Below are positions 1 through 64,000 of a stretch of 64,000 nucleotides of DNA, piece by piece. The notes beneath the pieces are model-generated. The model searched no databases. It was not told where the DNA came from and saw only the letters and a list, made by a program, of their open reading frames with translations. Positions within the stretch are counted from its first letter, which is position 1. Each line of letters opens with the position of its first letter. Both the position numbers and the translations under genes were made by a program. Origin of the DNA: Anaerolineae bacterium (GTDB lineage: Bacteria; Chloroflexota; Anaerolineae; Aggregatilineales; Aggregatilineaceae); the NCBI GenBank assembly GCA_016926875.1, contig JAFGNU010000040.1, positions 1-64,000 on the forward strand, given 5' to 3'.

Positions 1-4
1 ATCG

Positions 5-1354
5 GTGACGCCCGTAACTTCGCCATCAGCCCTCCCCCCGTCACCGACCACCGCGCCCACAGTGGCGCCTACACCTGTTCCCCCGCCAGGGGAAATTGTG
101 CACGTTGTGCAGCCGGGTGAGAACCTGTTCCGCATCGCCCTGCAATATAACCTGCTGGCGTCGATTGTGGCGGCGTACAACGGCATTCCGAACCCGAACG
201 TGATTTACGTGGGCCAGAAGATTCGTATTCCTCCCGGCGGCGTGGCGCCGGTACCAACCCCGGTACCAACCACTGCGCCCGAAGCGACAACCGCTCCGGC
301 GGCGACGCCGGTTCGGAACGAGGCGGCGAACGTCGGGTTTGCATACGGCATCCAGGTCCACCTGCCGAACCAGGCGATGGATCAGGTGATGTCAAAGGTC
401 AGCGCCCTGGGGATGAACTGGGTCGAGCAGCGAATTGACTGGGCGTTGTACGAGCCAAGCGCGGGTAATATCAACTGGGACCCGATTGACGACATGGTGA
501 ATGCCATGGATGGCGCCGGGCTGAATATCTTGCTGTCGGTGTCGTCCGCGCCGGGTTGGGCGCGCGATTCGGACCAGGAGAGCGGCCCGCCGACCGATTA
601 CCAGACATATGCCAACTTCATCGGCGAACTGGCTGCCCGGTACAAGGGGCAGGTGGACGCTTACGAGATATGGAGCGAGCAAAACCTGCGCCGCGAGTGG
701 AATACGACCAGGGGCATCAGTGCAGCCAGCTATGTCGAGATGCTGCGCCTGGCCTATGCCTCGATCAAGGCTGCCGACCCGGCGGCGATTGTGGTCACGG
801 GTGGCCTGGCTCCGACAGGGTTCAACGACGGTGTGAACGCCATCGATGACCGCGTGTATCTACGCCAGATGTATGAAGCGGGTGTCGCGGACTGGTCCGA
901 CGCAATCGGCGCGCACCCGAACGGCTGGGCCAATCCGCCGGACAGCACCTGCTGCCAAAACAACCGCCCGGCGGTGCCTGCTTGGGATGATCACCCCAGC
1001 TTCTTCTTCAAGGAAACGCTGCAAGATTACCGTGAGATCATGGTTCAGAACGGCGACAGCGGCACGTATATCTGGCCGACCGAGTTTGGCTGGGGATCAA
1101 ACGACGGGCTGAACATCCAACCGGTGCAAGACCTTGCTTTTGTGACGTATACAAGCCTGGACGAGCAAGCCCAGTACGTTGTGCGCGGCTACCAGCTTGG
1201 ACGCGAAATGGGATATATTGGGCCGATGTTCTTGTGGAACTTGAACTTCTGCTCGGTTGTTGGCGTGACCGGGGAGCAGTGCCTGTGGAGCCTGCTGGAC
1301 CCGGCAGATAACCCGCGCCCGGCTTACATGTCTGTGCAAGGGATTTCGAAGTAG
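5..1354 (+). CDS. LysM plus glycoside-hydrolase-like secreted protein (5' end cut by window)
   Basis: Probably an extracellular polysaccharide-binding or -cleaving protein. The visible part starts in a Pro/Thr-rich linker, then has one LysM domain (about residues 30-76, with VVQPGENLFRIA and GQKIRIP), a second PT-rich linker, and from about residue 108 a TIM-barrel domain resembling GH39/GH5-type enzymes. Candidate catalytic glutamates are E225 in WSEQN (acid/base position) and E360 in PTEFGW (nucleophile position). The reading frame is open to the window edge, so the listed GTG is unlikely to be the true start and a signal peptide should lie upstream. LysM domains bind N-acetylglucosamine polymers. 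The sugar cleaved cannot be told from sequence. A hairpin terminator follows. Confidence 0.75.
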   Translation: MTPVTSPSALPPSPTTAPTVAPTPVPPPGEIVHVVQPGENLFRIALQYNLLASIVAAYNGIPNPNVIYVGQKIRIPPGGVAPVPTPVPTTAPEATTAPAATPVRNEAANVGFAYGIQVHLPNQAMDQVMSKVSALGMNWVEQRIDWALYEPSAGNINWDPIDDMVNAMDGAGLNILLSVSSAPGWARDSDQESGPPTDYQTYANFIGELAARYKGQVDAYEIWSEQNLRREWNTTRGISAASYVEMLRLAYASIKAADPAAIVVTGGLAPTGFNDGVNAIDDRVYLRQMYEAGVADWSDAIGAHPNGWANPPDSTCCQNNRPAVPAWDDHPSFFFKETLQDYREIMVQNGDSGTYIWPTEFGWGSNDGLNIQPVQDLAFVTYTSLDEQAQYVVRGYQLGREMGYIGPMFLWNLNFCSVVGVTGEQCLWSLLDPADNPRPAYMSVQGISK

Positions 1355-1448
1355 CGGCCTGTTCTATCGACTGCCTGGCCAGCATGTCAGACAGTCATCA
1401 AACGGCTCAAACTATTGAACGCAAACTGCGAAAAGCTGTTTGCTTAGT

Positions 1449-1486
1449 CGCCTGGTTGAGATGATCGGCCAGGCGGCTTGTTTTTA
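1449..1486 (+). terminator. Rho-independent terminator after the LysM/glycosidase gene
   Basis: The stem CGCCTGG/CCAGGCG (1449-1455 with 1469-1475) is followed by GCTTGTTTTT on the plus strand. It overlaps the stop region of the convergent downstream gene. Confidence 0.6.
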
Positions 1487-4234
1487 ATCCGGGTAGCTTG
1501 GTTCCTGGGTTTCGAGGTCGCCCAACATATCATCCAGCGCTCCCTCAGCAGGCGGCAGCGTAGACGTTTGCGCGGGGGCGGACGTGATGACCGGGGTACG
1601 GGTGGGGCGCGGCGTGCGCGTAGCTGACGGGGTGGCGGTTGGCGTGTGGGAAGGACGCGGTGTGCGCGTATAGGTGCCGGTCGGCGTTGGCGTATTGGTC
1701 TGGGTCGGCGTCTGAGTATCCGTGGGCGTGGGTGTCCGGGTCGGTGTATTTGTTTCGGTTGGCGTAGCGGTGTGCGTCGGCGTGTCGGTCGGTGTGGGCG
1801 TCCGGGTCGGCGTTGGCGTATTGGTTGGCGTGGAAGTAGCGCTGGGCGTCTCGGTACTGGTGGGCGTTGGCGTCAGGCTGATCTGCGGCGTGCGTGTGGC
1901 GATGTGCGTTTCTTCCGGCGCAGCGACCGGTTCTGCTCCAGCCACGCGGAACGCCCGCACGGCAAGCTGCGAGGTGATGGGCAGCAGGGCAATGTTGAGC
2001 GTGCCGCTCGACTCGCCCCTGAGGGTAATGGTATCTTCACCGATGATGGCGCCGGTCAGCGTGTTCCAGAACGTGACGCGGTAGATGCCCGGCGGCATAC
2101 CGGGGATGTGCAGGCTGAAGTTCAGCGGGTCGAGTTCCTTGTTTTCAGCTACAAGCTGCCACGTGTAATCGCGGTGATGCACCCAGGCAACCGCTGCACC
2201 CTGGCGGCGGTCGGCGAGCGCCAGCGCGCGCATGGGCGACCGGTATTGTGCGATCTCGATGTAATCCAGCTCCAACCAATCTCTGCCCGGATTGTCGAGG
2301 ATGATCGTGTGCTCGCCCGCGCTGAGCGGCACCGTAACCAGGATGTCGTGGCTGCCGGGGCTGAAGTCCACGCGCGCGGCCTCTTTGCCGTCGATATTGA
2401 TAACCAGCACGGCGGGCGCGGTGGTTGATACGCTGGCAACGCCGATCTGAAGCTCGGTGTCGGTGGGCGGGGCGGCGATGAAGGTCTGCGGGAAGCTGCG
2501 CACGACGTTCGCCTGGCCGTACAGGTAGCTTGACATCTGCTCGATGGGTGGGACGACGCCGTCGGGCATCAGGCGGTAAATCGTATCTGCCGGGGATTCG
2601 CTCAGGAACTCGCGGTTAAAGCCGTCCACCCGCAGCCCGCCGTATACCGAGGGCGTCTCGGCTGTCAGCCCAACCGGGATCGGCTGGAGGTCTGGCGAGT
2701 TCCAGGGGATGCCCTGGCTGAACAGGGCCAGCGGGGTGTAGATGCCGTACAGGTCCAGGTTGTCCACGTAGGTATCCCACCACCAGGACATCGCGCCGCC
2801 TGCGGCCCCGGACAGCGCCGCAGCCCAGATTGTGTTGCGGATGTGAACGCCGGTTGGATCGTCGTCGGTGGGCGCGTACCACGGGTTGAGCGAAAACTCG
2901 GTGAGCAGCACCGGCTTATCAGTGTGCGCGGATACCTGGCTGAGCGCGTTCAATGCGGCAGTGACCTGATCCTCACCTTCTTCGACCGGGCGGCGTTGGT
3001 AAAAACGCACCTGCGCAAAATCCAGCGCGGCCAGCTCCCAGATCGCTGCTTCCGGCCCGCGCGCGCCTGCCGTAATCAGGTGTTTGGCCGGGTCGGTATC
3101 GCGCAGAAAGCCAGCCGCATCTGTTAGCCATGTCTCGGCGCGCTCTGGCGTATAGCCGATCATGCTGTCTACTTCGTCCACAATTTCCCAGGCGAAAATA
3201 GTCGGGCTGTATCCCCAGCGCGCTACAATGTAGCGCAGCCGTTGGTGGAGCAGCGCGCGGGCGTTAACGTCAAAGAATATGGCGGACGGACCGCCCAACG
3301 GGCCATTATTGGCAACGTTGTATGGGTTGTCGTTCCAATCAATATCCAACTCAGGGCGAGGGGCATCGCCCGGCGTTTCGACCGGCAGCCCGGCGTACTC
3401 GGTATATGCCTGATGCCAGACCAGCACAACCTGAAGGTAGATGCCGTACTGCCCGGCCAGTTGCAGGATGGTATCCATGCGCCATGCGGCCATCTGCGCG
3501 TCGTCGTAATCGCCTGGTGGGCCGGGCCAGTCCAGGCCGATAAACCAGGGCACGTCAATGAATATCCGTGCGTAGTTGGCGCCTGCTGCGCTGAGATCGG
3601 CCAACCAGCGCTCATAGGCGAAGATGCCGCCGCTTTCGTCCGACGACCACGCCAGGTTTTGCCCGACCGGGAAGTAGGGCGCGCCGCTGTCGAAGGCGAA
3701 ATAGCGCGGGTTCTCGCCTATGCGAATGTAGCCGGGATTGTCTGAGGGCGTGACCTCAAACGAGCCTTCCATAATCGTTCGCGTATCGGAGGCGGTGCGC
3801 GCCTCGACGGTATACGTCCAGTCCCCGGCCTGGGGTGGCGCAAAACGCGCGCGCCACTCCGGCGAACCGGCGGTTTCCAGCGCTTCGACATCACAGTCTC
3901 CGGTGCAGGTCTGGCGATAGGGACGCATGTAAAAGCCCGGCACGATGATCGCCTTGCCGCTCGGCGGATTGAAGATCACCGCGACGTCCATTTCGCCCGG
4001 ATCGTAGGGGTTGGCGTAGCGCCCCGGCACCTGGAAGCTCAACTCCAGCAGGGCGTACTGCTCGACGCGCTGCGGCTGGCTTTCGTCTGGCTTGGCGGTG
4101 ACTGTAGCGGCGGGTGATGGAACAGGGGTGCTCAATGCCTGTTGTCCGATGACAGGCACGACAACGGCCCCGGCGATCAACAGCGTGATCACCAGGAGGA
4201 AAGACCATCGGGTAGATTCCAGGCGCGGTGACAT
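1484..4234 (-). CDS. Secreted DUF5060-type glycoside-hydrolase-like protein with Thr/Pro stalk
   Basis: A 916-residue exported protein. Residues 11-31 form a hydrophobic signal/anchor segment. About 55-160 resembles the DUF5060 beta-sandwich that precedes putative glycosidases, and about 165-500 is a TIM-barrel-like domain. Possible catalytic carboxylates are E350/E354 (WEIVDE) and E446 (LLTEF). A beta-rich, carbohydrate-binding-like region (about 560-770) follows, then a 113-residue Thr/Pro stalk (about 780-892) and an acidic C-terminus with no visible sorting signal. No good Shine-Dalgarno precedes the ATG, so the start is less sure, but the signal segment begins right after it. The target polysaccharide is unknown. 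Confidence 0.7.
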   Translation of the reverse strand: MSPRLESTRWSFLLVITLLIAGAVVVPVIGQQALSTPVPSPAATVTAKPDESQPQRVEQYALLELSFQVPGRYANPYDPGEMDVAVIFNPPSGKAIIVPGFYMRPYRQTCTGDCDVEALETAGSPEWRARFAPPQAGDWTYTVEARTASDTRTIMEGSFEVTPSDNPGYIRIGENPRYFAFDSGAPYFPVGQNLAWSSDESGGIFAYERWLADLSAAGANYARIFIDVPWFIGLDWPGPPGDYDDAQMAAWRMDTILQLAGQYGIYLQVVLVWHQAYTEYAGLPVETPGDAPRPELDIDWNDNPYNVANNGPLGGPSAIFFDVNARALLHQRLRYIVARWGYSPTIFAWEIVDEVDSMIGYTPERAETWLTDAAGFLRDTDPAKHLITAGARGPEAAIWELAALDFAQVRFYQRRPVEEGEDQVTAALNALSQVSAHTDKPVLLTEFSLNPWYAPTDDDPTGVHIRNTIWAAALSGAAGGAMSWWWDTYVDNLDLYGIYTPLALFSQGIPWNSPDLQPIPVGLTAETPSVYGGLRVDGFNREFLSESPADTIYRLMPDGVVPPIEQMSSYLYGQANVVRSFPQTFIAAPPTDTELQIGVASVSTTAPAVLVINIDGKEAARVDFSPGSHDILVTVPLSAGEHTIILDNPGRDWLELDYIEIAQYRSPMRALALADRRQGAAVAWVHHRDYTWQLVAENKELDPLNFSLHIPGMPPGIYRVTFWNTLTGAIIGEDTITLRGESSGTLNIALLPITSQLAVRAFRVAGAEPVAAPEETHIATRTPQISLTPTPTSTETPSATSTPTNTPTPTRTPTPTDTPTHTATPTETNTPTRTPTPTDTQTPTQTNTPTPTGTYTRTPRPSHTPTATPSATRTPRPTRTPVITSAPAQTSTLPPAEGALDDMLGDLETQEPSYPD
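1559..1897 (-). repeat. Thr/Pro-rich low-complexity coding repeat
   Basis: This segment encodes alternating TPT, TPTP, TDTP and TNTP units, giving a degenerate DNA repeat of about 18-24 bp (plus-strand GGCGT..GGTCGG pattern). It forms the extracellular stalk of the enclosing gene. The Val/Gly-rich ORF on the opposite strand is only its shadow. Confidence 0.8.
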
Positions 4235-4273
4235 GTCGAAAGTTTAGTCTGAGTTAGCAAAGTAGCGCAAGTT

Positions 4274-4789
4274 TTACTCGCCCTGTTCAAAACGCATGAT
4301 CAACTGGTCGTTGGCGTCGTAGCTGGTATGGGCAAAAAACGGCGGTTCGCCGGGATCGCTGTCAAAGATCAGCGGGATCAACAACGGCAGGTCTTCGACC
4401 AGGGGCAGGGTGTGAACCCGGCAGCGCGGCACCCATTCGAGCACGCCTTCATCCGAGTCGAAAAAGGCACGCGAAGCCGCTTCGGCACGGAATACAAAGA
4501 CGATGATGCCGTTGTTTTGCCCGGCGTCAACGTGGATCGCGCCGCAAAAGCGTACATGCGACACGTCCAGGCCGGTTTCTTCCTGTATCTCGCGGATCGC
4601 GCCGGAAAGCGGGTCTTCATCGCGTTCAATATGCCCGCCGACACCGTTATAGCGACCCGGATAAACGCGCTTGTGCTGGCCGCGCTTGAGCAGCAGAATA
4701 TCGTCGCCGTACGTGATAAAGCACAGTGTGCGCGGGATAGCCAGCCAGCGCCCGGCGGTGGCATCTGCGCCCTGGTCTTTTGCACCCAT
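4274..4789 (-). CDS. NUDIX hydrolase (MutT/8-oxo-dGTP diphosphatase-like)
   Basis: A 171-residue cytoplasmic hydrolase of nucleoside-diphosphate-linked compounds. The full Nudix box is present, beginning at GHIERDED and ending REIQEETGL (GX5EX7REUXEEXGU), and binds the catalytic metal. The length and the N-terminal LCFITYGDDILLLKR segment fit the 8-oxo-dGTP diphosphatase-like branch, but substrate specificity cannot be read from sequence. The start is supported by AAGGAG eight bases upstream and by an extended -10 promoter about 35 bp upstream. The gene looks monocistronic. Confidence 0.85.
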   Translation of the reverse strand: MGAKDQGADATAGRWLAIPRTLCFITYGDDILLLKRGQHKRVYPGRYNGVGGHIERDEDPLSGAIREIQEETGLDVSHVRFCGAIHVDAGQNNGIIVFVFRAEAASRAFFDSDEGVLEWVPRCRVHTLPLVEDLPLLIPLIFDSDPGEPPFFAHTSYDANDQLIMRFEQGE

Positions 4790-4820
4790 CAGTTTTCTCC
4801 TTGCGGTACATACAGGCCGA

Positions 4821-4829
4821 ATTATAGCA
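4821..4829 (-). promoter_or_regulatory. Extended -10 promoter for the NUDIX gene
   Basis: The minus strand reads TGCTATAAT, a perfect -10 hexamer with TGn extension, just upstream of the AAGGAG ribosome-binding site of the NUDIX gene. The -35 region is poor (GAATTG at 17 bp spacing), as is usual for extended -10 promoters. Confidence 0.6.
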
Positions 4830-4918
4830 TACGTTCACCCCCTCAATTCCGGGTTTGTGCGACGTGTAGCTCTGTTGTATGCTTTTAGTCGGCACCATTT
4901 GACAAGGAGAATAAAACA

Positions 4919-5566
4919 ATGGACGATCTGTATAGCCGTATCGTACATGACCGGGGATCGGTGCAAAACCTGTTTGCCAGGATACCCGGCTTTCGGGGTT
5001 ACATGGAGATGAGCGCACGGCGGCAGGCTGACCGGTTGATCCGTGAGTATGTTGCCGGGCAGTTGCAGCAGCAGCTTAACCGGATGCCTGTCGTTGAAAC
5101 AATGCTGCTGGATGCCGGCGGTCTGTCGTACATGAGCAAAACCCGGAGCGTCAAGACCAAGTTCCAAACGCTGGTGGATCGTGTCGCCACCGATATGCCC
5201 GGTTATTCAGGCTTTTTTGATGCGCTCAAGGTTGAAGATGATGATCTCGCAGTTGTGTATGCATTCGATGAGGCGATGCTGCGCTATGCGGACGAGTTCG
5301 GAAAGAAGCTGGACGCGCTGCAAAACGCCGCCATGATAAGCGCAGATGTTGATGAGGCCATCCGCGACCTGGACGCGCTGACGATAGAAGCCAGCCAGGC
5401 ATACAGCCTGCGCGAAGACGTGTTGAAAGGGATTGCCAGGGACGAACCGCCGGATATGCCGTTGGACACGCCGGAAAAATCGTTAACGACACTATTGGAT
5501 GAACCACCGGATATCAGCGAGGGACTCAGTGACGACGTGACCAGTGACGAAGAAGACATCGAATAG
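4919..5566 (+). CDS. Hypothetical protein paired with an SPFH protein
   Basis: I do not recognise a family. The 215-residue protein has no signal peptide or membrane segment. It is predicted mostly helical and has an acidic C-terminal tail (about residues 180-215, rich in Asp/Glu/Pro, ending DDVTSDEEDIE). AAGGAG precedes the ATG. It lies 60 bp upstream of the SPFH gene, and the two share nearly the same ribosome-binding sequence (AAGGAGAATAA), so they are probably co-transcribed and co-translated. A role as partner or cargo adaptor of the SPFH protein is inference from position only. Confidence 0.6.
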   Translation: MDDLYSRIVHDRGSVQNLFARIPGFRGYMEMSARRQADRLIREYVAGQLQQQLNRMPVVETMLLDAGGLSYMSKTRSVKTKFQTLVDRVATDMPGYSGFFDALKVEDDDLAVVYAFDEAMLRYADEFGKKLDALQNAAMISADVDEAIRDLDALTIEASQAYSLREDVLKGIARDEPPDMPLDTPEKSLTTLLDEPPDISEGLSDDVTSDEEDIE

Positions 5567-5626
5567 GCATAGTGTGGAACGGCGTCGCTGCCGTTGTGAG
5601 TGGACATAGGGTAAGGAGAATAACCA

Positions 5627-6706
5627 ATGCCACGTATTATTGATGTTGTTGATCACGTTAACGTGATGGATGATGAGTTAGTCTACCGTGAACCCCAAAG
5701 GGGCGGCGGCGACTTCCGCATGGGGTCGCAGGTGATCGTGCAGGAAAGCCAGGCGGCAGTCTTTGTCCGGCAGGGGGAAGCGCTGGACGCACTGGGACCG
5801 GGAGCGCATACGCTCAGTACGGCCAACCTGCCAGTCCTATCGGGGTTATTAGGCTTTGTGACCAGCGGGCGCAACCCGTTCACGGTGGACCTGTATTTTG
5901 TGAATCTCAAGGACCTGCCGCAGGTGCCCTGGGGAACCAACCCTCCGATTGTGCTGGAAACGCCGGGCAAGGGTGTCGGCGTGGTGCTGTTGATCACGCA
6001 CGGTGTGATCGATATCGGTATCGACAACCCGAAGCTTTTTGTCAAGCAGTACGGTGTTGGCAAACCGATCCTGCGGCTGGGTGACATAAAAGACCGCATC
6101 CAGTCGATGCTGCTTGGTGAGGTGGCAACGCTGATTTCGTCGTCAGGCGCGGCGAGCATCATGGACGCCAACCGGTTGCTTACCGACCTGGAAGGCGCAG
6201 CGCTGGCGCGGCTGAACGATCAGTTCGCGCAGATCGGTATGCGGATCAAGGCGTTCGAAGCCAAGCCCTTCACGGCGAAAGATGTGTCTACCGAAGAACT
6301 GCGCAACTATGTTGACTTCGAAACGTGGGAGCGCATTCGCCGCCTGGAAGTGGCCGATACGGCGGCGGGCAATCCGGGCATGGGCGGCGGCCTGGCGAGC
6401 GCGGGCGTGGGCCTGGGCGTTGGACAGCAGATCGGTGCCACGATGAACCCCGAACAGGCAGCGCTCCAACAGCAGCAGCAAATGATGATGAACCAGATGA
6501 TGATGCAGATGATGCAGAATCAGCAAGGCGACCAGCAGGAGGAGCAGGCGCCAGCCGCGCCAGCCGTCCCGCAGACGCCGGACGAAATCCGCGTCTACCT
6601 GGATCAGCTTGATATGAAGCTGGCGTCGGGCGAGATTTCGGAAAGCGCGTATGAAAAGCTGTACGCCAAGTGGGAAGCACGCCTCAAAGAACTGGACGAG
6701 AAATAA
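5627..6706 (+). CDS. SPFH/Band-7 domain protein with C-terminal short helical module
   Basis: A 359-residue SPFH family protein of the kind with no transmembrane helix, sometimes annotated virion-core-protein-like. The SPFH region spans about residues 25-230 (for example VFVRQGEAL, GAHTLST, LYFVNLKD). Then come a Gly-rich linker and an unusual Gln/Met tract (about 275-305, QQQQQMMMNQMMMQMM). The last 45 residues (TPDEIRVYLDQLDMKL...) resemble a SHOCT-type oligomerisation module. SPFH proteins assemble on membranes as ring-like scaffolds. The partner here is probably the preceding gene. A strong terminator follows, closing a two-gene operon. Confidence 0.8.
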   Translation: MPRIIDVVDHVNVMDDELVYREPQRGGGDFRMGSQVIVQESQAAVFVRQGEALDALGPGAHTLSTANLPVLSGLLGFVTSGRNPFTVDLYFVNLKDLPQVPWGTNPPIVLETPGKGVGVVLLITHGVIDIGIDNPKLFVKQYGVGKPILRLGDIKDRIQSMLLGEVATLISSSGAASIMDANRLLTDLEGAALARLNDQFAQIGMRIKAFEAKPFTAKDVSTEELRNYVDFETWERIRRLEVADTAAGNPGMGGGLASAGVGLGVGQQIGATMNPEQAALQQQQQMMMNQMMMQMMQNQQGDQQEEQAPAAPAVPQTPDEIRVYLDQLDMKLASGEISESAYEKLYAKWEARLKELDEK

Positions 6707-6729
6707 ACGATCCCTGATCAGGTCAAACA

Positions 6730-6758
6730 AGGCCCCGTTTGCAGCGCGGGGCTTTTTG
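6730..6758 (+). terminator. Rho-independent terminator of the SPFH operon
   Basis: The stem GCCCCG (6732-6737) pairs with CGGGGC (6747-6752) and is followed by TTTTT. It lies between the convergent SPFH and glycosyltransferase genes. Confidence 0.75.
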
Positions 6759-6769
6759 TGTTGGGACGC

Positions 6770-8641
6770 TTACTCATCCAGCGGCCAGTGGATCGTCGTC
6801 AGCGTGAGACTGTCACCCAGGTCGGTCCCGCCGGACGTGGTGACGGGCAGGCGCGCGCCGGTCGCCGGATCATACAGCCCGACCTGGATCGTGTAGTCGC
6901 CGGGATCGAGTGGTATATCCGGGCTGGTCAGCAGGTGGTACGGATCGCGGATCAGGCTGCCGGGCTGCCATTCCAACGTGCTGGCGAAACCGTACAGCGG
7001 GCGGTGATCATCCTGGTCCCAGAGCGGACTGCCGGTCGCGGGGTGGGGCGCGCCGATCAGGTGGGCAAAGACGGTGTAATCAACGTCAGCCTGGGCCAGC
7101 GGTTCCCAGTAGAGCAGGATGGTGATCGCGCGGGTGGCGGCGTCTGGTCCCTGGATGGTACAGCCGCGCAGGCGGGCGATCTGGCCGATTGTGACCTGCG
7201 TTTGCACGCCGATTTCGTCCGGGGTAGGCTGCCAGCGGCGGTATTGGGCGATGGTGAAGCTCGAAAAGCCGTCGAAGCTAACGCGCTGCATGTGATCATC
7301 GAGAAAAGCTTCGGCATCCGGCGAGCGCCCGATCAGCCAGAGCGTTTGATAGCGCTGAACCTCCGGCGAAAGCTCGGCGGCGGCGTCCCCGCCATAGGTC
7401 AGGCTGCCCTCGGCGGCGCTGCCCTGGTAGTAGTAGTCAAAAGCCGGGTCGGCCAGCGTTTGTACGATCAGATCGCCGGGACGGGCGCGGCCTTCCAGGT
7501 ATGTTTTTAACGCGCGCCAGTCGGGCGACTTGGCGTTCTCGCCGCGATAGTAGTCAATCAGCGTTCCCGCGCCGAGCAGGGGTGTGATCAACAGCGCGAG
7601 CGGGATCAGGGCCAGGGCGCGGGGAGCACCCGCTCGCAGGGTCAGCGCAGGAGCCAGCGCGCGGGCCATCAACAGGAACAGCGCAGGTAGCACAGCGATC
7701 AGGTAGCGCGGACCAAACACGTTCATGCGCGTGGCGGCGACCAGCAGCAGCGCGGCGGGTACAACCATCCAGGCGATTAGCCAGCGCCGTGTGAATTTCT
7801 GCTCGCGTGCCTGCCCAATCAACAGGCCCAGCGCAACCAGCCCGCACCAGGCCAGCGGCGCGATGATATGCCAGGGCGCGTCCAGCTCATCACCGGTTAG
7901 CAGGATGGGCAAAAAGCGCGTGAGCAGTTGGGCGGGATCGGCCCCGCTCAGGGTGCCGGAGTAGCCGCTATGCGCCAGCCACCAGATTTGCACCAGCCAG
8001 GGGATCAGCAGCACGCCCAATACGCCCCACGCGATCAGCGCGCGGCGGCGCACGTCGGGCACGCGGCGCACCGCCAGCAGGTAGAGGACCTGCACGACAA
8101 CGATGAATCCTTCCAGAAAGAACGTGTAGGCGGCAGCCGCTTCGGCCAGGACGTACAGCGCCCAGTCACGCGGGCGGTTGCGGTTGGTGGCACGCAGAAA
8201 CAACCACATCGCCAGCGGGCTGATTCCCGCCCACAGCGCATAGTTGCGAACGTCCTGGGCGTGCCAGATCAGAAATGGATTGACCGCCCACAGCGCCGCT
8301 GCCAAACAGGCGATCCGGCGGTCGTAAAATAACCACCTGCTGAGCGCCGCCACCGCTGCCACGCCGACCAGGTTGCCGAGCAGGGGCAGGTAGCGCATGG
8401 CGAACTCGGAATCGCCCGCCGCGTGTTTCCACGCCCAGAAGCCAAAAAACGCCCCAAAAGGGTGCGGCTCCCAGTGCGCCAGGTCGGACACGACCTCAGG
8501 CGGCGAGTCCGCCCAATAGCGCACGGCAAAGGCTTCGTCACCGCGCAGGGGCACAGTGTCCAGGCGGTAAATTCGCAGCGCGAAGGCGAGTCCACACAGC
8601 AGCGCCAGCGTGACCGGCCAGTACAAGCGGGCGCGGTTCAT
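6770..8641 (-). CDS. PMT/ArnT-type membrane glycosyltransferase with C-terminal beta domain
   Basis: A 623-residue integral membrane protein. After a first hydrophobic helix (about 7-25) comes the extracytoplasmic-loop motif RLDTVPLRGDEA, with the acidic pair typical of GT39/GT83 enzymes that use polyprenyl-phosphate sugars. About ten further hydrophobic segments follow to about residue 390. The last 190 residues are soluble and beta-rich. The track start (8689) is rejected because ATG at 8641 overlaps the upstream stop as ATGA, giving translational coupling to the NERD-like/GIY-YIG gene. The acceptor could be envelope glycan or protein. Confidence 0.8.
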   Translation of the reverse strand: MNRARLYWPVTLALLCGLAFALRIYRLDTVPLRGDEAFAVRYWADSPPEVVSDLAHWEPHPFGAFFGFWAWKHAAGDSEFAMRYLPLLGNLVGVAAVAALSRWLFYDRRIACLAAALWAVNPFLIWHAQDVRNYALWAGISPLAMWLFLRATNRNRPRDWALYVLAEAAAAYTFFLEGFIVVVQVLYLLAVRRVPDVRRRALIAWGVLGVLLIPWLVQIWWLAHSGYSGTLSGADPAQLLTRFLPILLTGDELDAPWHIIAPLAWCGLVALGLLIGQAREQKFTRRWLIAWMVVPAALLLVAATRMNVFGPRYLIAVLPALFLLMARALAPALTLRAGAPRALALIPLALLITPLLGAGTLIDYYRGENAKSPDWRALKTYLEGRARPGDLIVQTLADPAFDYYYQGSAAEGSLTYGGDAAAELSPEVQRYQTLWLIGRSPDAEAFLDDHMQRVSFDGFSSFTIAQYRRWQPTPDEIGVQTQVTIGQIARLRGCTIQGPDAATRAITILLYWEPLAQADVDYTVFAHLIGAPHPATGSPLWDQDDHRPLYGFASTLEWQPGSLIRDPYHLLTSPDIPLDPGDYTIQVGLYDPATGARLPVTTSGGTDLGDSLTLTTIHWPLDE

Positions 8642-9747
8642 GCCTGGCTGTCGTCGGCCCCGGTATCCCCGCCCAGGGACAGCAGCCACGCCACGTCCTT
8701 TTTGCTCAGCCCGTACCAGTCTTTTTGCTTTTTGCGGGCGAACTTTCGCTCCAGGCGCGCGACGAACTTCTCCGGGTCACCGGTCGGGATGGTATGCAGC
8801 ACTTCAACCGGGAGCCGCGCGTCGGCCTGGGCTTCCGCCAGCGGTTCGTCTATCGATTCCCAGGCTGCGCCAATCTTGTAAAGCTGGCCGGACTGGAAAA
8901 TGTAGACAAGGCCGCCTTCGCCTGCGGCGGCTTCTTCTGATAGTTCAGCGGGTTCGGCTTCGACGGCGTCTGCTTCATCGTATTCGTACTCGTCTTCGTC
9001 ACCTGCATAGCTCATCGCTTCGAGTTCCTGGCGCGTGATCAGGCCGTACTTGCGGTCGATCTCGTCCATTTGCTCTACGGTCAATGTCTCGCGCCCTGCA
9101 TTCTGTTGATCGCGCAGGTAACCCTTGAGCGATGGTTTTTTCCTGGGGTCAGCGTAGAGCACCGGCAGCAGCGGGTCTTCGATCTCCACGCTGGCTTTGG
9201 GATTGATGAACACGACCAGCGGCTGCACCTCGATGTCGGAATTCGGGACGATTTTATTGACTAGGCCCTGCATTTCGCGGGTTTCGACGAGCGCATCACG
9301 GAACGGGTTGCCCAGCAAATCTTGACGCAGGTAGCCAAAGAGCAGGTGGGTGATGCCGCCGTCCCCGTACCACTTTTTTCCACTCACGCGGTACGACCGC
9401 TCCTGCCAGACGGTTGAGATGGTAAATATGCCTTCCGGGCCGATCAGGACGTGCTGTGCAGGCAGCAGGTAATGGAAGATCGTGTATTTGCTGCCAAAGC
9501 CTTTGAGAGCTTCGTTCAGGACATCCTCTGGACGCGGTTCGCGGATCCACAGGTTCGCCATGCGGACCGAGGCAATGGTCATCAGCAGCAAGATGGGCAG
9601 GATCATACAGCTAAACTGGCTGGATGAAGTCGGACTGGACCACGTATAAAAGAAGCCGAGACCCATCCCGCCCAGGCTGACGAAAAACAGGATGTGCGAA
9701 ATCTTGCGGTTTCGATTCACAAGCGCTTGATTGATAACAACGCGCAT
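8638..9747 (-). CDS. Membrane protein with NERD-like region and C-terminal T5orf172 (GIY-YIG) domain
   Basis: A 369-residue protein. Two N-terminal hydrophobic segments (about 15-65) are followed by a region shaped like the nuclease-related NERD fold (HVLIGPEGIFTI) in which the usual acidic and Lys catalytic residues after this strand appear replaced (STVWQ). An acidic linker (DEDEYEYDEAD) leads to a C-terminal T5orf172/MUG113 domain of the GIY-YIG superfamily (LVYIFQ, LYKIG, LPVEVLHTIPT, DWYGL). The ATG at 9747 has AAAGG upstream. The longer track ORF (to 10899) is antisense read-through over the neighbouring gene. Function is unknown. A DNA or nucleotide substrate is plausible for the C-terminal domain. 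Confidence 0.65.
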   Translation of the reverse strand: MRVVINQALVNRNRKISHILFFVSLGGMGLGFFYTWSSPTSSSQFSCMILPILLLMTIASVRMANLWIREPRPEDVLNEALKGFGSKYTIFHYLLPAQHVLIGPEGIFTISTVWQERSYRVSGKKWYGDGGITHLLFGYLRQDLLGNPFRDALVETREMQGLVNKIVPNSDIEVQPLVVFINPKASVEIEDPLLPVLYADPRKKPSLKGYLRDQQNAGRETLTVEQMDEIDRKYGLITRQELEAMSYAGDEDEYEYDEADAVEAEPAELSEEAAAGEGGLVYIFQSGQLYKIGAAWESIDEPLAEAQADARLPVEVLHTIPTGDPEKFVARLERKFARKKQKDWYGLSKKDVAWLLSLGGDTGADDSQA

Positions 9748-9918
9748 AGAGCCGGACCTTTCTGTGTGTTGGCTGTTGTACATTGGCTGGGGAAATACTA
9801 ACACATAATGACGAGAATATGTGAAAAAAGCTGCTCGGATTTCGCCGTCTCGGCTGGCAGCAGAGGAGCGGCGTGAAAGCGGAGGATAGACGCGGCTGGT
9901 TAAGTTGCCCGCTCCTGG

Positions 9919-9924
9919 TATAAT
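9919..9924 (+). promoter_or_regulatory. -10 promoter element (TGG-TATAAT) for the zinc-ribbon/LysM gene
   Basis: A perfect TATAAT with a TGn extension lies about 65 bp before the ATG at 9989. The -35 region is not convincing. Confidence 0.5.
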
Positions 9925-9988
9925 TCGCTCCGCAACAGCGCCTGGACCGGATTCCCTTGTAACTCCCAGGCAAGACGGCGAAACAACT

Positions 9989-11395
9989 ATGCATAGCGTG
10001 AAACCATCCCAACAATGCCCCATCTGCGGGGCGGTGCACCCGCTCTCGGCCAGGGCGTGCTCGATCTGCGGGGCGGCACTGCCCGGCGAGCCAACGCCGG
10101 TTTCGCCCATGCCGCCGGTCAAAGGACGCGGGACGGGTGCGCGCCCGCTGTACGATCCGGCTGAAGGGGATGACGACCTGTATGCCGGTGATTTGTCCGG
10201 CAGCCTGTGGCGCCGCTTCCTGGTGATTGGCGTGATTGTAGGGATTGCGTTGGGTGTGGGGATCGGCCTGATCATCGGCCAGATCACGGGGAATGGCGAC
10301 GGCAGCGACAGCCGCGCCGAACTGCAAATAGGGACGCCGGGCGGCACGGCCAGCCCAGGAAGTCCTTCGACGGCTGCACAGCCTGCTTTTTCACCCACGC
10401 CGCAAGCGACCGCCTCGCCAACTATCGCGCTGGCAACAGTCACGCCCGCGCCGCCCACGCCGACCGATACACCCACGCCGGGACCGTGCATGCAAACGGC
10501 GCAGGAAGGCGATACGGTGTATGGTATGGCGATTCGCTGCGGGCACCAGGATATGTCGGTTGTGGATATGATCCTGGAAATGAACGGGATGGACAGCGCA
10601 GAACAGCTCCAGCTCGGCCAGACGCTAGAGATTCCCTGGCCAACGCCGACACCGGGCGGTGAGCCGCCGACCGAAGCCGCACCGGAAACCGGGAGTGACG
10701 GCGAAGGCGTCGAAACGTCGGCGCTTGATACCACGGTGATGATCAACGAGTTCGGCACGCCGGATGTGCTGGCGACGTACCAGTTGGCAGAGCCTACGCT
10801 GCGCCCCGGCCAGGCGTGGCATACGATCCAGGCAGGTGAAACAATTCTGAGCATAGCGGTCCAGTATGAAACGACGGTGGAAACGCTGTCGCAGATCAAC
10901 CCGGAAGTGCCATTTTTGCAGTGTGATTACGGCATGGCGAGCGGGGGGGCGAACTGCTCGGTGATGTTGTACGAAGGGCAGCGTTTGCGCGTGCCGGTGC
11001 CGCTGCCGACTGAGACGCCGACCCCGACGCCGGTTGGGACGCTCACGCCGACGCCGACCATCACGCCGACGTTTAATGCGCCGTACCTGACCCTGCCGGA
11101 AGACGGCGCGCACTTCAACGCGGACCAGATGGTCACGCTGCGCTGGGGCAGCACCGGGACGCTGGCCGAGAACGAGCGCTATATTGTGCGCGTGCGGGAC
11201 CTGGATACCGGCGAGGAGTATGTCGCTCCGGTTCAGGATACGATGTACGTGCTGCCGGGTGGGTGGCAGCCGGAAGACCGGGATCGCCACACGTTTGAAT
11301 GGACGATCTCCACCGGGATTGTGGACGACCAGTATAACATCTTGAATGAAGAACATTTCACCGACCCCCGGCGGTTTACCTGGGACAGTCGGTAG
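9989..11395 (+). CDS. Zinc-ribbon, single-TM, double-LysM envelope protein
   Basis: A 468-residue bitopic protein. The N-terminus carries a CPICG...CSICG zinc ribbon (about residues 10-31). One transmembrane helix follows (about 75-100, VIGVIVGIALGVGIGLIIG), then Thr/Pro linkers and two LysM domains (about 135-185 and 235-295), then a fibronectin-like C-terminal domain (from about 330). The ribbon should be cytoplasmic and the LysM domains outside. The ATG at 9989 is preferred over the track start because the preceding 28 residues have no character and the ribbon starts just after it. It sits 62 bp upstream of a LysM lipoprotein with the same C-terminal domain type, so the pair is a likely operon. 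Confidence 0.8.
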   Translation: MHSVKPSQQCPICGAVHPLSARACSICGAALPGEPTPVSPMPPVKGRGTGARPLYDPAEGDDDLYAGDLSGSLWRRFLVIGVIVGIALGVGIGLIIGQITGNGDGSDSRAELQIGTPGGTASPGSPSTAAQPAFSPTPQATASPTIALATVTPAPPTPTDTPTPGPCMQTAQEGDTVYGMAIRCGHQDMSVVDMILEMNGMDSAEQLQLGQTLEIPWPTPTPGGEPPTEAAPETGSDGEGVETSALDTTVMINEFGTPDVLATYQLAEPTLRPGQAWHTIQAGETILSIAVQYETTVETLSQINPEVPFLQCDYGMASGGANCSVMLYEGQRLRVPVPLPTETPTPTPVGTLTPTPTITPTFNAPYLTLPEDGAHFNADQMVTLRWGSTGTLAENERYIVRVRDLDTGEEYVAPVQDTMYVLPGGWQPEDRDRHTFEWTISTGIVDDQYNILNEEHFTDPRRFTWDSR

Positions 11396-11457
11396 TGAAC
11401 GCAGCGTTTGAGTTATTGGGGGGCGTGTACGGTCAAGGTAGCGAGAGGAAGTTGTGA

Positions 11458-12597
11458 ATGATACGCCGTGTGTGCTTGATTGTGCCGGTGATGTTGAGCC
11501 TGGTACTGCTGGGCGCGGCCTGTGGTGGCGAAACGGAAGACAAGCCGGATAAGCTGTCCCCGACGCCGCCGCCCGGCCCGGACAGTCTCAGCCCGACGGT
11601 TGTTCTGGCTGCTCCTACGCAAACGGCTGTTGGCCCAACGCTGACGCCGTCGCCTACCATCCCCCCGACGATCACACCAACCAACCCGCCACCGCCTGCC
11701 GCGCCGACCGATACGCCGCTGCCGACCGAGACACCAGGGCCGTATGAGCACGTGATCCAGGCGGGCGATACGTGTGTTAGCATCGCGTACCAGTACGGGC
11801 ATGTGCACCCGGATGTGGTTGGCGTGATCCGCACGCTGAACAACCTGCGTGACCCGTGTGTGCTGCCGGGGCCGGGCAGTTCGATCCTGGTGCCGCGCCC
11901 AACGGCCACCCCGACGGAAGTCGGCGCAGACCTGACGCAAACGGTGATAGCGACCAGCGCGCCGCCGATGATCGACCTGGGCACAGAGGAAACCTACGCC
12001 GTCCAGGTATACGCCGTGCAGGAGGGCGATACGCTGAGCAGCGTCGCTATCGACAACGACACGTCACTCAAGATGATCTGCGAGTTGAACCAGATTCCCG
12101 ACCAGAATCCCAACGGGATCGACTGCCGGGGCTGCACGTGGGAATCGGCGAACTGCTGCTGTCCAAACCCGCCGGTGCTGTCGGTGGGGCAGGAGCTGTT
12201 TGTGCCTGCGCCCACGCCGACACCCACCTACACACCTACTTTCAGCGGCAGCGAGACGCCAACCCCTACGCCCACGCACCGGGCGCCGCAGCCGGTGTAC
12301 CCGCCGGATGGCGCCAGCATCGCCGGGGCCGTGCGCCTGACATGGCTGACGGTTGGGCCGCTGGCAGACGATGAGTTTTACCTGGTGACGGTGCGCGAAG
12401 AAACAACCGGTGCAGCCTACAGCGCCGAAACACGCCAGTTGTCGCTGGATATACCGGATAACTACCTGCCGACCGACGGGCAGGCGCGTACGTTTATATG
12501 GCAGGTATCGGTTGTACGGGCGGGACAAGACGACCTGTTGTACCCGACCGGCGCGGTTGTGCCAGAACGCCGGTTCATCTGGCGCGGCTGGGAGTAG
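11458..12597 (+). CDS. LysM-repeat lipoprotein
   Basis: A 379-residue lipoprotein. The signal peptide ends in the lipobox LLGAAC, so Cys22 should be lipidated. After a Thr/Pro linker come a first LysM (about residues 100-145, HVIQAGDTCVSIA) and a second LysM with extra cysteines (about 180-260, VQEGDTLSSVA, then CRGC and CCC), then a C-terminal fibronectin-like domain (about 280-379). AGAGGAA lies 8 bp before the ATG. The protein is a smaller paralogue of the preceding gene without zinc ribbon or TM. Cys pairs in the second LysM suggest disulfides outside the cell. Confidence 0.8.
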   Translation: MIRRVCLIVPVMLSLVLLGAACGGETEDKPDKLSPTPPPGPDSLSPTVVLAAPTQTAVGPTLTPSPTIPPTITPTNPPPPAAPTDTPLPTETPGPYEHVIQAGDTCVSIAYQYGHVHPDVVGVIRTLNNLRDPCVLPGPGSSILVPRPTATPTEVGADLTQTVIATSAPPMIDLGTEETYAVQVYAVQEGDTLSSVAIDNDTSLKMICELNQIPDQNPNGIDCRGCTWESANCCCPNPPVLSVGQELFVPAPTPTPTYTPTFSGSETPTPTPTHRAPQPVYPPDGASIAGAVRLTWLTVGPLADDEFYLVTVREETTGAAYSAETRQLSLDIPDNYLPTDGQARTFIWQVSVVRAGQDDLLYPTGAVVPERRFIWRGWE

Positions 12598-12629
12598 GGG
12601 GAAGACATATTTCCTGCCAGACAAGACAA

Positions 12630-12659
12630 CGCCCCACCGGCAACCCGGCGGGGTGTTTT
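12630..12659 (+). terminator. Rho-independent terminator of the LysM operon
   Basis: An 11-bp stem with one mismatch (12630-12640 with 12645-12655, loop CAAC) is followed by TTTT. It sits between convergent genes. Confidence 0.75.
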
Positions 12660-12689
12660 GATTCGATAGCGTGACGGGTGCGGATCGTG

Positions 12690-13043
12690 TTAGTCGCTTT
12701 TGGGAGTGGGCGTGACGCCGATCAGCGTGAAGTTGGAATCCTGGCCACGTTTGGGCACCATCACCGTGCCGCTTTTGTCTGCACAGTTCAGATCGCTGCC
12801 TGGACGACCGGCATACGTGACCTCGTAGCGATAGATGACCGCTGGCTCGATCTCCACCGTCAGCGTTCTACCCTCGCTGAGAGCCTGTTCTTCAACGGTG
12901 CCGGACTCGGTGTTGGTGATCTTGATCGTGGCGATGCCGCACTCGGTTTTGTTGGTGAACGTGAGCGTTGTCTCGTTGTCCTGGCACGCCGCCAGTAGCA
13001 GCGACACCACAAGTATGAGCAATAGGAACCAACGTCGCTTCAT
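12690..13043 (-). CDS. Small lipoprotein of unknown function
   Basis: A 117-residue lipoprotein with the signal MKRRWFLLLILVVSLLLAAC, lipobox LLAAC and mature Cys20. The mature part is a short beta-rich domain (about residues 25-105) with two further cysteines and a short Pro/Thr C-terminus. No family is recognised. Overall pattern (TFTNKTECGIATIKI) suggests an Ig-like sandwich. A strong divergent promoter and AAGGAGA upstream support the start. Confidence 0.7.
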   Translation of the reverse strand: MKRRWFLLLILVVSLLLAACQDNETTLTFTNKTECGIATIKITNTESGTVEEQALSEGRTLTVEIEPAVIYRYEVTYAGRPGSDLNCADKSGTVMVPKRGQDSNFTLIGVTPTPKSD

Positions 13044-13069
13044 GATTCTCTCCTTACCTCGACCGCCGG

Positions 13070-13098
13070 ATTATAGAGATGCCGCCAGTAAAAAACAA
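13070..13098 (-). promoter_or_regulatory. Sigma-70-type promoter for the small lipoprotein gene
   Basis: The minus strand reads TTGTTT, 17 bp, TATAAT. It is one of the two best-matching promoters in the window and points away from the alcohol dehydrogenase gene. Confidence 0.7.
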
Positions 13099-13104
13099 AC
13101 ACTG

Positions 13105-13132
13105 TTGTATGGTACACTCGGGATGTTATACG
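13105..13132 (+). promoter_or_regulatory. Possible promoter for the alcohol dehydrogenase gene
   Basis: TTGTAT, a 16 bp gap and TATACG lie 24 bp before the ATG, back-to-back with the lipoprotein promoter. An alternative -10 (TACACT) lies a few bases upstream. Confidence 0.35.
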
Positions 13133-13155
13133 GTGACAAACAGGAGCATTGAAAC

Positions 13156-14112
13156 ATGGTCGATATGGTGCGCGCGGTCGTGTTTGATGGCATGTTGCAG
13201 GTGATCAGGCGCCCGCGCCCGGTCCCCGCCGCTGATGAAGCGCTGATCCGGCTGCGCGTGGGAGGAATCTGCAATACGGACCTGGAATTAATGCAGGGGT
13301 ACAAGGGTTTTTCGGGCACGCTGGGCCATGAATTTGTCGGGGAAGTGATCGAAGGGGCGGCGGCGTGGGCCGGTCGGCGGGTGGTAGGTGAGATCAACAT
13401 CACGTGTGGCGAATGTGACATGTGCTGCCGGGGGATGCCGACACACTGCCGCCAGCGGCGAACGTTGGGCCTGTGGGATTACGACGGCGCGTTTGCCGAC
13501 GTGTTTCGGCTGGTGATTCGGAACATGCTGCCGGTCCCAGAGTCGGTGCCCGACGAGGCAGCAGTATTCACCGAACCGCTGGCGGCGGCGTGCCAGATCG
13601 TGGAATCGGCACATATCCGCCCCGGCGACAAGGTGGTCCTGATTGGCGCTGGTAAGCTGGGGATGCTGGCCGCGCAGGTGATTCGATTGACAGGCGCGGA
13701 CCTGTCCGTGATCGTGCGGCGCGAGCGGCAGGCGACATTGCTGGCGGGTTGGGGTATCCGGGCTGTTGAACGGGCGGTGGTGCCGGACGGGCGAGCGGAC
13801 GTAGTGGTCGATTGTACCGGGAATGCCGAGGGGTTCGCCGCTGCGCTGGACCTGGTGCGACCACGCGGCGCGATTGTGCTCAAGAGCACGTATGCCGGGA
13901 TGCCGCAGGCGGACCTGACACGCATCGCTGTGAACGAGATTCACGTGATCGGCAGCCGGTGCGGGCCGTTTGGGGCGGCGCTGCGCCTGTTGGAACAGGA
14001 ACTCGTAGACGTCAAAGCGCTGATCGACGCGCGCTACACACTTGACGAAGCTGTACAGGCATTCGAACACGCCGCGCAGCCGGGCGTGCTCAAGGTCTTG
14101 TTGACGCCGTAG
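13156..14112 (+). CDS. Zinc-dependent alcohol/polyol dehydrogenase (MDR family)
   Basis: A 318-residue NAD(P)-dependent medium-chain dehydrogenase. The GroES-like N-terminal domain has the catalytic-zinc Cys in GGICNTDLE and GHEFVG, and a structural-zinc lobe CGECDMCCRGMPTHC (about residues 85-100). The Rossmann domain begins at about 155 with GAGKLGMLA. Length is on the short side for the family (about 340-350). Members act on threonine, sorbitol, glucose or inosose-type substrates, and the substrate here is not readable. It stands alone, with a divergent promoter region on one side and a convergent kinase on the other. Confidence 0.85.
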   Translation: MVDMVRAVVFDGMLQVIRRPRPVPAADEALIRLRVGGICNTDLELMQGYKGFSGTLGHEFVGEVIEGAAAWAGRRVVGEINITCGECDMCCRGMPTHCRQRRTLGLWDYDGAFADVFRLVIRNMLPVPESVPDEAAVFTEPLAAACQIVESAHIRPGDKVVLIGAGKLGMLAAQVIRLTGADLSVIVRRERQATLLAGWGIRAVERAVVPDGRADVVVDCTGNAEGFAAALDLVRPRGAIVLKSTYAGMPQADLTRIAVNEIHVIGSRCGPFGAALRLLEQELVDVKALIDARYTLDEAVQAFEHAAQPGVLKVLLTP

Positions 14113-14113
14113 T

Positions 14114-15406
14114 CTATTGGTCGTGACCTGACGGTATTAGCTCGGCGCTGCCGGGTGGTATTCCGGGCGTGGCGCGTTTTTCGGCCAACGGCAGGCCAAA
14201 GTAAAAGGTTGTGCCTTCGCCGTGCTCGCTTTCCAGGTCCATTTCGCAGCCGTGCGCCTCGACAATGCGGCGGGCAATCGATAACCCCAGGCCAGTGCCC
14301 GCTGTATCGTGGGCTGTGCTGGCGACGCGGAAGAATTTGTCAAAGACGTGCTGCTGATCTTCTTCGCTGATGCCGTACCCCGTATCACGCACGCTGACCA
14401 ACACGCGGCAGGGTGGGCCGGTTTCGTCGGCTGGCAGCACCCTGACCGTACAGGTGATCGTGCCATTATCGCGATTGTATTTGACCGCATTAGTCAGCAG
14501 GTTCAGGATGACCTGTTTCACTTTATCACGGTCGGCTTCGGTATCGACCTCTTCAGCTTGCAGGATGATCTGTATGTCGCGCTCGGCAGCCTGCGGCCTG
14601 ATCAGATCAATGCATTCTGCCACCAGCGCCCGCAGGGAGAAGCCTTTGGGTCTCAGCCGCGTGCGGCCCGATTCCAGGCGCGCAAGGTCCAGGAAGTCGG
14701 TGGTCATCTTGGTCAGACGCTCGGTTTCCTGCTGCATGGTGAGCATCACTTCGGTTCGCTGCTCGTCGGGGAAGGTCGGGCGCAGCAGCAGCGACGTGCT
14801 GGCCTTGAGCGCGGCCAGCGGCGTGCGCAGTTCGTGAACCATCTCGGCGATAAAGTCGCTTTGTTGGAATAACTGGGCGTTGTGGACGGCGATGGCCGCC
14901 TGGTTAGCGAGGGCGGTCAGCGTGTTGACGTCGTCTTCGGTCCAGTTTTTATCACCGAGCTTGTTGATCGCTTCCACGACGCCGATGACCCTGTTGTGAA
15001 TTTTCATCGGGACCGCCAGCAGGTTTCGCGTACTGAACAGGGTTGTTTTATCCACGCTGGCATACCAGCGCGGATCGTTGTGTACATCCTGTACCAGTGC
15101 GGGTTCGCTGTGACTGACAACCCAACCTGCCAGGCTGCCATCAATGGGAACGGGAATAGCGGCCATAGCGCTGCCGCTCATGTTGGATGCGGCCTCAAAG
15201 CGCAGCTCGCCGGACGCCGAGTCAAGCAGCAGGATCGAAGCTTCCTCGGTGTTGGTCAGTTCGGCGGCAGCGTTGGTGATGCGGTTCAGCAGCGCGCCCA
15301 GGTCCAGCGTTGAGTTCAACTGGCGGCTGAGTTCCATCAAGCGTTCGTACCGTGCCATCAACTGCCGGTAGCTGTCGATACTCACATAGCCCGGTGGCGC
15401 AGTCAT
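14114..15406 (-). CDS. GAF-domain sensor histidine kinase
   Basis: A 430-residue soluble kinase. A GAF sensor domain (about 28-180) is followed by a HisKA phosphoacceptor helix with His191 (MVHELRTPL) and a HATPase domain with the N box (LLTNAVKYN, about 290), DTGYGI (about 345) and GTGLGLSIA (about 370). No membrane segment, so it senses an internal ligand or binds a partner. Its ATG overlaps the stop of the upstream sirtuin gene (ATGA), so the two are translationally coupled. No response regulator is adjacent on the same transcript, although a REC-ParA gene lies just upstream. Confidence 0.88.
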   Translation of the reverse strand: MTAPPGYVSIDSYRQLMARYERLMELSRQLNSTLDLGALLNRITNAAAELTNTEEASILLLDSASGELRFEAASNMSGSAMAAIPVPIDGSLAGWVVSHSEPALVQDVHNDPRWYASVDKTTLFSTRNLLAVPMKIHNRVIGVVEAINKLGDKNWTEDDVNTLTALANQAAIAVHNAQLFQQSDFIAEMVHELRTPLAALKASTSLLLRPTFPDEQRTEVMLTMQQETERLTKMTTDFLDLARLESGRTRLRPKGFSLRALVAECIDLIRPQAAERDIQIILQAEEVDTEADRDKVKQVILNLLTNAVKYNRDNGTITCTVRVLPADETGPPCRVLVSVRDTGYGISEEDQQHVFDKFFRVASTAHDTAGTGLGLSIARRIVEAHGCEMDLESEHGEGTTFYFGLPLAEKRATPGIPPGSAELIPSGHDQ

Positions 15407-16164
15407 TGCATATTCTCCAATGCGGTGGCAAGCCGTGGTAGTATCTCGACGACGTCTGCGTGGAACACGACATCGGCAAGCCCATCTACAGGTGTTTCAG
15501 TCTTGTTCACAAGGATCAGCGAGGCGCCCATTCGCCGCGCGATGACCGGCAGTCCGGCTGCCGGGTAAACGGTGAGCGACGATCCGGCGAGCAGCATTAC
15601 ATCACACCGCTGTGTTTCGTGCCAGGCGTTCATCACCGCCTGCGCCGGGAGCTGCTCTCCGAACAGGATGACGTTGGGCTTAAGCGTGTGATCACACATA
15701 GGGCATCGAGGCAGCGTGCCGCCCTCTAAAAAACCCTGAATATACGGCTCGGCAGGATAGACTTGAAAGCAGTGAATACACGTCATTTCACGCAGGTGAC
15801 CGTGCACTTCGTAGACGGTCTGGGAACCGGCGCGCGTGTGCAGCATGTCGATATTTTGCGTGATGACGCTCTTGAGCTTGCCGCAGGTTTCCATCTGCGC
15901 CAGGGCGCGGTGGGCGTCGTTTGGGGCGGCGTCGAAAATGGTGTATGCCAGCGGACGGAGCCAGTTGTAGAAGGATTCGGGGCTGCGGCGGAAGACGCGC
16001 ATACTGGCAACTTCCATCGGATCGGCCATATCCCACAAACCGGTGTGGGCGCTGCGGAAATCTGGAACGCCGGACGGCGTGCTGATGCCTGCGCCGGTCA
16101 GGGCGACGACGTGCTGGGCGCGATGCAGCAAATCTATGGCGAGATTGAGCGCTTGTGTGTACAT
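15403..16164 (-). CDS. Sir2-family NAD-dependent protein deacylase
   Basis: A 253-residue sirtuin that uses NAD to remove acyl groups from lysines. Motifs present are GAGISTPSGVPDFRS (24-38), TQNID (102-106), catalytic His121 in HGH, and zinc cysteines C129, C132, C154 and C157. I see no Tyr/Arg pair typical of the desuccinylase class, so deacetylation is the likelier activity. It is coupled by ATGA overlap to the downstream GAF kinase. No strong Shine-Dalgarno is seen, but the ATG sits right before the Sir2 core. Confidence 0.88.
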   Translation of the reverse strand: MYTQALNLAIDLLHRAQHVVALTGAGISTPSGVPDFRSAHTGLWDMADPMEVASMRVFRRSPESFYNWLRPLAYTIFDAAPNDAHRALAQMETCGKLKSVITQNIDMLHTRAGSQTVYEVHGHLREMTCIHCFQVYPAEPYIQGFLEGGTLPRCPMCDHTLKPNVILFGEQLPAQAVMNAWHETQRCDVMLLAGSSLTVYPAAGLPVIARRMGASLILVNKTETPVDGLADVVFHADVVEILPRLATALENMQ

Positions 16165-16304
16165 GGGCAGACTATACCCTATATCCTACACGTTTGCTGC
16201 TGCGGCATGTGGTATATATGACACGATTCCACAGCAAAAAAACCTGTAGAATCGTTGACTGGTTGAGATGATTGTTACAGCATAGGCGACCGGTGGTTAC
16301 ATGT

Positions 16305-17456
16305 TCACGCGTCTCGCGCCACTCCGCCTCGGACATGCACGATTTCTTCGGCCAGCTTTCTGAACTGGTTGGCGACGATAGAATTTGGCTGGTATAAGAT
16401 GATCGGGAAACCCGCTTCGGCAGCCTGGAAAACCAGGTCTGGAGCAGGTGAGATAATCGCGGTCATCTCATGGCTGAGGATTTGCTCTGCTTCCTGCCAG
16501 GGGATTTGCAGGCTCGACTGGGTGCGGTTGATCAGCACGATATTCACGCGAGATGATGACAACCCTGCCTGCCCGATCTCGCTAAGTATTTCGCGCGCCA
16601 GCGAGAGGGCGACACGGGTTGGCTCGACGGCCAGCGTAAGCTGATCCATCTCCGGGATCAGGCGGGCAGACAACCGGTTAAGCCCTGCGCCGAGATCAAG
16701 CAGCACATTGCGGCCAAGTGTTCGCAGGTGCCGGACGATCATCGCGGCGCTGTCGGGCGCGATATTGAGCAGCGATTCCTTGGGGCGAGACGAAGACAGC
16801 AGCAGGCGGATATTACTGCTGTGCGTCACCAGTTCGTTTTCGACAGCACGCGCGGTGATCTCACTGGTTGGGCGTGACAGCAAGTTCGCCATCCCGGTTG
16901 AGCGGGCAAAGCCCAGCGAGAGGCCGAGTGTGCTCTGTCCCAGCCTGAAGTCGGCCAGGATGGTAGATTCCTGCTGCGCTAACGCGGCTGCAATATTGGT
17001 TGCGAGAGTGGTGGTACCGGCGCCGCCTTTGGCTCCCAGGAAGCCTATCACCAGGGTCTGGTTGGTCGTAGGACGCCGTTGGGCGGCGCTGCGTGCCAAA
17101 ACGGCCTTGACACGAGAAGCCAGCTCGGCGGGATGGGTGGGCTTGGTCAGGTAGTCGTCGGCTCCGGCTTCGAACCCGGCAACCTTGTCATCGACCATCG
17201 TTTTAGCCGTGAACATGATGATCGGGATTCCCTGGGTACCGGCGTTCTGGCGCAGGCGGCGGCAGACCTCGTACCCGTCCATGTCCGGCATCATAATATC
17301 CAGGATGATCAGGTCAGGGCGTTCGGTGTTTGCTTTGCCGAGAGCTTGCTGCCCGTTATTTGCTACGATAATCTCGTATCCCTGGCGCTGCAGCATCAGC
17401 CCAATGAGTTTGAGACTGTCGAGATCGTCGTCAACGATCAGGATTCTTTCGGTCAT
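16305..17456 (-). CDS. REC-ParA/MinD fusion, CpaE-like
   Basis: A 383-residue two-domain protein. Residues 1-125 form a response-regulator receiver domain (acidic pocket DDD at 9-11, phospho-acceptor Asp53 in LIILDIMMP, Lys in FTAKT). Residues 135-383 form a MinD/ParA-type ATPase with the deviant Walker A KGGAGTTT (143-150). This is the architecture of CpaE/TadZ-type proteins, which position pili or other polar machines. The track start is moved from 17543 to the ATG at 17456, directly before the receiver core. No pilus genes are in the window. The flanking kinases are candidate phosphodonors. Confidence 0.8.
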   Translation of the reverse strand: MTERILIVDDDLDSLKLIGLMLQRQGYEIIVANNGQQALGKANTERPDLIILDIMMPDMDGYEVCRRLRQNAGTQGIPIIMFTAKTMVDDKVAGFEAGADDYLTKPTHPAELASRVKAVLARSAAQRRPTTNQTLVIGFLGAKGGAGTTTLATNIAAALAQQESTILADFRLGQSTLGLSLGFARSTGMANLLSRPTSEITARAVENELVTHSSNIRLLLSSSRPKESLLNIAPDSAAMIVRHLRTLGRNVLLDLGAGLNRLSARLIPEMDQLTLAVEPTRVALSLAREILSEIGQAGLSSSRVNIVLINRTQSSLQIPWQEAEQILSHEMTAIISPAPDLVFQAAEAGFPIILYQPNSIVANQFRKLAEEIVHVRGGVARDA

Positions 17457-17576
17457 GCAGTGCCACCATATAGCTTGTATAAGCGAACCATTGCAGTAGT
17501 ACTGATGCGAGTGTAGCACGGATAGATAAGCGATGCAAGACACGTAAAGGTTTGTCGTAATTGAATAGTGATTACA

Positions 17577-17605
17577 TTGCTCGTGATCTGGGGTGGTGAT
17601 ATAAT
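17577..17605 (+). promoter_or_regulatory. Sigma-70-type promoter for the GAF/PAS kinase
   Basis: TTGCTC, 17 bp, TATAAT lie about 90 bp before the kinase ATG. The leader between them contains the palindrome CGTTAACG. Confidence 0.65.
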
Positions 17606-17693
17606 CCAGGATTGATTAAGGTGTAGGCCACATCGTTAACGTGGACAAGACATAGGCCGCCGGGATCACCGGTGTGGGGCAGGGTATTTTTGG

Positions 17694-19262
17694 ATGACTT
17701 TCGAGGAATTGCAGGCGCAGCTTAACCAGTACACAGAACAGCAGCAGTTGTTACTAAATGTTACGCACCAGATTGCCGGAAGCCTGGGATTGGACGAAAC
17801 GATCCCGCATATTTTGGGTGGTGTCCAGCGGGCGATCCAGGCGGACGGTGTGCGGCTGCTGCTAACCGAAGGGAACGCATCCAGGCAGGCCTATGCCATT
17901 GGCCCCCAGGCCGAAGCAATGGCGGAAGCTGACGCCCAGGTGCTTGATCTGGTGAGCGCGCACGGCGAGATCGAGATATCAAGCGACGATGTCCGGTCAA
18001 ACGCCTTGTTTTTACCTGCGCCACTGGTGTCCTTAATTGCTGTGCCGCTGGTGGCCCACCAGACACAGCACGGGCTGTTGTGGGCGGGCTTTAGCGCTCC
18101 TCATACATTTGGTGATGCCGAACGCGCCTTTTTGTCTATTCTGGCGGGACAAGCCGCGATTGCCATTGCCAATGCGCGGTCGTTCGAGTCGGCGCGCAGG
18201 CGGCGTGAATGGCTGGCGGCGGTGCTGGCAAGCACGCCCGACCCGGTGCTGGTCGTAGACCGTGAACTGTGCCTGCAATTGGTAAACCCGCCCGCACAGG
18301 CGTTGTTTGCAGCACCGGATGAGGATGTCATCGGCCAACCGCTTGACCAGGTTGTGCGCGTACCCGGACTGCTCGCCCTGTTCCGCGAGGGCGATCAACC
18401 GGAGGCGCCGCAGATGATGGAATACACCGCCGAAAACGGGCAGGCGTACTCGCCACGGGTTTCAACGGTCGAAACCGAAAGCGGCCAGATGGCGGGCTGG
18501 GTGCTGGTCCTGCGCGATATATCGCATTTCAAGCGCTTGAACGACAGCATGTCCAATTTTTTGAGCACAGTGTCGCATGACATGCGTTCCCCCCTGACAT
18601 TTATGAAGGGCTACCTGGACATGCTGGGCATGATCGGCACGCTCAACGATAAGCAGGTTGAGTTTGTAGACAAAATAGCGGTCGGCGTGGTCCAGATGTC
18701 TGACATGGTCGAGAAAGTCCTGGAAGCGGGCAAGCTTGATCCGGTGACGGGCAGCTATGAACTGCTGCGCGAACCGTGCGACGTGGTTGAGATCATCGAG
18801 AAGATGGTGATCGGACTGGTAGAGCCTGCCAATAAAAAACCGCTTGAATTCACCTGGACGATTGATCCGGATATTCCCATGCTGAATGTAGACCGCGCGA
18901 TGTTGTCGAGCGCGTTCACCAATCTGGCCGAAAACGCTATCAAGTATACGCCTGAAGGCGGCAGCGTACATGTGCATGTTGGGATCAGCTCGGATGAGCT
19001 ACTATTCCAGGTGACGGATAACGGGTACGGAATCAGCCGGGAAAACCAGGACAAGCTGTTCAAGCGCAACGTGCGGATTCACCGCAAGGAATGGAAGCGG
19101 GTGAAAGGTAGCGGGTTGGGCTTGTTTATCGTCAAGAACGTAGCGCAGCGCCACGGCGGTGATGCCTGGGTTGACAGCGTGGAAGGCGAAGGTAGCACGT
19201 TTTATCTCTCGATCCCATTGGAAGGGCCAAACCTGGTCGGCGGCGGAGCCAGGGGGACGTAA
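17694..19262 (+). CDS. GAF/PAS sensor histidine kinase
   Basis: A 522-residue soluble kinase with a GAF domain (about 15-165), a PAS domain (about 170-275), a HisKA helix with His295 (VSHDMRSPL), and a HATPase domain (N box LAENAIKYTPEGG about 420, DNGYGI about 442, GSGLGLFIVKN about 475). It has its own well-matched promoter and is followed by a terminator, so it is monocistronic. Paired regulator not identified. The divergent REC-ParA gene is the nearest receiver domain. Confidence 0.87.
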   Translation: MTFEELQAQLNQYTEQQQLLLNVTHQIAGSLGLDETIPHILGGVQRAIQADGVRLLLTEGNASRQAYAIGPQAEAMAEADAQVLDLVSAHGEIEISSDDVRSNALFLPAPLVSLIAVPLVAHQTQHGLLWAGFSAPHTFGDAERAFLSILAGQAAIAIANARSFESARRRREWLAAVLASTPDPVLVVDRELCLQLVNPPAQALFAAPDEDVIGQPLDQVVRVPGLLALFREGDQPEAPQMMEYTAENGQAYSPRVSTVETESGQMAGWVLVLRDISHFKRLNDSMSNFLSTVSHDMRSPLTFMKGYLDMLGMIGTLNDKQVEFVDKIAVGVVQMSDMVEKVLEAGKLDPVTGSYELLREPCDVVEIIEKMVIGLVEPANKKPLEFTWTIDPDIPMLNVDRAMLSSAFTNLAENAIKYTPEGGSVHVHVGISSDELLFQVTDNGYGISRENQDKLFKRNVRIHRKEWKRVKGSGLGLFIVKNVAQRHGGDAWVDSVEGEGSTFYLSIPLEGPNLVGGGARGT

Positions 19263-19297
19263 TCTCGTCCCTGCCCGGTCTTAATTACTGTGTGCAG

Positions 19298-19324
19298 CGC
19301 CCCGGCCAGTCCGGGGTTTGTTTT
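19298..19324 (+). terminator. Rho-independent terminator after the GAF/PAS kinase
   Basis: The stem CCCCGG (19300-19305) pairs with CCGGGG (19311-19316) and is followed by TTTGTTTT. Confidence 0.7.
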
Positions 19325-19356
19325 AGGCCAGCGTATCAGTGTGATAGGAAAACGGT

Positions 19357-21183
19357 ATGCCGATTCGTGTGCTTTCTGACGTGGTGGCGGCCCAGATTGC
19401 AGCCGGTGAAGTGGTCGAACGCCCGGCATCGGTCGTCAAGGAACTGGTTGAAAACGCGCTGGACGCGGGCGCGATGGCTGTTACCATCGAGGTCGAAGGC
19501 GGTGGTAAGCGGCTGGTACGTGTGAGCGATGACGGGTACGGTATCCCGTCAGACGAAGCGGCGCTGGCGTTTGCCCGGCACTCGACCAGCAAGCTGCGCA
19601 CCGTCGAAGATTTGAATCACATTGAAACACTGGGCTTTCGCGGAGAGGCGCTGACGAGCATTGCCGCCGTCAGCCGCACAACACTGATCACGCGCCACCG
19701 CGATGAAACCGCCGGGGCAGCGGTGCTGGTCGAAGGGGGCGACGTGCGCGAGGTGCGCCCGGCAGGCGCACCGGCAGGCACGGTGGTAACAGTCGAAAAC
19801 CTGTTCTATAACACGCCCGCGCGGCTCAAGTTTTTGAAGTCCGAGAGCACTGAACGGCGGCATATCACGCAGTTGGTGACGCGCTACGCGATGGCCTACC
19901 CGGACGTGCGTTTCCGGTTGGTGCAGGAAGGGCGCGACCAGTTTCACAGCACGGGGTCCGGCGACCTGGCCGATGTGCTGGTTGAGGCGTTTGGACTGGA
20001 TGCGTTCAAAGAAATGCTTGAAGTTTGCCCCCAGCCTGCGCCACGTTCGGACCTGCCGCCGATTGAGGTCTACGGTTTCTCGTCCACGCCGAGCCTGAAC
20101 CGCTCCAATCGCAGTCACATTATCCTGTTTGTCAACGGGCGCTCGATTGTTGATCAAAGCCTGACGTATGCGGTTGTGCAGGCGTACCATACCCTGCTGC
20201 CGACCGGGCGCTACCCGCTGGCCGTGTTGATGATCATGCTGCCGCCCGAAGAAGTGGATGTGAATGTGCACCCGACCAAAGCCGAGGTGCGCTTCCGCGT
20301 GCCGGACGCGGTATTTGCAGCCGTGCAGCGCGCGGTGCGGCGGGCGGTGATCGACCAGTCGCCGGTGCCGCCGATGCAGGGCGATCCATACGCTGCGGAC
20401 GGCGCGGGATGGGGCGCCCGGCGTGACGAGGCGGGCGGGATTCCGACACGCCCACTGGTGCCCGGCGAACAGCAGCTCCGGTTGGAGCTGGAAGCGTTCA
20501 GCCCTGGACGCTATTCGCAGCAGCGCCCAGATGTGACACAGCTTCCGCCAGCCGCCGGTGATACCGACATCCCGGTAGGACCGGGCAAACCGGCTCGCCC
20601 GCGCACTCTGCCGATCCTGCGTGTAGTGGGGCAGGTGGGCGCGATGTATATTGTGGCGGAAGGCCCGGCAGGGGTGTACCTGATTGACCAGCACGCCGCG
20701 CATGAGCGGATTATGTACGAGCAGTTCATGGCGCAGCAGGCAGCGATGGAACCGGTCGCACAGCGCACGCTGGATGCAGCCACGATTGAATTACCGGCAG
20801 CGGCGGCGCGATTGGTCGAGGAAGCGCTGGATGTGCTGGCCGGGCTGGGGTTTGAGTTGGAGCCGTTTGGCGGGAATACGTTCCGCGTGCGGGCGATCCC
20901 GGCGCTGCTGGCCGACCGCCAGCCGGACGAGGTGCTGTACACTATGCTGGAAGACCTGGAAAGCGGCGCGGAACCGGGCGCGGCTACGCTGGAGGACAGG
21001 CTGACACGTCGCGTATGCAAGGCGGCGGCGGTCAAGGCCGGGCAGACGTTGAGCTATGAAGAAATGGACGGGCTGATCCGGCAGTTGGAGCGGTGCGAAT
21101 ATCCGCGCACATGCCCGCATGGCCGCCCAACCATGCTGCATATCAGCGGGGACGAACTGGCAAAGCAGTTTGGCCGGGAGTGA
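19357..21183 (+). CDS. mutL: DNA mismatch repair protein MutL (endonuclease type)
   Basis: A 608-residue MutL. The GHKL ATPase motifs are intact: AAGEVVERPASVVKELVENALDAGA (Asn33), DDGYGI (about 54) and GFRGEAL (about 91). The C-terminal dimerisation domain carries DQHAAHERIMYE, which fits the DQHA(X)2E(X)4E metal-binding motif of nicking MutL proteins, and CPHGRP near the end. It should therefore nick DNA itself rather than call on MutH. MutL normally couples MutS mismatch recognition to strand removal, but no mutS is in the window. A polar Pro/Gly-rich linker (about 330-420) joins the domains. Confidence 0.95.
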   Translation: MPIRVLSDVVAAQIAAGEVVERPASVVKELVENALDAGAMAVTIEVEGGGKRLVRVSDDGYGIPSDEAALAFARHSTSKLRTVEDLNHIETLGFRGEALTSIAAVSRTTLITRHRDETAGAAVLVEGGDVREVRPAGAPAGTVVTVENLFYNTPARLKFLKSESTERRHITQLVTRYAMAYPDVRFRLVQEGRDQFHSTGSGDLADVLVEAFGLDAFKEMLEVCPQPAPRSDLPPIEVYGFSSTPSLNRSNRSHIILFVNGRSIVDQSLTYAVVQAYHTLLPTGRYPLAVLMIMLPPEEVDVNVHPTKAEVRFRVPDAVFAAVQRAVRRAVIDQSPVPPMQGDPYAADGAGWGARRDEAGGIPTRPLVPGEQQLRLELEAFSPGRYSQQRPDVTQLPPAAGDTDIPVGPGKPARPRTLPILRVVGQVGAMYIVAEGPAGVYLIDQHAAHERIMYEQFMAQQAAMEPVAQRTLDAATIELPAAAARLVEEALDVLAGLGFELEPFGGNTFRVRAIPALLADRQPDEVLYTMLEDLESGAEPGAATLEDRLTRRVCKAAAVKAGQTLSYEEMDGLIRQLERCEYPRTCPHGRPTMLHISGDELAKQFGRE

Positions 21184-21224
21184 AATAACTCGCCGGGCAA
21201 ACAGTGTGTGAAGGAGTGACTCCC

Positions 21225-21725
21225 ATGAAACAGGCCAAAGCCGAACTGCCCTATGATGAGTCCTATTTGGGGCAACTGCGCCAGCTTGTTGGCCAGCGAA
21301 AACTGATCGCGGTTACCGTGCGGGCCGTGATCAGGGATGACCAGGGGCGTGTGCTGCTGATCCGGCGGCGTGATAATGACCGTTGGGCGATGCCCGCCGG
21401 CAGCATGGAGCTTGACGAATCGATTGAAGAGACGCTGCGGCGCGAGGTACGGGAAGAAACGGGTCTGACCGTCACGGCTGCAACGCTGATCGCGGTTTAC
21501 TCGCATCCGCGTTATAGCGCGATAACCACCTACGGCGATCCCTACCAGTTTATTTCCTTTGTCTTTCGGGTGGATGGTTGGGCGGGTGAGCTAGTCACCA
21601 ACACCGACGAAACCATTGACGCGCGTTTCTTCGCGCCGGATGACCTGCCGGACAATATGCCCGACCTGTACCGGGAAACGCTGACCGACGCGGCGCAGTA
21701 TAACGGGACGCTTTTCCTCAAGTGA
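21225..21725 (+). CDS. NUDIX hydrolase
   Basis: A 166-residue Nudix protein. The Nudix box GSMELDESIEETLRREVREETGL (about 58-80) is complete. An N-terminal helix (about 1-25) precedes the fold, as in ADP-ribose or NADH pyrophosphatase-like members. The start is moved from GTG 21204 to ATG 21225 because AAGGAG sits eight bases upstream of it. It lies 41 bp after mutL and may be co-transcribed with it. Substrate unknown. Confidence 0.83.
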   Translation: MKQAKAELPYDESYLGQLRQLVGQRKLIAVTVRAVIRDDQGRVLLIRRRDNDRWAMPAGSMELDESIEETLRREVREETGLTVTAATLIAVYSHPRYSAITTYGDPYQFISFVFRVDGWAGELVTNTDETIDARFFAPDDLPDNMPDLYRETLTDAAQYNGTLFLK

Positions 21726-21751
21726 GCCTCGCTGTTGGCGCTCGAAACCAT

Positions 21752-21784
21752 AAAGGGCAGCTCCGGCGTGGAACTGCCCTTTTT
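21752..21784. terminator. Bidirectional terminator between NUDIX and secF
   Basis: The stem AAGGGCAG (21753-21760) pairs with CTGCCCTT (21774-21781), with T-runs on both strands. It sits between convergent genes. Confidence 0.75.
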
Positions 21785-21810
21785 GACTGATGGTGATGAA
21801 CGCGCGCCGA

Positions 21811-22848
21811 TCAGGAGATCGCGGCCATTTCTTCCTTGCGTTTGCGCTTGGCTTCGCGGTTCACAAACGGGATTTCGCCTTTTTCCCACGAAACCAGCAG
21901 CGGTACGGCGTTGAAGATGGACGAGTACGTACCGCTCATCAGGCCGATCAGCAAGATGCCGATGAACTGGCGGATGGTTTCGCCGCCGAACAGCAGAATG
22001 GCGATCATGATGAAGATCGCGTTCAACTGGGTCGCCAGCGAGCGGTGGATAGTTTCCAGCACGCTGCGGTTGACGACGATGTCGTATGTTTCGCCGCGAT
22101 ACTTTGGGATGTTTTCACGGATGCGGTCAAAAACCACAATCGAGTCCTGGACCGAGAAGCCAACCACGGTCAAGATCGCGGTCAGGAACAGGGCATCGGC
22201 TTCCCAGTCGAAGAAGATGCCCAGGATGGACATGATGCCCATCGTGATGAAAATATCGTGAAACATTGCAGCGATAGCGCACGCACCGTAGCGGAAGGCA
22301 TGCGGCACGCGGCGGAACGCCCAGACGATAAAGGACAACACGATCACGGCTACGGCCAGCGTAGCCAGGACTGCCGCGCGGGTAACTTCCTTGCCGACGG
22401 TAGCCGATACACTGCTGGACGTGATGGCGTCTTCGCGGTTCGGGTCTTCTTCAATGGATTTGGGCGACCAGAACTCGCCCAGTTCTTGCTGTAGAAAGAC
22501 CTTCAAGTTGGACAGCCGGTTTTCCCCGATGTCTTCCAGACGAATCTGCCAGCGGCTCCCGGCAGGTTCTATGCCTTCTGCTGCGTCGATCTCGTCGGTT
22601 GAGATCGGGTCCAGGCGCTGGACAACGTAGTCATCCAGTCCAAAATCGGTCAGGGTGTTGCGGATTTCCTGCTCGCCAATATTGTTGACAAACGACACTT
22701 CCATCAGCGTGCCGCCGGTGAAGTCGATGCTCAACCGGACCGGTGAACCGTACTCGATTGTCGAGTAGATCATGGCGATGATACCTGGAATGATCACCGC
22801 CGCCGAGAAAAGGAAGAAAAACTTACGGCGTTGTGCAAATTGAAACAT
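21811..22848 (-). CDS. secF: Protein translocase subunit SecF
   Basis: A 345-residue inner-membrane subunit of the Sec translocon accessory complex, using proton-motive force to help pull proteins across. An N-terminal helix (about 10-32) leads to the first periplasmic domain with DFTGGTLMEV. Five more helices in the C-terminal half include the conserved GFSVQDSIVVFDRIREN. AGGGAG lies before the ATG. It is the second gene of the secD-secF transcript, 24 bp after secD. Confidence 0.95.
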   Translation of the reverse strand: MFQFAQRRKFFFLFSAAVIIPGIIAMIYSTIEYGSPVRLSIDFTGGTLMEVSFVNNIGEQEIRNTLTDFGLDDYVVQRLDPISTDEIDAAEGIEPAGSRWQIRLEDIGENRLSNLKVFLQQELGEFWSPKSIEEDPNREDAITSSSVSATVGKEVTRAAVLATLAVAVIVLSFIVWAFRRVPHAFRYGACAIAAMFHDIFITMGIMSILGIFFDWEADALFLTAILTVVGFSVQDSIVVFDRIRENIPKYRGETYDIVVNRSVLETIHRSLATQLNAIFIMIAILLFGGETIRQFIGILLIGLMSGTYSSIFNAVPLLVSWEKGEIPFVNREAKRKRKEEMAAIS

Positions 22849-22872
22849 AGTGACTGTCTCCCTTACGTATGC

Positions 22873-24366
22873 CTAAACGCCGAGCAGCCGGTGGTGGGTC
22901 CGCAACTGGTCACCGAATATCAGCACCACGCTATGCAGGAACGTGCGCGTGGCGATGACGGCGGTGAACAGGTTGATGACCAGACCCATACCCAGCGTGA
23001 TGGCGAAGCCGCGAACGGCGCTGGCGCCGAATGCGCTGCCGAAGAAGTACAAAATAAAGCAAATGATGATCGTCGAGATGTTCGAGTCACGGATGGACGT
23101 CCAGGCGCGGTTGAATCCGGCCTCGATGGCACGGTCCATTGTGCGCCCGGCGCGCAGTTCTTCTTTCATGCGCTCGAAGATCAGGATGTTGCCGTCAACG
23201 GCTGTGCCGATGGAGATCAAGAAGCCGATGATGGCTGGCAGGCTGAGCGTGACCGGGATGAACTTGAACAGCGCAAAGTTGATCACGGCGAACAACAGCA
23301 GCGCAAGGTCGGCAGCGATGCCCGGCACGCGGTAGTAGATCAGCATGAACAGCAGCACGGTGATCACGCCGATGATGCCTGCACGGATCGAGCGGTCCAC
23401 CGAAATCTGACCCAGGGTAGGGCCGATGGTGTCGAACGCGATGATGTCCAGCGGGATAGGCAGGGCACCGTATTTAAGCTGGGCGGCCAGGATTTCGGCT
23501 TGTTCTTTGGTGAACCCGCCGGTAATGACGCCGCCGTCCATCGTGCCCGCGGCGGCGCTGCTGGATAGGCCCGATTGGATGGTCGGATACGAGATCAGGC
23601 GCCCGTCCAGCACGATTGCCATCGGGCGGTTGGCGTTATTGGCGACATAATCAACAAACGGCTCGCTCAGCTCGTTATCCTTGATGACGAAGTTAACCGT
23701 CCAATCTGTGCCAAGCTGGCTGCGCGGCGCAGCAGCGGCATCTTCCAGTCCGGCGCCGGTCATGATGGTTTCATAGGGCGTGCCATCCGACTGGAGCAGC
23801 GCGGGTTCGGGGTCTGGATTATCTGGGTCTTCGCTGGCGCAGGTATATTCATCATAAGCTGGTGGGGTTTCATCTTCGGCCAGTCTGGCTTCGGCGCGGG
23901 CAACCTGTTCAGTCGTCAGGACGCAGGCGCCTTCGGGAATCTGGCCAGAGGCAATCGCCGAAAAATCGACAAACTCCAGCAGGCCGGTAGTTTTGATCGC
24001 ATCAAACGCGACCGACTGGCGGCGCACACCTGGCAGTTCGACGATGATCCGTCCGCCTTCCTGTTTCTGGACGACGGCTTCGGTCACGCCGAGGCCGTTT
24101 ACACGTCGTTCGACGTTTTTGGCCGCCTGATCCATTGTCGCGTCGTCGTATTTGGTGCCCGGCGCGGCGGCGAGCAATACGCGCGATCCGCCTTGCAGGT
24201 CCAAACCCTGTATAACCTTAACATCGCGGTCCATCTCAAAAGCGCCGTCGTAGCGCCCATCGTTGTTCCAATCCCAGTGAACACCGGGATTATCTGGAAG
24301 GCTCATCCAGATGGATATGGCGGCAACCGCGAGAATGACCACAAGCCAGAGGCGGTACCTTCTCAT
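22873..24366 (-). CDS. secD: Protein translocase subunit SecD
   Basis: A 497-residue partner of SecF. It has an N-terminal helix (about 5-22), a P1 domain starting at GLDLQGGSRVLL, a variable segment, and six C-terminal helices with GTAVDGNILIFERMKEEL and RAWTSIRDSNIST. GAGAGGAA lies upstream of the ATG. A shortened and unusual insert rich in Pro/Asp (about residues 160-200, with CASEDPDNPDPEP) lies in the periplasmic region. Confidence 0.95.
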   Translation of the reverse strand: MRRYRLWLVVILAVAAISIWMSLPDNPGVHWDWNNDGRYDGAFEMDRDVKVIQGLDLQGGSRVLLAAAPGTKYDDATMDQAAKNVERRVNGLGVTEAVVQKQEGGRIIVELPGVRRQSVAFDAIKTTGLLEFVDFSAIASGQIPEGACVLTTEQVARAEARLAEDETPPAYDEYTCASEDPDNPDPEPALLQSDGTPYETIMTGAGLEDAAAAPRSQLGTDWTVNFVIKDNELSEPFVDYVANNANRPMAIVLDGRLISYPTIQSGLSSSAAAGTMDGGVITGGFTKEQAEILAAQLKYGALPIPLDIIAFDTIGPTLGQISVDRSIRAGIIGVITVLLFMLIYYRVPGIAADLALLLFAVINFALFKFIPVTLSLPAIIGFLISIGTAVDGNILIFERMKEELRAGRTMDRAIEAGFNRAWTSIRDSNISTIIICFILYFFGSAFGASAVRGFAITLGMGLVINLFTAVIATRTFLHSVVLIFGDQLRTHHRLLGV

Positions 24367-24523
24367 TCTTCGTTCCTCTCAGTGGCAGTCACTTACAAGC
24401 ATCAAAGCAGTTATTGTCTGATGAGTTCAAAAACCAGTCCGAGGGCGGGCTGGTTGAAAACTGTGCCATGATAACGCGTAGAGGGGTGAAATGGCAAGTG
24501 TCTGATGGCCTGAAATACCGTTT

Positions 24524-24557
24524 GAGGCTTGCAACCAGCCGGGCCGATGCAAACCTC
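24524..24557 (-). terminator. Hairpin downstream of the OsmC-HD transcript
   Basis: The arms GAGGCTTGCA and TGCAAACCTC (24524-24533, 24548-24557) pair with one wobble. The minus-strand tail is not T-rich, so intrinsic termination is uncertain. Confidence 0.35.
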
Positions 24558-24600
24558 ACACGGATGAACATGCGGTGAGCGCCTCATAATCGACCAGGAC

Positions 24601-25194
24601 TCAGGCGGGCGAGTCGTTTTCGCCTGCCAGCCCCAGCTCCGGCGCAATGGCTTTCATCGCATCCAACACCAGCGGGATGTGCTCGGTCCACAGGTCTACG
24701 CCGAGCGCTTGGGCGGCGTGCTCGATTTCTTCGCGGTGGACCGCTGCCGCAAAGCTGCGGTCTTTCCACTTGTTGCGCACCGACTTGATCTTGGTGATGT
24801 CGCGGATGTCGCGCGAGGGGCGGACGAGCGCAACCGCTGTCAAAAAGCCGGTCAGTTCATCGACCGCGACGAGCGATTTTTCCATCAGGCTTGTGGGCTG
24901 AATACCGGTGCGCTCGGCGGCATGGGCGGCAACAGCGCGCACAATATCCTCATCCACGCCTTTTTCACGCAGCACTTGCAGCCCGGTGAACGGGTGCCCG
25001 TCCGGGGCGGTCATATCCGGGTGCTTTTCGTAATCAAAGTCGTGTACCAGGCCGACGATGCCCCATTTTTCCTCGTCTTCGCCAAAGCGGCGAGCATACG
25101 CCCGCATGGCGGCTTCGACGGCCAACATATGCCTGATCAGGCTTGATGATTCGGTCCACTCGGTCACAAGCTGCCAGGCTTCCTCACGATTCAT
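24601..25194 (-). CDS. HD-domain phosphohydrolase
   Basis: A 197-residue HD-superfamily protein. The metal-binding HD appears in IVGLVHDFDYEKHPD (about 45-60) with an upstream His in LIRHMLAVE and a downstream VAAHAAER segment. Such proteins hydrolyse phosphate esters, often of nucleotides, and this short HDIG-like type has no assigned substrate. Its ATG overlaps the OsmC stop (ATGA), so the two are translationally coupled. Confidence 0.8.
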   Translation of the reverse strand: MNREEAWQLVTEWTESSSLIRHMLAVEAAMRAYARRFGEDEEKWGIVGLVHDFDYEKHPDMTAPDGHPFTGLQVLREKGVDEDIVRAVAAHAAERTGIQPTSLMEKSLVAVDELTGFLTAVALVRPSRDIRDITKIKSVRNKWKDRSFAAAVHREEIEHAAQALGVDLWTEHIPLVLDAMKAIAPELGLAGENDSPA

Positions 25195-25634
25195 GCGTCC
25201 TGTCCTTCCGTTTCGATGATCTCATGTGAATAATGGATAGTGGCGGTGTGGCGCAGGGTAGCCGCCGCGCCGCAGTACTTGTCACTCGATAGCTCGATTG
25301 CCCGCTCGACGGCTGCCGGGGACACGTTGTGTCCACTGACGATAAAATGCACCGTGATGTCTGTGAACACTTTTGGGTGATCATCGGCGCGCGTGCCGTT
25401 AACCTGGACTTCCAACCCGGTTACGGCCTGCTTTTTCTTGCGCAGAATGCTGATCACGTCCATGCCGGTGCAGCCGCCCAGCGCGGTGAGCATCAATTCC
25501 ATCGGGCTGACGCCGCCATCGTGCCCGCCGACGGATTTTTTGGCATCGAGGGAAATAGTGTACCCGTTGCTGCTGTGCCCGGTGAATAACATGTCGTCGC
25601 GCAAAACGACGGTAGAGCTTTTTGTTTCTGCCAT
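25191..25634 (-). CDS. OsmC/Ohr-family peroxiredoxin-like protein
   Basis: A 147-residue OsmC family protein. The two redox cysteines are present, in GGCTGMDV (about 57) and SDKYCGAA (about 122). Family members reduce organic hydroperoxides with thiol partners. The start is moved from 25691 to ATG 25634, which has GAGGAAC seven bases upstream. It heads a two-gene transcript with the HD protein and lies near the ECF sigma/glutaredoxin module, which fits oxidative-stress function. Confidence 0.87.
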   Translation of the reverse strand: MAETKSSTVVLRDDMLFTGHSSNGYTISLDAKKSVGGHDGGVSPMELMLTALGGCTGMDVISILRKKKQAVTGLEVQVNGTRADDHPKVFTDITVHFIVSGHNVSPAAVERAIELSSDKYCGAAATLRHTATIHYSHEIIETEGQDA

Positions 25635-25670
25635 CACATTGTTCCTCAGTTCTACCCTTATGCCGTGTCC

Positions 25671-25676
25671 ATTATA
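25671..25676 (-). promoter_or_regulatory. -10 element for the OsmC-HD operon
   Basis: The minus strand reads GCTATAATGG, about 40 bp before the OsmC start. No good -35 match is seen. Confidence 0.45.
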
Positions 25677-25823
25677 GCGGGTTTGATACATTCTACCCGC
25701 TCGTTGTTCGTTGGTAAGATGCAGGCGCAGGCCAGACGGTTGTAGAGCCGGACTGATTCACAGGCAAAAAACGCAACCGGGCGCGGCGTGCTGCATCCAA
25801 GTAAGTAACGGACAATATGCACT

Positions 25824-25853
25824 TTTGGGCAGAACGCCGGGTTGCGCTATGAT
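25824..25853 (+). promoter_or_regulatory. Possible promoter for the sigma/anti-sigma genes
   Basis: TTTGGG, 18 bp, TATGAT lie about 50 bp before the sigma factor start. The -10 is good and the -35 poor. An autoregulatory ECF-type promoter was not recognised. Confidence 0.35.
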
Positions 25854-25903
25854 ACAAGGCGTGTGAAGACACCGGTCAAACCAGGTTAGCCCAAAGAGTG
25901 CTT

Positions 25904-26506
25904 ATGGACACATCAGATGAAGCTGTTCTGGTAGCCCGCCTGCAAGCGGGGGATCAGGCAGCGTATGCCCAACTGGTCGAGGAACACGCCGGTCGAATTT
26001 ACCGGCTGGCACTGCGGATGATGGGCAACGAAGCCGACGCCGAAGACGTGCTGCAAGAAACGTTCCTGAGCGCGTTCAAATCCATCGATACCTTTCAGGC
26101 GCGGTCAAGCCTGAGCACGTGGCTGTACCGGATCGCGTCAAACGTGGCCCTGATGCGGCTGCGGCGTAACGAACCGGTCCAGGTATCGGTTGATGAACCG
26201 CTGGAACGCGACGACGGCGAACTGATTCCACGGCAGTTTTTTGATTTTTGCTGCCTGCCAGAAGAAGAATTGGTCCGGGACGAGGTGCGGCAAGAAATGA
26301 AGCGCGCGGTTGAGGAGCTGCCGCCCAGTCTGCGTAGTGTATTTGTACTGCGCGATATTGAGGAGCTGTCAACCAGCGAAACCGCCGACGCGCTCGACCT
26401 GTCGATCTCGGCGGTCAAAAGCCGCTTGATGCGCGCACGCCTGAAACTGCGCGAGCGGTTGAGTCTCTATTTTTCACACGGGTCGATCAGCACAGAAACG
26501 AGGTAG
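25904..26506 (+). CDS. ECF-type RNA polymerase sigma factor
   Basis: A 200-residue sigma-70 family ECF factor. Region 2 spans about 22-95 (DAEDVLQETFLSAFK is the -10 recognition part, then TWLYRIASNVAL). Region 4 spans about 140-195, with the helix-turn-helix LSTSETADALDLSISAVKSRLMRAR. ATG 25904 is preferred over GTG 25898 because of spacing from AAAGAG. The downstream anti-sigma gene begins a few bases after the stop, so it is probably held inactive by that product. Confidence 0.92.
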   Translation: MDTSDEAVLVARLQAGDQAAYAQLVEEHAGRIYRLALRMMGNEADAEDVLQETFLSAFKSIDTFQARSSLSTWLYRIASNVALMRLRRNEPVQVSVDEPLERDDGELIPRQFFDFCCLPEEELVRDEVRQEMKRAVEELPPSLRSVFVLRDIEELSTSETADALDLSISAVKSRLMRARLKLRERLSLYFSHGSISTETR

Positions 26507-26509
26507 GTG

Positions 26510-26821
26510 ATGGGCGCTACGGGGCATTCTCATGATCATGACCAGCATGACTGCCGCCGTTATCTCGACGGCCTGTCGGATTACGTAGACGGCACATTGG
26601 GCGAGGAACTGTGCCGGGAGCTAGAAGCGCACATGGCCGAGTGTGAAAACTGCCGGGTGGTGGTTAACACGCTCACCAAGACGATCACCCTGTACCACCA
26701 GCTTCCATCCCCCGTAATGCCGGACACGGTGAAAGAACGCCTGTATACGGTACTGGACCTCAAGCCGTTTTATCACCCGGCAGCTTCGGATGCGCAGGCC
26801 GACACCGACCAGCCGGGGTAG
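26510..26821 (+). CDS. Zinc-finger anti-sigma factor (RsrA-like ZAS protein)
   Basis: A 103-residue soluble anti-sigma factor. A His-rich N-terminus leads to a zinc motif made of Cys15, His41, Cys45 and Cys48. The 26-residue Cys-His gap and HX3CX2C match the spacing of the redox switch in RsrA (C11, H37, C41, C44). An extra Cys35 lies between. No membrane helix is present, so it should act in the cytoplasm by binding the ECF factor and releasing it on oxidation. GTG 26507 is an alternative start. GAGGTAGG, overlapping the sigma stop, serves as ribosome-binding site. Confidence 0.82.
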   Translation: MGATGHSHDHDQHDCRRYLDGLSDYVDGTLGEELCRELEAHMAECENCRVVVNTLTKTITLYHQLPSPVMPDTVKERLYTVLDLKPFYHPAASDAQADTDQPG

Positions 26822-26941
26822 GGGGGGGATGCGCCGGTTGTGTTCGGTTTGTGTTGATTCTGCCTGCAACCTTTGACAGGCCGCTGCATCTAAGCGAACA
26901 GCGCAGGCTGAACAGGCTAAATACCGAGTGTGTGAGGGAAT

Positions 26942-27211
26942 ATGGCAAAACGAGCCGACCAAAACGGCAAAAAGAAGAAAAAGCGCGTGATCGTTTTTTC
27001 CACGCCAACCTGCCCGCACTGCACGACCGCCAAGCGCTATCTACGCCAGCGGGGCGTGCGGTTCCGTGACGTGGACGTGAGCAGGGATGCTGCCGCCGCG
27101 CGTGACATGGTGCGCCGCAGCGGCCAGCAGGGCGTCCCGGTGATCGACATCGGCGGGCGGATCGTAGTGGGCTTCAACCGGGTGGAAGTAGACCGGCTGC
27201 TTGACCTGTGA
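26942..27211 (+). CDS. Glutaredoxin-like protein
   Basis: An 89-residue thioredoxin-fold protein with the active site CPHC (about 25-28), cis-proline GVPVI (about 64-68) and G-F at the GSH-type binding edge (VVGFNR). A basic tail KKKKKR precedes the first strand. GAGGGA lies just before the ATG. It follows the sigma/anti-sigma pair by 120 bp and may be part of its regulon. Whether glutathione, another low-molecular-weight thiol or thioredoxin reductase supplies electrons is unknown. Confidence 0.87.
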   Translation: MAKRADQNGKKKKKRVIVFSTPTCPHCTTAKRYLRQRGVRFRDVDVSRDAAAARDMVRRSGQQGVPVIDIGGRIVVGFNRVEVDRLLDL

Positions 27212-27222
27212 CCCTGGACTAT

Positions 27223-27260
27223 TAAGCAGGCGGTCCGAAACCAGACCGCCTATCTGCTTA
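27223..27260. terminator. Hairpin between the glutaredoxin and FGE-like genes
   Basis: AGGCGGTC (27228-27235) pairs with GACCGCCT (27244-27251), extended by outer TAAGCAG/CTGCTTA. No T-run follows, so it is a structural call between convergent genes. Confidence 0.45.
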
Positions 27261-27329
27261 TCTGAAACGGGTTAATTACTTTTCATTCCGCACCTGCGGC
27301 ACCGCTTGAGGGTATCAGTTTTCGATGTT

Positions 27330-28184
27330 TTACGCTGATGGCATAGTGAAACATACGCGAAAACCTAGACTGTCGTATGCGGCATCTGGAAAATCCATGT
27401 TTCGCATAGCCACCCGCGCATCTTCATCATCCATGCGCCAGGTTCCTCCCCGCACAACCCGAGCGCCTTTAGCACCAAAATTTTTGATTTCATTCGCTGC
27501 GAGATGCTTATACGGATTGGTCCATGCTGAAAGACACCATTCTACCACGTTGCCAGCCATGTCCAGCACCCCATAGGGCGATGCGCCAGCAGGGAAACTG
27601 CCCACCGGGGTTGTTTGCTTGCGGTATTTTCCGCCTGTAAGTCTGCTTTCATCAATATTGGCGTATCCAACTTGATATTCATTACCCCACGGATAAATGC
27701 GTCCGTCGGTGCCGCGCGCTGCTTTTTCCCATTCGGCCTCGATGGGCAGGTGTACCGGCCAATCTTGCACGTTATCAAGTGCATACTCGCCTTTTAACCG
27801 ATGTGACAACCATCGGCAAAAAGCCATGGCTTGATACCAATTGACGTGTTCTCGGGGATGGTTGGGGATTTTCCATTCCTGTTCGAAAGGCTGCCTAAAT
27901 TCTTGCCCTAACCCCTGCCACCAGCGATCATCGCCAATTCCATCTTCCGCATCAATGAAAACCTGGAACTGCGAGTAGGTAATCGGGTATTTAGCGATGG
28001 CGAAAGCGGGCAAAGTTACTTTGTGTAAATTCGGCTCTGTATCCCTGGCCCGCTTATCTTTTTGACGTTCAGAACCCATCAAGAATGGCCCGGCAGGTAC
28101 TTCGCACCACTCAAAAGGTTCACCAATAATGTTACACACATAAATAGCAGACTCTTCCAAGCGTGATGGTTTCTTTTTCAGCAT
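27330..28184 (-). CDS. Formylglycine-generating-enzyme (SUMF1/FGE-sulfatase) family protein
   Basis: A 284-residue protein with the FGE-sulfatase fold: FEWCEVPAGPFLMGS, YPITYSQFQVF, HVNWYQAMAFCRWL, LPIEAEWEKAARG, YPWGNEY, GNVVEWC and the C-terminal RVVRGGTW...SLGFRVCF. True enzymes convert a Cys in sulfatases to formylglycine using two cysteines. I do not see the canonical RV.RGGSW..C..YCRSAxR pair (here GGTWRMDDEDARVAMRNMD), so a non-catalytic or sugar/lectin-like role is likelier. ATG 28184 is chosen for GGGAGGA eight bases upstream. The gene is visibly less GC-rich than its neighbours, a possible sign of transfer. Confidence 0.75.
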   Translation of the reverse strand: MLKKKPSRLEESAIYVCNIIGEPFEWCEVPAGPFLMGSERQKDKRARDTEPNLHKVTLPAFAIAKYPITYSQFQVFIDAEDGIGDDRWWQGLGQEFRQPFEQEWKIPNHPREHVNWYQAMAFCRWLSHRLKGEYALDNVQDWPVHLPIEAEWEKAARGTDGRIYPWGNEYQVGYANIDESRLTGGKYRKQTTPVGSFPAGASPYGVLDMAGNVVEWCLSAWTNPYKHLAANEIKNFGAKGARVVRGGTWRMDDEDARVAMRNMDFPDAAYDSLGFRVCFTMPSA

Positions 28185-28209
28185 GATACATTCCTCCCTC
28201 AACTAAGTG

Positions 28210-28230
28210 CGCTGCTTTGCGCAAGCAGCG
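28210..28230. terminator. Hairpin between the rhodanese and FGE-like genes
   Basis: CGCTGCTT (28210-28217) pairs perfectly with AAGCAGCG (28223-28230). The tail is only weakly T-rich. Confidence 0.3.
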
Positions 28231-28267
28231 TTGTTGCTCGACCGAAAGCCATTCAAATGGTAGATGG

Positions 28268-28696
28268 CTAGGGGACAATCATCGGCAGGTCGGCCTGCTG
28301 CCAGGCGATGACTCCCCCCCTGATCTGGTAGACGTGCTGATAGCCCAGGGAGATCAGATCGATGGCAGCTTCCTGGCTGCGATTGCCGTTTCTACAGATC
28401 ACATAGATATCGGCTTCTTTGGGGAGTTCATTGGGAGCGCGGCGCTTGATATCGCCCAGCGAAATCAGGGTTGAGCCATACGGGTAGCCGGTGTTCCATT
28501 CGTCCGGCTCGCGCACGTCCAACAGGATGGCATTATCACTGCTGCTAATGCGCTCGTAGGCGGTTTTGGGATTGAGCGTTTTGTAGGTGGCGGCCTTGTT
28601 GTTGCTTTTGGCGTCGTCGGTGCTGCCGCAGGCGACAGCCGTCAAGGCAAGTAACGTGACCAGGATCAGGATAAAAAACAGGTTGCGCTTTGCCAT
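28268..28696 (-). CDS. Rhodanese-domain lipoprotein
   Basis: A 142-residue lipoprotein. The signal peptide ends in LTAVAC (Cys23). The rhodanese domain (about 40-140) has LLDVREPDEW and the active-site loop CRNGNRS, whose Cys would carry the persulfide. It should work outside the membrane in sulfur transfer or thiol redox. GAGGGAA precedes the ATG. Its neighbours are unrelated. Confidence 0.88.
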   Translation of the reverse strand: MAKRNLFFILILVTLLALTAVACGSTDDAKSNNKAATYKTLNPKTAYERISSSDNAILLDVREPDEWNTGYPYGSTLISLGDIKRRAPNELPKEADIYVICRNGNRSQEAAIDLISLGYQHVYQIRGGVIAWQQADLPMIVP

Positions 28697-28732
28697 ATGG
28701 TTCCCTCGTTGGAGATATGAATACCAGGCTTA

Positions 28733-29704
28733 TTAAAGCTCGGAATCGGGAGCGTACCGGGACACGATCTGCCCGTCACAGTGCTCGCCAGCGGGTATCA
28801 CGGCCCGGTTGAGCACAACACTGTTACGCACCACCGCTCCCTGGCCGACAGCAGCGCCCGACTCCAGGTATACATGCGGGCCAATGTGGGCGCCCTGGCC
28901 AACGCTGACGTTGGGGTCGATACGGACGGGCGGGATGATATACACAGAGCCGGGAATCTCGCTCAAGATGTGGGTATCACGGCCCTGTTCCAGGAAATGC
29001 CGGTTGATAGCCAGCAGGTCCGATCCGCCGGTGAGATGCAGCCGCCAGTCGGTTTGGACGGCGCCGACCCGCCCGCCGTCATGCAAGTACGCCTGGATGC
29101 CGCTGACAATCTCGCGTTCCCCGCGTGGAGAGACTTCTACCTGGGGCAAATAGTCGAGAAAGCGCCGGGAAAAGGCGTAGAGCATGATGCCCGCCCACGA
29201 GCCGCGCGGGGCTGCCGGTTTTTCCTCGATGGCGATGACGTGATCGCCGTTCAGGATGACATCCGACGATTTACGAATTACATCTGGAGTAGCCGGGAGC
29301 AGGCTGAGAACCACATCCTGATCGGGATTGCTGTTGGCCTGGGCCAGCAGGGCTTTGACATGTTCGGGGGATGTCAGATTGTCGACGGATGACAGCAAAA
29401 ACGGCCCGTCGATATATGGGGCGGCCAGCAGCAGGGCGTCAACGGTGCCGGTGGGAATAGACTGAAGTGCAAACCGGACTTCGGTGTCCGGGTGCCACGA
29501 ACCGCTCAGGTACGATGCAACCGCGCCCTCGTTCTCGCCTACGACTACTATAAACTGCCGGATGCCCGCCTCGCGCATGTGGTCCATGACACGGGCGACA
29601 ATCGGTTTGCCGAGGATAGGGAGCATAGATTTGGGACGGTCTTTGGTGAGTACGCCGAGCCGCGAACCGTGCCCGGCTGCCAGAATCACCGCTTGTTGGA
29701 TCAC
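28733..29704 (-). CDS. Sugar-phosphate nucleotidyltransferase with left-handed beta-helix
   Basis: A 323-residue GlmU/RmlA-like enzyme. The N-terminal nucleotidyltransferase domain starts with LAAGHGSRLGVLTKDRPKSMLPILGKPI and carries the second-metal region SSVDNLTS (about 100-110). The C-terminal 60 residues form hexapeptide repeats (VSVGQGAHIGPHVYLESGAAVGQG). It should activate a sugar-1-phosphate to an NDP-sugar for envelope glycans. Start codon is GTG. The leader carries two hairpins. Confidence 0.85.
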   Translation of the reverse strand: MIQQAVILAAGHGSRLGVLTKDRPKSMLPILGKPIVARVMDHMREAGIRQFIVVVGENEGAVASYLSGSWHPDTEVRFALQSIPTGTVDALLLAAPYIDGPFLLSSVDNLTSPEHVKALLAQANSNPDQDVVLSLLPATPDVIRKSSDVILNGDHVIAIEEKPAAPRGSWAGIMLYAFSRRFLDYLPQVEVSPRGEREIVSGIQAYLHDGGRVGAVQTDWRLHLTGGSDLLAINRHFLEQGRDTHILSEIPGSVYIIPPVRIDPNVSVGQGAHIGPHVYLESGAAVGQGAVVRNSVVLNRAVIPAGEHCDGQIVSRYAPDSEL

Positions 29705-29729
29705 GATGCCGGGTATCCTTTCCGGTGAA

Positions 29730-29771
29730 AGCCAGCATCGTGGCTGGCTATGTGCAACCCTGTCACAGGGT
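29730..29771. repeat. Two leader hairpins before the nucleotidyltransferase gene
   Basis: AGCCAGC/GCTGGCT (29730-29736 with 29743-29749) and ACCCTG/CAGGGT (29757-29762 with 29766-29771) lie between the promoter and the GTG start. No known riboswitch is recognised. Confidence 0.4.
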
Positions 29772-29795
29772 ATCAGGCTGGATTATGACAGGGGG

Positions 29796-29801
29796 ATTAT
29801 A
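29796..29801 (-). promoter_or_regulatory. -10 element for the nucleotidyltransferase gene
   Basis: The minus strand reads GATATAATCC, about 90 bp before the GTG start. The -35 region is weak. Confidence 0.4.
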
Positions 29802-29866
29802 TCACGATCCGGGCATTGGGGTAGAGTGGGCCTTTTGGCCCATAGCACCAAAGCGTCAGGTTCTGC

Positions 29867-29872
29867 TATACT
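29867..29872 (+). promoter_or_regulatory. Extended -10 element (TGC-TATACT) for the HEAT mini-protein
   Basis: TGCTATACT lies about 48 bp before the ATG, the same extended -10 form seen at the T-box promoter. Confidence 0.5.
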
Positions 29873-29919
29873 GGAAAGCGGAAAGGTGAAAGGAGTTACC
29901 GAGCAGGTAAGAGGTGCAT

Positions 29920-30150
29920 ATGACTATGTCGTCGACAACCGAGCGTGTGATCGCTTACCATATCGCGCGGTTAAGGGACAAAAACCCACAGGTGCGCATT
30001 GAATCGATCCAGGAATTACTCCTGCTGGAAGCGACAGAAGCGTTCGATGCGCTGGAAGAATTGTTTCGGAACGATCCGGATAACGGGGTCCGCAAAGCAG
30101 CCCAGCACGCCGGGCGCGTGTTGTATCTAAAAATAAACCGGCGTCAGTGA
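29920..30150 (+). CDS. HEAT-repeat mini-protein
   Basis: A 76-residue helical protein. Two HEAT-like helix pairs are visible (IARLRDKNPQVRIESIQELLLLE and DALEELFRNDPDNGVRKAAQHAGRVL). Such small HEAT proteins act as protein-binding adaptors, and no partner is evident. ATG 29920 is used in place of GTG 29914 because GAGG lies five bases upstream. Confidence 0.7.
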   Translation: MTMSSTTERVIAYHIARLRDKNPQVRIESIQELLLLEATEAFDALEELFRNDPDNGVRKAAQHAGRVLYLKINRRQ

Positions 30151-30199
30151 CGCCGGGCGCATAAATCCATATCCACCCCTGCGCAGCAGGGACAAATGT

Positions 30200-30246
30200 C
30201 TTCAGGGGTTCCGCTGAACCCATTGATTTCGGCGGAACCCCTGAGG
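30200..30246. terminator. Long inverted repeat between convergent genes
   Basis: Two 19-base arms (30200-30218 and 30228-30246; core CAGGGGTTCCGC) pair almost fully around a 9-base loop. It fits a bidirectional terminator, though no T-run follows on either strand. Confidence 0.5.
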
Positions 30247-30256
30247 CCTTACGGTG

Positions 30257-31324
30257 CTAGTCTTGCTGGTCTTCGACCGCGCTCCAGGCCAGGTCCTCGA
30301 ATTGCCCAACGTACTCCGCAGTCAGGAAATCGGCGTAGTCTTCATGCCCCTGAAGATAGTAGCCGAAGAAGGCAGTGGTGAAGTGATTGTAGATGGCCTG
30401 GACGTTCTTATCCTCACCTGGCTGCAAGTGATCCACTCCAATGAGCGAGAGCAAATAGTTGTCCGTGGCTCCCAGATGCTCATGTATAAAGACGGCATCA
30501 CGTTCATAATCACACAACGTATCTGCCGTATTGCCGATCAACAGTGTAGGCACAGTGGCGGTGGCTAACCCCCGCGTGCCATACAGTGATGCATAACACG
30601 GCGCAATGGGCACAACTGCGCGAATGCGTTCGTCGGCAGTGGGCGGCCAGAGTTCCCCGGCAGTTACTGGTCCATATTGCTCACGGTACGCGATGATATC
30701 GTCCCAGTAATGGCAAGTCCAATCATCGAGCTCTTCTTCAGCACACATAGCGACGTGATACACCGGATCGACCCTGGTGCCGTTGACCATCAACGCTGTC
30801 GTGCCCCCGGACGAGTACCCTGTGACGCCGACCATGTTCGTATCCATCATGCCGGTCAGACTCCCCTCGTCCAACGTGGAAAACTGGCCCAGCATATACA
30901 GAATATCCAACGGACGGTGGATTAGATTGGGCCAGGGAGGGTTATCGTTGTGATCGGCAGACACGACCACAAACCCATACGATGCCAGATGCGGACCGGC
31001 ACCCAGGGTGTTACTAGCATTTCCTCCCATATAGTGCGAGTATAGAATCAATGGATACGGTGCGCCGCTTTTGTCCGGTGTTGCATCATACTCAGGCATC
31101 AAATACGAGGATCGTCCAGCGTCGGCGGGATACCAGATCATGACATACAACTCGCGTCCCTGCTGGTCTTCGTCCACAAACTCCATGGTGAGCACCCCAA
31201 CCCCATACGGACCCTGGGCAGCCAGCGGCAGGGATTCAGGTTCTTGAGCCAGAGCCGGGTTTGCCAGGCCAGCCAGCATCACAACAGGGACCAACACAAT
31301 ACCGAGCATACGTAACCGTCTCAT
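30257..31324 (-). CDS. Secreted alpha/beta hydrolase (PAF-acetylhydrolase/dienelactone-hydrolase-like)
   Basis: A 355-residue exported hydrolase. The signal peptide (about 1-27) ends near NPALAQ. The fold is typical: YPLILYSHYMGG (oxyanion region), nucleophile elbow GYSSGG (about 165), PTLLIGNTADTLCDY (acid region) and a late DHLQPG (His). Family members cleave short esters or act as cutinase/lipase-like enzymes. ATG 31324 replaces the track start because GAGGG lies eight bases upstream and the signal peptide starts there. Confidence 0.8.
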   Translation of the reverse strand: MRRLRMLGIVLVPVVMLAGLANPALAQEPESLPLAAQGPYGVGVLTMEFVDEDQQGRELYVMIWYPADAGRSSYLMPEYDATPDKSGAPYPLILYSHYMGGNASNTLGAGPHLASYGFVVVSADHNDNPPWPNLIHRPLDILYMLGQFSTLDEGSLTGMMDTNMVGVTGYSSGGTTALMVNGTRVDPVYHVAMCAEEELDDWTCHYWDDIIAYREQYGPVTAGELWPPTADERIRAVVPIAPCYASLYGTRGLATATVPTLLIGNTADTLCDYERDAVFIHEHLGATDNYLLSLIGVDHLQPGEDKNVQAIYNHFTTAFFGYYLQGHEDYADFLTAEYVGQFEDLAWSAVEDQQD

Positions 31325-31364
31325 CGTTAAGCCCTCTTCGCTATAAGTATCAGTTGATAATCCC

Positions 31365-31370
31365 ATTATA
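31365..31370 (-). promoter_or_regulatory. -10 element for the secreted hydrolase
   Basis: The minus strand reads GCTATATAATGG, about 40 bp before the ATG. A weak CTGACG -35 lies 15 bp upstream. Confidence 0.4.
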
Positions 31371-31461
31371 TAGCAACTTGCAGGGCGTCAGGCTTACAGA
31401 TAGATTACGTGCGGTCCGAGGATGCCGTGTAGGCTAAAGGCAGCCGTGTTGTGAATCCACC

Positions 31462-31562
31462 CCAGCCGGTTTCTGGCATTTCCCTTGTTTGCTTGATCGC
31501 CGTTATACTTTCATGCGTGTAAAACGTGTTATGAGCGCACGGTCGCGCAGGGGGAAAAAACG
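31462..31562 (+). repeat. Duplicated promoter/leader, copy 1
   Basis: About 100 bp upstream of the first WD40 gene recur upstream of the second (33108-33209). The conserved blocks are CAGCCGGTTTCTGGCATTTCCC and TATACTTTCATGCGTGTAAA with the same internal spacing. TATACT at 31504-31509 is the likely -10; the -35 is weak. The short ORF in this leader is not conserved, so the leader is non-coding. Confidence 0.7.
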
Positions 31563-32975
31563 ATGTTAGACAAAGCGAATCAGCCGCAGGACCAGGAGAA
31601 GCCGCAAGTCTTCGCTGTGAACAAGAACCTCGGTGACAAATGGACATTCAACCGGCGAGACTTCATCACGGCAGCCACGGCGGCGATGGCTGCGGGGGCG
31701 CTGGCCGGGTGTAGTGGGGAGAAATCGGAATCGGAGTACGCCTCGTACAAGACACCCGCCGCGCCTTATGTGCCCACACCTGCGAGCGTTGAAGGCTACT
31801 GCCAGCAGCAAATATCAGCGCATCTTGGCCCAGTTAGGACTCTGGCTGTCTCACCGGACGGGACCATCCTAGTATCAGGCAGCGATGACAAGACCATCAA
31901 GCTGTGGTCACTGCCGGGAGGGGAGCTGCTGCACACGTTGGAAGGCCATGCTGATGGTGTCACTTCAGTGGCGATCAGCCCGGATGGCACGCTGGTGGCA
32001 TCGGGGAGTGAGGATGATACGATCAAGCTGTGGTCGCTGCCGGAGAGGGAACTGCTTCACACGTTGGCAGGCCACCCTGATGATGTCACCTCCGTAGCAA
32101 TCAGCCCGGATGGGACGCTGCTGGCGTCGGGCAGCAGAGACGCCACGATCAGGCTGTGGTCGCTGCCGGAGGGCGAACTGCTCCATACGCTGGAAAGCCG
32201 TGTAGGTTCCACCTCAGTGTCGATCAGCCCGGATGGGGCGCTGTTGGCGTCGGGAAGTCTGCTCGACACGATCGAGCTGTGGTCGCTGCCGGAGGGGGAG
32301 CTGCTGCACACGTTGGAAGGCCATACTGATTTTGTCTACTCAGTGTCGATCAGCCCGGATGGGGCGCTGCTGGCGTCAGGAGGTTGGGATGACACGATCG
32401 AGCTGTGGTCATTGCCGGAGGGGGAGCTGCTCCACACGTTGGAAGGCCATACTGATTCTGTCCACTCAGTGGTATTCAGCGCGGACGGAGCGCTGCTGGC
32501 GTCGGGAAGTTGGGATACCACGATCAGGCTGTGGACGCTGCCGGAGGGCGAACTGCTCCACACGTTGAAAGGCCATCGTGTTTATGTCGCCTCAGTGGCG
32601 ATCAGTCCAGACGGGACGCTGCTGGCGTCGGGGGGCCTGGATAATGCGATCAGGCTGTGGTCGCTGCCGGAGGGGGAACTGATATCCTGCCTGCTGGATC
32701 CGGAGACGCCGCTGCCTGATGACATTCTGGATATTGAACTGGAAACGGGTACCAGAGTAACCCTGCCCTGCGGGGCGCCGATTCCGAAGGGCGCGACGTG
32801 TATCTGCAACTGTGTGGCGGCTCATGTTTATGGCCCAACCTGCGGCTGCGTAGGACACCGCAGCGAAGCGACCTGTTCCTGTGATAAAGTATGTACGTGC
32901 GACACAGTTTCGACTTGCAGTTGTGATTCCAAAAGCAGCGGCGGCAGCGGCGGCCACTACTGGCACCCGAACTGA
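31563..32975 (+). CDS. Tat-exported WD40 lipoprotein with Cys-rich tail, copy 1
   Basis: A 470-residue protein. A long polar N-region leads to a twin-arginine signal (FNRRDFI) with hydrophobic core and lipobox LAGC, so export by Tat and lipid anchoring are likely. About residues 85-385 hold seven 42-residue WD40 repeats ending in LWSLPEGELLHTLEGH-type strands, enough for one propeller. After the LDIELETG linker, the last 70 residues contain 12 cysteines, mostly CxC pairs (CICNC, CGC, CSC, CTC, CSC), a GSGG linker and the terminus HYWHPN. Tat export suggests folding, perhaps with metal, before export. Function unknown. A tandem paralogue follows. Confidence 0.85.
   Translation: MLDKANQPQDQEKPQVFAVNKNLGDKWTFNRRDFITAATAAMAAGALAGCSGEKSESEYASYKTPAAPYVPTPASVEGYCQQQISAHLGPVRTLAVSPDGTILVSGSDDKTIKLWSLPGGELLHTLEGHADGVTSVAISPDGTLVASGSEDDTIKLWSLPERELLHTLAGHPDDVTSVAISPDGTLLASGSRDATIRLWSLPEGELLHTLESRVGSTSVSISPDGALLASGSLLDTIELWSLPEGELLHTLEGHTDFVYSVSISPDGALLASGGWDDTIELWSLPEGELLHTLEGHTDSVHSVVFSADGALLASGSWDTTIRLWTLPEGELLHTLKGHRVYVASVAISPDGTLLASGGLDNAIRLWSLPEGELISCLLDPETPLPDDILDIELETGTRVTLPCGAPIPKGATCICNCVAAHVYGPTCGCVGHRSEATCSCDKVCTCDTVSTCSCDSKSSGGSGGHYWHPN
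31845..32690 (+). repeat. Tandem 126-bp WD40 coding repeats, copy 1
   Basis: Seven units of 123-126 bp share long identical stretches such as CTGTGGTC(G/A)CTGCCGGAG and ATCAGCCCGGATGG, so the repeats have been homogenised at DNA level. Confidence 0.8.
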
Positions 32976-33023
32976 TCCGGATGGCCGTGCAAACTGGCTT
33001 CTTTATCCCGCCCTTGATAGCGG

Positions 33024-33059
33024 AAGCGGGTATCTCCCCGGTGATGCCCGCTTGTTGTT
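33024..33059 (+). terminator. Terminator after WD40 copy 1
   Basis: AAGCGGGTATC pairs with GATGCCCGCTT (33024-33034 with 33043-33053), followed by GTTGTT. It is the duplicate of the hairpin at 34681. Confidence 0.6.
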
Positions 33060-33060
33060 C

Positions 33061-33090
33061 CAGGCGTTCCTCAACCGCCTGGCGGCTGGC
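33061..33090 (-). pseudogene. Relic of the valS 3' end
   Basis: These 30 bp match 34740-34769, the valS C-terminus, at 29 of 30 positions and would encode ASRQAVEERL. About 22 bp of the true valS end are missing between terminator and relic. It marks the edge of the tandem duplication. Confidence 0.75.
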
Positions 33091-33107
33091 GCGTTTTTCG
33101 AGCCGGT

Positions 33108-33209
33108 CCAGCCGGTTTCTGGCATTTCCCCTGTCCTTCTGATCTCGGTTATACTTTCATGCGTGTAAAACGTGTTATGAGCGCACGGTCACGCAGGGGA
33201 GGAAAAACG
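33108..33209 (+). repeat. Duplicated promoter/leader, copy 2
   Basis: This matches 31462-31562, with TATACT at 33150-33155 and the same spacing from TTCTGG (33 bp). It ends in the ribosome-binding site GGGGAGGA. Confidence 0.7.
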
Positions 33210-34634
33210 ATGTCAGACGAAGTGAATAAGCCGCAGGACCAGGAGGAACCGCAGGTCTTTGCCGTGAGCAAGAGCCTCGGTGACAAATGGACATTCAACC
33301 GGCGAGACTTCATCACGGCAGCCACGGCGGCGATGGCTGCGGGGGCACTGGCTGGGTGTGGGAATGGGGAGGAATCGGAGTATGAGACGCGCAGGACGCC
33401 CGCCGCGACGTATGTGCCAACACCGGCGAGCGTTGAAGACTACTGCCGGCAAATATCAGCGCATCTTGGCCCAGTTGAGACTCTGGCGGTATCACCAGAC
33501 GGGACCATGCTGGTATCAGGCGGCGGCGACAAGACGATCAAACTGTGGTCGCTGCCGGAGGGGGAGCTGCTCCACACGTTGGAAGGCCATGCTGCTGATG
33601 TCACCTCAGTGGCGATCAGCCCGGATGGCACGCTGCTGGCGTCGGGGAGTTGGGATGACACAATCAAGCTGTGGTCACTGCCGGAGGGGGATCTGCTCCA
33701 CACGGTGGAAGGCCATGCTGATGGGGTCACCTCCGTGGCGATCAGCCCGAACGGCACGCTGCTGGCGTCGGGGAGTCAGGATGACACAATCAAGCTGTGG
33801 TCACTGCCGGAGGGGGAGCTGCTCCGCACGTTGACAGATCATACTTATTATATTATGTCTTATGTCACCTCAGTAGCGATCAGCCCGGATGGCACGCTGC
33901 TGGCATCGGGCAGCAATGATAAGACGATCAAGCTGTGGTCACTGCCGGAGGGAGAACTGCTCCACACGTTGGAGGGTCATACCGGCGCTGTCACTTCAGT
34001 GGCGATCAGCCCGGATGGCACGCTGCTGGCGTCGGGGAGTGAGGATGGCACGATCAAGCTGTGGTCACTGCCGGAGGGCGAACTGCTCCGGACATTGGAA
34101 GGTTGCGGTTATGTCAACTCAGTGGCGATCAGCCCGGACGGGACGCTGCTGGCGACAGGGAGTTGGGATTGCACGATCAAGCTGTGGTCACTGCCGGGGG
34201 GGGAGCTGCTCCACACATTGGAAGGCTGCGGTGCTGTCAACTCAGTGGCGATCAGCCCGGACGGGACGCTGCTGGCGTCGGGGGGCCTGGATAATGCGAT
34301 CAGGCTGTGGTCGCTGCCGGACGGCAAGATGGTGTCTTGCCTGCTAGACCCGGAGATGCTGCCTGATGCTATCCTGGATATTGAACTGGAAACGGGCGCC
34401 AGGACAGCCCTGCCCTGTGGTTCGCCGATTCCAAAAGGGGCGACCTGTATCTGTAACTGTGTGGCTTCTCGTGTCTACGGCCCAACCTGCGGCTGCGTAG
34501 GACACCGCAGCGAAGCGACCTGTTCCTGCGACAGGGTGTGTACGTGCGATACAGTCTGCTCGTGCGTGGGGGATTGCAGTTGTGATTCCAAAGGCAGCGG
34601 CGGCAGCGGCGGCCACTACTGGCACCCGAATTGA
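33210..34634 (+). CDS. Tat-exported WD40 lipoprotein with Cys-rich tail, copy 2
   Basis: A 474-residue paralogue of the preceding gene with the same layout: FNRRDFI twin-arginine signal and LAGC lipobox, seven WD40 repeats, and a Cys-rich tail. The tail has 14 cysteines, one CxC pair more than copy 1 (CSCVGDCSC), and the identical end GSGGSGGHYWHPN. The third repeat has a longer loop (DHTYYIMSYV), and two repeats have Cys in place of the conserved GH His (LEGCG). ATG 33210 is chosen over the track start because GGGGAGGA lies seven bases upstream and the longer leader frame is not conserved in copy 1. Confidence 0.85.
   Translation: MSDEVNKPQDQEEPQVFAVSKSLGDKWTFNRRDFITAATAAMAAGALAGCGNGEESEYETRRTPAATYVPTPASVEDYCRQISAHLGPVETLAVSPDGTMLVSGGGDKTIKLWSLPEGELLHTLEGHAADVTSVAISPDGTLLASGSWDDTIKLWSLPEGDLLHTVEGHADGVTSVAISPNGTLLASGSQDDTIKLWSLPEGELLRTLTDHTYYIMSYVTSVAISPDGTLLASGSNDKTIKLWSLPEGELLHTLEGHTGAVTSVAISPDGTLLASGSEDGTIKLWSLPEGELLRTLEGCGYVNSVAISPDGTLLATGSWDCTIKLWSLPGGELLHTLEGCGAVNSVAISPDGTLLASGGLDNAIRLWSLPDGKMVSCLLDPEMLPDAILDIELETGARTALPCGSPIPKGATCICNCVASRVYGPTCGCVGHRSEATCSCDRVCTCDTVCSCVGDCSCDSKGSGGSGGHYWHPN
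33500..34340 (+). repeat. Tandem WD40 coding repeats, copy 2
   Basis: Seven units share the motifs of copy 1. Two units are slightly shorter and one is longer. Confidence 0.78.
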
Positions 34635-34680
34635 TTCAGGTGATCGTGCTGGCTGGCGTCTATCCCACCTCTGATAGCGG

Positions 34681-34716
34681 AAGCGGGCATCTCCCCGGTG
34701 ATGCCCGCTTGTTGTT
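34681..34716 (+). terminator. Terminator after WD40 copy 2
   Basis: AAGCGGGCATC pairs perfectly with GATGCCCGCTT (34681-34691 with 34700-34710), followed by GTTGTTC. It lies between convergent genes and just beyond the valS stop. Confidence 0.65.
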
Positions 34717-34721
34717 CTGGC

Positions 34722-37355
34722 TTAGCTGCCCAGGCTGGACAGGCGTTCCTCGACCGCCTGGCGGCTGGCCGTCAGCGATTCAAGCTTGTCGCGCTCACGC
34801 TGCACGACGTCGGGCTTGGCTTTGCTGACAAAGCTCTCGTTTTGCAGCAGGCCGTTGGTGCGCGCGATCTGCTGAGCGAGATTGCCAAGCTCGCGCGCCA
34901 GGCGCTCGCGTTCGGCATCCAGATCGACCAGATCGGCCAGCGGCAGGTAAACCGTCACATCATCGGCGACGATGGCAGCCGCTTTGCCGGGGACCTCTCC
35001 GGCAGCGTCCAGCAGGGTGATCTGCTTGATGTTGCACAGCCGTGCGAACAGGTCGCGGTGCGCGTTGATCAGGTCGCGGTGCGCGCCGGGATCAACCAGC
35101 GCGCCGATCCTGTGCGCCGGTTCGACCTTGTATTCGGCGCGGGCGTTGCGAATGCCGCGCACCAGATCGATCAGGATGCTGAACTCCGCTTCGGCGTCGG
35201 CGTGCTCGTAGGCCGGGTTGGCGGTTGGCCACTCGGCAGTGATCAGCGGGCCTTCGCCGGTGGGCAGATAGCGCCAGATTTCCTCGGTGATGAACGGGAT
35301 ATACGGGTGCAGCAGGCGCAGGCACGCATCCAGCACGGCCAGCAGCACGTCCAGCGTGCGCTCACGGGCAGCGGGATCGCCCCCGTAGAGCGCGTTTTTG
35401 CTGATCTCGACATACCAGTCTGCAAATTCGTTCCACAGGAACTCAAGCACCTGGCGGCCCGCCTCACCGTACTGGTACGTATCAAACAGGTGTTGGGCGT
35501 TGGCGATCAGCCCGTGCAGACGGCTGAGAATCCAGCGATCCGGCAGCGTCAGCGCGGCGCGATCCGGTTCTTTGGGAGTGTAGCCGTCCAGGTTGGACCA
35601 CACGAAGCGCGACATCTGCCACAGCTTGTTGCCAAAATTGCGGCTGTACTCGATGCGGCTTTCGGCCAGGTTCATGTCATTGCCGGGCGAGCTGCCGGTC
35701 AGCAGGGTAAAGCGCAGCGCGTCGGCGCCGTACTGCTCCACGATCTCGACCGGGTCGATCACGTTGCCGTATGATTTGCTCATTTTGGTGCCGTGCTCGT
35801 CTCTGACCAGCCCGTGCAGATAGACGGTGTGAAACGGGATGTCATCCGTGAACCACAGGCCCATCATGATCATACGCGCCACCCAGAAAAACAGGATGTC
35901 GTAGCCGGTTTCCATCATGCTGGTTGGATAGTAGCGTTCCAGGTCCGGGGTTTGCTCCGGCCAGCCAAGCGTGCTGAACGGCCACAACGCGCTGCTGAAC
36001 CACGTATCGAGCACGTCCGGGTCCTGGGTGATCGCCGCGCTGCCGCAGTGGGCGCATGTGGCTGGGTCTTCGCGGGTGACGGTCGTCTTGCCGCAGTCCG
36101 CGCAGTGCCAGGCCGGGATGCGATGGCCCCACCAGAGCTGGCGGCTGATGCACCAGTCCTGGATGTTCTCCAGCCAGTTGTAATACACCTTTTCGAAGCG
36201 CTCCGGCACGATACGAATCCGCCCATCACGCACGGCGGCGATTGCCTTGTCGGCCAGCGGGCGCATCGTCACAAACCACTGCGTGCTGACCAGCGGCTCC
36301 ACGATCTCGCCGCCCCGCTGCGAACGCGGCACGACATGCGCGTGTGGCTCAACACGGATGGTCATACCTGCTTTTTCCATCTCGGCCCACAGCGCTTTAC
36401 GCGCCTCAAAGCGGTCCATGCCTGCGTAGGGGCCGGCGTTCTCGTTGAGCGTGGCATCTTGGTTCAGGATGTTGACCAGATCAAGATTGTGGCGCATTCC
36501 GATCTCATAGTCGTTGGGATCGTGACCCGGCGTGATCTTCAGCGCGCCTGTCCCAAACTCGCGATCCACGTATTCGTCCGCGATGACCGGGATGCGGCGG
36601 TTCAGCATCGGCACCAGGCAGTACTGGCCGATCACGTTCTGGTAGCGCTCGTCGTCCGGGTGCACGGCCACCGCCGTATCGCCCAGGATGGTTTCGGGGC
36701 GAGTGGTCGCTACCGGGATGCCGCCGCCGTTTTCCAGCGGGTAGTTGAAGTAATACAGGTGTCCCTGTTCTTCACCGCGCTCCACTTCCAGGTCGCTGAC
36801 AGCGGTTTGCAGGCCGGGCGACCAGTTGATCAGGCGCGGGCCGCGATAGATCAACCCTTGTTCCCACAGAGTCACAAAGGCTTCGCGCACAGCGCGGGAC
36901 AGCCCGTTATCCAGCGTAAAACGCTCGCGGTCCCAGTCGCAGCTTGCGCCCAGGTAGCGAAGCTGATCGACGATGCGCCCGCCGTATTTGCGCTTCCAGT
37001 CCCAGGTGCGGCGCAGGAACTCTTCGCGCCCAACTTCTTCCCGGCTGGTGCCCTCGTCGCGCAGCATACGCTCGACCTGAAGCTGGGTCGCGATCCCGGC
37101 GTGATCGGTGCCGGGCACCCACAGCGACGCCTTGCCGCGCATGCGCTCGTAGCGGATCATCAGGTCTTCCAGGCTGACGAACATCGCGTGCCCGTTGTGC
37201 AGCGCGCCGGTGACGTTGGGCGGGGGGATGCTGATCACGTATGGCTCGGCGTCGGGATGTATCTCCGGCTTGAACCAGCCGTTATCTTCCCACCACTTGT
37301 ACAAACGCGGTTCGGCCTCGTTGAAGTCGAAGGTTTTGGGCATTTCAGTTGTCAT
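34722..37355 (-). CDS. valS: Valyl-tRNA synthetase
   Basis: An 877-residue class I synthetase that charges tRNA-Val. The HIGH-type motif is in PPPNVTGALHNGHAMF (about 40-55), the editing domain spans about 170-350, a zinc finger is made by CADCG...CAHCG (about 415-440), and KMSKS lies in GTKMSKSYGN (about 530). A C-terminal coiled coil (about 810-877) is typical of ValRS. GAGGAAACC precedes the ATG. The T-box leader upstream of the intervening methyltransferase gene is Val-type and probably controls it. Confidence 0.97.
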   Translation of the reverse strand: MTTEMPKTFDFNEAEPRLYKWWEDNGWFKPEIHPDAEPYVISIPPPNVTGALHNGHAMFVSLEDLMIRYERMRGKASLWVPGTDHAGIATQLQVERMLRDEGTSREEVGREEFLRRTWDWKRKYGGRIVDQLRYLGASCDWDRERFTLDNGLSRAVREAFVTLWEQGLIYRGPRLINWSPGLQTAVSDLEVERGEEQGHLYYFNYPLENGGGIPVATTRPETILGDTAVAVHPDDERYQNVIGQYCLVPMLNRRIPVIADEYVDREFGTGALKITPGHDPNDYEIGMRHNLDLVNILNQDATLNENAGPYAGMDRFEARKALWAEMEKAGMTIRVEPHAHVVPRSQRGGEIVEPLVSTQWFVTMRPLADKAIAAVRDGRIRIVPERFEKVYYNWLENIQDWCISRQLWWGHRIPAWHCADCGKTTVTREDPATCAHCGSAAITQDPDVLDTWFSSALWPFSTLGWPEQTPDLERYYPTSMMETGYDILFFWVARMIMMGLWFTDDIPFHTVYLHGLVRDEHGTKMSKSYGNVIDPVEIVEQYGADALRFTLLTGSSPGNDMNLAESRIEYSRNFGNKLWQMSRFVWSNLDGYTPKEPDRAALTLPDRWILSRLHGLIANAQHLFDTYQYGEAGRQVLEFLWNEFADWYVEISKNALYGGDPAARERTLDVLLAVLDACLRLLHPYIPFITEEIWRYLPTGEGPLITAEWPTANPAYEHADAEAEFSILIDLVRGIRNARAEYKVEPAHRIGALVDPGAHRDLINAHRDLFARLCNIKQITLLDAAGEVPGKAAAIVADDVTVYLPLADLVDLDAERERLARELGNLAQQIARTNGLLQNESFVSKAKPDVVQRERDKLESLTASRQAVEERLSSLGS

Positions 37356-37506
37356 GGTTTCCTCGTTGTGGTACAGACATTACCGTTCAAAGGCGAGTGG
37401 TACGGGTGATTCAACTGTCTTGCTCGTTCGATCCGGTGTGCACGCGTTGACCGCTCAACGCCAGCGACAAGTGACACGCAGCACCACCTCCTTTCCAGGC
37501 TCCTGG

Positions 37507-38289
37507 CTACTGCGCGGGCTTGGTAGCCGTCATGATTAGTTCCCAGCGATCGCGCTCGGCGCGGATGTTTTCGAGTCCCACTTCCAGCATGACCACCTCG
37601 ACCTCGTCGGCAGTCAGCGCGCGGAAGACGACCGGGTGCTTGGTGACGCGGTAGGTCTGGCCGCTGCCACGCACGATAAACCGGTTGAACGTGACGGTGA
37701 TCGGCGGGCCGTCGTCCCAGTCCCAAATGTCAAACGTGATGACCTGCTCACCCGGTAGATCGTGAACCTGTCCCGGTAAAAAGCGGGGCCGGTCTTCGAT
37801 CAGCGGCTCAAAGTCGCGCATACCGATCAACAACATGCCGCCCGGTCGCAGCAGTTCGGAAAAAATCAACAGCGTTTCTTCGATCTGGTCGTCGCGCAGC
37901 AGGTGCGGGATCGAGCTGCCTTTTGTGATCACGGCGTCGAACGGCCCCTGGACGCAGTTGTGCAGGTTCTGAAAATCGGACTGCACGAACGTGATCCGGT
38001 CAAGCACACCATGTTCGGCGGCATGCTGCCTGGCACGCGCCAGCAGTCCTCCACTTGGATCGGCGGCAGTGACCGTATAGCCCAGGCGGGCGAGGGCGAT
38101 AGACTGGGTGCCCGGCCCGCAAGACGCATCCAATATGGTTTTGATCCCGTGCTCGCGAAAGTAACGCCGCAGGTTTAACCCTTCGCGTTCTAATTCGGCG
38201 TCCCAGTCGCGATACCACAGGTGATAATCCTCTGCGATCGCGTTGTAGAATGCGGACGTATCGTTGTAGTTTTTCATGTTGATCGCCAT
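37507..38289 (-). CDS. SAM-dependent class I methyltransferase
   Basis: A 260-residue cytoplasmic methyltransferase. SAM-binding motif I is ILDASCGPGTQSIALARLG (about 50-68), followed by VTAADPSGGLLARAR and DAVITKGSSIPHL. The substrate is unknown; the overall pattern resembles glycine/sarcosine-type N-methyltransferases only loosely. It lies between a Val T-box and valS. ATG 38289 is used: the track's TTG at 38295 lies in the terminator U-run, and ATG 38277 is an alternative. The only Shine-Dalgarno (AAAGGG) for 38289 is inside the terminator's 3' arm, so terminator folding would also hide it. Confidence 0.8.
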   Translation of the reverse strand: MAINMKNYNDTSAFYNAIAEDYHLWYRDWDAELEREGLNLRRYFREHGIKTILDASCGPGTQSIALARLGYTVTAADPSGGLLARARQHAAEHGVLDRITFVQSDFQNLHNCVQGPFDAVITKGSSIPHLLRDDQIEETLLIFSELLRPGGMLLIGMRDFEPLIEDRPRFLPGQVHDLPGEQVITFDIWDWDDGPPITVTFNRFIVRGSGQTYRVTKHPVVFRALTADEVEVVMLEVGLENIRAERDRWELIMTATKPAQ

Positions 38290-38293
38290 AAAC

Positions 38294-38566
38294 AAAAACG
38301 CCCTTTCGTCATATCAAGGACGAAAGGGCGAGCTTCCGCGGTACCACCTTGCTTCCCGACAGCACAGAGCACAACACGCTATCGGACGCTTGTATACGCG
38401 CTAACGGGCGTACCCGGACACGCTTAGCGGTTTACCGTTCAGCGTGACAACTCAGGAGCGACCTTCCGCGGTGGACAAATGTGCAGGCTTACAGCCGGTG
38501 ACCCGCACTCTCTGGCAGCGCCGGACCGCGTACTCCTCTCCGTCGCAGTGTTTGCAATGTGTTATT
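38294..38566 (-). promoter_or_regulatory. T-box leader (Val-type) of the methyltransferase-valS unit
   Basis: The minus-strand RNA contains the conserved T-box AAGGUGGUACCGCG. The UGGU bulge pairs with ACCA tRNA ends, consistent with tRNA-Val. It is followed by a perfect 12-bp terminator (CGCCCTTTCGTC/GACGAAAGGGCG) and TTTTT. CAAGG before the T-box can pair with CCUUG in the terminator loop as part of the antiterminator. In Stem I the specifier loop has AGUA on one side and GAAGGUCG on the other, giving GUC (Val) as the likely specifier. Uncharged tRNA-Val should allow read-through. Confidence 0.85.
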
Positions 38567-38572
38567 GAGGCC

Positions 38573-38602
38573 AGTATAGCACGCGGGATCAAACGGCGTC
38601 AA
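38573..38602 (-). promoter_or_regulatory. Promoter of the T-box transcript
   Basis: The minus strand reads TTGACG, 18 bp, TATACT with a TGC extension. This is the best promoter in the window and sets the T-box start near 38566. Confidence 0.75.
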
Positions 38603-38617
38603 CGGTGAATCACGTTC

Positions 38618-38848
38618 TCAGTCGATCCAGCGCGCAACTTTGGAGTCGGTGCCAACAACTTCTTGCAGCTCAAAAATCCGGTCGATTGCAGCGTCCATCT
38701 CGGCAAGATCGTTCCCCTCAACAATGGCGATAGCATCGGGTGTGCCAAACAACGCATCAGCTTTCACGACGCCGGGAAACTGGCGAATAGTCTGAACAAC
38801 TTTGCGGGGATGCGTGGTGGTGATAAAGATATAGGCCCAGACTTTCAT
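38618..38848 (-). CDS. Stand-alone Lrp/AsnC ligand-binding (RAM) domain protein
   Basis: A 76-residue protein consisting only of the alpha-beta RAM domain (AYIFITTTHPRKVVQTIRQFPGV, then DAIAIVEGNDLAEMD) without the DNA-binding half. Such proteins bind amino acids and form multimers. ATG 38848 is chosen because AGGAG lies nine bases upstream, so the track start is too long. It lies directly upstream of the T-box promoter on the same strand. Confidence 0.85.
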   Translation of the reverse strand: MKVWAYIFITTTHPRKVVQTIRQFPGVVKADALFGTPDAIAIVEGNDLAEMDAAIDRIFELQEVVGTDSKVARWID

Positions 38849-39084
38849 GATCTGAACTCCTGTATGGTAAAAAGCTGGCAAATGTGTTGTAGCCAAGCGA
38901 GCAGCGTTTAGCAGTTAGCGATCAGCGATTTGCACAACAAATGGGTGGGGATTGTGTTTTTTGCCAGACGGTAAGAACGAGAAATCTCTACTGCATGATC
39001 TGAGTAGAACATGCATTCTAGAATAATATATCAAAAGCCGCTGTCACCGTCAATGCGCACGGTGGTCGTCAAACGGTGTATCTG

Positions 39085-39906
39085 CTAGGCGGGCACACGC
39101 CCGCTGGTAAGAAGCGCCAGCCGCACGCAGAAATAGTCTTCCTGCCGGAGCAGGTAGTCTGGCGATTGTGGATCAATCAGCCTGAGCACTTCATGCCATT
39201 CTCCCTGGGCGATACCTGCGGCCTGCGCCGTTTCGGGTGGGACATCGCGCACTGCATCGGGAACCAGGTCGTAACGCCAGGCGTTTTCACCAAACGGGGC
39301 ATTGAACAGTGCCGTATGCGCCGAGGTTGTGACATGTGTCAGCCCTGCCCAGCGCAGCCAGGCAGCCGCATTGTCCGGGTGACAGGCGGGATCGTAGCGT
39401 GACCCTGCAAAGAGCACGCGCCGGAGCACTGCTTCCAGGTGTGGGCGACCAGGGAACACCAGACTTCGGAAGGGGTGCAAGAAAAAAACCATCACCGTTC
39501 CGCCGGGTTTAACCACCCGCACCAGTTCTTTGACCTGGATGGCGGGCGTAGAGAAGACCTGTGGGTGAAGCACATCTGCCGCCCATGCCCAATCAAACGT
39601 ATCAGCGGAAAACGGCAGCGGCTCCTCTAAATCGGCGGTCTGAAGCCTGATACGGTCGCGCATGTTGTGCAGTGCGGCCTGCTTGGCGGCGATGGTGAGC
39701 AGGTCGTCACAAATGTCAATGCCGGTGATGTGGCCTGTGCAGCCGGTGGCTTTGTCTAGCAGACCGAACAAACCGCCCGCTCCACAGCCGACATCTAATC
39801 CGTGTGAGCCAGATGGCAGATCAACCGTCGCTAACGCAGCCTGATAAAGCGGCATCATGTAGTGATTGTATTCTAACAGGGCTTCACCGTAGTCAGAATC
39901 GGTCAT
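39085..39906 (-). CDS. SAM-dependent class I methyltransferase
   Basis: A 273-residue UbiE/arsenite-methyltransferase-like enzyme. Motif I is GLDVGCGAGGLFGLL (about 37-51), followed by ITGIDICDDLL, a motif II region FDWAWAADVLHP and motif III LVRVVKPGGTVMVFF. The second half is less conserved and may bind substrate. AGGAAAC precedes the ATG. It is 26 bp downstream of the VTT membrane protein gene on the same strand, so it may end a udk-VTT-methyltransferase transcript. Confidence 0.82.
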   Translation of the reverse strand: MTDSDYGEALLEYNHYMMPLYQAALATVDLPSGSHGLDVGCGAGGLFGLLDKATGCTGHITGIDICDDLLTIAAKQAALHNMRDRIRLQTADLEEPLPFSADTFDWAWAADVLHPQVFSTPAIQVKELVRVVKPGGTVMVFFLHPFRSLVFPGRPHLEAVLRRVLFAGSRYDPACHPDNAAAWLRWAGLTHVTTSAHTALFNAPFGENAWRYDLVPDAVRDVPPETAQAAGIAQGEWHEVLRLIDPQSPDYLLRQEDYFCVRLALLTSGRVPA

Positions 39907-39931
39907 GTTGTTTCCTATCTGGGCGTGACAC

Positions 39932-40699
39932 TCAGTGGGCGAGACAGCTTTTTACCCAGTCGAGCGACAGCGCACCCGCTAGGGCGATAGAAGTGGACTG
40001 AATCGATTTACCTGCGAATGTTATGCTAAAAAAGCGCCAGACGGGCATATGGCTGGTACCGGCCATGATCCCGGCCAGATCAAACAACGGGTTGGGGACG
40101 ATGCTCAAGGTAAGGATGGTCAGCGTGCCGTTGCGATCCATCCATCGCTTGACACGGCGTACCGGCGCGGTTGTTTGCAGGGCAGCCAGCCCGCTGTAAC
40201 CGGTCATGTAGCCCGTAAACTCGCCCAGCGTGGCGCCCAACGCGCCACAGATGCCAACCAACCCTGGATGCAGCGAACTGCCCAATGCGAAGACAAAGAT
40301 TAAGCCGGGCGCCGGGAGAATCAGGGTCGCGTTGCTAAGCAGCATGGCAAGGAACGCCCCGGCGTATCCAAGCGTGGCGAAATCCTGCATTTTGTCACGG
40401 CTCAGGGTGATGGTTACTGTGAGTCCCAGGATCACCAGCATGGTCAGCAGGCGCAAGACACAGGCTAGGCGGGGGGCGGCTTGAAGCGCCTCAGCCGGGG
40501 CACTAACGGCTGCCTGCCTGGCGATCTGCCCACTAAGGCTGCCGGGGTTGCCAGGGGCGTGTGATATTGATGATGGGGATGATGAAGCAGCGGCAGCAGC
40601 AGGAGAATCAGGGGTGCCGGCTTGTGGTGGCGGTGTGTCGTTCGGCACCGGCCAACATGCTGCGAATACGCGCTGCAACCATCTCGATAGCCACCTCAT
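39932..40699 (-). CDS. VTT/DedA-type membrane protein
   Basis: A 255-residue protein whose C-terminal two thirds is a VTT (SNARE-associated) domain with about five hydrophobic segments and the family region ALGATLGEFTGYMTGYSG. DedA/VTT proteins are lipid scramblase-like. The first 70 residues are Ala/Ser/Pro-rich and polar. The start overlaps the end of udk by 92 bp, but GGAAGGCGG lies just upstream of the ATG, so I keep it. A start inside (Met87) would trim the polar region. Confidence 0.72.
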   Translation of the reverse strand: MRWLSRWLQRVFAACWPVPNDTPPPQAGTPDSPAAAAASSSPSSISHAPGNPGSLSGQIARQAAVSAPAEALQAAPRLACVLRLLTMLVILGLTVTITLSRDKMQDFATLGYAGAFLAMLLSNATLILPAPGLIFVFALGSSLHPGLVGICGALGATLGEFTGYMTGYSGLAALQTTAPVRRVKRWMDRNGTLTILTLSIVPNPLFDLAGIMAGTSHMPVWRFFSITFAGKSIQSTSIALAGALSLDWVKSCLAH

Positions 40700-41282
40700 T
40701 TTTGCCGCCTTCCGGTATGATCACATCAGCATAGCGTTTGCTGGGTTCCACAAACTCCAGGTGCATGGGGCGTACACTGTTAAGGTACTGATCGATGACC
40801 GATTCGACCGAACGCCCGCGTTCGGTGATATCTCGCTTTAGCCGCCGGATAAAGCGAATATCTGGATCGGCATCCACGTAGATGCGCATATCAAACCGCC
40901 TGCGCAGGTCTGGGTCTGCAAATATGAGAATACCTTCGACCAGGATGATCGGCTGGGGTGCGATAAGCTGAATCCGGTCGGTACGGCAGTGGCTTGTGAA
41001 GTCGTAGATCGGGACGGCGACCGGCTGCCACTGTTTGAGCAGTTCAATATGCTGGACCAACAAATCGGTGTCCAGCGAGTCGGGATGATCAAAGTTGACC
41101 GTGTCCCGCTGTGAACGCGGGGCATCCCGCAGATCGTGATAATAGGCATCGTGCGCCAGATAGGCGATGTGCTCGGTACCAACGCGCTCCAGGATCGCAG
41201 TGGCGACGGTTGTTTTGCCGGAACCAGAACCGCCTGCGACTCCGATCGTGACCGGGGTGGGGTGGTCAGACGTGCCCGTCAT
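40608..41282 (-). CDS. udk: Uridine kinase
   Basis: A 224-residue nucleoside kinase that phosphorylates uridine/cytidine in pyrimidine salvage. The P-loop is GGSGSGKTT (about 16-24), with DAYYHDL and NFDHPDSLDTDLL for substrate binding and ILVEGILIFADPDLR. TAGGAGA lies seven bases before the ATG. Its 3' end overlaps the VTT gene. Confidence 0.92.
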   Translation of the reverse strand: MTGTSDHPTPVTIGVAGGSGSGKTTVATAILERVGTEHIAYLAHDAYYHDLRDAPRSQRDTVNFDHPDSLDTDLLVQHIELLKQWQPVAVPIYDFTSHCRTDRIQLIAPQPIILVEGILIFADPDLRRRFDMRIYVDADPDIRFIRRLKRDITERGRSVESVIDQYLNSVRPMHLEFVEPSKRYADVIIPEGGKNEVAIEMVAARIRSMLAGAERHTATTSRHP

Positions 41283-41356
41283 GGTGCGTCTCCTACGAGC
41301 TAACGCGGCTTAAAATAAGTGCCCGCAGTGTAAAAACCGGGGCACAGTATTGACTG

Positions 41357-41429
41357 AGCCACCCAAGGGAATTGAACCCTTAACCTAACGCTTACGAAGC
41401 GTTTGCTCTGCCGATTGAGCTAGGGTGGC
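41357..41429 (-). tRNA. tRNA-Thr (anticodon CGU)
   Basis: The minus strand folds into a 73-base cloverleaf: acceptor GCCACCC/GGGTGGC, D-arm GCTC/GAGC, anticodon arm AACGC-TTCGTAA-GCGTT and T-arm AAGGG-TTCAATT-CCCTT. The loop gives anticodon CGT, reading ACG. No encoded CCA is present. Confidence 0.95.
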
Positions 41430-41495
41430 ATCCTGCCCCGCATTATAGCAACACGCCGGTGGCGTGACAAGTGTGAGTTTGGCGCTTATGTGCGT

Positions 41496-42713
41496 TCATT
41501 GGTCTGCTTCAAACGCGGCCAATGTTTGTCCGGCTACCACTGCTGGATCATTCCCGTTAAGCGCTACCGCCTGAACGGCCTGGTCGAGCGCGGGTTGTAG
41601 CTGTGTGGCGAACACGGTATGCAGCGGCGCAGTCACTCCCCACGAGAGGGCGTGCCCCCATGCTTGACGCAGCGCGGTGTCGTCTAGCGCGGTGACGTTC
41701 ACCGGGGCGTGGTGGGTGTGCTCGAACCAGTAGCGCTGTGTGTCGGGTGAAATCAGAAAGATGAGGAATGATGCGGCGGATTCCAGTCCCTCGGTGGTGC
41801 TGTTGATATTCAGCATCGCCAGCCGGGGCGAGAGAAGCGCGCGCCAGGGATTGGGTGGCAGGTCAGGCAGGCGCCCGATCCCCAGGTTGTCACCCAGCGC
41901 AGATCGGAGCGCGGGCAAATCTTCTGAGGAGGCGATCAGCAACCCGGCGTCACCCTGCAAAAACGCCGCCTGGTCCGTCGAAAACACAACGCCCGGACTC
42001 GCTGCCAACGCTTGTACGTCGCTCAAGTAGTCTTGCAGGGTGGGCAAGGCGATGAGCAGCCGTCCGCTGCTGTTGATTAGCTGCCGGTCGTGTATAAAAT
42101 AGAGCGCGGACGTGGCAAAAAACGTCGGCGGGATCACCATCCCGGCGGATTCCGCCTCGGTGAGCAGGTCTTCGTACGCTTCGGGCGGGGTCGAAACCAG
42201 ATCACGATTGGTGTAGAGCACGGCGAACTCGGCGCTGTAGGCCACGCCGTAAGGGATGCCATCGAAAGATGCCGCGTAGGCGATGGGTTCGGTAACGTAC
42301 TCGGTTATCTGGTCGAAACTGTCCGGGCCGATCAACTGGAGCAGTCCCTCTGATGCCAGATCGTGCAGCCACTCCGACGGCCCGAACAACACATCCGGCC
42401 CGGCCCCGGCGATGACAGCCGCCCGGTATTCGGCCTGAAGCACCGATTCTTCGAAGAACTTAAGCTGGACGTCGGTGTCTGGGTGTGCTGCTTCATATTT
42501 CAGGCGGATATGTTCCAGGGCTTCGCGTTCTGCGCCGCTAAAGGGGTGCCAGACAAATAACGGTTGGGGTGTGGCGGCAGGCGGCGGCGCTTGATCGACG
42601 GAGGCGACAGGGCTGGGCTGCGGCGGCTCGTCACTGGTTTCGGCACAGGCGGACAGAATCACAACCACGCTAAGCAGACAGATCAAAACCCGCATCAGGT
42701 TCAGGCGTCGCAT
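41496..42713 (-). CDS. ABC-transporter extracellular solute-binding lipoprotein
   Basis: A 405-residue lipoprotein of the sugar-binding (family 1) type. The signal ends in VILSAC (lipobox, Cys22). A Pro-rich linker is followed by a two-lobe binding fold (WHPFSGAEREALEHI, AGAGPDVLFGPSEWL, VTEPIAYAASFDGIPYGVAY). The probable ligand is a sugar or oligosaccharide. GGAG lies nine bases before the ATG. No permease genes are adjacent; the MalK-type ATPase at 49.6 kb is the only candidate energiser in the window. Confidence 0.85.
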   Translation of the reverse strand: MRRLNLMRVLICLLSVVVILSACAETSDEPPQPSPVASVDQAPPPAATPQPLFVWHPFSGAEREALEHIRLKYEAAHPDTDVQLKFFEESVLQAEYRAAVIAGAGPDVLFGPSEWLHDLASEGLLQLIGPDSFDQITEYVTEPIAYAASFDGIPYGVAYSAEFAVLYTNRDLVSTPPEAYEDLLTEAESAGMVIPPTFFATSALYFIHDRQLINSSGRLLIALPTLQDYLSDVQALAASPGVVFSTDQAAFLQGDAGLLIASSEDLPALRSALGDNLGIGRLPDLPPNPWRALLSPRLAMLNINSTTEGLESAASFLIFLISPDTQRYWFEHTHHAPVNVTALDDTALRQAWGHALSWGVTAPLHTVFATQLQPALDQAVQAVALNGNDPAVVAGQTLAAFEADQ

Positions 42714-42800
42714 GGGTTTCTCCAGCGGTAGGGATGAACGACTGTGCCTATTCTAGCACGTTTTTTATGTACGTTGGTGGGGGATGTGGTAGGCGTTCAG

Positions 42801-42806
42801 TATAAT
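42801..42806 (+). promoter_or_regulatory. -10 element for the GNAT-GT4 operon
   Basis: CAGTATAATTGG lies about 50 bp before the GTG start. The nearest TTGGTG is 21 bp upstream, too far for a good -35. Confidence 0.4.
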
Positions 42807-42856
42807 TGGTTTGCGCAGTACAAGGACTGGGTTGGCGTCATGAGGGGAGCGGCGAG

Positions 42857-43882
42857 GTGAAGGTTAGGCTGTATACGGGTGACAACCTGTTTGTAGAATT
42901 GTGCGAAGAATGGGGCGATCTGCTGGCAGATAGCGCTGCCGATTGTGTGTTCATGACCTGTGCGTGGCAGTCTGCCTGGTGGAAAGCATACCAGCCGGGG
43001 CAGGTTTGGGCACCGGTTGTGCATGGCGACGATGGGCGGCTGCATGGTATCGCACCGTGGTTTCGGGCCGTCGAGGATGATGGAACGCGGACTATATACC
43101 CGGTCGGGTGCGTGGACGTGACGGATTACCTGGACATGATCGCGCGGCGCGGGCACGAAGACGCGGTTTTTGCAGCACTGGCGGACTTCCTGGCCGAACA
43201 CGCAGACGAGTTCGACAACATGCGGTTGTGCAATATCCCGCAGGACTCGCCAGGGCTGGCGCTGCTGCCCGGCCTGCTTGCAGACCGGGGCTTCTCAGTA
43301 TCCGTTGACATAGAGGACGTGTGCCCGGTGGTAACACTGCCGGAGCGCTGGGAAGATTATGTCGCCGGGCTGGATAAAAAGCGCCGCCACGAACTGCGCC
43401 GCAAACTACGCCGGGCGCAGGGAGCCGGTTCGGCTGTGGATTGGTACATTGTCGGGCCGGACCACAACCTGGAGGACGAGCTTGATCGCTTCCTGCGCCT
43501 GATGGCTGCCAGCAGCGAAGAAAAAGCGCTGTTTTTGCAGCACCCGGTTAATGAAGCATTCTTCCGCGCGGTTGTGCCGCAGGCGGCGGAGCAGGGCTGG
43601 CTGCAACTGGCATTCCTGACGGTGAACGGCGAGGCGGCGGCGTCATATCTGAATTTCACATACGGTGACCGGGTGATGGTCTACAACTCCGGGCACGACC
43701 CGGCGCAGCACGGGCGCTTGAGTCCGGGCATCGTCTTGGTGGCCCGGCTGATCGAGCACGCCATCGCGCAGCGGCGGGCGGTATTCGACTTCCTGCGTGG
43801 CGACGAGCCGTACAAGTACGACCTGGGCGGGCAGGATACCCATGTGTACCGGCTGACCGTCCAGGCCGGGGCAGGGAGGTAG
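42857..43882 (+). CDS. GNAT acetyltransferase, BioF2/CelD type
   Basis: A 341-residue protein of the type often found with polysaccharide synthesis. The C-terminal half contains the GNAT-like fold (PERWEDYVAGLDKKRRHELRRKLRRA, LAFLTVNGEAAASYLNFTYGDRVMVYNSGHD, VFDFLRGDEPYKYDLGG). Likely acyl-CoA or aminoacyl donor, unknown acceptor. The GTG at 42857 replaces the track ATG because GGGGAG lies eight bases upstream. Four bases separate its stop from the GT4 gene, so the two form an operon. Confidence 0.78.
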   Translation: MKVRLYTGDNLFVELCEEWGDLLADSAADCVFMTCAWQSAWWKAYQPGQVWAPVVHGDDGRLHGIAPWFRAVEDDGTRTIYPVGCVDVTDYLDMIARRGHEDAVFAALADFLAEHADEFDNMRLCNIPQDSPGLALLPGLLADRGFSVSVDIEDVCPVVTLPERWEDYVAGLDKKRRHELRRKLRRAQGAGSAVDWYIVGPDHNLEDELDRFLRLMAASSEEKALFLQHPVNEAFFRAVVPQAAEQGWLQLAFLTVNGEAAASYLNFTYGDRVMVYNSGHDPAQHGRLSPGIVLVARLIEHAIAQRRAVFDFLRGDEPYKYDLGGQDTHVYRLTVQAGAGR

Positions 43883-43886
43883 CGCG

Positions 43887-45158
43887 ATGTCCATTCGGCG
43901 CGTGGCAATGTTGAGCGTGCATACCTGTCCGCTGGCGACACTGGGCGGCAAAAAAACGGGCGGGATGAACGTCTATGTGCGCGACGTGGGGCGCGAACTG
44001 GGGCGGCGCGGGATCGAAGTGGACGTGTTCACGCGCAGCGAAAACCCGGCTGTCTCCCATGTGACGGCATTGGGCGACAAGGCGCGGGTGGTGCATGTGC
44101 CCGCTGGTCCGGAATCACACGTCGGCCCTGCCGAGATTTACCCGTACCTGCCGCAGTTTGTGGACGGCGTGCGCCGGTTTGCGGCGGAAAGCGGCCTGCA
44201 TTATGACGTGATCTTCAGCCATTACTGGTTAAGCGGCTGGACAGCCCACGAACTGCGGGCGCGGTGGGGTGCGCCGGTGGTGCAGATGTTCCATACGTTG
44301 GGCCGCATGAAAAACCGCATCGCGCAGCAGGTGCACGACCGCGAAGGGGATATCCGCATTTTCACCGAAACGGATATCATGTCCTGGGCGGACCGGCTGG
44401 TTGCGGCCACTCCGGCAGAGCGCGCGCAGATGTTGTGGCTGTACCGCGCCGACCGCCGCAAGATCGATATTGTGCCGCCGGGCGTAGACCTGGAACGCTT
44501 CCGGCCTTTGCCGCCGGATGATGCCAAGGGTCATATCGGCGTGCCCGGGCATCACCGGATGCTGTTGTTTGTCGGGCGGATCGAGCCGCTCAAAGGCGTG
44601 GATACGCTGCTGCGGGCGGTCGCCATCCTGCGCGATCAAAATCCGACACTGCTTGAAGACCTGTGTGTCTGTGTGATCGGTGGTGATCCAGAGGACGAAC
44701 CGCCGGATGCCGAGATGGTGCGGCTGCAAAGCCTGCGCGAAGAGTTAAACCTGCGTGACCGGGTGACATTCCTGGGAGCACGCGACCAGGATATGCTGCA
44801 CTATTACTACAGCGCGGCTGAGATGTTGATCATGCCGTCCGATTATGAAAGCTTCGGCATGGTGGCGTTAGAGGCGATGGCGTGCGGTACGCCCGTGATC
44901 GCGTCCGAGGTGGGCGGGCTGGCGTTCCTGGTGCAGGACGGCGAAACCGGCTTTCATGTCCCTAACCAGGAACCGGAAGCGCTGGCCGACCGGATTCGTA
45001 TCATTCTGAGCGAGCCTGGCAAGCGTGCGCAGATGGGCGCCGCCGCCCACCAACTGGCACAGGAGTACGGCTGGCCTCAGATCGTGGACCGGCTGCTGGA
45101 TGTGTTTGAACGTGCAAAGCGGAAAAATGCAGGCATCACGGCTGTGATGATCGAGTGA
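43887..45158 (+). CDS. GT4-family glycosyltransferase (MshA/sucrose-synthase-like)
   Basis: A 423-residue GT-B enzyme. The N-terminal half has TGGMNVYVRDVGRELGRRG (nucleotide-sugar loop) and VIFSHYWLSGW. The C-terminal half has LLFVGRIEPLKGVDTLL and the E-x7-E region PSDYESFGMVALEAMACGTPVIAS. The best resemblance is to D-inositol-3-phosphate glycosyltransferases (MshA) and related sucrose-phosphate synthases. GGGAGG precedes the ATG. A role in low-molecular-weight thiol or glycolipid synthesis is possible but not shown. Confidence 0.85.
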   Translation: MSIRRVAMLSVHTCPLATLGGKKTGGMNVYVRDVGRELGRRGIEVDVFTRSENPAVSHVTALGDKARVVHVPAGPESHVGPAEIYPYLPQFVDGVRRFAAESGLHYDVIFSHYWLSGWTAHELRARWGAPVVQMFHTLGRMKNRIAQQVHDREGDIRIFTETDIMSWADRLVAATPAERAQMLWLYRADRRKIDIVPPGVDLERFRPLPPDDAKGHIGVPGHHRMLLFVGRIEPLKGVDTLLRAVAILRDQNPTLLEDLCVCVIGGDPEDEPPDAEMVRLQSLREELNLRDRVTFLGARDQDMLHYYYSAAEMLIMPSDYESFGMVALEAMACGTPVIASEVGGLAFLVQDGETGFHVPNQEPEALADRIRIILSEPGKRAQMGAAAHQLAQEYGWPQIVDRLLDVFERAKRKNAGITAVMIE

Positions 45159-45189
45159 TACCTGATCACATCTCGCGTGAGGGACCCGG

Positions 45190-45507
45190 TCAGCCGCCGT
45201 AAGAATCCACCGTGTTGATCGCTTCCGCCGAAATATACGGCGCTTTGTCTTCGAGCGCCAGCGCTTCATCCTCGCTGATCGTGGTTTGTCCCCGGTGATA
45301 TAGCACGCTGTTAAACGTGTCGAACTGGTAGCGCCGGTTCACCCAGCCGTAGCGTGGATGGTAAAACACCACGTCAAATTGCAGCAGGTCCTTCTCATCG
45401 ATAAACACCTCATCTACCAGCCAGACCGGCGCGTATTGTTCCAGGTGCGGGCGGGCTTTCTCGTCCCGGCGCTGGCGCATGATCTTTCGCTTTTGTCTCG
45501 TGTTCAT
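45190..45507 (-). CDS. Hypothetical protein
   Basis: A 105-residue protein with a very basic N-terminus (MNTRQKRKIMRQRRDEKAR) and a mixed alpha/beta middle (VWLVDEVFIDEKDLLQFDVVFYHPRYGW). No signal peptide, membrane segment or family is recognised. The start is moved to ATG 45507, which has GAGGA five bases upstream. Confidence 0.6.
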   Translation of the reverse strand: MNTRQKRKIMRQRRDEKARPHLEQYAPVWLVDEVFIDEKDLLQFDVVFYHPRYGWVNRRYQFDTFNSVLYHRGQTTISEDEALALEDKAPYISAEAINTVDSYGG

Positions 45508-45634
45508 CGAATCCTCGCTGCTATGTCCCGGCTTACACGATACGGTTGGTGCCTGATGAGATTGTATTGCATCATGCCTGATTCGGGTAATACGGTAGCG
45601 TAGAAGCTGCCCGGCTGATTCTGGCATGTTGCAC

Positions 45635-45640
45635 TATAAT
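45635..45640 (+). promoter_or_regulatory. -10 element for the TIM-barrel-like gene
   Basis: CACTATAATGCGG lies about 48 bp before the ATG. No clear -35. Confidence 0.4.
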
Positions 45641-45687
45641 GCGGGTACGTGTCCGAGGGTGAACGTTAGCGTTGGTCAGGATGAGGC

Positions 45688-47598
45688 ATGGTGTCACAGT
45701 TCAAGATCGGGGAGTATCGGGCGATTTCATTGTGGGGCGCGCGGGGTACGCGCCAACTACTGCGGTTGAAGCACCCCGGTATGGGGGTAGATGATCGCAC
45801 GTATGACATGGCGTATACCGAGGAGGGAGCCGAGCGCGTGCGGGCGATGGGGTTTAACTGCGTGTACCTGATGTGCAGTTGGGGCTTCCCGCCTGAAACG
45901 GAAGAAATGGACTGGGAGGTCTTCCGGCGTGCCGTGCGCCTGTATCACGAGGCAGGTATCCAGGTGGTTGGTGGGGTGCAGGTATCAAGCTGCATGGCGC
46001 AGGGCCCCTACCGTGAGAAAGACTGGTACGCGCTTGATCCGTGGGGCAGGCGGATTCCCTGCTACCGGGAATGCTACTATACGTGCTGGAACAGCCCGGA
46101 CTGGCTGGAAGACGTCAAGAAGCGCATTTGCGTAGTCATCGAGGCTAAAGCAGACGGCGTGTTTTTTGGCGAGCCGTGGATGGGCGGCGTGCCGTTGGAC
46201 GTGGGGCGCGGGCTGCTGGGCGTAGCAGGCTGTCATGATGCGCGCTGCCGGGCGGCATATGCCGAGGAAACAGGCGGTTTGGCGCTTCCGGCGGGTATAC
46301 ATCCTCGTGGGCGCCGCGTGCAGGCGTATTTGCAGTGGCGCGCCAGTCTGATAGCACGCCGCTTGCAGGAGTGGGCCAGCTATGCGCAGGAATTGAATCC
46401 CGCGATTGTGATCACGGTCGAGGGCTGCGAACCGGACTGCCGCAACCCGTTTGTACAGGTTGGGCACGAACTGGCAGAACCGGCGGATACCTACGAGCCG
46501 CGATTGCTGGCGTGCGACCTGCCGCGCGCCGAGTCGGCAGGGTATCTTGTCCAGAATGCAGCGGCGCTGGACGGCGCGTTGTCGGGGCCGGATGGCGCGG
46601 CAGCGCTGAGCCATGTCGGTCCCCGGCAGGCAGATACCGGCACGTTTTGGTCGGGGCATCACTTCCAGGTGGCGATGGCCGAAGCCTGCGCGCTGGAGGT
46701 GCCTCCCGTGATCGATGGCAATGGGTTTGTCTACCGGCGCAGCTTGACGCTACTGATCCATAAACAATACAAGCGGCAGCAAGAAGCTATCGGCCAGATG
46801 AACGCCTGGCTGGAACAGCATGCCGGGTGGCTAAACAACCGCACGAATGCCAGCCCGCTGGCTGTGTTGTATCCACAGGAGGCGCTGCGAACGGACTGGA
46901 ACGCCGTTGCTCCTGTGTTTTGGGGCGCGTGCCAGACGATCATCGCGCACGGGCTGCCGTTTCGTGTCGTGGGGCAGGGGAGTTGGGACGATGTCACAAC
47001 ACTAGTCGTGCCGCCCGGCCAGGTATCGTGGCTGGATCAGCGACTGGAACGCTTTGTAGAACAGGGTGGACGCGTGATCGCATTGCAGCGGGCACGTACC
47101 GGCATGAGTGGCCGCCCGTTGTGGACAGGTTATCGCCCGCCCAGGCCATCATGGCTGCACTGGCCGTTGGTGCGCCGGATTTCAAACCGGCTGGGGGCGA
47201 AAATATGGCGTCTGCGTCATGCCGGGCGGCTGATACGCTTTTGGGCGAACCGGCTGCGCAGGCCGGATCGCGCGCCTGTTAACAAGTTGTTCGCGCTGCC
47301 ACCGGACGAGTTACAGCGCGAACTGCTGGAGGCGGTGGAGACAGGCTCGTTCCCACGCGTAACGGGCGGTGTTCTGTTTAGCCTGTGGCGCGAACCCGAC
47401 GGCGTTGAGCAGTGGCATCTGGTCAACTACCAGGACAAGGCCGTGCGGGCCACGCTGCACGCGCCGGAATTTGTCAGCGGATGGGTCTATGCACCGGGCG
47501 AAGAAGAAGCCGTCAAGGTGTTTGGCAATGATGTAATCGTCACGGTCGACGCGTACAAGGTGCTGCGCCTGCGGCATCAGATGGGGAGCCAAGAGTGA
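45688..47598 (+). CDS. Large hypothetical protein, glycosidase-like TIM barrel
   Basis: A 636-residue soluble protein with no signal peptide. The first 350 residues look like a TIM barrel: ERVRAMGFNCVYLMCSWG, GIQVVGGVQV, ADGVFFGEPWMGG (a Glu at an acid/base-like position) and AIVITVEGCEPD. The pattern recalls beta-galactosidase or amylase-like enzymes but no family is certain. Residues about 360-470 resemble a trimerisation/Rossmann-like domain (LAVLYPQEALRTDWNAVAPV, IAHGLPFRVVGQG). A C-terminal beta-rich part ends at VFGNDVIVTVDAYKVLRLRHQ. Residues 110-160 are unusually rich in Cys/Trp/Tyr. Confidence 0.65.
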   Translation: MVSQFKIGEYRAISLWGARGTRQLLRLKHPGMGVDDRTYDMAYTEEGAERVRAMGFNCVYLMCSWGFPPETEEMDWEVFRRAVRLYHEAGIQVVGGVQVSSCMAQGPYREKDWYALDPWGRRIPCYRECYYTCWNSPDWLEDVKKRICVVIEAKADGVFFGEPWMGGVPLDVGRGLLGVAGCHDARCRAAYAEETGGLALPAGIHPRGRRVQAYLQWRASLIARRLQEWASYAQELNPAIVITVEGCEPDCRNPFVQVGHELAEPADTYEPRLLACDLPRAESAGYLVQNAAALDGALSGPDGAAALSHVGPRQADTGTFWSGHHFQVAMAEACALEVPPVIDGNGFVYRRSLTLLIHKQYKRQQEAIGQMNAWLEQHAGWLNNRTNASPLAVLYPQEALRTDWNAVAPVFWGACQTIIAHGLPFRVVGQGSWDDVTTLVVPPGQVSWLDQRLERFVEQGGRVIALQRARTGMSGRPLWTGYRPPRPSWLHWPLVRRISNRLGAKIWRLRHAGRLIRFWANRLRRPDRAPVNKLFALPPDELQRELLEAVETGSFPRVTGGVLFSLWREPDGVEQWHLVNYQDKAVRATLHAPEFVSGWVYAPGEEEAVKVFGNDVIVTVDAYKVLRLRHQMGSQE

Positions 47599-47645
47599 TT
47601 TTGTGCTCTATAGCCATATGGATTGCCGCTGCTTCGTAGCATAAT

Positions 47646-47705
47646 TGCAGCCGTTGGCAGGTAGCCTGACACGAGGGTCAGGCCCGGAAAACCGACCAAC
47701 GCATT
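47646..47705 (+). other. Structured leader candidate upstream of purH
   Basis: CGTTGG and CCAACG enclose GCCTGAC-ACGAGG-GTCAGGC and a short CGGAAAACCG turn, about 40-90 bases before purH. The fold resembles a small aptamer, but no known riboswitch consensus was matched. Confidence 0.35.
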
Positions 47706-47741
47706 TATATTTTGAATTAACAGACGAAAGCAGAGGGCAAC

Positions 47742-49289
47742 ATGCCACGCGCCATTTTGAGCGTCTATGATAAAAGCGGGCTGGAAGAATTCGCGCAGGG
47801 TCTGGTTGAACTGGGCTGGGACCTGGTCGCCAGCGGCGGGACCGCCCGCGTGCTGGAAGCGGCGGAGTTACAGGTTACGCCGGTTGAACGGCTGACGCAG
47901 TTTCCAGAGATGCTGGGCGGGCGTGTAAAAACGCTGCACCCGGCCATCCACGCGGCGATCCTGGCGCGTGATGTCGAATCGGACCTGGAGATGCTGCACG
48001 AGCACAGTTTTGCGCCGATTGATATGGTCGTGTGCAATCTGTACCCGTTCCAGGCGACGGTGGCGCAGCCGGACGTGACGCTCGCAGAGGCGATAGAGCA
48101 GATCGACATCGGCGGGGTGACGCTGCTGCGCGCGGCGGCGAAAAATGTTGACCGTGTGACGGCGCTGGTCGACCCGGCAGATTACCCGGCTGTGCTGGCG
48201 CTGCTGCGTGGGGCAGGGCGTGTAGATGATGCCATGCGGCGGCGGCTGGCGATCAAAGCGTTCAGGATGACGCGCGATTACGATACGGCTATTCACGCCT
48301 ACCTGTCACGTGAGCTTAGGCCGGATGATACGCAGCCGCAAGAAGGCACACCCGCCGTGTTGTCATTAGGCTTAACGCGTATCCGGACGCTGCGCTATGG
48401 GGAGAACCCGCACCAGGCCGCCGGGTTATATGCAGCCAGCGCAGATAGCAGCCCGCTGGGCGGTGAGCAGTTGGGGGGCAAGGCGCTGTCGTATAACAAC
48501 CTGCTGGACCTGGACTCGGCCTGGCGTGCAGTCGAGGGATTTGATGAGCAGGCGGCGGTCGTGATCGTCAAGCACCTGACGCCGACCGGGATTGCAATTG
48601 GCACCAGCATTGCAGAGGCATTCCCGCTGGCGCTGGCATCCGACCCGGTGTCGGCTTTTGGCGGGGTGATTGCTGTAAATCGAACAGTGGACGAGGCGTT
48701 TGTCAAAGCGCTGGATACGTTGTTTGTCGAAGCAATCGCGGCCCCAGATTTTTCGCCAGCCGCCCAGGAAATGTTAGCGGAAAAGCGAAAAAACAGCCGC
48801 CTGCTCAAAATAGCGCCAGGCCAGCCGGACTCGATGCTGGAAGTGCGCAGCATCCGGCATGGCTTCCTGGTCCAAACGGTGGATATGGGCGATCCGGGGG
48901 GTACAAACTGGCGCGTGGTATCCGAGCGGTACCCGTCGGCGGATGAACTCAAGGCCATGCGCTTTGCCTGGAAAGCTGTGCAGTACGTCAGGAGCAACGC
49001 GATTGTGCTGGCCGTGCCCAATGCAACGGTAGGAATTGGTGGAGGGCTACCCAGCCGGGTGGACGCGGCGCGGCTGGCGGTTACCAAGGCGGGCGAACGC
49101 GCACAGGGAGCGGCTATGGCGTCCGATGCGTTTTTCCCATTTCCTGATGCGCTGGAAGTGGCGGCGCAGGCTGGTGTAACATGCGTGGTGCAGCCGGGCG
49201 GCTCGATCCGCGATCAGAAAGTGATCGATGCCGCAAACGCGGCTGATCTGTCCATGATTTTTACCGGGGTGCGTCATTTCAGGCATTAG
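47742..49289 (+). CDS. purH: Bifunctional AICAR transformylase/IMP cyclohydrolase PurH
   Basis: A 515-residue enzyme for the last two steps of IMP synthesis. The N-terminal IMP cyclohydrolase part covers about 1-195 (SVYDKSGLEEFAQGL, GGRVKTLHP, DIGGVTLLRAAAKN). The transformylase part follows, with RYGENPHQ and the active-site KHLTPTGIAIG (usually KHxNPCG, so the Asn and Cys here are replaced by Thr). AVPNATVGIGGG and the C-terminal SDAFFPFPD and QPGGSIRD are intact. Length is normal. It is monocistronic. Confidence 0.96.
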   Translation: MPRAILSVYDKSGLEEFAQGLVELGWDLVASGGTARVLEAAELQVTPVERLTQFPEMLGGRVKTLHPAIHAAILARDVESDLEMLHEHSFAPIDMVVCNLYPFQATVAQPDVTLAEAIEQIDIGGVTLLRAAAKNVDRVTALVDPADYPAVLALLRGAGRVDDAMRRRLAIKAFRMTRDYDTAIHAYLSRELRPDDTQPQEGTPAVLSLGLTRIRTLRYGENPHQAAGLYAASADSSPLGGEQLGGKALSYNNLLDLDSAWRAVEGFDEQAAVVIVKHLTPTGIAIGTSIAEAFPLALASDPVSAFGGVIAVNRTVDEAFVKALDTLFVEAIAAPDFSPAAQEMLAEKRKNSRLLKIAPGQPDSMLEVRSIRHGFLVQTVDMGDPGGTNWRVVSERYPSADELKAMRFAWKAVQYVRSNAIVLAVPNATVGIGGGLPSRVDAARLAVTKAGERAQGAAMASDAFFPFPDALEVAAQAGVTCVVQPGGSIRDQKVIDAANAADLSMIFTGVRHFRH

Positions 49290-49643
49290 CCTGTTGGCCC
49301 AAAGTGGGCGATCTGTGGTACGCTAAGGGCGCAGATCAGGCTTGATCTGGTGGAGAATTGTTGCCCTTAGTACGCGAAATACTTTGTAAAGGCACTTGTT
49401 GCCCCACTGCTGTTTTTTGTGTAGTATATTATGCACCATTTTTCCGGGGGCAATAACCCGTAACCGGGTGGACTTCCGTCAGTGAGCCTAGATCAGCGCT
49501 GGTGGCCTTGTTTTAGTAGAAATGCGCTCCGGGCCAAATCGCTATTGTTTGTAGCAAGACTGACAGGGGCAGGCTGCCTTTGAAATAAGTGCCACCCAAG
49601 TATTTAGTTTAGCCTAACATTTTTTCTACCTAGGAGGGAGTCC
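49290..49643 (+). other. Long intergenic region before the MalK-type gene
   Basis: This 354-bp gap holds a perfect palindrome CAGATCA-GGCT-TGATCTG (49332-49349), a GCCC/GGGC hairpin after purH and a weak promoter TTGCCC-17-TAGTAT (49399-49427). That would leave a leader of about 200 bases, but no coding frame or known RNA is recognised in it. Confidence 0.4.
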
Positions 49644-50747
49644 GTGGCGAGCGTAACCTATCGTAACGTTACGAAGCGTTGGGGAGATTTTGCTGCTGTA
49701 AGTAATCTCAGCATTGAAATCCCTGACGGCGAGTTCTTGGTGTTTGTTGGGCCTTCGGGGTGTGGCAAGTCCACCAGCCTGCGTATGCTGGCCGGCCTGG
49801 AAGAAATCACCGAAGGCGAAATCTTGATCGGGGACCGCGTGGTGAATAACGTGGCACCGAAAGACCGCGACATCGCAATGGTGTTCCAGAGCTACGCTTT
49901 GTACCCGCACATGACGGTGTATGATAACATGGCGTTTGGTCTGCGGCTGCGCCGCACCCCCAAGCAGGTGATCGACGAGCGCGTGCGCGAAGTCGCCGCC
50001 AGCCTGGGTATTGAGATGTTGTTGGATCGCCGTCCCCGCCAGTTGTCGGGTGGTCAGCGGCAGCGCGTTGCGGTGGGCCGGGCGATTGTGCGCGAACCGG
50101 CAGTGTTCTTGCTGGACGAGCCACTTTCGAACCTGGACGCCAAACTGCGTGTTGAGGCGCGCGCGTTCATCAGCAAGCTGCACCAACGTCTTGGGACTAC
50201 GTTCATCTACGTGACCCACGACCAGACCGAGGCCATGACGATGGGCCAGCGTATCGCGGTGCTGCGCGCGGGCGAGTTGATGCAGATCGACACGCCGAGC
50301 AACCTGTATGAACACCCCGCCAACATTTTTGTAGCCGGTTTCATCGGCAGCCCGGCGATGAATTTCTTCGATAACGTCCTGTTGACCGAAGAAGACGGCA
50401 GGATGATTGTGGCCGCCGATCCGTATAGCCTGGAAGTTCCCGAAGAACGCTATGAACTGTATCGCCCGTACCTGGGCAAGCGCGTCGTCTTTGGCATTCG
50501 CCCTGAGGACGTCCACCATCCCGATTATCCGCCGGCGGGCATCATCCCTGCGATGGGAGAGGCCAATGTGGACGTGGTCGAGTTGATGGGCAACGAAAAG
50601 ATCGTGTACCTGGAATCCGAAGGCAAGACTATCTTGTCGCGTATGGATCCCCGGTCTGACGTTCGGGTGGGACACCGCACCGGCGCAGTGTTTAACATGG
50701 CGAACATGCACCTGTTTGATCCGGACACTGAGCTGGCGCTGCAATAG
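49644..50747 (+). CDS. Sugar ABC transporter ATP-binding protein (MalK/MsmK/UgpC type)
   Basis: A 367-residue ATPase. Walker A GPSGCGKST, Q-loop VFQSYALYPHMTV, signature LSGGQRQRVAVGRA, Walker B FLLDEPLSNLDAKLR and the H-loop THDQTEAMT are intact. The C-terminal TOBE/OB regulatory domain (about 240-367, FGIRPEDVHHP) marks the MalK-like branch that can serve several sugar importers. The start is GTG with a very strong ribosome-binding site TAGGAGGGAG. No permease is nearby, so it probably energises several distant transporters, including perhaps the binding protein at 41.5 kb. Confidence 0.95.
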   Translation: MASVTYRNVTKRWGDFAAVSNLSIEIPDGEFLVFVGPSGCGKSTSLRMLAGLEEITEGEILIGDRVVNNVAPKDRDIAMVFQSYALYPHMTVYDNMAFGLRLRRTPKQVIDERVREVAASLGIEMLLDRRPRQLSGGQRQRVAVGRAIVREPAVFLLDEPLSNLDAKLRVEARAFISKLHQRLGTTFIYVTHDQTEAMTMGQRIAVLRAGELMQIDTPSNLYEHPANIFVAGFIGSPAMNFFDNVLLTEEDGRMIVAADPYSLEVPEERYELYRPYLGKRVVFGIRPEDVHHPDYPPAGIIPAMGEANVDVVELMGNEKIVYLESEGKTILSRMDPRSDVRVGHRTGAVFNMANMHLFDPDTELALQ

Positions 50748-50785
50748 GGTGATCTGCAGGATCAATTGATCTTTCTGAGTGTATG

Positions 50786-50818
50786 AGCCGCCTAGCATTT
50801 TTGCAGGCGGCTGTTTTT
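50786..50818 (+). terminator. Rho-independent terminator after the MalK-type gene
   Basis: AGCCGCCT (50786-50793) pairs with AGGCGGCT (50805-50812), followed by GTTTTT. It lies inside the 5' extension of the next track ORF, which argues for the later start. Confidence 0.78.
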
Positions 50819-50847
50819 GTTGTTTACTAGGAAAACAGCGTTTTCTT

Positions 50848-53769
50848 ATGTTACAAATGAGTAAACATCACCTGGCATTCGACTCGGTGCAACTGGAACA
50901 CGACCTGGCGTATGCGCTGCGCGGCGACGTGCGCTTTGACCAAGTGACGCGCCTGCTGTACAGCACGGACGCCAGTAATTACCAGATCGAGCCAGTAGGA
51001 GTAGTGCTGCCTGCCAACGCGGACGACGTGGCGGCTGTCCATGCTATCGCAGCGCAGCACGGCGTGCCGCTGCTGCCACGGGGTGGGGGGACAAGCCTGG
51101 CCGGGCAGACGGTGGGCCAGGCTGTGATCATGGACCTGTCACACCACATGCGTGCTGTGATCGAGGTAGATGCCGAGGCGCAGACGGTTTGTGTACAGCC
51201 GGGAGTGGTGCTGAAGCATCTGAACCAGCAGGTTGCGCCGCTGGGGTTGATGGTTGGCCCGGACCCGGCCAGCGCCGACCGGGCGACGGTTGGCGGGTGC
51301 CTGGGAAACAATGCCACCGGTATGCACAGCATCCTGTACGGCATGTTTGATGATCATGTGCAGGCCGTTGAGGCCGTGTTGGCAGATGGGACGCGCGCCG
51401 CTTTTGGTCATGATGGGCCGGACAGTCCAACCCGGCAGAGGTTGCAGGCACGCATCCGGCAGATACTGCTGGACAACGCGGACGACATCCGCGAGCGATA
51501 CCCAAAAACCTGGCGAACCGCTGCGGGCTACCCGCTGAACAAGCTGGACCCGGCAGCGCTGAACCTGGCGCAGTTGTTTGTTGGCGCAGAGGGCACGCTG
51601 GGCACGGTGGTTGAGGCCAGGTTGGGACTGGTGCGGCGGCCCAGGATGGTACGGCAGGTGCTGCTGCATTACGATGATGTGCGGGCGTCATTGGAAGCCG
51701 TCCCGGCGATTCTGGAAGTTGAGCCGTCAGCAGTGGAGTTGATGGACAAAACACTGCTGGACCGGACCAGGAGGCACGCCGAATACTCGCGATACCTGAC
51801 ATTTGTGCGGGGTGACCCGGTTGTTATCCTGGTAGTGGAATTTTATGGCGAGAGCGAGGCCGAGCTATCCGCCAAAGTGGAACGGTTGAAAACGCGCATT
51901 GCGGGGACGGGATATACCGGCGAGACGGTGATTGCCAGCACGGCGCGCGACATGTCGAACGTAATGACGGTGCGCAAAGCCGGGTTGGGGTTGTTAATGA
52001 GCGAGCGCAGCGAGCACAAGCCGGTATCGTTTATCGAGGACGCGGCGGTGCCCGTCGAGCACCTGCCGGATTTCGTCGAGCGCGTACAGGCCGCTGTGCA
52101 CGAGTACGGTGCCGACATGGCCATATATGGACACGCCAGCGCCGGGTGTTTGCATATCCGGCCTGCGCTCAACCTGAAGACAATCACCGGCTTGCAGCAG
52201 TATCGCGCTATTGCCGAAGCGGTAACCGGCATATTGTTGGGTTATGGCGGGACGACCAGCGGCGAGCATGGCGAAGGGCTGGCACGCGGCGAATTCAGCG
52301 AGCGGCTGTTCGGCCCCAGGCTGACCGAGGCATTCCGGCAGGTGAAAGCAGCGTTTGATCCGCACGGGTTGATGAATCCGGGCAAGGTGGTAAACGTCGG
52401 GCCGATGGATGACCCGGCTATTATGCGCTATGGGCCGGACTACGCGACGCCATATACCCTGACCGCTACGCGGCTGGACTGGTCGGCGGACGGCGGTTTT
52501 GCGGGCGCGGTCGAGGTATGCAACGGGGCAGGCGTATGCCGCAAAGAGGGCACAGGCACGATGTGCCCCAGCTACCAGGCGACGCGCAGCGAGCAGGATT
52601 CCACGCGCGGGCGGGCGAATACGCTGCGGCTGGCGATGTCCGGGGTGCTGGGCAAGCTCGGATTGTCTGAAAAGCGCGTGTACGCGGTGCTGGACCTGTG
52701 CCTGTCGTGCAAGGGATGTAAGGCAGAGTGCCCATCAGCGGTGGACATGGCGCGGTTGAAGGCTGAATTCACTGCCGCGTATTATGATGCGCACGGCGTA
52801 CCGCTGCGCGCGCGGGTCTTCGGGCATATCCACCGTATGAACCAACTGGGCAGCCTGGCGCCGGGGTTGGCAAACTGGGCGCTCAGCTCGCGGATCGGAA
52901 AATGGTTTTTGGGCAGGCTGGGCGTAGCCACTCAACGCCAGATGCCGCTGCTGGCGCGCCAGCGGTTCAGCGTATGGTACCGGTACACCTATGATAAGCC
53001 CGCAGCGAATGGTGGGCGCAAAGCGCCGATCCTGATCTCGGATACATATACTGAGTATAATTATCCCCACCTGGGACGGGCGGCTTTGCGGGTGGCGGAA
53101 GCTGCCGGGTATACGATTGAGGTGTGGGGGCCGCGTGAGCTTGACTGCTGCGGGCGCCCGTTGATTTCAAAGGGGTTGCTGGACGGGGCGCGCAAGCTGG
53201 CGATCCGCAATGTGAAACGGATGGCTCCGGCTGTGCGGCGCGGTGAGCGATTCATGTTGATCGAGCCAAGCTGCGCGGCGGCGTTCCGCGACGAATACCC
53301 GGACCTGGTGACGCCTGATTTGAAAGATGATGCGTATGCGGTAGCGGGCGCGGTGATCACCGTCGAGGAATGGCTGGCCGAACTGGCGGAGCAGGGCGCT
53401 CTTGACGGGTTGGCATTTGATCCCGCACCGCGCCAGGTGCTGCTGCACGGGCACTGCTACCAGCGGGCGCTGTGGGGCACCGGGGCCGCGCAGCGCGTAT
53501 TAGCACTGATCCCGCAGTGTGATGTGACCGAGCTGGACGACGGGTGCTGCGGCGTGGCGGGCGCGTTTGGCTACGAAGCAGAGCATTACGTGCTCTCGAT
53601 GCAGATCGGAGAGCAGCGGCTGCTGCCCGCCGTGCGTGAAAATCCGGATGCAATTGTAGTGGCAAGCGGCGTATCATGCCGCGAGCAAGTGATGCATGGG
53701 ACCGGGCGGCAGGCGCTTCACCCGGTAGAGCTGCTGTCTGCTGTGCTGCGATATGACGATGGGGCATGA
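50848..53769 (+). CDS. FAD/Fe-S oxidoreductase (GlcD-GlpC fusion, D-lactate dehydrogenase-like)
   Basis: A 973-residue fusion. The N-terminal FAD-binding domain has LPRGGGTSLAGQTVGQAVIMDLS and a PDPASADRATVGGCLGNNATG segment. The FAD-oxidase C domain follows (about 300-530, ending GLMNPGKVV). Two 4Fe-4S motifs follow (CNGAGVCRKEGTGTMCPS and CLSCKGCKAECPS, about 570-660), then CCG-type domains (DCCGRPLIS, HGHCYQR, DDGCCGVAGAFG). It probably oxidises a 2-hydroxyacid such as lactate or glycolate and passes electrons to the chain. The start is ATG 50848, since the track extension spans a terminator. Next gene overlaps by ATGA. Confidence 0.88.
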   Translation: MLQMSKHHLAFDSVQLEHDLAYALRGDVRFDQVTRLLYSTDASNYQIEPVGVVLPANADDVAAVHAIAAQHGVPLLPRGGGTSLAGQTVGQAVIMDLSHHMRAVIEVDAEAQTVCVQPGVVLKHLNQQVAPLGLMVGPDPASADRATVGGCLGNNATGMHSILYGMFDDHVQAVEAVLADGTRAAFGHDGPDSPTRQRLQARIRQILLDNADDIRERYPKTWRTAAGYPLNKLDPAALNLAQLFVGAEGTLGTVVEARLGLVRRPRMVRQVLLHYDDVRASLEAVPAILEVEPSAVELMDKTLLDRTRRHAEYSRYLTFVRGDPVVILVVEFYGESEAELSAKVERLKTRIAGTGYTGETVIASTARDMSNVMTVRKAGLGLLMSERSEHKPVSFIEDAAVPVEHLPDFVERVQAAVHEYGADMAIYGHASAGCLHIRPALNLKTITGLQQYRAIAEAVTGILLGYGGTTSGEHGEGLARGEFSERLFGPRLTEAFRQVKAAFDPHGLMNPGKVVNVGPMDDPAIMRYGPDYATPYTLTATRLDWSADGGFAGAVEVCNGAGVCRKEGTGTMCPSYQATRSEQDSTRGRANTLRLAMSGVLGKLGLSEKRVYAVLDLCLSCKGCKAECPSAVDMARLKAEFTAAYYDAHGVPLRARVFGHIHRMNQLGSLAPGLANWALSSRIGKWFLGRLGVATQRQMPLLARQRFSVWYRYTYDKPAANGGRKAPILISDTYTEYNYPHLGRAALRVAEAAGYTIEVWGPRELDCCGRPLISKGLLDGARKLAIRNVKRMAPAVRRGERFMLIEPSCAAAFRDEYPDLVTPDLKDDAYAVAGAVITVEEWLAELAEQGALDGLAFDPAPRQVLLHGHCYQRALWGTGAAQRVLALIPQCDVTELDDGCCGVAGAFGYEAEHYVLSMQIGEQRLLPAVRENPDAIVVASGVSCREQVMHGTGRQALHPVELLSAVLRYDDGA

Positions 53770-55793
53770 GCGTTTTTGTCACGCGTTGGCTGAATAGTGT
53801 CTCCTGGCAGAAACTCCGTACCTCGCCCTGGGTTGTTTTGCTGGGCGTGGGATTTCTTTCGCTGGGGCAGTGGCGCTGGCTGGCGCAGCCGGAAGCGCTG
53901 CGTCCCGGTGTGATCCCTGCGCTGGCCGGTGTGGCGCTGCTGGTCCTGGCGCTGCGCCCGGCAGAGGTTGGGCAGCAGCCGGAACCGTTGACCGATCCGG
54001 CTGCCAGTTTGCGGTATATCTGGCAGTGGCGGGTGCTGATCGCCCTGGCCGGGATTGGGTTGAGTGTCTACACGGGCTGCCGGGCTGCTGCCGGGGTCTA
54101 TACCGCCTGGGACCTGCTGCTGGTATGGTCGATCAGCATCTGGCTGACGATTTACGGGCTGGTGCCGCACGAGACGGCGGTGAAGTGGTGGGGCGCGCTG
54201 TGGCGCAGTTCGCGCGACGAACGGCGAACATGGCTGGTTGTCGCGTTGATTTTTGTGGTCGGGCTGGTGGTGCGCACGGCGTGGCTGGAAACGTCGCCCT
54301 ACATCCAGGCGGGTGACGAAGCCTCGTTTGCGATCCAGGCGGTCGCCATCAAAAACGATCTACACTGGCGGATCAACCCGTTTGAATACGGCGTGTGGCA
54401 TCACCCGTATCTCTATCATATCCTGATCGCCATCTCGATAGAGCTTTTTGGGCAAACTATCGCGGCGGCGCGGCTGGCGTCGGCGATACTGGGCGCGCTG
54501 ACCGTCCCGGCAGTCTACCTGATGGGACGGCGGTTGTTTGACCGGCGGGTTGGGCTGGTGGCAGCGATCTTTATGGCGGCGTACCCGCTGCATGTGCAAT
54601 TCAGCCGCACCGGGATCAACCAGGTAGGCGATCCGCTGTTTACCGCGCTGACGTTTGCCTTCCTGACGCGGGCGCTGCGCGATAACGATCACATGGAAGC
54701 GGCGCTGGCCGGGCTGGCGCTGGGACTGTCGCAGTACTTCTACTCGGCGGCGCGGATTGTGCCCTTTTTGATGCTGGTATACGTGGGCTTGTATGCGCTG
54801 CGTGATTGGCGCGTGCTGCGCAGGCGGGCGGGCGTCCTGCTGGTGATGGCGTGCGTGGCGTGGGTGGTGACATTCCCGAACACATACGCGGTGCTTGAGG
54901 ACGGGGCGCGGTCGATCAGTCCCCGGCTGGCCCAGGTGAGCATCTGGGAGACCGGCGATGTGAGCGCCGCCGCGAGTAGAGGCCACCAGTTGGAATACTG
55001 GGGCCGCCAGATACAGCGCTCGTTTATGGCCTATGTGCAGACCCACGACGAAAGCGATTTTTACGGTCGCTATAACCCGGTGTTGGGCTGGTGTGCGGGC
55101 GTGCCGTTTATCATCGGGCTGATGATTGCGCTGCGGCGGTGGCGCGATCCGCGGTTTAGCATCCTGGTGATCTGGGTGGTGGCGACGGCGATCCTGGGCG
55201 GCGTGCTGCTGATCGATCCGCCGCACTACTCGCGCTATATCAGCGTGACACCGGGACTGGCGGTGCTGGTCGCGCTGGGCGTGATCATGCTGGGTGAAAC
55301 ACTCGGCAGGGCAGCCGTTGGGCTGCGTGGATTGCTGCCGGGCGCGGCGGCATATTTAACATGGCTGCCGGTGGCCCTGGTAGTAGTGCTGGCGCTGGAA
55401 GAGCAGAGCATGTACATTGTTGACTACCTGCCCCAAAAACTGGTCTATGGCGAGCCAACCGTGCAGTTGAACGAAGTGGCGGACCTGCTGGGTACGTTTG
55501 GCGGGCGGTATGAAGTCTGGTATTTGTCGTCACCGGACCTGGACATGGGGCAAACCAACCTGCTGCCGTACCAGTCGCCGGATAATGCCGGACGCGAGTA
55601 TATGGGGGATGTTGACCTGCTGCGCGAAACACTGACAACACACGGGGCACATGCTTTTCTAATCGCGCCGGATCGCTTCGAAGATGTGATCGAGGCGCTG
55701 TTGTCTGAAGCGCCTGATGGCACGCTCCGGGAATACACCAACCCGCGCACGGGTGCGCCGCTGGTGTATGTATATTTTGTCGATATTCCATGA
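53766..55793 (+). CDS. PMT/GT39-type membrane glycosyltransferase
   Basis: A 675-residue integral membrane protein with about twelve hydrophobic segments. The acidic motif GDEASFAIQAVAI (about 180) and HHPYLYHILIAI follow the GT39/ArnT pattern. The C-terminal 120 residues form a soluble domain. The ATG overlaps the stop of the FAD/Fe-S gene (ATGA), so translation is coupled, which is odd for unrelated functions. It likely transfers a sugar from polyprenyl phosphate to an envelope acceptor. Confidence 0.8.
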   Translation: MSVFVTRWLNSVSWQKLRTSPWVVLLGVGFLSLGQWRWLAQPEALRPGVIPALAGVALLVLALRPAEVGQQPEPLTDPAASLRYIWQWRVLIALAGIGLSVYTGCRAAAGVYTAWDLLLVWSISIWLTIYGLVPHETAVKWWGALWRSSRDERRTWLVVALIFVVGLVVRTAWLETSPYIQAGDEASFAIQAVAIKNDLHWRINPFEYGVWHHPYLYHILIAISIELFGQTIAAARLASAILGALTVPAVYLMGRRLFDRRVGLVAAIFMAAYPLHVQFSRTGINQVGDPLFTALTFAFLTRALRDNDHMEAALAGLALGLSQYFYSAARIVPFLMLVYVGLYALRDWRVLRRRAGVLLVMACVAWVVTFPNTYAVLEDGARSISPRLAQVSIWETGDVSAAASRGHQLEYWGRQIQRSFMAYVQTHDESDFYGRYNPVLGWCAGVPFIIGLMIALRRWRDPRFSILVIWVVATAILGGVLLIDPPHYSRYISVTPGLAVLVALGVIMLGETLGRAAVGLRGLLPGAAAYLTWLPVALVVVLALEEQSMYIVDYLPQKLVYGEPTVQLNEVADLLGTFGGRYEVWYLSSPDLDMGQTNLLPYQSPDNAGREYMGDVDLLRETLTTHGAHAFLIAPDRFEDVIEALLSEAPDGTLREYTNPRTGAPLVYVYFVDIP

Positions 55794-55822
55794 TGCCAGT
55801 GGATTATAATGAAGGTGGCAGA

Positions 55823-56239
55823 ATGATTAAAACAGATTCAATCGAGATCAGCACACAGGGTAATGCGCAGGTTCTAGATATCACACAACCGGTCGCCCTG
55901 GCTGTTGCCGACAGCGAAGTCGAGAGCGGCATTGTGACCGTCTTCTGTCCCAGCGCAACCAGCGGTGTGACGACTATCGAGTATGAAAACGGTGCGGTTC
56001 GCGACTTCCAGCGGCTATTTGACGAGATTGTCGCGCCAAATCGCGAATACCTGCATAATTTACGGTGGGGCGATGGTAACGGACACAGCCACGTTCGCGC
56101 GGCATTGTTGGGGCCATCCCTGACGATCCCGTTTGTGAAAAAACGGCTCACGCTGGGCACCTGGCAGCAGATTGTCTATGTGGATTTTGATAACCGCTCA
56201 CGGCGCCGGAGTCTAGTTGTTCAGATTATGGGAGAATAG
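55823..56239 (+). CDS. YjbQ family protein (UPF0047)
   Basis: A 138-residue YjbQ family protein. Conserved segments are SGIVTVFCPSATSGVTTIEYE, HNLRWGDGNGHSHVRAALLG, VKKRLTLGTWQQIVYVDFDNR. The family has been tied to a thiamine-phosphate-synthase-like side activity. The start is moved to ATG 55823, preceded by GAAGGTGG; the longer track frame starts inside the upstream gene. Confidence 0.9.
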   Translation: MIKTDSIEISTQGNAQVLDITQPVALAVADSEVESGIVTVFCPSATSGVTTIEYENGAVRDFQRLFDEIVAPNREYLHNLRWGDGNGHSHVRAALLGPSLTIPFVKKRLTLGTWQQIVYVDFDNRSRRRSLVVQIMGE

Positions 56240-56335
56240 AGACAGGCAATGCTTTGCCAATCGGTGGAAAACCGGCTTGCTCATCGCGACCAACTGCCAT
56301 CAGCGTTGGGAACGGGTTCTTTGGAGTAGATTTGA

Positions 56336-59143
56336 ATGTCTGGGTCTGACAGATTAATAGAGTCATTGATCGAAGCTGCCAGCAAGCTGCTGAAAAAACA
56401 CAAGCCGGAGGTATCGCTTGGTTACATTGTGGATGCCGTGGGCGAGTTGATCGGATGCGCCGATGTAGGCATCTGGCAGTTGGACAACGCCACACAAGAG
56501 CTTGAACTGAGCGCCAGCAGCGGCGGCTGGGTGTCACAGGAACGGCTGCCTGTTGGGCACGGTTTGGTTGGGGCGGTCATTTCCAGCCAAAAGCCGGTGG
56601 CCGTGACTGATGTCCAAAAAGGTTTTGGCGATAACCTGCCAGCACAGGGAAATTACCAGGCTGCGGTCGGGTTTCCGCTGATGTGGCAGGGTGAGTTGTA
56701 CGGCGTACTGGTAGCCATGGACAACCGGGCGGGGCATACCTTTGCCGGGCGGGACATTCAATTGATCGCATTGTTCGCGCAGCAGGCATCCGCCGTGCTT
56801 GCCACCGACCGGCTGGTAGCTCAAGTGGGCAGGCTTCAGCGCTCGTTGGTGGATGAGCAGGAGCGGCTGCTGCATATCCAGGTGGCTATCCGGCAGATGC
56901 TTGACCAGCCGGATATGCGCGCCAACCTGGCCGAAGTGACCGAGGCTGTACAGGCATTGGGCTGGCGGCGCGTAGTCCTGGTGCTGTATTCCAGGGATAT
57001 GACGGTCGAGCGGTTTTTTTCTGCTGGTTTATCGCCGCAGGAGGATCAGGCTCTACGACAGGGGCCAGTTGTTCCGCCGGAGGTGTGGCAGCGGTTCGTT
57101 GACGGGGAGCTGGAAGCATACCGCCTGAACGGCCTGTATTATGTGCCGCAGAGCAGTGCCAGCACCACATGGCATCCGGGCGGCCTGCTGTTTGCGCCGC
57201 TGCAATTGGGTCGTGGGCGCGTGGTTGGTGTGATTCGAGTAGATGACCCGGTGGATGTATCCCTTCCGACCGCCGAGTCGCTTCGCCCGCTGGATATTCT
57301 GGCAAGCCAGGCGGCATACGTAGTCGAGAACGCGCTCTTGCTGGAAGAAGCGTCTCGTTCTGCCGAAGCACTGGCGGAGCAGGTTGATGAATTGTCGATG
57401 ATCCACCGGGCGGACCGTGAGCTCAGCGCGCACCTGAACATGGACCGCGTGATGACGCTGACCATGGACTGGGCGCTGCGGCGTACCGGGGCTGATACAG
57501 GGTTGCTGGCATTGGTAACGCCGGATGGGCGTGGTCTGGTGCCGTTTATCACGATGGGCTACCTGGACCGGAAAATCCTGGACTGCACCGAGCAAAATCC
57601 CTGGCCGCTGGATGTCGGAATCATGGGTCTCGCCGTACGCACAGGCGAGATACAGCTTATAGATAATGTGAGTATAGAAGATGGCGGCGCAGAGATCATG
57701 CCTGGGGCACGCTCTAAGGTTGCGGTCCCGCTATCTATGCGCGGCGAGGTGTTGGGTGTGATCACGCTGGCTTCGAGCGAAAAGGGGGCATTCGACCGGC
57801 AAAACGCGAGCTTCCTGGAGCGGTTGGCACGCCGCGCTGCCGTGGCGCTGGACAACGCCCGGTTGTTTCGACAGTCTGAGCAACTGGCCGACGACATGGC
57901 GGTGCTGTATTCGGCCAGCCGGGCCATTACATCCACGCTGGAACGGGACGAGGTGTTACAGCGGATCGCCCAGTCGATGGCGGTGGCGCTTGAATGCTCA
58001 AGCGCCGTGATCTTCGGCTACAGGGAGGAGACACGCGAGGCGCAAGTGCTGGCGGCTTATAAAGTGGGCACCATCCGCGATGCTCATGAAAGCCTGCCTG
58101 AAGTCAAATCAGCAATCATGCTAGATGACTATCCCTCTGTGCGCGAGGCGGTGCAGCACCACCATTCACTTGCTTTGCGTGTGGTCGATCCGGATATAAG
58201 CGAGCCAGCGCGTATTTTTATGCTTGAGCGAGATATTCACGCGGCGATGCTGACACCGCTGGTTGCCCAGGAGGAATTAATTGGCATGGCGATGGCGATT
58301 GAGGGGCGGCGCGACCGCGTGTTTACGACGGAAGAGATGTTTAAAGCCGAAACGTTAGCCAGCCAGGCATCGGTCGCACTGCGCCAGTCGTTGTTGTACA
58401 GCGAAGTGCTTGACCTTGAAAAAGTCAAATCTGAGATGATCCGGATGGCTTCACACGACTTGCGCAACCCATTGAATAACATTATGGGATATGTCGAACT
58501 GCTCGCGATGAGTATGGATCAGTTTGGTATAACACCCGATCAAAACGAATATATCGCCAGCCTGCGGCGCAGCGCCAAAACGATGCAATCGTTAATTGAT
58601 GACCTGCTGACGCTGGAACGGGTGGAAAGCGAACGCGAGAGTGAATGGCAGGTGTTTGACCTGGGCGGGTTGGTGTACGAGGTAGTGGAGGCAGAGCGTT
58701 CGAGCGCCACGCTCAAACGTCAAGAGTTGGTCTTGGAACGCCCATCGGAGCCGTCGCCGGTATTCGGCAGCACCACCCAATTACGGCAGGCGGTGGCGAA
58801 CCTTGTCGGCAACGCGATCAAATATACACCCGACGAAGGCCGTGTCGAGGTAACGTTCACCCGCCAGAACGAGCGGTTGAGCCTGGTAGTTAAGGATAAC
58901 GGCTACGGGATTTCGGAAGAACGGCGAAAACGGATTTTCGAGCGCTTCTACCGCGCACACGAACCCGGCACGGATCATATCCCCGGCACCGGCCTGGGGC
59001 TGAGCCTGGTCAAGACCGTGATCGAACGACATGGTGGCGAAGTGTGGTTCGAAAGTGAAACGGGAAAGGGCAGTACGTTCACGTTCTGGGTGCCCGCTGC
59101 GAGTGATGAACCGAGAGCGTATGGCGATCAGCCCGGCGATTAG
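56336..59143 (+). CDS. Multi-GAF sensor histidine kinase
   Basis: A 935-residue soluble kinase. About four GAF-like domains are arranged in tandem (about 20-165, 185-335, 350-510 and 520-685). The HisKA helix has MASHDLRNPLNN (about 703), and the HATPase domain has the N box VGNAIKYTPDEG, DNGYGI and GTGLGLSLVKT. Several sensory inputs are therefore combined. No regulator is adjacent. Its end overlaps the convergent homoserine kinase by four bases. Confidence 0.87.
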   Translation: MSGSDRLIESLIEAASKLLKKHKPEVSLGYIVDAVGELIGCADVGIWQLDNATQELELSASSGGWVSQERLPVGHGLVGAVISSQKPVAVTDVQKGFGDNLPAQGNYQAAVGFPLMWQGELYGVLVAMDNRAGHTFAGRDIQLIALFAQQASAVLATDRLVAQVGRLQRSLVDEQERLLHIQVAIRQMLDQPDMRANLAEVTEAVQALGWRRVVLVLYSRDMTVERFFSAGLSPQEDQALRQGPVVPPEVWQRFVDGELEAYRLNGLYYVPQSSASTTWHPGGLLFAPLQLGRGRVVGVIRVDDPVDVSLPTAESLRPLDILASQAAYVVENALLLEEASRSAEALAEQVDELSMIHRADRELSAHLNMDRVMTLTMDWALRRTGADTGLLALVTPDGRGLVPFITMGYLDRKILDCTEQNPWPLDVGIMGLAVRTGEIQLIDNVSIEDGGAEIMPGARSKVAVPLSMRGEVLGVITLASSEKGAFDRQNASFLERLARRAAVALDNARLFRQSEQLADDMAVLYSASRAITSTLERDEVLQRIAQSMAVALECSSAVIFGYREETREAQVLAAYKVGTIRDAHESLPEVKSAIMLDDYPSVREAVQHHHSLALRVVDPDISEPARIFMLERDIHAAMLTPLVAQEELIGMAMAIEGRRDRVFTTEEMFKAETLASQASVALRQSLLYSEVLDLEKVKSEMIRMASHDLRNPLNNIMGYVELLAMSMDQFGITPDQNEYIASLRRSAKTMQSLIDDLLTLERVESERESEWQVFDLGGLVYEVVEAERSSATLKRQELVLERPSEPSPVFGSTTQLRQAVANLVGNAIKYTPDEGRVEVTFTRQNERLSLVVKDNGYGISEERRKRIFERFYRAHEPGTDHIPGTGLGLSLVKTVIERHGGEVWFESETGKGSTFTFWVPAASDEPRAYGDQPGD

Positions 59144-60099
59144 CCATCGCGATTACTCTCAACGGCGGCGCCTGTTGGGTTGGGGCGGGCGGAATGGGTC
59201 TGGCAGGGAATGCCGAGCGCTTGGTAGACCTGGGCAAAAGCTTTTAGCACAGCCTCGGCGGTGCGGGACGAACAACACAGCGCGCATATCGTCGGTCCGG
59301 CCCCGCTGATAATGGTCGCCAGCGCGCCGCAGTCATGGGCCGCGATTTTGCATTCACCCAGGCCGGGGATCAGCGCCGCCCGTGCTGGTGTGATCACGGC
59401 GTCCTGCTGCATGGCCTGGGCGAACAGCGGTAGATCGTTGGTATACAAGGCGTGGATCAACATGGCTACCGCGCCGGTGTGCGCTACCAGTGTACGCAGT
59501 GGGACGGATTCGGGCAGCACGGCCCTGGCCTGGGCGGTTGGGACGGCTACATCGGGTGTGACAAGCGCCAAGTGCATGTTATCTGGTATGGGGAGGCGAT
59601 GGATTCCGCTGGCGTCGCGCGCTGTAACCAGTACGATACCGCCAAACAGCGCAGGTGCAACGTTGTCGGCATGGCGACCGCTGACGGCGGCTTCGGCTTC
59701 GACGCAGGCGGGGAGCAGGGCGCCGGGTGCGAGCGGTGCGCCGTACAGTTCGTTGACGGCAACGGCAGCGGCGACGGCGCTGGCTGCACTGCTGCCCAGC
59801 CCGCTGGCGAGCGGTAATCCCTTGACGAGCCGCAGGCGGACGCCGGTAGAAACGCCAAGCGCGCGCAGCGTCTCGCGGGCAGCGATGCCAGCCGTATTGC
59901 GATCCGGATCGGTGGATAACCGGCCCTCGTCCCCGGTAATGCTTAGCAGTTCGACGCCGGGAGCCGGTGAAAACTCGGCGGTCACCCGGTCACCGGGAGA
60001 GTCCAGCGCCATGCCCAGTATGTCAAAGCCCACGCCCAGGTTGGCAACGGTGGCAGGCGCATAGACACAAACTGGCGCCGGTTGGGCGGCGTGTAACAT
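59140..60099 (-). CDS. thrB: Homoserine kinase (GHMP family)
   Basis: A 319-residue GHMP kinase that phosphorylates homoserine on the way to threonine. The N-terminal ATVANLGVGFDILGMAL and ATP-binding PLASGLGSSAASAVAAAVAVN mark the ThrB family, with the late motif GAGPTICALC. The start is moved from 60177 to ATG 60099, which has AGAGGA upstream. No other threonine genes lie nearby. Confidence 0.92.
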   Translation of the reverse strand: MLHAAQPAPVCVYAPATVANLGVGFDILGMALDSPGDRVTAEFSPAPGVELLSITGDEGRLSTDPDRNTAGIAARETLRALGVSTGVRLRLVKGLPLASGLGSSAASAVAAAVAVNELYGAPLAPGALLPACVEAEAAVSGRHADNVAPALFGGIVLVTARDASGIHRLPIPDNMHLALVTPDVAVPTAQARAVLPESVPLRTLVAHTGAVAMLIHALYTNDLPLFAQAMQQDAVITPARAALIPGLGECKIAAHDCGALATIISGAGPTICALCCSSRTAEAVLKAFAQVYQALGIPCQTHSARPNPTGAAVESNRDG

Positions 60100-60141
60100 G
60101 ATTGTAGTCCTCTTGCCGCACGTATTCTGAACGAAGGCATT

Positions 60142-60150
60142 AGTATACCA
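60142..60150 (-). promoter_or_regulatory. Extended -10 element for thrB
   Basis: The minus strand reads TGGTATACT, about 45 bp before the thrB start. No good -35 is seen. Confidence 0.4.
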
Positions 60151-60281
60151 TACAATAGACGGCGGATGGCATAGCACTTGTTGTTAATGTTATTCATCAT
60201 GCGGCTGGAGAGTGTATTCCAGGATCGGTGCCCGGCGGAACTGGTACGTGCAAGTAGGTTAAGCTATAGTTGGAGTCGCGT

Positions 60282-60650
60282 ATGACGGATGCTGAGCTGG
60301 TGATCATGATCATGAGCGGCCCAGACGACGGGCGAGAGATTCACCTGAGCCAGCAGCACGGCGACGGGTATGTGAGCGTGGATGGCACCTGGTCGCTCGT
60401 GTTTGGACGGCGTGAAGAATGTGATGTGTCTATCCCGTTTGATACCCAGGTATCCCGGCAACACGCCATGCTGCGCCTGATGCCAGATGGCGAGCTGTGG
60501 CTGGTGGATGCGGGAAGCCTGAATGGAACCTTTATCGACAAACGACGCGTGGAAAAGCCAACGCTGCTGGAACGCGGCGAATTGTTCCGGGTGGGCCGCA
60601 CATGGCTGCGTGTTCAACTTGATCCGGATGAATTTATGACGGACGAATGA
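60282..60650 (+). CDS. FHA-domain protein
   Basis: A 122-residue protein almost filled by one FHA domain that reads phospho-threonine: FGRREECDVSIP, VSRQHAMLRL, LNGTFIDKRRV. No transmembrane or effector part is present, so it is an adaptor. TGGAG lies six bases before ATG 60282, and the longer track start is dropped. Its stop overlaps the next start (ATGA), coupling it to the Clp-N/phosphotransferase protein, its likely partner. Confidence 0.88.
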   Translation: MTDAELVIMIMSGPDDGREIHLSQQHGDGYVSVDGTWSLVFGRREECDVSIPFDTQVSRQHAMLRLMPDGELWLVDAGSLNGTFIDKRRVEKPTLLERGELFRVGRTWLRVQLDPDEFMTDE

Positions 60651-62578
60651 CGGTGGAAACAATCGGATTGCAGGATATTCAAACCCTGGCGCGGCAGGAA
60701 ACCGCCAAGCTGCATCACTTCTATATCGGGGTTGAGCATTTGTTTATTGCCCTGACGCAGCTCAAAGGCGGGTTGACGGTGGCCGTGCTGGAGTATCACG
60801 GGCTGTCACCCCGGTTCATTCGCTACAGCATCCGCGAGAGCGTGGGGCGGTACGAAGACCGTCGCTATTGGCCGGGCTTTCCTGAAACGCCGCGTGCTGT
60901 GAAGGTGCTGAACATGGCGCAGCATTACGCCGGGACTCAATCGCCATCCGAACGCGATCTGCTGTTGGCGATCCTGGATGAGAGCGACAGTGTCGTAAGC
61001 CGTGTGCTGCATGAGATGGGCGTCAATGCCGCAGAACTGCGCCGTACCGCAGCCAACTGGGCCGAACCCCTGCGCCCCCAACCGCCCGAAGTGCCGATTC
61101 ACGGCGATGTGGTGCTGGACGACGAGCAGCAGCGCGTGTTGCAGTTGATGTTCCGGGACTACGCGGAAGTGCACGTTGTACGCGAGTTCGCCGGTGGGTA
61201 CAGTGGGGCGCGCGTGCTGCTGGCGCGGCCTGTGCGTGTAGATGGGCACAAAGACGCGCCGGTAGTCGTGAAGCTGGCAGACCGCTACTCGGTGCTGTAC
61301 GAGCGGCGGCGCTATGATTTACACGTCAAGGGCACGCTGCCGACGACAACCGCGCGTCTGGTGGATGCGCCGGTCGTGCCGGACGAGTCAGCAGTCGGCG
61401 GGTTGAAGTATACGTTCGTCGGGCGGCTGGACGATACCGACCCGGTGAATCTGCGCGAATTTGCATCACGCGCTGATCCGCAAAAGCTGAGCGATTTGAT
61501 TCGCGGGCTGTTTGAGATGTTTGGTCCGGCATGGTGGTTGCAGCGAAAACCGTACCGCTTTGGCATATGGCGCGAGTACGAGCATGTGCTGCCCCCGGCG
61601 CTGGTCATCGAAGCGCTGCTGGATGGGACAGAGGCCACCGTGTCACACAGACTCCAGCCGCTGGGGGTGTGGAGCCGGACCAGCCGCGTGATGCCGGGCG
61701 AAGTCGTGGTGCTGGATGGGTTCGCCGTCCAGAAAGTAAACACCGAGCATGATGTGCTGCACCTGGCAGCGGGCGCACAGCCGGAAGCGATCAACCGGGC
61801 GAGCAAAGTCGAGGTGCGCGGCCTGGGCGTCAGCGAGAAGACGTATTTCCGGGGCGAAACGGTTGGGCGCCTGGTGGGACGCGTCGTGCGTACGCGCGAT
61901 GATCTGCTGATGCGCGCCGTTCAAGACCTGGAGCCAAATTTCGACCTGCGGCTGCAACAGATTCCGTCAGAGCATGATACAGTTGGCGATCTGCCGAATC
62001 CGTTGTTCAGGATTACCGAACTGCTCGACCGGCAGGCAAGCGGCTACCTGTCCACCATTCACGGCGATCTGCATCTGGGCAATATCCTGGTGGGACCGCG
62101 CGGCGATGCGTGGCTGATCGACTTTGGGTGGACGCGAGAAGGGCACACACTGTTTGACTGGGCGCTGTTGGAGGCGAGCCTGCTGTTTGAAGTGGTGGCG
62201 CATCTTGCCCCACCAGGCTGGGAAGGCGTGTGGGGTACGGTGGCGCTGCTGGATTCAATCAACCGGGGCGAAGACCGGGTGCTTCGTGAGCGGCACCAGG
62301 TCGCGCGTATGCTGACCATCATCCCGACGATCCGCGACGTCGTCCGCGAGTGCCTGGGGGTGCCGGAGCGCTGGGACGAGTACTATATTGCGCTGGCGCT
62401 GCTGTCCTTGCGCCTGATGAGTTGGCAGTCCGAAGGGGTCGATGCGCGGCGGTTAGCATTTTTGGTGTCGGCGCTGTCGATTGCGGCGGCCCAGTCACCC
62501 CCGCAGACCGGCGGCGACAAGCCCTGGACAGATGTCACAACCGATCTGGATCAAACCGAACTGCGCGTTGATGACTGA
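60647..62578 (+). CDS. Clp-N domain fused to a phosphotransferase/kinase-like domain
   Basis: A 643-residue protein. Residues 1-145 are a Clp N-terminal double-repeat domain (TLARQETAKLHHFYIGVEHLFIAL), the part by which ClpA/ClpC bind substrates or adaptors. Residues about 160-600 look like an aminoglycoside-phosphotransferase-type kinase: VVVKLADRYSVLYERRRYDL (ATP Lys), HGDLHLGNILV (catalytic loop) and WLIDFGWTREG (metal Asp). It resembles the kinase-like TCAD9 (ternary-complex-associated) domains that I recall from NTP-dependent conflict systems; that link is uncertain. It is coupled by ATGA to the FHA protein, suggesting phospho-dependent recruitment. Confidence 0.75.
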   Translation: MTVETIGLQDIQTLARQETAKLHHFYIGVEHLFIALTQLKGGLTVAVLEYHGLSPRFIRYSIRESVGRYEDRRYWPGFPETPRAVKVLNMAQHYAGTQSPSERDLLLAILDESDSVVSRVLHEMGVNAAELRRTAANWAEPLRPQPPEVPIHGDVVLDDEQQRVLQLMFRDYAEVHVVREFAGGYSGARVLLARPVRVDGHKDAPVVVKLADRYSVLYERRRYDLHVKGTLPTTTARLVDAPVVPDESAVGGLKYTFVGRLDDTDPVNLREFASRADPQKLSDLIRGLFEMFGPAWWLQRKPYRFGIWREYEHVLPPALVIEALLDGTEATVSHRLQPLGVWSRTSRVMPGEVVVLDGFAVQKVNTEHDVLHLAAGAQPEAINRASKVEVRGLGVSEKTYFRGETVGRLVGRVVRTRDDLLMRAVQDLEPNFDLRLQQIPSEHDTVGDLPNPLFRITELLDRQASGYLSTIHGDLHLGNILVGPRGDAWLIDFGWTREGHTLFDWALLEASLLFEVVAHLAPPGWEGVWGTVALLDSINRGEDRVLRERHQVARMLTIIPTIRDVVRECLGVPERWDEYYIALALLSLRLMSWQSEGVDARRLAFLVSALSIAAAQSPPQTGGDKPWTDVTTDLDQTELRVDD

Positions 62579-62595
62579 ACACGCCGGTAAGGTGA

Positions 62596-63159
62596 TCACG
62601 ATTCGCAGTCGAATGGCTCGGTGAGCACGTCTCCCGCTGTGCTGATGTCCACCAACCAGCAGGGGGTATCGGGCGTGTAATTCCCATTTGGCAGCTCAAG
62701 TGTGATCTCGACGTCCTCAAAGGCGGGATCGGTGTTGGCGAAGAAGTAGCGCGCGCTGCCGCCGGTTTGTTCGATGGTCAGCGCATATTCGCGGTCAAAC
62801 CGGTCTGAATCCAGCGCATGCCCCAGAACGGTTGCGCGGCGGTACGATTCGACCAGTTCTAGGCTGGCGGGGCCAACCAGGACGACCCGGCCATTGTTGA
62901 AAAACGTGACGGTGAGCGTGCTGCCGGGTAAAGCGGACAGGCTGTTGCCCGGTTTGAGCAGGTGTTCGCGCTGGTTGGCGTCCAGCGTGACAGCAGGTTC
63001 TTGCTCATGCGCGTAGTATTCGACCACGCCTGTAACGTTTTTAATCGTCCCTGTTTGCTCAACGTCGAACGGGACCAGCAGCGAGGCAATCAGCGCCAGC
63101 CCGGTTAAGATCAGAATGGCGATCAGGCTCAAAAAGATGTTGCGACTGGTGCGATCCAT
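62596..63159 (-). CDS. FecR-like single-pass membrane protein
   Basis: A 187-residue protein with one N-terminal helix (about 8-33) and an exterior FecR-like beta domain (about 40-185; GNSLSALPGSTLTVTFFNNGRVVLVGP). FecR domains bind partners or sense surface signals. Here the signalling cytoplasmic part is only about seven residues, so it is probably structural. The start is moved to ATG 63159, which has GGAGGG upstream. It follows the L,D-transpeptidase gene, from which it is separated by a terminator. Confidence 0.75.
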   Translation of the reverse strand: MDRTSRNIFLSLIAILILTGLALIASLLVPFDVEQTGTIKNVTGVVEYYAHEQEPAVTLDANQREHLLKPGNSLSALPGSTLTVTFFNNGRVVLVGPASLELVESYRRATVLGHALDSDRFDREYALTIEQTGGSARYFFANTDPAFEDVEITLELPNGNYTPDTPCWLVDISTAGDVLTEPFDCES

Positions 63160-63212
63160 GCGCTGCCCTCCGCGTGTGGTGGCTTTTGGCTCATAATAAA
63201 TCAACTTGGCCG

Positions 63213-63250
63213 GAAAAGAAAAGCGGAGCATGGGTAGCTCCGCCGTTTTT
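63213..63250 (-). terminator. Terminator between the L,D-transpeptidase and FecR-like genes
   Basis: GCGGAGC pairs with GCTCCGC (63223-63229 with 63237-63243). The minus strand continues TTTTCTTTT and the plus strand also has a T-run. Confidence 0.75.
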
Positions 63251-63268
63251 GCTGTGATGTGATGCCGC

Positions 63269-64000
63269 CTAACGCCGTGCCCAGCCTGGCAGGTCAGACC
63301 GGTATTTTCCGCTGCTGTAGACATACACCCAGGCATTCTGGTAGGGTTCAGGACTGGTCCATTCGAACAGCCACCACGCATCCATGATCGCTAGGTTGAC
63401 GCAGCCGTGACTCTGGCGGTAGCCGAAACGGTCGTGCCAGTAGGTGCCGTGCAAGGAGATTTCACCGTCGAAATACATGACGTAGGGCACTTCTTCGATG
63501 AAATAGAAATCGATGCCTCCTTCGGCGCCGCTCATGCGGATGGCTTCGTGACGCTCATAGATCTGGAACAGGCCTTCTTGCGTGCTCCACTGCGGCAAGC
63601 CGGATGAAATCAGCGTGGCAAATACCATTTTGTCACCTTCGTAGGCGACCGCCGTCTGTTCGTAGAGATCAACTGCGACCCAGTGATCATCAGGACCGAT
63701 CTCTGCCGGACGCTGCATGGGTTGGACTTTAGCAACCCGAATCTGCTGAATCCACTGGTTCGGGCCGACGAGATACCATTCCCAGCCGTCCACGTATTCG
63801 ACGCCGTAAATGTTCATGAGGGTGTAGCGGTCGATCATCGCGGCGCTTTTGTCCTGCGGGCCGCCGGGGTAGCGGCTGGGGTAAGCTTCGGCCAGCATCC
63901 AGGCAAAGGGGCGTTTGGGCTGTGAGTTGATCTCAACGCCGGAAAACTCGGAAACATCCGCCCATGTGATATGATCTTCAGTGACCCACTGGCCGTAGTT
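63269..64000 (-). CDS. L,D-transpeptidase (YkuD) family protein (5' end outside window)
   Basis: At least 243 residues; the frame is open to the window end, so the true start lies beyond it and the track Met at 63898 is internal. The YkuD catalytic region is complete: VAVDLYEQTAVAYEGDKMV, ISLHGTYWHDRFG and the active-site SHGCVNL. Such enzymes make 3-3 cross-links or attach proteins to peptidoglycan. The upstream part visible here may belong to a peptidoglycan-binding or linker region. A terminator follows the stop. Confidence 0.88.
   Translation of the reverse strand, partial: NYGQWVTEDHITWADVSEFSGVEINSQPKRPFAWMLAEAYPSRYPGGPQDKSAAMIDRYTLMNIYGVEYVDGWEWYLVGPNQWIQQIRVAKVQPMQRPAEIGPDDHWVAVDLYEQTAVAYEGDKMVFATLISSGLPQWSTQEGLFQIYERHEAIRMSGAEGGIDFYFIEEVPYVMYFDGEISLHGTYWHDRFGYRQSHGCVNLAIMDAWWLFEWTSPEPYQNAWVYVYSSGKYRSDLPGWARR

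Follow-up and report, generated by a model that had tools for sequence, protein, structure and literature searches.

A stranded 3′ end of valS points to tandem duplication of a WD40 gene in an Anaerolineae bacterium

Two neighbouring WD40 genes in a 64-kb stretch of Anaerolineae DNA (the whole stretch analysed, hereafter the window) are separated by a 30-bp relic of the 3′ end of valS, a gene whose intact copy lies to the right of the second WD40 gene. The best explanation for this arrangement, and very probably the correct one, is one head-to-tail duplication of a unit of about 1.65 kb, joined without appreciable homology.

Results

A relic of valS between two head-to-tail units

The relic matches the 3′ end of valS (33061-33090 against 34740-34769) at 29 of 30 positions, on the same strand and in collinear position after a duplicated terminator. 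This similarity and order had been pointed out in the initial annotation of the window, and both the alignment and a scan of the window confirm them. The valS gene is encoded on the minus strand, and what the relic preserves is the distal end of a gene convergent with the WD40 genes. Chance, the objection that the initial annotation had itself raised, or a low-complexity coincidence is excluded, because no third copy of the 30-mer with nine or fewer mismatches exists on either strand of the 64-kb window and because blastn-short assigns the pair an E-value of 5e-10. With the collinear position behind the duplicated terminator also taken into account, the probability of such a coincidence is next to nothing.

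The alignment of 31462-33107 with 33108-34790, proposed together with the original observation, revealed collinear homology over promoter, gene, terminator and relic. Identity amounts to 90% in the upstream region and, within the gene, to 87% over the N-terminal part, 82% over the propeller and 87% over the Cys-rich tail; further on, identical positions number 17 of 26 in the 3′ untranslated stretch, 53 of 57 in the terminator region and 29 of 30 in the relic. The locus thus consists of two homologous units placed head to tail, non-coding flanks included, with the right end of the unit present also at the junction and intact valS present at the outer right end only. No second valS relic was found to the left of copy 1, where the left flank (31340-31461) was searched; nothing similar lies left of 31462. 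An Rfam search of positions 30800-35400 returned no RNA family. Although the source assembly is fragmented (104 contigs, 86% complete), an assembly artefact is unlikely for this locus, given that the copies differ by 10-18% and that both outer flanks show the gene order of the relatives.

Table 1. Features of the duplicated locus and its flanks (window coordinates)
Feature	Position	Strand	Basis or remark
Sugar nucleotidyltransferase-like gene, syntenic anchor beyond the HEAT gene	28733..29704	-	68% to G009 gene
HEAT-repeat gene, near valS in relatives, here 4.6 kb from valS	29920..30150	+	68% to G009 HEAT gene; Pfam HEAT_2
Upstream/promoter region of copy 1, left end of unit 1	31462..31562	+	90% to 33108-33209
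WD40 copy 1, 470 aa; Tat signal with lipobox-like motif, seven WD40 repeats, Cys-rich tail	31563..32975	+	
Duplicated terminator region behind WD40 copy 1 (hairpin 33024-33053)	33004..33060	+	93% to 34661-34717
Relic of the valS 3′ end (duplication scar)	33061..33090	-	29/30 to 34740-34769; valS frame reads ASRQAVEERL
Junction segment from relic to promoter of copy 2; diverged valS (DRLEKR vs DKLESLT) or filler	33091..33107	.	Protein p ~0.003, ungapped DNA p ~0.02, anchored gapped DNA p = 0.32
Upstream/promoter region of copy 2, begins at the junction	33108..33209	+	Unit alignment
WD40 copy 2, 474 aa, 80% identical to copy 1	33210..34634	+	
Terminator between WD40 copy 2 and valS (hairpin 34681-34710, 11 pairs)	34661..34717	+	Hairpin after valS in most relatives
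22 bp at the valS end, missing from the scar	34718..34739	-	Alignment; equivalent tail in relatives
Source of the relic within intact valS	34740..34769	-	29/30 match
Intact valS, valyl-tRNA synthetase, 877 aa	34722..37355	-	NCBIfam PRK05729 and TIGR00422 above cut-off

Gene order in relatives and the order of events

We compared the locus with 17 other genomes of the family, none of them from the same genus. The sequence behind valS could be read in 16 relatives, namely 15 of the family and L095 (JAJTXY010000005.1). All 16 have a small HEAT-repeat gene near valS and convergent with it, usually no more than about 0.1-0.3 kb away, and no WD40 match occurs in the stretches retrieved around valS from these 16 genomes. 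As read from the sequences, most relatives also have a GC-rich hairpin right after valS. When genome contigs were scanned with the C-terminal part of valS, the best match was G009 (contig JAFGHR010000076.1 of an Anaerolineae MAG; valS 83% identical), and no closer relative was found. Its gene order is valS, three HEAT-type genes and a nucleotidyltransferase gene. The orthologues of the HEAT and nucleotidyltransferase genes occur in the window in the same order as in G009, but here the HEAT gene lies 4.6 kb from valS, and the intervening DNA carries a hydrolase gene and both WD40 genes. In the window, the gap between valS and the HEAT gene (30150-34722) has thus gained DNA in the form of the hydrolase and WD40 genes; the gap in G004 has also gained DNA, but this stretch of about 0.8 kb (L083:6620-7454) differs in content.

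Since valS and the HEAT gene lie near each other in 16 of 16 relatives, with no WD40 match in the stretches retrieved, the WD40 gene appears to be a newcomer to this gap, which it would have entered first and in which it would have been duplicated later. The same synteny indicates that the terminator position belonged to valS in the first place, and that the terminator behind WD40 copy 1 came along with the valS end. It thereby strengthens the earlier proposal that the ancestral unit comprised promoter, WD40 gene, terminator and valS end. The further suggestion that the duplication broke inside valS is supported for the right-hand break, and valS is indeed intact to the right of copy 2, as had been stated. 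A relative with a single WD40 gene beside valS, which was expected to confirm this history, was not encountered in the family genomes examined, among which the single-copy intermediate may simply not be represented. Of the clear direction and order of events claimed at the outset, the order has stood, with the WD40 gene first beside valS and then doubled, but the direction between the copies has not. Because a junction of this type is symmetrical, with the original left flank retained by copy 1 and the original right flank by copy 2, no direction can be read from it.

The altered end of the scar

The scar differs from the end of valS by 22 bp, which lie between the terminator and the source of the relic and hold the last five valS codons (SSLGS), the stop codon and 4 bp beyond. 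In relatives, valS ends in an equivalent tail (ASLTD, AALAN and similar), which means that the 22 bp were lost from the scar and not gained at valS. At least one deletion has thus hit the scar, and the present-day break may not be the original one.

At its other end, past 33090, the match to valS becomes weak. Translated in the frame of valS, the scar reads DRLEKR-ASRQAVEERL where valS has DKLESLTASRQAVEERL. The score of the six-codon extension (DRLEKR) is equalled by 0.3% of window 18-mers, and the ungapped DNA match of 33091-33107 (10 of 16) by 2.2% in the window comparison; an anchored gapped alignment of the segment to valS is no better than shuffles (p = 0.32). The extension is thus suggestive as protein and weakly suggestive as ungapped DNA. 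All these tests were post hoc and concern a very short sequence, and the segment may be either diverged valS or filler. By eye, it shows no similarity to the left flank of copy 1.

Integrative elements classically leave behind a displaced gene 3′ end, together with a direct repeat on either side of the inserted gene. The valS end beside WD40 copy 2 resembles this picture, and the two 30-mers, identical at 29 positions, might be taken for att sites: a block with copy 2 would have integrated site-specifically at the 3′ end of valS, restored the end of the gene on one side and left the displaced end on the other. However, the WD40 gene is the only gene between the repeats, with no integrase in the block; the homology spans promoter, gene and terminator, that is, the whole unit instead of an att-like end repeat; and the relic, short of the 22 bp, lacks a real gene end. 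Insertion of this kind is highly improbable.

Divergence of the two copies and of the relic

Each of the two WD40 genes has the other as its closest relative: their amino acid identity is 80%, that to the next paralogue in the genome no more than 59%, and the two are sisters in the tree (support 92/96). The branch of copy 2 is shorter (0.085 vs 0.24 for copy 1). Copy 2 also retains a tail stretch, CSCVGDCSCDSK, that has been lost from copy 1; the nearest outside relative, G008, has such a stretch as well (CSCVGNCSCNSQ). Copy 2 is therefore the more conservative copy, which says nothing about which of the two served as template.

At synonymous sites the copies differ by 31% (dS about 0.40, with regional values between 0.26 and 0.50). 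Were the relic lineage alone free to change, this divergence would lead one to expect four to eight differences in 30 bp, and one is observed. For a relic that alone decays freely, the probability of at most one mismatch in 30 is 0.066, 0.011 and 0.003 at dS of 0.26, 0.40 and 0.50, respectively. The 17-18 bp beside the relic are far more diverged (8 differences in 18 bp; Fisher p = 0.0008, post hoc). The relic is thus slightly too alike for the divergence of the copies, and conversion of terminator and relic, constraint or luck could each be behind this. An account by duplication must consequently be supplemented with gene conversion of the terminator plus relic, or with luck.

It is conceivable that gene conversion did even more. 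The WD40 genes might already have been diverged paralogues; a later conversion with copy 2 as donor, using the conserved 3′ part of the gene as its anchor, would then have placed the terminator and the valS end behind copy 1. The terminator and the relic are indeed better conserved than the synonymous sites and the 26 bp of 3′ untranslated sequence. On the other hand, the promoter region and the 5′ part of the gene are similar too (90 and 87%), so that the homology is continuous, and the conversion tract would need to end exactly at the start of the promoter of copy 2. Moreover, conservation of the hairpin is expected anyway, and the relic is only 30 bp long. Such a two-step origin is unlikely, and duplication of the entire unit accounts better for the locus.

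A stranded valS end that is not inert, and that selection or recurrent conversion with valS keeps similar, for example within the 3′ end of the copy-1 transcript, is very unlikely. The 22-bp deletion did create a perfect 7-bp stem in the scar (CCAGGCG/CGCCTGG). A hairpin of the relic was considered as a functional element and rejected, as the fold energy of 33061-33100 is no better than that of shuffles (p = 0.33).

Discussion

The most probable history of the locus begins with the order nucleotidyltransferase gene, HEAT gene and, convergent with the latter, valS. A WD40/Cys-tail gene and a hydrolase gene would then have entered the gap between HEAT gene and valS, after which the WD40 gene would have been convergent on valS, with a common terminator. 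Later, a single duplication of about 1.65 kb would have taken in a stretch that opens about 100 bp ahead of the WD40 start and reaches 30-50 bp into the 3′ end of valS (its last 10-16 codons or so), joining the interior of valS to the WD40 upstream region by illegitimate recombination, with no long homology at the ends. Both WD40 copies would have retained their own promoter region and terminator, and valS itself would have been unharmed by the break, because the intact gene remained at the outer right end. The stranded valS end, presumably without function, would afterwards have lost 22 bp and drifted.

A duplication of the RecA type, between long repeats, was considered and rejected: long homology at the ends is absent, and the longest word common to the outer break regions is 5 bp, which is the chance level when compared with random pairs of window segments. 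Duplications independent of homology have been reported from bacteria. One with two shared bases at its ends has been described (PMC4432121), 36 of 104 duplication junctions in Acinetobacter had no identity at the join point according to the citation in that paper, and similar events are discussed and used in PMC11111574. Like patAB in Streptococcus pneumoniae (PMC4432121), the Acinetobacter amplification mutants as cited there and the Li and Bock duplications as cited in PMC11111574, the locus described here features head-to-tail units, intact outer flanks, an arbitrary new junction and little or no homology at the ends. Those duplications, however, are recent, identical and often unstable, whereas that of the WD40 gene beside valS is old (dS about 0.40) and fixed, with a decayed junction and a 22-bp deletion.

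The duplicated genes are of interest in their own right. In each of the two proteins, a twin-arginine motif precedes a lipobox-like LAGC; then come seven WD40 repeats and a Cys-rich tail, which ends in GGHYWHPN. We assign to the same family, besides the two genes of the window (31563-32975 and 33210-34634), members at L174:6270-13634, L091:6598-11762, L198:1228-13758 and L200:2613-10562. They share a Tat signal, a common N-terminal PQVFAV...RRDF stretch and a Cys-rich C-terminal tail ending in (G)HYWxPN. The middle part is a WD40 propeller; in G051 the WD40 part is absent and something else, with weak SH3 matches, is found instead. In the source genome the family is tandemly repeated elsewhere, with two copies on contig C58 (L173:1532-4246) and three on contig C49 (L174:6270-11062); these tandem copies are set apart by short gaps, and no neighbouring gene has left an obvious scar there.

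Related tails are encoded by the three genes in a row on C49 and also in G008, G044 and G051, always in the company of several genes with radical SAM motifs. Pfam confirms radical SAM for five C49 genes. According to NCBIfam, these five and two G008 genes are near peptide maturases (PapB, SCIFF and QhpD-type models), all below the curated cut-offs, while the Cys-rich tail itself has no NCBIfam model. A literature search for the WD40/radical SAM family or for a Cys-tail RiPP in Chloroflexi yielded no matching paper. The WD40/Cys-tail genes thus apparently form an undescribed family, possibly one of modified proteins. The window pair has no adjoining radical SAM gene, and one set of such genes is on contig C49 of the source genome; if the tail were a substrate, which is an idea only, the C49 enzymes would have to act in trans. 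Judging from sequence, an IS3-type integrase-like ORF (L091:5099-5935) lies near the Cys-tail genes of G008 and might aid the movement of such genes.

The duplication itself is ordinary and leaves the understanding of duplication mechanisms unchanged. The scar is nevertheless a small, clean case of a tandem duplication recording its own history, since a stranded piece of an essential gene here fixes the ancestral order and shows that the WD40 gene already neighboured valS when it was doubled. The scar is chiefly useful as a pointer to the duplicated gene, whose family with Cys-rich tails deserves a study of its own.
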